From assembly GCA_016197345.1 (NCBI GenBank), contig JACPVY010000110.1:1-11518 (forward strand): a stretch of 11,518 nucleotides of DNA, written 5' to 3'. The notes below the pieces were generated by a model. That model did not search any database. It was not told where the DNA came from and worked only from the letters and a program-made list of their open reading frames with translations. Shown piece by piece: positions 1 to 11,518 of the stretch (the stretch's first letter is position 1; each line of letters starts with the position of its first letter). Origin of the DNA: Burkholderiales bacterium (GTDB lineage Bacteria; Pseudomonadota; Gammaproteobacteria; Burkholderiales; Burkholderiaceae_D). A program made the position numbers and the translations under genes.

Positions 1-342
1 GGAGTGGACTTCGGTCGCCATCAAGAAATGCGGATCGGCTGGCAAAGCGGCCACTTGCGCGCGCAAAGCTTGCAGCATCGCCAGCACGTAAGCGCGATCC
101 ACTTCACTGTTTGTACTGAGCGAAAAATCGCTGCTCGCGTGGCTTTGGCCGTTGATTAAATTCAGCGATAGCGAAGTTTGTTCGACGCTGCCGGGTTGAC
201 GAATCAAACCCTTATTGAAGCGCACGAAATCCGATTGTTCACCAGAAAACCAGCATTTGAAACGCTCACCCTCAGCCAATTGCGCTTGGATGAAATCGGC
301 TAGCGCGTAAAAATATTCTTGCATTGATTGCTTCGCTTCCAT
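1..342 (-). CDS. TldE/PmbA-like subunit of a TldD/TldE-type metalloprotease (N-terminal part only)
   Basis: The ATG at 342-340 overlaps the TAA of the upstream TldD-like gene by one base (TAATG), which indicates translational coupling. The 114 codons present are open and run off the left edge of the window, so the C-terminal three quarters are unseen. The visible part has a helical N-terminus and the stretch FVRFNKGLIRQPGSVEQ (about residues 36-52), which resembles the first beta-strands of TldD/PmbA proteins. In this family TldE/PmbA lacks the HExxxH zinc motif and pairs with TldD to form a protease that degrades unfolded peptides or trims modified-peptide precursors. The role here is inferred from the paired arrangement and this short similarity. 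A second ATG six codons in (324-322) is possible but has no better ribosome site. Confidence 0.8.
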   Translation of the reverse strand, partial: MEAKQSMQEYFYALADFIQAQLAEGERFKCWFSGEQSDFVRFNKGLIRQPGSVEQTSLSLNLINGQSHASSDFSLSTNSEVDRAYVLAMLQALRAQVAALPADPHFLMATEVHS

Positions 343-1778
343 TACTCATGTCCCCCGAATACTTCGACCTGATCAAACAGGCAAGCTGGCGAAGCGTGGC
401 CGACGCGGATGACTTGGCTAGGCTCGGCTTTGCCGCAAAATGGTGTGCCCAATACTTCTAAGGTGGCGGCATCGCCTACCCCTTTTAGGGAACGCCAGAA
501 GGTGGCGGAAATGCCACGGTAATTCGGGTTCTTGACAACGCCTTTCAATTCGCCGTTTTCAATCAGACGGCCAAATTCGCAACCAAATTGGAATTTATTG
601 CGTGAATCATCAATCGACCATGAGATATTGGTGTCCATCAAAACACCGCGTTCGACGCTAGCAATCATTTCGGCGAGTGTGCTATTGCCCGCTTCCACAT
701 TCAGATTCGACATGCGGTCTAGCGGTGGGCGATTCCAGCTACACGAGCGCGCGGCCGCGACGCCTGCGATGCCCGCGCGCGCTTGCGAAATCGCGCCGCC
801 GAGTGGGCGCTGCAAAATGCCATCCTTGATGACGAATTGTTTTTCTGCAGGGGTGCCATCGTCGTCCCAACCATAGCTGGCCATTTGTTCTGGGCGGCTA
901 GGGTCGAAGCTAACGTTCAGCAATTCAGAGCCATATTGATACTTGCCGAACATATCGAGCGTGACAAAACTGGTGCCGGCGTAATTGCGTTCGTCGCCAA
1001 GGATACGATCCAGTTCTAGCGGATGGCCAATCGATTCATGGATTTGCAACATCATTTGCGATGGCATCAACAGCAAGTCCATTTTGCCGCTCGGGCAATT
1101 TGGTGCAGCCAACAATTCTAGCGCTTCGCCCGCTAATTTTTTGCCGCAACCCATCATGCCGCGCTCGAGGAAAATCGAGAGGTCGCCCTGCAGGCAGATG
1201 CCACGACCGCCAAGGCTACGGCCTTGGGTATCGTCGCCATCATTTGCGCTGACGTGGAAATCTGGCATCACGAGCGAGATTTCTTGGAAGACGTCGGCAC
1301 CGGCTGTGCTGAGGTAGAGTTGTTCGGTATCGGTGGTCCAGAGCGAAGCGTAGGAATCAACGATGCGGTCATCGATTTGCGCTTCTTGCGATTCACGCAT
1401 CAAGATGGCGATGATGTCGCTTTGTGAAAGCTGCGGTGGGTTGCTTGACTTCGGGCTGGCATAGCGGCCCACGGCGTCCGACATCGCAATCGCTGAATAA
1501 TCCGTCACGGCGCGACCTGCGCTATGTTCGGCCCAGGTTTTGGCGCGCGCAATGGCGCTGGCTAAGCCGGCATCGCTCAAATCGCTGGTAGCGGCATATC
1601 CGTAGCCGCCACGATGGATCACGGTGACCATGGCGCCAGTGTCGATGCTGGTGGAAAAAGGTTGCAAGACACCCTGGCGCACATTGATTTGTTGCTGGCG
1701 ATCACGCACCAGACGCAAGGAACAAAAATCAACAGCAGGGGCCAAGCGCTTAAATTGCGAACGGATGGAATCGAACAA
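342..1778 (-). CDS. TldD-like zinc metallopeptidase (TldD/PmbA family)
   Basis: This 478-residue protein carries HESIGH at about residues 247-252, the HExxxH metal motif that marks the catalytic TldD subunit. Its C-terminus, around GTPFCGKAEPSQ followed by SPACLFDQVEVFGG, contains the conserved Cys expected of TldD and the usual family ending. It is cytoplasmic by appearance, with no signal peptide or membrane segment. Its partner follows with a one-base overlap, so the two probably form a TldD/TldE heteromer. E. coli TldD/TldE processes microcin B17 and the CcdA antitoxin; the substrate here cannot be read from sequence. The start is not ATG. I chose TTG at 1778 because GAGGTG sits four bases upstream; another TTG at 1793 gives a protein five residues longer but has no ribosome site. 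It lies 132 bases downstream of an RNase T2 gene in the same direction. Confidence 0.88.
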   Translation of the reverse strand: MFDSIRSQFKRLAPAVDFCSLRLVRDRQQQINVRQGVLQPFSTSIDTGAMVTVIHRGGYGYAATSDLSDAGLASAIARAKTWAEHSAGRAVTDYSAIAMSDAVGRYASPKSSNPPQLSQSDIIAILMRESQEAQIDDRIVDSYASLWTTDTEQLYLSTAGADVFQEISLVMPDFHVSANDGDDTQGRSLGGRGICLQGDLSIFLERGMMGCGKKLAGEALELLAAPNCPSGKMDLLLMPSQMMLQIHESIGHPLELDRILGDERNYAGTSFVTLDMFGKYQYGSELLNVSFDPSRPEQMASYGWDDDGTPAEKQFVIKDGILQRPLGGAISQARAGIAGVAAARSCSWNRPPLDRMSNLNVEAGNSTLAEMIASVERGVLMDTNISWSIDDSRNKFQFGCEFGRLIENGELKGVVKNPNYRGISATFWRSLKGVGDAATLEVLGTPFCGKAEPSQVIRVGHASPACLFDQVEVFGGHE

Positions 1779-1782
1779 AACG

Positions 1783-1788
1783 CACCTC
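1783..1788 (-). promoter_or_regulatory. Shine-Dalgarno GAGGTG deciding a TTG start
   Basis: On the minus strand GAGGTG (1788-1783) is followed by CGTT and then TTG at 1778-1776. There is no ATG or GTG near the N-terminus, so this strong ribosome site is the main reason to place the TldD-like start at the rare TTG codon. Confidence 0.6.
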
Positions 1789-1834
1789 GGCAAGAAAACT
1801 GAATGTCTGCGAAAAAGCAGAGCTAGGGGCGCTA

Positions 1835-1843
1835 AGTTTAGCA
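1835..1843 (-). promoter_or_regulatory. Possible extended -10 promoter of the TldD/TldE-like operon
   Basis: The minus strand reads TGC TAAACT, an extended -10 (TGn plus four of six consensus bases), about 57 bases before the TTG start. No convincing -35 hexamer is visible at 16-18 bases. The pair could also be read through from the RNase T2 gene, since no clear terminator separates them. Confidence 0.3.
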
Positions 1844-1910
1844 GAATTGGAGGGAACTCACCGCCGCTTTTACGACGGGGAGGCTAGGCAAAAAAATTGC
1901 TGCGCTGCGG

Positions 1911-2657
1911 CTATTTGGCCTTAGCGATGTAAATTCCCGTGGTCGGGCAAGTGCCCGTTACGCTGCCGTCGAGAATTAAGGATGATGCGGCCGGAAATTG
2001 CGCCAATTTTGTTTGATCGAGATTGATCCAGACTTCGGTGAAGTAAGTTGTACCGCCAGATTTGCTGCATTGCAATGCCACCGCCGCACCGCTACCCGCG
2101 CCAAAACTGCTGGTAAAAGCAGACAGCAATTGTGCCCGCGTCACCATTTTACCTGCGTTATTGCGCACAAAGCTGTTGAACGTGGTGGTGTTTAGGGCGG
2201 CGATCAAGCTATCTGCTTTTTGCCAATAGGTGTTCGGGTCGATGCTAGCGCAACTGCCATGTTTATACCATTCGTGCTTATCGAGGCAAGATTGCACGCC
2301 TGGCATGTAATAGCTGAGATTGTTGATCGTGCTAGCGCTTGCACCATAGGCCGCCATACTGCACCAAGTGCTAGGCGTATCCAGCGCTTTCTGTGCCGCT
2401 GACACGCCGCAGTAGTACGGGTGATTACCATCGTAGGCATTCGGCCACAAACCATGCATATCGAGGTTGGTGGCGGCATGCGTGCCAACTAGGTTTTTAC
2501 ATTCTGGTTTGCCAGACACGGTCGCGCAAAAACCGGGTTGCCAAGATGAGGCTAGTAGGAAGTAATCAAAGGTCGTTGCATTGGCTGGGCTAGCGCTAAA
2601 TGCTAGCGTGCTGGCGGCACAGATGGCCGATAAAGAGATTGGTTGAAAAAGTCTCAT
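1911..2657 (-). CDS. Secreted RNase T2-family ribonuclease (paralogue 1)
   Basis: The 248-residue product begins with a clear Sec signal peptide, cut probably after SPANA at residue 27, so it acts in the periplasm or outside the cell. Both RNase T2 active-site blocks are present: HGLWP (His68) and KHEWYKHGSC (His128, Glu129, Lys132, His133). Cysteines at 44, 53, 83, 99, 124 and 136 are placed to form disulphides. RNase T2 enzymes cleave RNA through 2',3'-cyclic phosphates with little base specificity; E. coli RNase I belongs to this family. The ATG at 2657 has GGAG six bases upstream; a TTG at 2669 has no ribosome site. The protein is about 75% identical to the neighbouring paralogue at 3190-3939. 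This gene is richer in G/C at silent sites and carries three GCTAGCGC octamers, which the paralogue lacks. Confidence 0.93.
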   Translation of the reverse strand: MRLFQPISLSAICAASTLAFSASPANATTFDYFLLASSWQPGFCATVSGKPECKNLVGTHAATNLDMHGLWPNAYDGNHPYYCGVSAAQKALDTPSTWCSMAAYGASASTINNLSYYMPGVQSCLDKHEWYKHGSCASIDPNTYWQKADSLIAALNTTTFNSFVRNNAGKMVTRAQLLSAFTSSFGAGSGAAVALQCSKSGGTTYFTEVWINLDQTKLAQFPAASSLILDGSVTGTCPTTGIYIAKAK

Positions 2658-2890
2658 GTCTCGCTCCAATTGGATAGTCGTTTTATGTTAGCGCTAGCCC
2701 AAGCGCAACACGCAGCAGTGCATTTCTCGCTGTGCGCAATGCTAGGGACAGGCTTGCTTATTGTTGATGCGGATGATGCAGTTGGTGCCGATGGTGCTGA
2801 AGGTGCAGATAAGGCGACTGGCGTTGACAAGATTGCCAGTGAAGCTATTGCGATGATGAACTTCGTTGGACCTGATGATGCGCAGAACAT
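2654..2890 (-). CDS. Possible small exported protein or leader ORF ahead of RNase T2 paralogue 1
   Basis: This 78-codon ORF starts at ATG 2890 behind AGGGGG, and its TGA (2656-2654) overlaps the ATG of the RNase gene in an ATGA arrangement, which often means translational coupling. The peptide has Lys10 followed by a hydrophobic run (FIIAIASLAILSTPVALS) like a signal peptide or membrane helix. A Pro/Ala/Ser-rich stretch with repeated SAP units follows, then a Cys-rich segment (KCTAACCAW) and a basic tail. I recognise no family. The SD is very close to the ATG (two to three bases), the codon use is A-rich and unlike the neighbours, and low-complexity DNA can create such ORFs by chance. It could equally be untranslated leader. 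Confidence 0.3.
   Translation of the reverse strand: MFCASSGPTKFIIAIASLAILSTPVALSAPSAPSAPTASSASTISKPVPSIAHSEKCTAACCAWASANIKRLSNWSET
2737..2750 (-). promoter_or_regulatory. TGTCCC-TA-GCATTG motif upstream of RNase T2 paralogue 1
   Basis: Read on the coding strand, TGTCCC, two bases, GCATTG ends 79 bases before the ATG at 2657. Almost the same arrangement (one-base spacer) ends 74 bases before the start of paralogue 2. It may be a shared operator or RNA element, or a relic of duplication. The function is not known. Confidence 0.35.
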
Positions 2891-2913
2891 GTCCCCCTAA
2901 CTAAAAAGGGACA
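2890..2913. promoter_or_regulatory. TGTCCC-N12-GGGACA inverted repeat
   Basis: Perfect six-base arms lie at 2890-2895 and 2908-2913. The dyad overlaps the ribosome-site region of the small ORF and lies upstream of RNase paralogue 1. It could be a protein-binding site or a weak hairpin. The same hexamer pair, in the opposite order, occurs upstream of paralogue 2. Confidence 0.35.
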
Positions 2914-3043
2914 GTTCATTCAGTGTGCCACGCTTTGTTTTTTTGGCAATTACTTTATGCAAACTTCAAAAAACTTTACATAGGGTGACGTTTTTTTGTA
3001 GCAATTGATGCGAAGCGAGGAGGATAGACGAGGGGAGATATGC

Positions 3044-3073
3044 CATCCATAAAAACAATGTGTTTTATGGATG
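3044..3073. other. 11-bp perfect hairpin between the RNase genes
   Basis: The arms CATCCATAAAA (3044-3054) and TTTTATGGATG (3063-3073) are perfectly complementary around an eight-base loop. It lies beyond the main terminator of RNase paralogue 2 and has A/T-rich inner stem ends. It could be a back-up transcript end, an mRNA 5' structure or a binding site. No T tract follows directly on either strand. Confidence 0.45.
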
Positions 3074-3134
3074 CATTCACATTGATTCAAAATCGTTTTT
3101 GGCTTGCCGTGCTAGCGCTAAATGTCGACAAAAT

Positions 3135-3172
3135 AAAAATGGCAATTCGCCGCCAAGCGAACCGCCATTTTT
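3135..3172 (-). terminator. Strong Rho-independent terminator after RNase T2 paralogue 2
   Basis: The 16-base arms at 3135-3150 and 3157-3172 pair with two G-U wobbles around a six-base loop. On the minus strand the stem begins 18 bases after the TAA at 3192-3190 and is followed by TTTTTATTTTG. The plus strand also ends in a T-rich run, so it may work in both directions. It should separate transcription of the two RNase genes. Confidence 0.88.
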
Positions 3173-3189
3173 CATTTAAACGCTGGGTA

Positions 3190-3939
3190 TTATTTTGCTT
3201 TGGTAATATAAATGTTGGTGCCTGGGCAGGTGCCGGTAATTGCACCATCCAACACCAAAGAGCTATTTGCAGGGAAACTGCTCAAGCGAGTTTGATCCAA
3301 ATTAATCCATGCTTCGGTGAAATAGCTCACGCCATTATATTTCGTGCATTGCAATGCCACGGCAGCGGTGCTACCTGAACCAAAAGCTGAACCAAAAGCC
3401 GACAATAATTGGCTACGGCTGACATTTTTGCCTTGGTTATTGCGAACAAAATTGGCAAAAGACGTGGTATTCAAACGGGAAATCAAGCTATCTGCGCTCG
3501 CCCAATAGGTGTCCGGGGTTGCATTAGCGCAGCTACCGTGTTTGTACCATTCGTGCTTGTCGAGGCAAGATTGCACGCCCGGCATATACATTGCCAAGTT
3601 ATTCATTGTACTGCTGCTGGCGCCATAATTAGCCATACTGCACCAAGTAGTTGGCGTATCTAAATTGATTTGGGTTTGCGAAACGCCGCAATAAAAAGGA
3701 TGGTTGCCATCATAAGCATTTGGCCACAAACCGTGCAAATCGAAATTGGTAGCGGCATAGGTGCCAACTAAATTCGTGCATTCTGGTTTGCCGGGATGAG
3801 TCGCGCAAAAACCTGGCTGCCAAGAAGCGGCCAGCAAATAATAATCAAAACTTGCAGCGCTTGCATTACCTGCCAATACCATGACCGCAGTTGCTAATAA
3901 AGTCTTCTTTACGCTCTTTTTTACACTAAATAAGCTCAC
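3190..3939 (-). CDS. Secreted RNase T2-family ribonuclease (paralogue 2)
   Basis: The 249-residue product has a basic N-terminus (VKKSVKK), a hydrophobic segment and probable signal-peptidase cleavage after GNASA at residue 28. Both catalytic blocks are intact: HGLWP (His69) and KHEWYKHGSC (His129, Glu130, Lys133, His134). The cysteine pattern matches that of paralogue 1, and I count about 165 of 221 identical mature residues. I chose the GTG start at 3939 because GGAG lies eight bases upstream and the resulting signal peptide mirrors that of paralogue 1. The frame is open upstream to 4236, including an ATG at 4119 whose product would add a second hydrophobic segment (MRIFMLLSLTLPIVLALSS), but no ribosome site supports that longer form. 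Silent positions are more A/T-rich than in paralogue 1. It has its own terminator. Confidence 0.92.
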   Translation of the reverse strand: MSLFSVKKSVKKTLLATAVMVLAGNASAASFDYYLLAASWQPGFCATHPGKPECTNLVGTYAATNFDLHGLWPNAYDGNHPFYCGVSQTQINLDTPTTWCSMANYGASSSTMNNLAMYMPGVQSCLDKHEWYKHGSCANATPDTYWASADSLISRLNTTSFANFVRNNQGKNVSRSQLLSAFGSAFGSGSTAAVALQCTKYNGVSYFTEAWINLDQTRLSSFPANSSLVLDGAITGTCPGTNIYITKAK

Positions 3940-4013
3940 GTCTGATTCTCCAAGAATGTCGAAATAAACTTGCGGCGGCATGGCTGCAAGTAGAAAAGGT
4001 AAAAAGGCGCCAT

Positions 4014-4062
4014 CAATGCGGGGACACACCCAACATTGTCTTGTCCCAATTAAGGAGGACAA
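4014..4062 (-). promoter_or_regulatory. Cluster of TGTCCC/GGGACA repeats upstream of RNase T2 paralogue 2
   Basis: On the coding strand TGTCCC, one base, GCATTG occupies 4026-4014 and ends 74 bases before the GTG start, as in paralogue 1. GGGACA (4021-4026) and TGTCCC (4042-4047) form an inverted repeat with 15 bases between. TTGTCC (4041-4046) and GGACAA (4057-4062) form a second dyad with a 10-base spacer. These may be operator half-sites or alternative leader hairpins. Confidence 0.35.
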
Positions 4063-4128
4063 GGCCAAGACTATAGGCAGCGTTAATGACAGCAGCATGA
4101 ATATGCGCATTTTGCTCATATTGAAATG

Positions 4129-4137
4129 AATATACCA
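4129..4137 (-). promoter_or_regulatory. Extended -10 candidate for RNase T2 paralogue 2
   Basis: The minus strand reads TGG TATATT (five of six -10 bases plus the TG extension) in AT-rich DNA. No good -35 is seen. Initiation here would give a leader of roughly 180 bases containing the repeat cluster at 4014-4062. Confidence 0.35.
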
Positions 4138-4387
4138 ATTAATCACATCAACAAATAAAAGCGCCTTGAAAAACACACTGGAGGACGGCAATGTGTTCGA
4201 CAACAATGAGAATGCATTGCGCAAAGCAACACTCAATTCTTATCAAGCTGCGCCCTTCTACGCCCCGCTTTCGCACAGAATTAACACTTTTGGCGCCACG
4301 TTTTCCCGTTTTCGTCGCAAAGCGCTACCACCTCGGCCTGCCGCTAGCGACAATGCATGCATCGACATACTTTCACTGGAATCTCAC

Positions 4388-4693
4388 ATGCAAACCAAAA
4401 TGAACACCCCATTCAATGGCAATAACAGCATTGCGCAGAATTACCGCGAAGCCGAACGCCGGGTCCATCGCAAATTGCAATTTTTCAATCACCTGATGAT
4501 GTTCGTGATTATCAGTTGTGGCTTGCTAGCGTATAACTTGCTGATGACGCCGCAGCATATTTGGGCGCTGTGGCCTATCTTTGGTTGGGGTTTAGGCATC
4601 ACGATGCATGCTTTACAGGTGTTCTTACACGGTTCAACTAGCCAGCTCAAGCAACGCATGATAGAAAGAGAAATCGATTCGCTGAAAAAATAA
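4388..4693 (+). CDS. 2TM-domain membrane protein of a LytS/LytTR operon
   Basis: The 101-residue protein has an N-terminal amphipathic segment (YREAERRVHRKLQFFNHL, about residues 19-36) and two transmembrane helices (about 35-54 and 59-78) joined by a short loop. It ends in a charged tail (QLKQRMIEREIDSLKK). This is the layout of the 2TM domain family, which is commonly found as a separate protein or N-terminal module beside LytS-type kinases and LytTR regulators; I infer a role in membrane sensing or kinase assembly. ATG 4388 is chosen over upstream in-frame starts because the family homology begins here and a weak GGA lies seven bases before it. Eight bases separate it from the next gene, whose AAGG ribosome site overlaps this stop codon, so the two are one operon. 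Confidence 0.82.
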   Translation: MQTKMNTPFNGNNSIAQNYREAERRVHRKLQFFNHLMMFVIISCGLLAYNLLMTPQHIWALWPIFGWGLGITMHALQVFLHGSTSQLKQRMIEREIDSLKK

Positions 4694-4701
4694 GGTTCGT
4701 C

Positions 4702-5710
4702 ATGACCCAAGTGCGCCAAGCACCGGCTTCGCCAACACCGCCAGAGCATCCGCCCGCTCAAGTGGATGCTCTCGATCATGCAGAGCACGCGGCGCACGAC
4801 AGCGCTACGCCAGCCGCATCAATGGATTGGCAAAGGGTAGCGCGTGAATACCCGTTTATTGCCGCCGCCAATATAGCGATTGCGTCGGCCTTGACACTAA
4901 CCCATGCCACTAACGGGGATTTTGTTGAGAATCTGGTGTTTTCATTTTGCATTGGCAGCCTCGTTTCTTTTTTGATCCATGTTGGCGTTTGGCAATTAAA
5001 AAGCCGCCAGATCAAAATCACGACCGGCAAAATGGTAGCGGTGGCCCTGCTCGCATGCGTACTCGGAATCGGTATCGGCTTGGCAATAGGCAGCGTGCTG
5101 CTCGGTATTCCGGGCTATCTGGTAGCAGTCAACTTCCTCACGCAAAGCAATACCTATGTGGTGCTGCTGTTGTTGATGTGCTTGGTGGTCATGATTATTT
5201 TTTGGATACGCAGCAAGATGGAGCGGCTACGCGCCCACATTGCCCAAGAAAAATTACGGGCTGAGGAAAATGCACGGCGCAGCCTACAAGCGCAATTGCA
5301 ATTACTCCAAGCGCAAATCGAACCACATATGCTGTTCAATACGCTTGCCAATGTGCAAGGGTTGATTAGCTTTGACCCGCCGCGTGCAGCGGTGATGTTG
5401 GATCACTTGATTTTGTTTTTACGTGCCAGCTTGCAAGTGGCGCGCGCTGAGCACACGACACTCAAGGCTGAATTCCAACTGATGCAAGCCTACTTGGATT
5501 TGATGGCGATACGGATGGGATCGCGTTTAAGCTTTACGCTCGAACTGCCAGAAGAATTGAGCCGCCAGGCCATCGCCGCGCTTAGGTGTGACCAATATCC
5601 GCGAGCGCTTATTCGCTTTATATGGCGAACATGCGAGTTTGACGTTAGGGCCAAATCAACCGCAAGGCACGCTGGCGGAGATGCGCATTCCATTGTCGTC
5701 GCTGGCCTAG
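4702..5710 (+). pseudogene. LytS-type histidine kinase gene with internal frame-shifting deletion
   Basis: In frame 1 the kinase reads normally to ELSRQAIAAL (to about 5583), the point where relatives continue with PP.LLQPLVENAIKHG. In frame 2, from 5585, the DNA reads GVTNIRERLFALYGEHASL and on through GTLAEMRIPLSSLA to TAG at 5708-5710, a textbook C-terminus of a LytS-type HATPase domain. The intervening ATPase core, which I estimate from the family at roughly 60-70 residues and which includes the Asn and Gly-rich boxes, is missing, and the two halves are out of frame. The intact ancestor would have ended at 5710, 44 bases before the regulator ATG. The sensor, dimerisation helix and His209 are retained. 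A sequencing or assembly error at 5575-5590 is a possible alternative, but it would have to remove a sizeable segment. Confidence 0.7.
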
Positions 5711-6633
5711 CGAATAGGCACTTTTCCTCGATTATTCTGACTACCGGAGTTGCTATGCCAAGCTCTTCACATCCACCCCACCCTATCGCTCACCGTGCGT
5801 TGATTGCGGAAGATGAGCCGATACTCGCCACCGCACTCAGCCATGCGCTCAAGCGCTTGTGGCCAGCGCTGCAGATCGAGGATATCGCGATGAATGGTCA
5901 AGAAGCGGTTGCCAAAGCCTTGCAGCAAAAACCGGATGTGATGTTTTTCGATATCAAAATGCCCGGCAAAACCGGGCTAGAGGCGGCGCAAGAATTGGTG
6001 GAAGAATGGCCATCGCAAGAGCCATTTCCCTTGCTGGTCTTTGTCACCGCATATGACGAATTTGCCGTGCAAGCCTTTGAATTAGCCGCGCTCGATTATT
6101 TGCTCAAGCCGATTAACGATGCGCGTTTGATGCGCACCATTGAACGCCTACAAATCAAACTCGATGGCCGCAAAGAAGAGCATACGCTAGACTCCAGCCG
6201 CGCTACCGCCGCGCAACTAGGCGTGAGCACGCTTGATCCGGCGCTCTTGCAATTGGTGCAAAGCCTGCAATTGATGCTACCGCAAGCGGCACCCGCAACG
6301 ACTACAGAAACGCTACGCTTTGTGCGCGCAGCGATTGGCAATCAAGTCAAAATGATTCCGATTGAAGAGGTGATTTATTTTGAGGCGACCGATAAATACG
6401 TCAACGTCATCAGTTTGGAAGGCGAAGCGCTGATACGCACGAGCTTGCGTGATTTACATAGCCAACTCGATAGCAAGCAATTCTGGCAAATCCATCGCGG
6501 CACGATAGTCAACTCCAGTTTCGTGCAAGCTGCGCTACGCGATGAAGGGGGCAAGATCAGCGTTAAATTGCGCCATCGCAGCGAAAATCTGCGCGTTTCC
6601 CCCGTGTATGCGCACTTATTTAAACAAATGTAA
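4702..6633 (+). CDS. Fused ORF: LytS-type sensor kinase lacking its ATPase core, joined to a LytTR response regulator
   Basis: The uninterrupted 643-codon frame holds four transmembrane helices (about residues 51-68, 77-97, 111-134, 150-170), a coiled coil (171-205) and the phosphoacceptor block QIEPHMLFNTL (His209). These belong to a LytS/YehU-type kinase. The match stops near residue 293. Residues 295-351 match nothing, because the DNA there encodes the kinase tail in another frame. From residue 352 a complete response regulator follows: receiver (Asp417 in FFDIKMPG, acidic pair ED at 370-371) and a LytTR DNA-binding domain from about residue 535 to the end. The N, G1 and F boxes of the ATPase are absent, so autophosphorylation is not expected. 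The fusion looks like the result of a frame-shifting deletion, not an evolved hybrid kinase. The regulator probably also has its own start at 5755. Whether a full fusion protein is made cannot be told. Confidence 0.75.
   Translation: MTQVRQAPASPTPPEHPPAQVDALDHAEHAAHDSATPAASMDWQRVAREYPFIAAANIAIASALTLTHATNGDFVENLVFSFCIGSLVSFLIHVGVWQLKSRQIKITTGKMVAVALLACVLGIGIGLAIGSVLLGIPGYLVAVNFLTQSNTYVVLLLLMCLVVMIIFWIRSKMERLRAHIAQEKLRAEENARRSLQAQLQLLQAQIEPHMLFNTLANVQGLISFDPPRAAVMLDHLILFLRASLQVARAEHTTLKAEFQLMQAYLDLMAIRMGSRLSFTLELPEELSRQAIAALRCDQYPRALIRFIWRTCEFDVRAKSTARHAGGDAHSIVVAGLANRHFSSIILTTGVAMPSSSHPPHPIAHRALIAEDEPILATALSHALKRLWPALQIEDIAMNGQEAVAKALQQKPDVMFFDIKMPGKTGLEAAQELVEEWPSQEPFPLLVFVTAYDEFAVQAFELAALDYLLKPINDARLMRTIERLQIKLDGRKEEHTLDSSRATAAQLGVSTLDPALLQLVQSLQLMLPQAAPATTTETLRFVRAAIGNQVKMIPIEEVIYFEATDKYVNVISLEGEALIRTSLRDLHSQLDSKQFWQIHRGTIVNSSFVQAALRDEGGKISVKLRHRSENLRVSPVYAHLFKQM
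5755..6633 (+). CDS. LytTR-family response regulator, as a separate gene from its own start
   Basis: From the ATG at 5755, with GGAG five bases upstream, the product is a 292-residue response regulator. The receiver domain (about residues 13-130) has the acidic pair Glu19-Asp20, the phosphoacceptor Asp66 in FFDIKMPG, a Thr in VFVTAYD and the conserved Lys in YLLKPIN. A linker follows. The C-terminal LytTR domain (about 184-292) contains IPIEEVIYFEATDKYVNV and FWQIHRGTIVNSSFV, the usual DNA-binding signature. It should bind direct-repeat promoter sites when phosphorylated. It lies in the same frame as the disrupted kinase and is therefore also the C-terminal part of the fused ORF. The strong ribosome site and the vestigial kinase stop at 5710 argue that it was, and may still be, translated separately. 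With its partner kinase disabled it would need another phosphate donor. Confidence 0.8.
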   Translation: MPSSSHPPHPIAHRALIAEDEPILATALSHALKRLWPALQIEDIAMNGQEAVAKALQQKPDVMFFDIKMPGKTGLEAAQELVEEWPSQEPFPLLVFVTAYDEFAVQAFELAALDYLLKPINDARLMRTIERLQIKLDGRKEEHTLDSSRATAAQLGVSTLDPALLQLVQSLQLMLPQAAPATTTETLRFVRAAIGNQVKMIPIEEVIYFEATDKYVNVISLEGEALIRTSLRDLHSQLDSKQFWQIHRGTIVNSSFVQAALRDEGGKISVKLRHRSENLRVSPVYAHLFKQM

Positions 6634-6791
6634 AGCATGATGCGAATAGTAACAGTTGGCGTGAATCGGCCATAAAACCATAGCAGTAGATAAGCTAGTC
6701 GCGGCAAGCGGTGCTATCATCCTGCCTTCGCCGCACAGTTTATGGTATAGCCGCGCCCTCTCACCCCTATCACCCTTACTCTTGCACACAC

Positions 6792-8657
6792 ATGGAAACA
6801 GCCGCAGCTTTTTTTCACCAAATCAATCAAGAATATCTCGCGCTCCATAAAGCCAAAGAAGATTTATATTGGGCAACGTATATGGGGACTAGCGATGATC
6901 ACAGCGGTTTCACACACGCCGAACAAGCCTTGAAGGCTTTTATTTCCTGCCCTACCCGCCTCGCGAATACACGCCAGCATCGCGCCAGCGTGCAAGCGCT
7001 CCCCGCCACACCCGAACGCGATGCCTTGCTGCATGGTTTGACGGGCTGGATCGCCTTATTTGAAGCCAATATCATCGAAACGCCAGAAGCGCGCGCATTG
7101 ATGGATCAATTGATTGCGAAAGAAAGCGAGTTGTTTGCGGCCAACCAAAAGACCCAGTTTTTCCATTTGAATGAAAAAGGTGAAAGCGAGTTGGCTTCGC
7201 TGAGTTCTCTCATCACCAACATGGCTTTCAACCCGGTCGAGCAGTATCGCAAAAGTAGTTTTGAGGTGTTGCAAAAAATTGAAGAATGGGTATTGCAAAA
7301 CGGTTTTTTAGACATCGTCAAATTACGCAATCGTTTCGCGCAGGCGGTTGGCTATAGCAATTATTTCGAATACAAAGTCCACAAAAACGAAAAAATGACG
7401 GTCGCTGAATTGTTTGCGATTTTGGATGATTTCGAATTGCGCACCCGTGGCAGCAATCAGCGTGCCTTAGCCGAAATGCGCGACAAACATGGTTCTAGCG
7501 CGACTGCACCGTGGAATGTGCGCTTCCACCAAAGTGGCAACGTGGCGCGTGAAATCGAACCATATTTGCCCTTTGCAAAAAGTGTGCAGCGTTGGATCAC
7601 TAGCTTCCGTCAACTTGGCATTCAATTTCGTGGCGCGCGCATGCAACTCGATTTATTGGAGCGCCAAGGCAAGTATCCGAACGGTTTTTGCCATATGCCT
7701 ATCCCGGCTTTTTATGATCAAGACGGCAAATGGATTGCCAGTGAGATCAATTTCACCTCGCTCGCCAAACCCGATCAAACTGGTAGCGGGTTGCGCGGTT
7801 TGACGACGCTGTTTCACGAAGGTGGCCATGCTGCGCAATTTGCTAATGTGACGCAAAACGCGCCGTGCTTTTCACAAGAATTTGCCCCTACTTCGATGGC
7901 TTATGCCGAAACACAATCGATGTTTTGCGATAGCTTGCTAGAAGATGCCGATTGGCTAAAACGCTATGCGAAAAATGCGCAAGGCGAAGCGATGCCGGAT
8001 GAATTGATACGCGCCAAGATCATGCAAGCGCAACCGCACCAAGCCTTTCATCAACGCACCACGGCGCTGGTTGCCTATTTTGAATCGGCTTTGTACAAAC
8101 TGGATGATGACAAATTGACGGCAGAGGCGGTGTTGCGTTTAGCACGGGCGACGGAAACCTCGGTACTCGGCATTAGCGCTTGCCCACGCCCGGTGTTGGC
8201 AATTCCGCATTTGCTCAATCAAGAATCCGCTGCTTCTTACCATGGCTATCTGCTGGCAAAAATGGCGGTAGAACAGACCCGTCACTTTTTCTTGAAACGC
8301 GACGGCTATCTGACCGACAATCCTCATATCGGCCCCGATTTATGCCAACACTATTGGCAACCGGGCAATAGCATCAGCCATGACGAAGGTTTGCGTAGCC
8401 TCACAGGCGAAGGGTTTAATGCGCAATACTTGGCAGACCGTTGCAATTTATCGAGTGAAGAAGCATGGCGCGATGCGCAAGCAACGATTGCCAGCAGCGC
8501 TGCCCGCAGCTACCCGGCCGCACCGTTTGCCGATTTAGATGCGCACATTAGCTTGGTGCATGGGGCTGAAGTAATTGCCGATAATAGCGAATCCGATAGC
8601 CTGATGTCGCAACGCTTTGAAGAATGGGTCGCACAGAAATATCAGATTGCAGCGTAA
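6792..8657 (+). CDS. M3-family zinc metallopeptidase (oligopeptidase-like)
   Basis: The 621-residue soluble protein contains LFHEGGHAAQF (His342, Glu343, His346), the HExxH zinc site. A Glu in MAYAETQSMF (about residue 373) is at the spacing of the third zinc ligand in M3 peptidases. The helical N-terminal half, the SYHGYLLA segment after the active site and the late GEGFNAQYLADRC stretch also fit the family. M3 enzymes such as oligopeptidase A, Dcp and PepF cut short peptides in the cytoplasm; no signal peptide is seen here. I chose the ATG at 6792, where homology begins; upstream in-frame GTG 6711 would add 27 unlikely residues. No good Shine-Dalgarno sequence precedes the ATG, so the start is less certain than the gene. 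It follows the LytTR regulator by 158 bases and probably has its own promoter. Confidence 0.88.
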   Translation: METAAAFFHQINQEYLALHKAKEDLYWATYMGTSDDHSGFTHAEQALKAFISCPTRLANTRQHRASVQALPATPERDALLHGLTGWIALFEANIIETPEARALMDQLIAKESELFAANQKTQFFHLNEKGESELASLSSLITNMAFNPVEQYRKSSFEVLQKIEEWVLQNGFLDIVKLRNRFAQAVGYSNYFEYKVHKNEKMTVAELFAILDDFELRTRGSNQRALAEMRDKHGSSATAPWNVRFHQSGNVAREIEPYLPFAKSVQRWITSFRQLGIQFRGARMQLDLLERQGKYPNGFCHMPIPAFYDQDGKWIASEINFTSLAKPDQTGSGLRGLTTLFHEGGHAAQFANVTQNAPCFSQEFAPTSMAYAETQSMFCDSLLEDADWLKRYAKNAQGEAMPDELIRAKIMQAQPHQAFHQRTTALVAYFESALYKLDDDKLTAEAVLRLARATETSVLGISACPRPVLAIPHLLNQESAASYHGYLLAKMAVEQTRHFFLKRDGYLTDNPHIGPDLCQHYWQPGNSISHDEGLRSLTGEGFNAQYLADRCNLSSEEAWRDAQATIASSAARSYPAAPFADLDAHISLVHGAEVIADNSESDSLMSQRFEEWVAQKYQIAA

Positions 8658-8671
8658 TTACCTCGCGCTAA

Positions 8672-8709
8672 CAGCGCTAGCAGACTGCACAGACGGTCTG
8701 CTAGCGCTG
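8672..8709. repeat. 14-bp perfect inverted repeat built on GCGCTAGC
   Basis: The arms CAGCGCTAGCAGAC (8672-8685) and GTCTGCTAGCGCTG (8696-8709) are perfectly complementary around a 10-base loop, 14 bases after the stop of the peptidase gene. Each arm holds one copy of the over-represented octamer. There is no T tract, so it is not a standard terminator, but it could protect the mRNA 3' end or act as a small REP-like element. A CTAGGCCTAG palindrome follows at 8723-8732. Confidence 0.8.
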
Positions 8710-8740
8710 CAACAATCTATACCTAGGCCTAGCCTTGCGC

Positions 8741-8748
8741 TATACAAT
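8741..8748 (+). promoter_or_regulatory. Possible -10 region of the NTF2-like gene
   Basis: TATACAAT lies about 64 bases before the ATG at 8812. It contains TATACA and TACAAT, both near the -10 consensus. No good -35 hexamer is seen 16-18 bases upstream, so this is only a candidate. Confidence 0.3.
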
Positions 8749-8811
8749 CAAGACTCGATCAAGATTCAATTTCAGTTTCAACCAAGTTGCAAGATGCCAA
8801 GGGGAACCGAC

Positions 8812-9246
8812 ATGAGCGAAGCAACGCCACAAACTGTAGCAGCCGATTTGGCACAAGCCCAACTAGATGCCTACAATGCGCGCGACATCGAAGGATTTTT
8901 GGCCTGCTATGCTGATGATGTGAAAATTTATGCCTATCCCGATACCCTGATGTGTGAGGGTAAAGAGGCGATGCGTTCACGCTATGCCGGCCGTTTCAGC
9001 GATCCCAATATGTACGCCTATGTCGCGCATCGCACCACGATGGGCAACACGGTGTTAGATCATGAATATGTCCGCACCACGGTACCGCTAGGCTTAGCGG
9101 TGTTGCAGGTGATGGCGGTTTACCAGATAGAAGGCGGCAAAATCGCCGAAGTTCGCTTCATTTACGGGCCGCAAGAAGTCGGTGGGCAAATGCCAGATGG
9201 CAGCGGCGCGCCAGCGCTAGCGTTGGGCGAGCTGGAAAACCGATAA
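8812..9246 (+). CDS. NTF2/SnoaL-like protein
   Basis: The 144-residue protein shows the cone-fold pattern of the SnoaL/NTF2-like superfamily. An N-terminal helix (AQAQLDAYNARDIEGFLACYADDVKIY, residues about 14-40) is followed by alternating beta-strands ending in VMAVYQIEGGKIAEVRFIYG. Members include ketosteroid isomerases, polyketide cyclases and many proteins of unknown role. The substrate cannot be predicted, and I see no certain catalytic dyad. The start at 8812 is supported by AAGGGGA at 8799-8805 and by the first helix falling just behind it; the frame is open further upstream but overlaps the peptidase gene. The C-terminal tail (from about residue 125) is rich in Gly, Ala and Pro and probably disordered. 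A GCGCTAGC octamer lies in it. The gene is likely a single transcription unit. Confidence 0.82.
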   Translation: MSEATPQTVAADLAQAQLDAYNARDIEGFLACYADDVKIYAYPDTLMCEGKEAMRSRYAGRFSDPNMYAYVAHRTTMGNTVLDHEYVRTTVPLGLAVLQVMAVYQIEGGKIAEVRFIYGPQEVGGQMPDGSGAPALALGELENR

Positions 9247-9281
9247 AAACCAACCAACAAATGGCAATAAAACAGATTCTT

Positions 9282-9380
9282 GTAGGGTGGGCGACTCGCC
9301 CACCACAACCGCTGTAATAGAGCAAAGTTTCGGTGGGCAGCTTGCCCGAAATGCGATGGGTTGCATGCAACCCACCCTAC
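9282..9380. repeat. REP/BIME-like intergenic inverted-repeat element
   Basis: The element is bounded by GTAGGGTGGG (9282-9291) and its exact complement CCCACCCTAC (9371-9380). Inside are a hairpin with eight-base arms (9286-9293/9297-9304), a five-base hairpin GGGCA/TGCCC (9335-9347) and the 16-base palindrome GGGTTGCATGCAACCC (9358-9373). Repeats with GTAGGGTGGGC ends are common intergenic elements in many bacteria. It lies between two convergent genes, a usual place for such elements. Confidence 0.75.
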
Positions 9381-9400
9381 TGCAAACAAGCGCGCAGCGA

Positions 9401-9415
9401 GTAGGATGGGCAACG
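9401..9415 (+). repeat. Degenerate second copy of the GTAGGGTGGGC repeat end
   Basis: GTAGGATGGGCAACG differs by one base from the left end of the element at 9282 over the first 11 bases. It lies 20 bases beyond the element's right end. No matching right end is seen, so this looks like half an element. Confidence 0.5.
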
Positions 9416-9493
9416 CTTGTACACCGTTTTGAAGCGTCGTAAGAAACGCCTCATTATGAATTTCCCACGGTTGCCACCGGCGTGATATCGCAC

Positions 9494-11518
9494 TTACTTG
9501 CCAAAGAGCCCTTTCAAGCCTTCTTTCAATTTATCCTGCAATTGCGTTTTCACTTCTTCTTTCTTTTCATTGACTTTTTGCGCCGCCATATCTTTTGCCA
9601 TCGCGCCAAAGTCAATTTTCCAACCAATCGCGGTAAATGGGCCAGTCAAACGAACGGGTATCGTGACGCCTTTCAAGGCTTGCAATTCTGGCCCGCCCTG
9701 CCCTTGTAGCGTCGCTACTATCGTCGGTTTGACGGTGTAATCGAGCCTATCTTCACCCAAATTCACATCGCCAGTGCCAGTAACGCGGAACAGCGGTGAT
9801 TTCAAACTGAGATCGTCGTTATGGGCAACACCATTGGCGATTTTTAAGCTCGCGGAGAGCTCGCTAAAGTCGGTTTTATCTTCAGCGTTGGCAGTACCGG
9901 TTTTGCTGCTATCGCCCGCGCCGCTCATCATCGACTTCCCTTCGCGAATGATTTTCGCTAGGTTGAAGCCGCTCACCGCACCATCTTGCAAACTCAATTT
10001 AGCGCTGCCATTCAAGCCTTTTTTCCATTGACTGAGCGTGCCGCCCGAGGTGCTGATATCTAGGTTGACATTGCCTTTACCGTCGAGCGGATTTTTCTTG
10101 ATCGCATCTTTTAGCAGTGGCCCGATTTGAATGCCAGTCAGATTTTGTTTGACGATAAATTGCTGTTGTTTGCCTAGCACTAGCCCGAGCGAACCTTGTA
10201 CGCTACCACCGTATAAATTGGCGCTAAGGGGTGCCAGATCAATTTTGCCGGGTTGGGCATGCATTTCCAGCTTCAAATTCGTCATTTGCATGTTAGCGAC
10301 CTTGATCGTCCCGACTTGTAATTGGGCAGTCGCCTGCAATTTACTCAAACCAGATAAATCGACTGGCACCTCGGGCTTGCTTTTATCTTGCGCCGCTTCA
10401 ATCGCAGAAGGATTGGCGCGGTAGCGATCTGCGTCGATTTTATCCAACACGAGGTTAGCGCTGTAATGCGGGCTGGCAAAATCGCGCATCCCTAGCTTGG
10501 CATCGAAACTGGTTTCATCCAATTTGCCTTTCAAGACGCTATTAATGTTTTGCGCCTTCCAATCGAGCGTCAATAGACCATCGGCATTCATTCCCAGCGT
10601 GCCTTTGCCCGAAGGATGCGGCAATTTGACATCAACCGCGAGCCGGCTCAAATTGGCAAGATTGCGTTTCAAATCGACATGTAAAGGGCTGCTGATGTTG
10701 GCGTGAATCGCGTTATCACCGGCCTTGCCTTCCATCTGCAATTTGAGCTGCTTGGCGTTGATGATCATGCTATCCAAGTTCGCTTGCAGATCGACTTCTA
10801 GCTTGCCCTTGGCTTGTAATTGCTCTTGCGTGACTTCAATTTGCAATGCGAGTTGGGGGAAATTGACGGCTTGGCGACTGCCGCGGAAGGAAGGGGCATC
10901 AAGCGCTACAGCGATCTTATCTTTGCCTTTTGCCATCGAAAAACTCGCGCTGATCTTATCGGCTTGCAAATCTTTTTCATTCAAATCGAGCTTAGGCAGG
11001 CTCATTTTTGCCACTAGATTTTGACCGCCACGTTCGCCATTGACCGCCACACTTAAATCGCTCAGCGCTAGTATGCCGCTAGCCATTTTGAAGCCCGCAT
11101 CGCCCTTCGCTTGCACACTCACAAACGAAAAATCGAGCGCTTTGCCATCAAGCGCTAGATCAAGATTTTTCAAGCTATATTGCTGTTGTTCTAAGTCCAG
11201 CAAAAAGCCGGTGCTCAGCGCGACCTTGCCATGCAATTGGGGATTATCGGCCTGCACTTCCATCGCTAATTTCAACTTGCTAGCGACACCGGATTCGATG
11301 CGCCCGGTTTCCAGATTTACATGATGCAATGCCAGTTTGCGCTTGCCCATGCGATCATCAAAACTCAAATCGGCTTCCCCTATGCGCACGCCGTCGATAT
11401 CAAATTTGATTTTCTCTTCGCTTTGTGGGTCTTTGCTCAGCAAATCGTCGATATTCATTTTGCCGTCGGGCATGCGCACGAGCTTAGCGCGCAAGCCATC
11501 GATTTCCACTTTATCGAC
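9494..11518 (-). CDS. AsmA-family envelope protein (C-terminal part; start lies beyond the window)
   Basis: The frame is open to the right edge (674 residues visible) and continues upstream of the first internal GTG at 11509, so the N-terminus, including the expected membrane anchor, is missing. The sequence is a long run of beta-strand-forming repeats, starting with VRMPDGKMNIDDLL and containing SGLSKLQATAQLQVG and KNPLDGKGNVNLDIS. It ends with the typical AsmA closing region (DYTVKPTIVATLQGQGG, then IPVRLTGPF) and a Lys/Glu-rich helix (KVNEKKEEVKTQLQDKLKEG). AsmA-like proteins are anchored in the inner membrane and span the periplasm. They are related to TamB and YhdP and are thought to carry phospholipids to, or help maintain, the outer membrane. 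The gene converges on the NTF2-like gene, with the repeat element between. Confidence 0.88.
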   Translation of the reverse strand, partial: VDKVEIDGLRAKLVRMPDGKMNIDDLLSKDPQSEEKIKFDIDGVRIGEADLSFDDRMGKRKLALHHVNLETGRIESGVASKLKLAMEVQADNPQLHGKVALSTGFLLDLEQQQYSLKNLDLALDGKALDFSFVSVQAKGDAGFKMASGILALSDLSVAVNGERGGQNLVAKMSLPKLDLNEKDLQADKISASFSMAKGKDKIAVALDAPSFRGSRQAVNFPQLALQIEVTQEQLQAKGKLEVDLQANLDSMIINAKQLKLQMEGKAGDNAIHANISSPLHVDLKRNLANLSRLAVDVKLPHPSGKGTLGMNADGLLTLDWKAQNINSVLKGKLDETSFDAKLGMRDFASPHYSANLVLDKIDADRYRANPSAIEAAQDKSKPEVPVDLSGLSKLQATAQLQVGTIKVANMQMTNLKLEMHAQPGKIDLAPLSANLYGGSVQGSLGLVLGKQQQFIVKQNLTGIQIGPLLKDAIKKNPLDGKGNVNLDISTSGGTLSQWKKGLNGSAKLSLQDGAVSGFNLAKIIREGKSMMSGAGDSSKTGTANAEDKTDFSELSASLKIANGVAHNDDLSLKSPLFRVTGTGDVNLGEDRLDYTVKPTIVATLQGQGGPELQALKGVTIPVRLTGPFTAIGWKIDFGAMAKDMAAQKVNEKKEEVKTQLQDKLKEGLKGLFGK

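Follow-up and report, generated by a model that had tools for sequence, protein, structure and literature searches.

The locus described here raises a simple question: has a LytS-type sensor kinase been joined to its LytTR response regulator as one membrane-tethered protein, or has the kinase broken, leaving an open frame that happens to read into the next gene? The initial annotation had allowed for both outcomes. The window, by which we mean the whole stretch of 11,518 nucleotides that was analysed, is the entire contig 657 of a draft metagenome-assembled genome of a Burkholderiales bacterium (2,995,108 bases in 675 contigs, 68.17% complete). We suggest that it most likely holds an ordinary broken kinase, or else an assembly fault, and that the fused ORF is a by-product.

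The open frame and its setting

The 643 codons of the fused ORF (Table 1) run with no interruption anywhere, which confirms the earlier statement that this frame by-passes the ancestral stop and joins sensor to regulator. A Pfam scan assigns to it His_kinase (PF06580, residues 197-276), Response_reg (PF00072, 367-480) and LytTR (PF04397, 548-642); the same scan found no HATPase_c. The kinase part contains three hydrophobic stretches inside residues 74-174 and, by motif, its phosphoacceptor His at residue 209. Of the features by which an active LytS-type kinase would be recognized, the ORF thus has the PF06580 domain with its His and lacks an in-frame HATPase_c domain with N box and G boxes. 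The LytTR response regulator is present with both its receiver Asp (fused residue 417, in a DIKMP motif) and its DNA-binding domain. Membrane segments and a DNA-binding domain do share one frame, as in a transmembrane one-component regulator, at the level of the ORF only.

The regulator is identical to P0197, a 292-residue protein on a contig of 1230 bp that belongs to a cluster of two members; that cluster may include the window's own gene call, and P0197 probably comes from this strain or from one close to it. Scored alone against the NCBIfam BtsR model, the regulator reaches 120.9 bits where the cut-off is 246, and so is not BtsR itself; BtsS/BtsR of Escherichia coli is the best-named kin of these LytS/LytTR pairs. 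Regulator relatives were not found in the viral_contigs scan.

As to the surroundings, a 2TM-domain match lies upstream of the kinase on the same strand in 24 of 80 related loci, because of which the 2TM-domain protein may belong to the system. None of the 80 kinase loci has a match to the first ribonuclease T2 gene, and the two such genes are likely a tandem duplicate. Scans for promoters and terminators gave results near chance (four promoter-like sites against a shuffle mean of 2.7, and five terminator-like sites against 3.8).

Table 1. Features of the window, with positions counted from its first letter.
Feature	Position	Strand	Basis or remark
Two ribonuclease T2 genes, adjacent	1911-2669, 3190-4236	-	PF00445, E ~1.7e-21 each
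2TM-domain protein, immediately 5' of the kinase gene	4403-4693	+	PF13239, E = 1.7e-21
Fused ORF	4702-6633	+	643 codons; most likely a by-product
LytS-type kinase, membrane part and His domain	4702-5577	+	PF06580, residues 197-276; 60-62% identity to near kinases
Apparent deletion junction	5578-5581	+	if colinear, ~164 nt lost: 56 codons, N and G1 boxes included
Kinase C-terminal tail, frame 2, old stop TAG 5708-5710	5582-5710	+	P0004, E = 5.5e-9; coding-like in frame 2 only
GGAG, ribosome-binding-like	5746-5749	+	5 nt ahead of the regulator ATG; read from the sequence
LytTR response regulator, 292 aa, own ATG	5755-6633	+	Response_reg and LytTR; identical to P0197

The missing core and the surviving tail

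Alignment with the nearest kinases locates the break. Residues 21-272 of P0004, a near kinase of 365 aa, match window positions 4828-5583. A second match, in the other frame, pairs residues 319-364 of P0004 with 5558-5695 (E = 5.5e-9, calculated for one genome); the frame-2 tail is therefore not a chance match, and that explanation was rejected. The kinase had been placed in frame 1 up to about 5583: the frame is right, but clear homology stops at 5577. Its last 41 residues had been placed in frame 2 up to the TAG, and there both the match to P0004 and codon usage agree. In eight of ten near kinases, the pattern ‘P[ML]LLQ’ is separated from a G2-like motif by exactly 56 residues (by pattern match; P0020 and P0121 gave no spacing, the pattern having no match in these two). 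The window carries 4 nt in that place, and therefore about 164 nt would be missing if the ancestor was colinear, which is the size that the alignment proposed in the initial annotation gives to the deletion. This length is not a multiple of three, and the frame shifts at the junction.

Inside the missing 56-residue stretch fall the motifs ENAIKHG and DTGLGL, which we take to be the N and G1 boxes, while LGVTNIRERL, presumably G2-like, is kept in the window but out of frame. The claim that the core with N and G boxes is absent hence stands for the N and G1 boxes and needs refining for the G2-like motif. That the ATPase core has been lost through an apparent frame-shifting deletion is supported by the near-kinase alignment and by the lack of HATPase_c. 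An imperfect inverted repeat of 14 nt (5604-5617 and 5709-5722, 86% complementary) has one arm in the kinase tail and the other spanning the old stop; it likely arose by chance. Direct repeats were not found in 5300-5800, which says little, because one copy would vanish with the deleted piece.

Codon usage divides the fused frame along the same lines. Under a model whose training set was six genes or parts of genes from the window (the regulator being one of the six), 5290-5577 scores +31.9 in the kinase frame (frame 1) and 5755-6050 scores +29.1 in frame 1. Between them, 5585-5707 scores +10.0 in frame 2 versus -14.6 in the fused frame, and 5711-5754 scores below zero whichever of the three frames is read. 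The linker of the fused ORF, residues 295-351, is the kinase tail and the intergenic gap read in another frame, and it bears no sign of coding use, since its scores in the fused frame are negative. An AlphaFold2 model of the fused ORF, built on an alignment of 20 rows, is of low confidence (mean pLDDT 62.1, pTM 0.36) and is used here only for an unstructured linker, residues 272-361 falling below 50 pLDDT. A search of solved structures returned receiver matches among the best 60 of 121.

The tail itself has kept pace with its intact counterparts. It is 54-62% identical to those of the five nearest kinases (membrane part 49-55%, His part 77-81%); between the intact P0003, P0004 and P0005 on one side and P0007 and P0009 on the other, the corresponding values are 65-70%, 58-60% and 84-92%. 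Against P0018, the window tail is 49% identical and the tails of the five intact near kinases are 49-51% identical. On these comparisons the tail shows little or no apparent decay, which would mean that the lesion is young, or not real.

We posit, as a fairly probable account, that the locus is a LytS/LytTR pair in which a recent and private deletion of about 164 bp has left a dead kinase and a regulator translated from its own start. The deletion would remove the N and G1 boxes and shift the kinase frame, and for these reasons the kinase should be unable to bind ATP. The regulator would still be made alone through internal initiation at ATG 5755, and would answer to other phosphate donors. 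There is a precedent in Staphylococcus aureus, where LytR is reported to be phosphorylated by acetyl phosphate with LytS bypassed, at about twice the rate seen with LytS (PMC4830213). The 643-codon fusion would be a by-product of a regulator frame that by chance meets no stop within the kinase tail, although some fused protein may also be made. Against this account, the junction has been seen once, and an undecayed tail equally fits an assembly fault.

Relatives and other fused gene calls

The initial annotation had proposed looking for the same junction in relatives, and the comparison did not find it in those inspected. The nearest kinases (P0003, P0004, P0005, P0007 and P0009) are 365-366 aa long, all with HATPase_c, and are 60-62% identical to the window over 85-86% of its 294-residue kinase part; these figures come from the best 120 of 2118 matches in a collection of 5.8 billion proteins, and 62% is the best identity among those 120. 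The fused 643-residue protein is absent among the 120 listed of 378 matches to the whole ORF (8000 candidates scored), and no relative inspected among the protein matches listed has the window's junction. The only other genome of the genus in the collection (n = 2), G001, encodes a 367-aa kinase that ends at a stop of its own and, as a distinct gene, a regulator of 281 aa, so that the same-genus orthologues are two genes where the window has a single ORF. The open-frame length of 667 computed for the G001 pair spans an intervening stop and was not used for judging fusion.

The same picture holds more widely. The kinase part was matched in 343 of 392 genomes of the family, with the window's own genome far ahead, and those relatives in the genome collection that bear a name belong to Undibacterium, Collimonas, Herbaspirillum, Massilia and their kin. 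All 80 of the genome_contigs loci surveyed (the best 80 of 175 confirmed) have a kinase ORF with an N box and without a receiver, and the window, included as a control, departs from this pattern. A further 29 loci (L009-L037) gave 25 that could be parsed (L026, L027, L030 and L036 did not), again all with an N box kinase lacking a receiver, although some of these appear to repeat the 80. This survey rests on motif patterns, that for G2 having been set aside after it missed most kinases. With the two genes separate in 80 of 80 loci and in G001, a shared ancestral fusion is rejected, and the architecture is not a conserved one, as would be looked for in a transmembrane one-component regulator. 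The Oxalobacteraceae-type LytS/LytTR pairs resemble the window in gene order and in having a membrane part, a His domain, a receiver and a LytTR domain, but in the window the ATP-binding core is missing and the frame is shifted. Elsewhere in the same draft, three other LytS-like loci (C110, C135 and C369) match P0004 through residues 349-362 without a stop.

Other fused calls do exist. The His motif is present in 186 of the 196 proteins listed by the searches with the fused ORF and the kinase, and the N box pattern in 183 of those 186, the exceptions being P0017, P0024 and P0186, the last with a variant N box. P0001 (641 aa) and P0002 (630 aa) are listed with the window's domains and no HATPase call; in both sequences the N box is retained and is followed by a stretch that appears to be in another frame. 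P0017 (423 aa; His domain, receiver and LytTR) and P0024 (451 aa; His domain and receiver) have no N box. Each of these four has one member on one contig. They share with the window a His domain and a receiver in one predicted protein, and P0017 and P0024 also the loss of the N box, which P0001 and P0002 keep; the junctions of all four differ from that of the window. Faulty sequence or separate breaks of a like kind could explain the four, and P0017 and P0024, singletons both, might be a sign that fusions of this type arise repeatedly in nature. P0015 (3 members) and P0016 (5 members) are also fused calls, but the His motif is lacking in both. These two and the four above each break at their own place, with a junk-like linker, and all six may be either frame faults or breaks that arose independently.

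The layout of intact pairs suggests how a fused ORF might appear. In the 71 of 80 loci that were parsed for both genes, the regulator lies in the same frame as the kinase in 6, in +1 in 14 and in +2 in 51. In 60 of the 71, the regulator frame differs from that of the kinase and remains open through some or all of the interval between the N box and the kinase stop; in 29 it extends at least 126 nt into the kinase. Because it is open so often, a lesion that shifts the frame by the right phase can often yield a fused ORF without selection.

A lesion is not the only source of such a junction. We think it possible, if on the doubtful side, that the kinase of the organism is intact and that about 164 bp were dropped from the metagenome contig through an assembly or chimeric-read fault. 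The fragmented draft (675 contigs, 68.17% complete), a junction private among all relatives inspected, a tail without decay and the similar singleton fused calls from metagenomes, which look like frame faults, would all fit such a fault. However, no other long ORF of the contig is interrupted, and the bin, itself incomplete, contains neither a second version of the stretch nor a contig with the missing core.

Tethered regulator or broken pair

The proposal of a membrane-tethered, kinase-free LytTR regulator, made and working as a single protein, strikes us as quite improbable. It draws on an open ORF of 643 codons with hydrophobic stretches and complete receiver and LytTR matches, on transmembrane regulators with response-regulator domains being known (PMC10269533), and on the Rsp protein of Neisseria gonorrhoeae, which joins sensor to regulator (PMC10269533). 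But the linker is not coding-like and falls below 50 pLDDT in a weak model, the regulator start is kept, and no inspected relative has the window's junction. A working or selected tethered regulator is therefore not supported by the linker or by the relatives, and the other outcome that the initial annotation allowed, a dead kinase with a regulator translated from 5755, is the better fit, ATG 5755 and its GGAG being kept. It is very improbable, in our judgement, that a young and real deletion has already turned the two-component pair into a one-component, tethered LytTR regulator, made as one protein, whose linker has not yet adapted, with P0017 and P0024 as independent cases of this step.

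The gonococcal case is a precedent already in print. In two sources, rsp is a fusion of nps and npa and the remnant of a two-component system (PMC6528607, PMC10269533), and the Rsp protein is said by one of them to repress pilA (PMC10269533). As in the window, a sensor-kinase gene is joined to its regulator gene; in contrast, rsp is of the NtrC type and known from cultured strains, whereas the window encodes a LytTR regulator in an ORF seen once in a draft. Hybrid TTRs (transmembrane transcription regulators that carry receiver domains) would be the class of the fused protein, were it produced and functional (PMC10269533). That survey describes a widespread class (PMC10269533), whereas the fused ORF of the window is a singleton with a linker that does not look coding.

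Returning to the account we favour, that of a private deletion, the finding would, if real, add another two-component pair decaying in this manner. It also carries a caution: fused kinase-regulator calls without HATPase can be by-products of frame shifts, because the regulator frame is so often open in the 3' part of the kinase (60 of 71 loci). Only with a fused protein that is produced and functional would the locus bear on the origin of membrane-bound one-component regulators. A two-component origin of these has already been raised in print, where Rsp is cited as hinting that two-component systems may have given rise to transmembrane regulators (PMC10269533).
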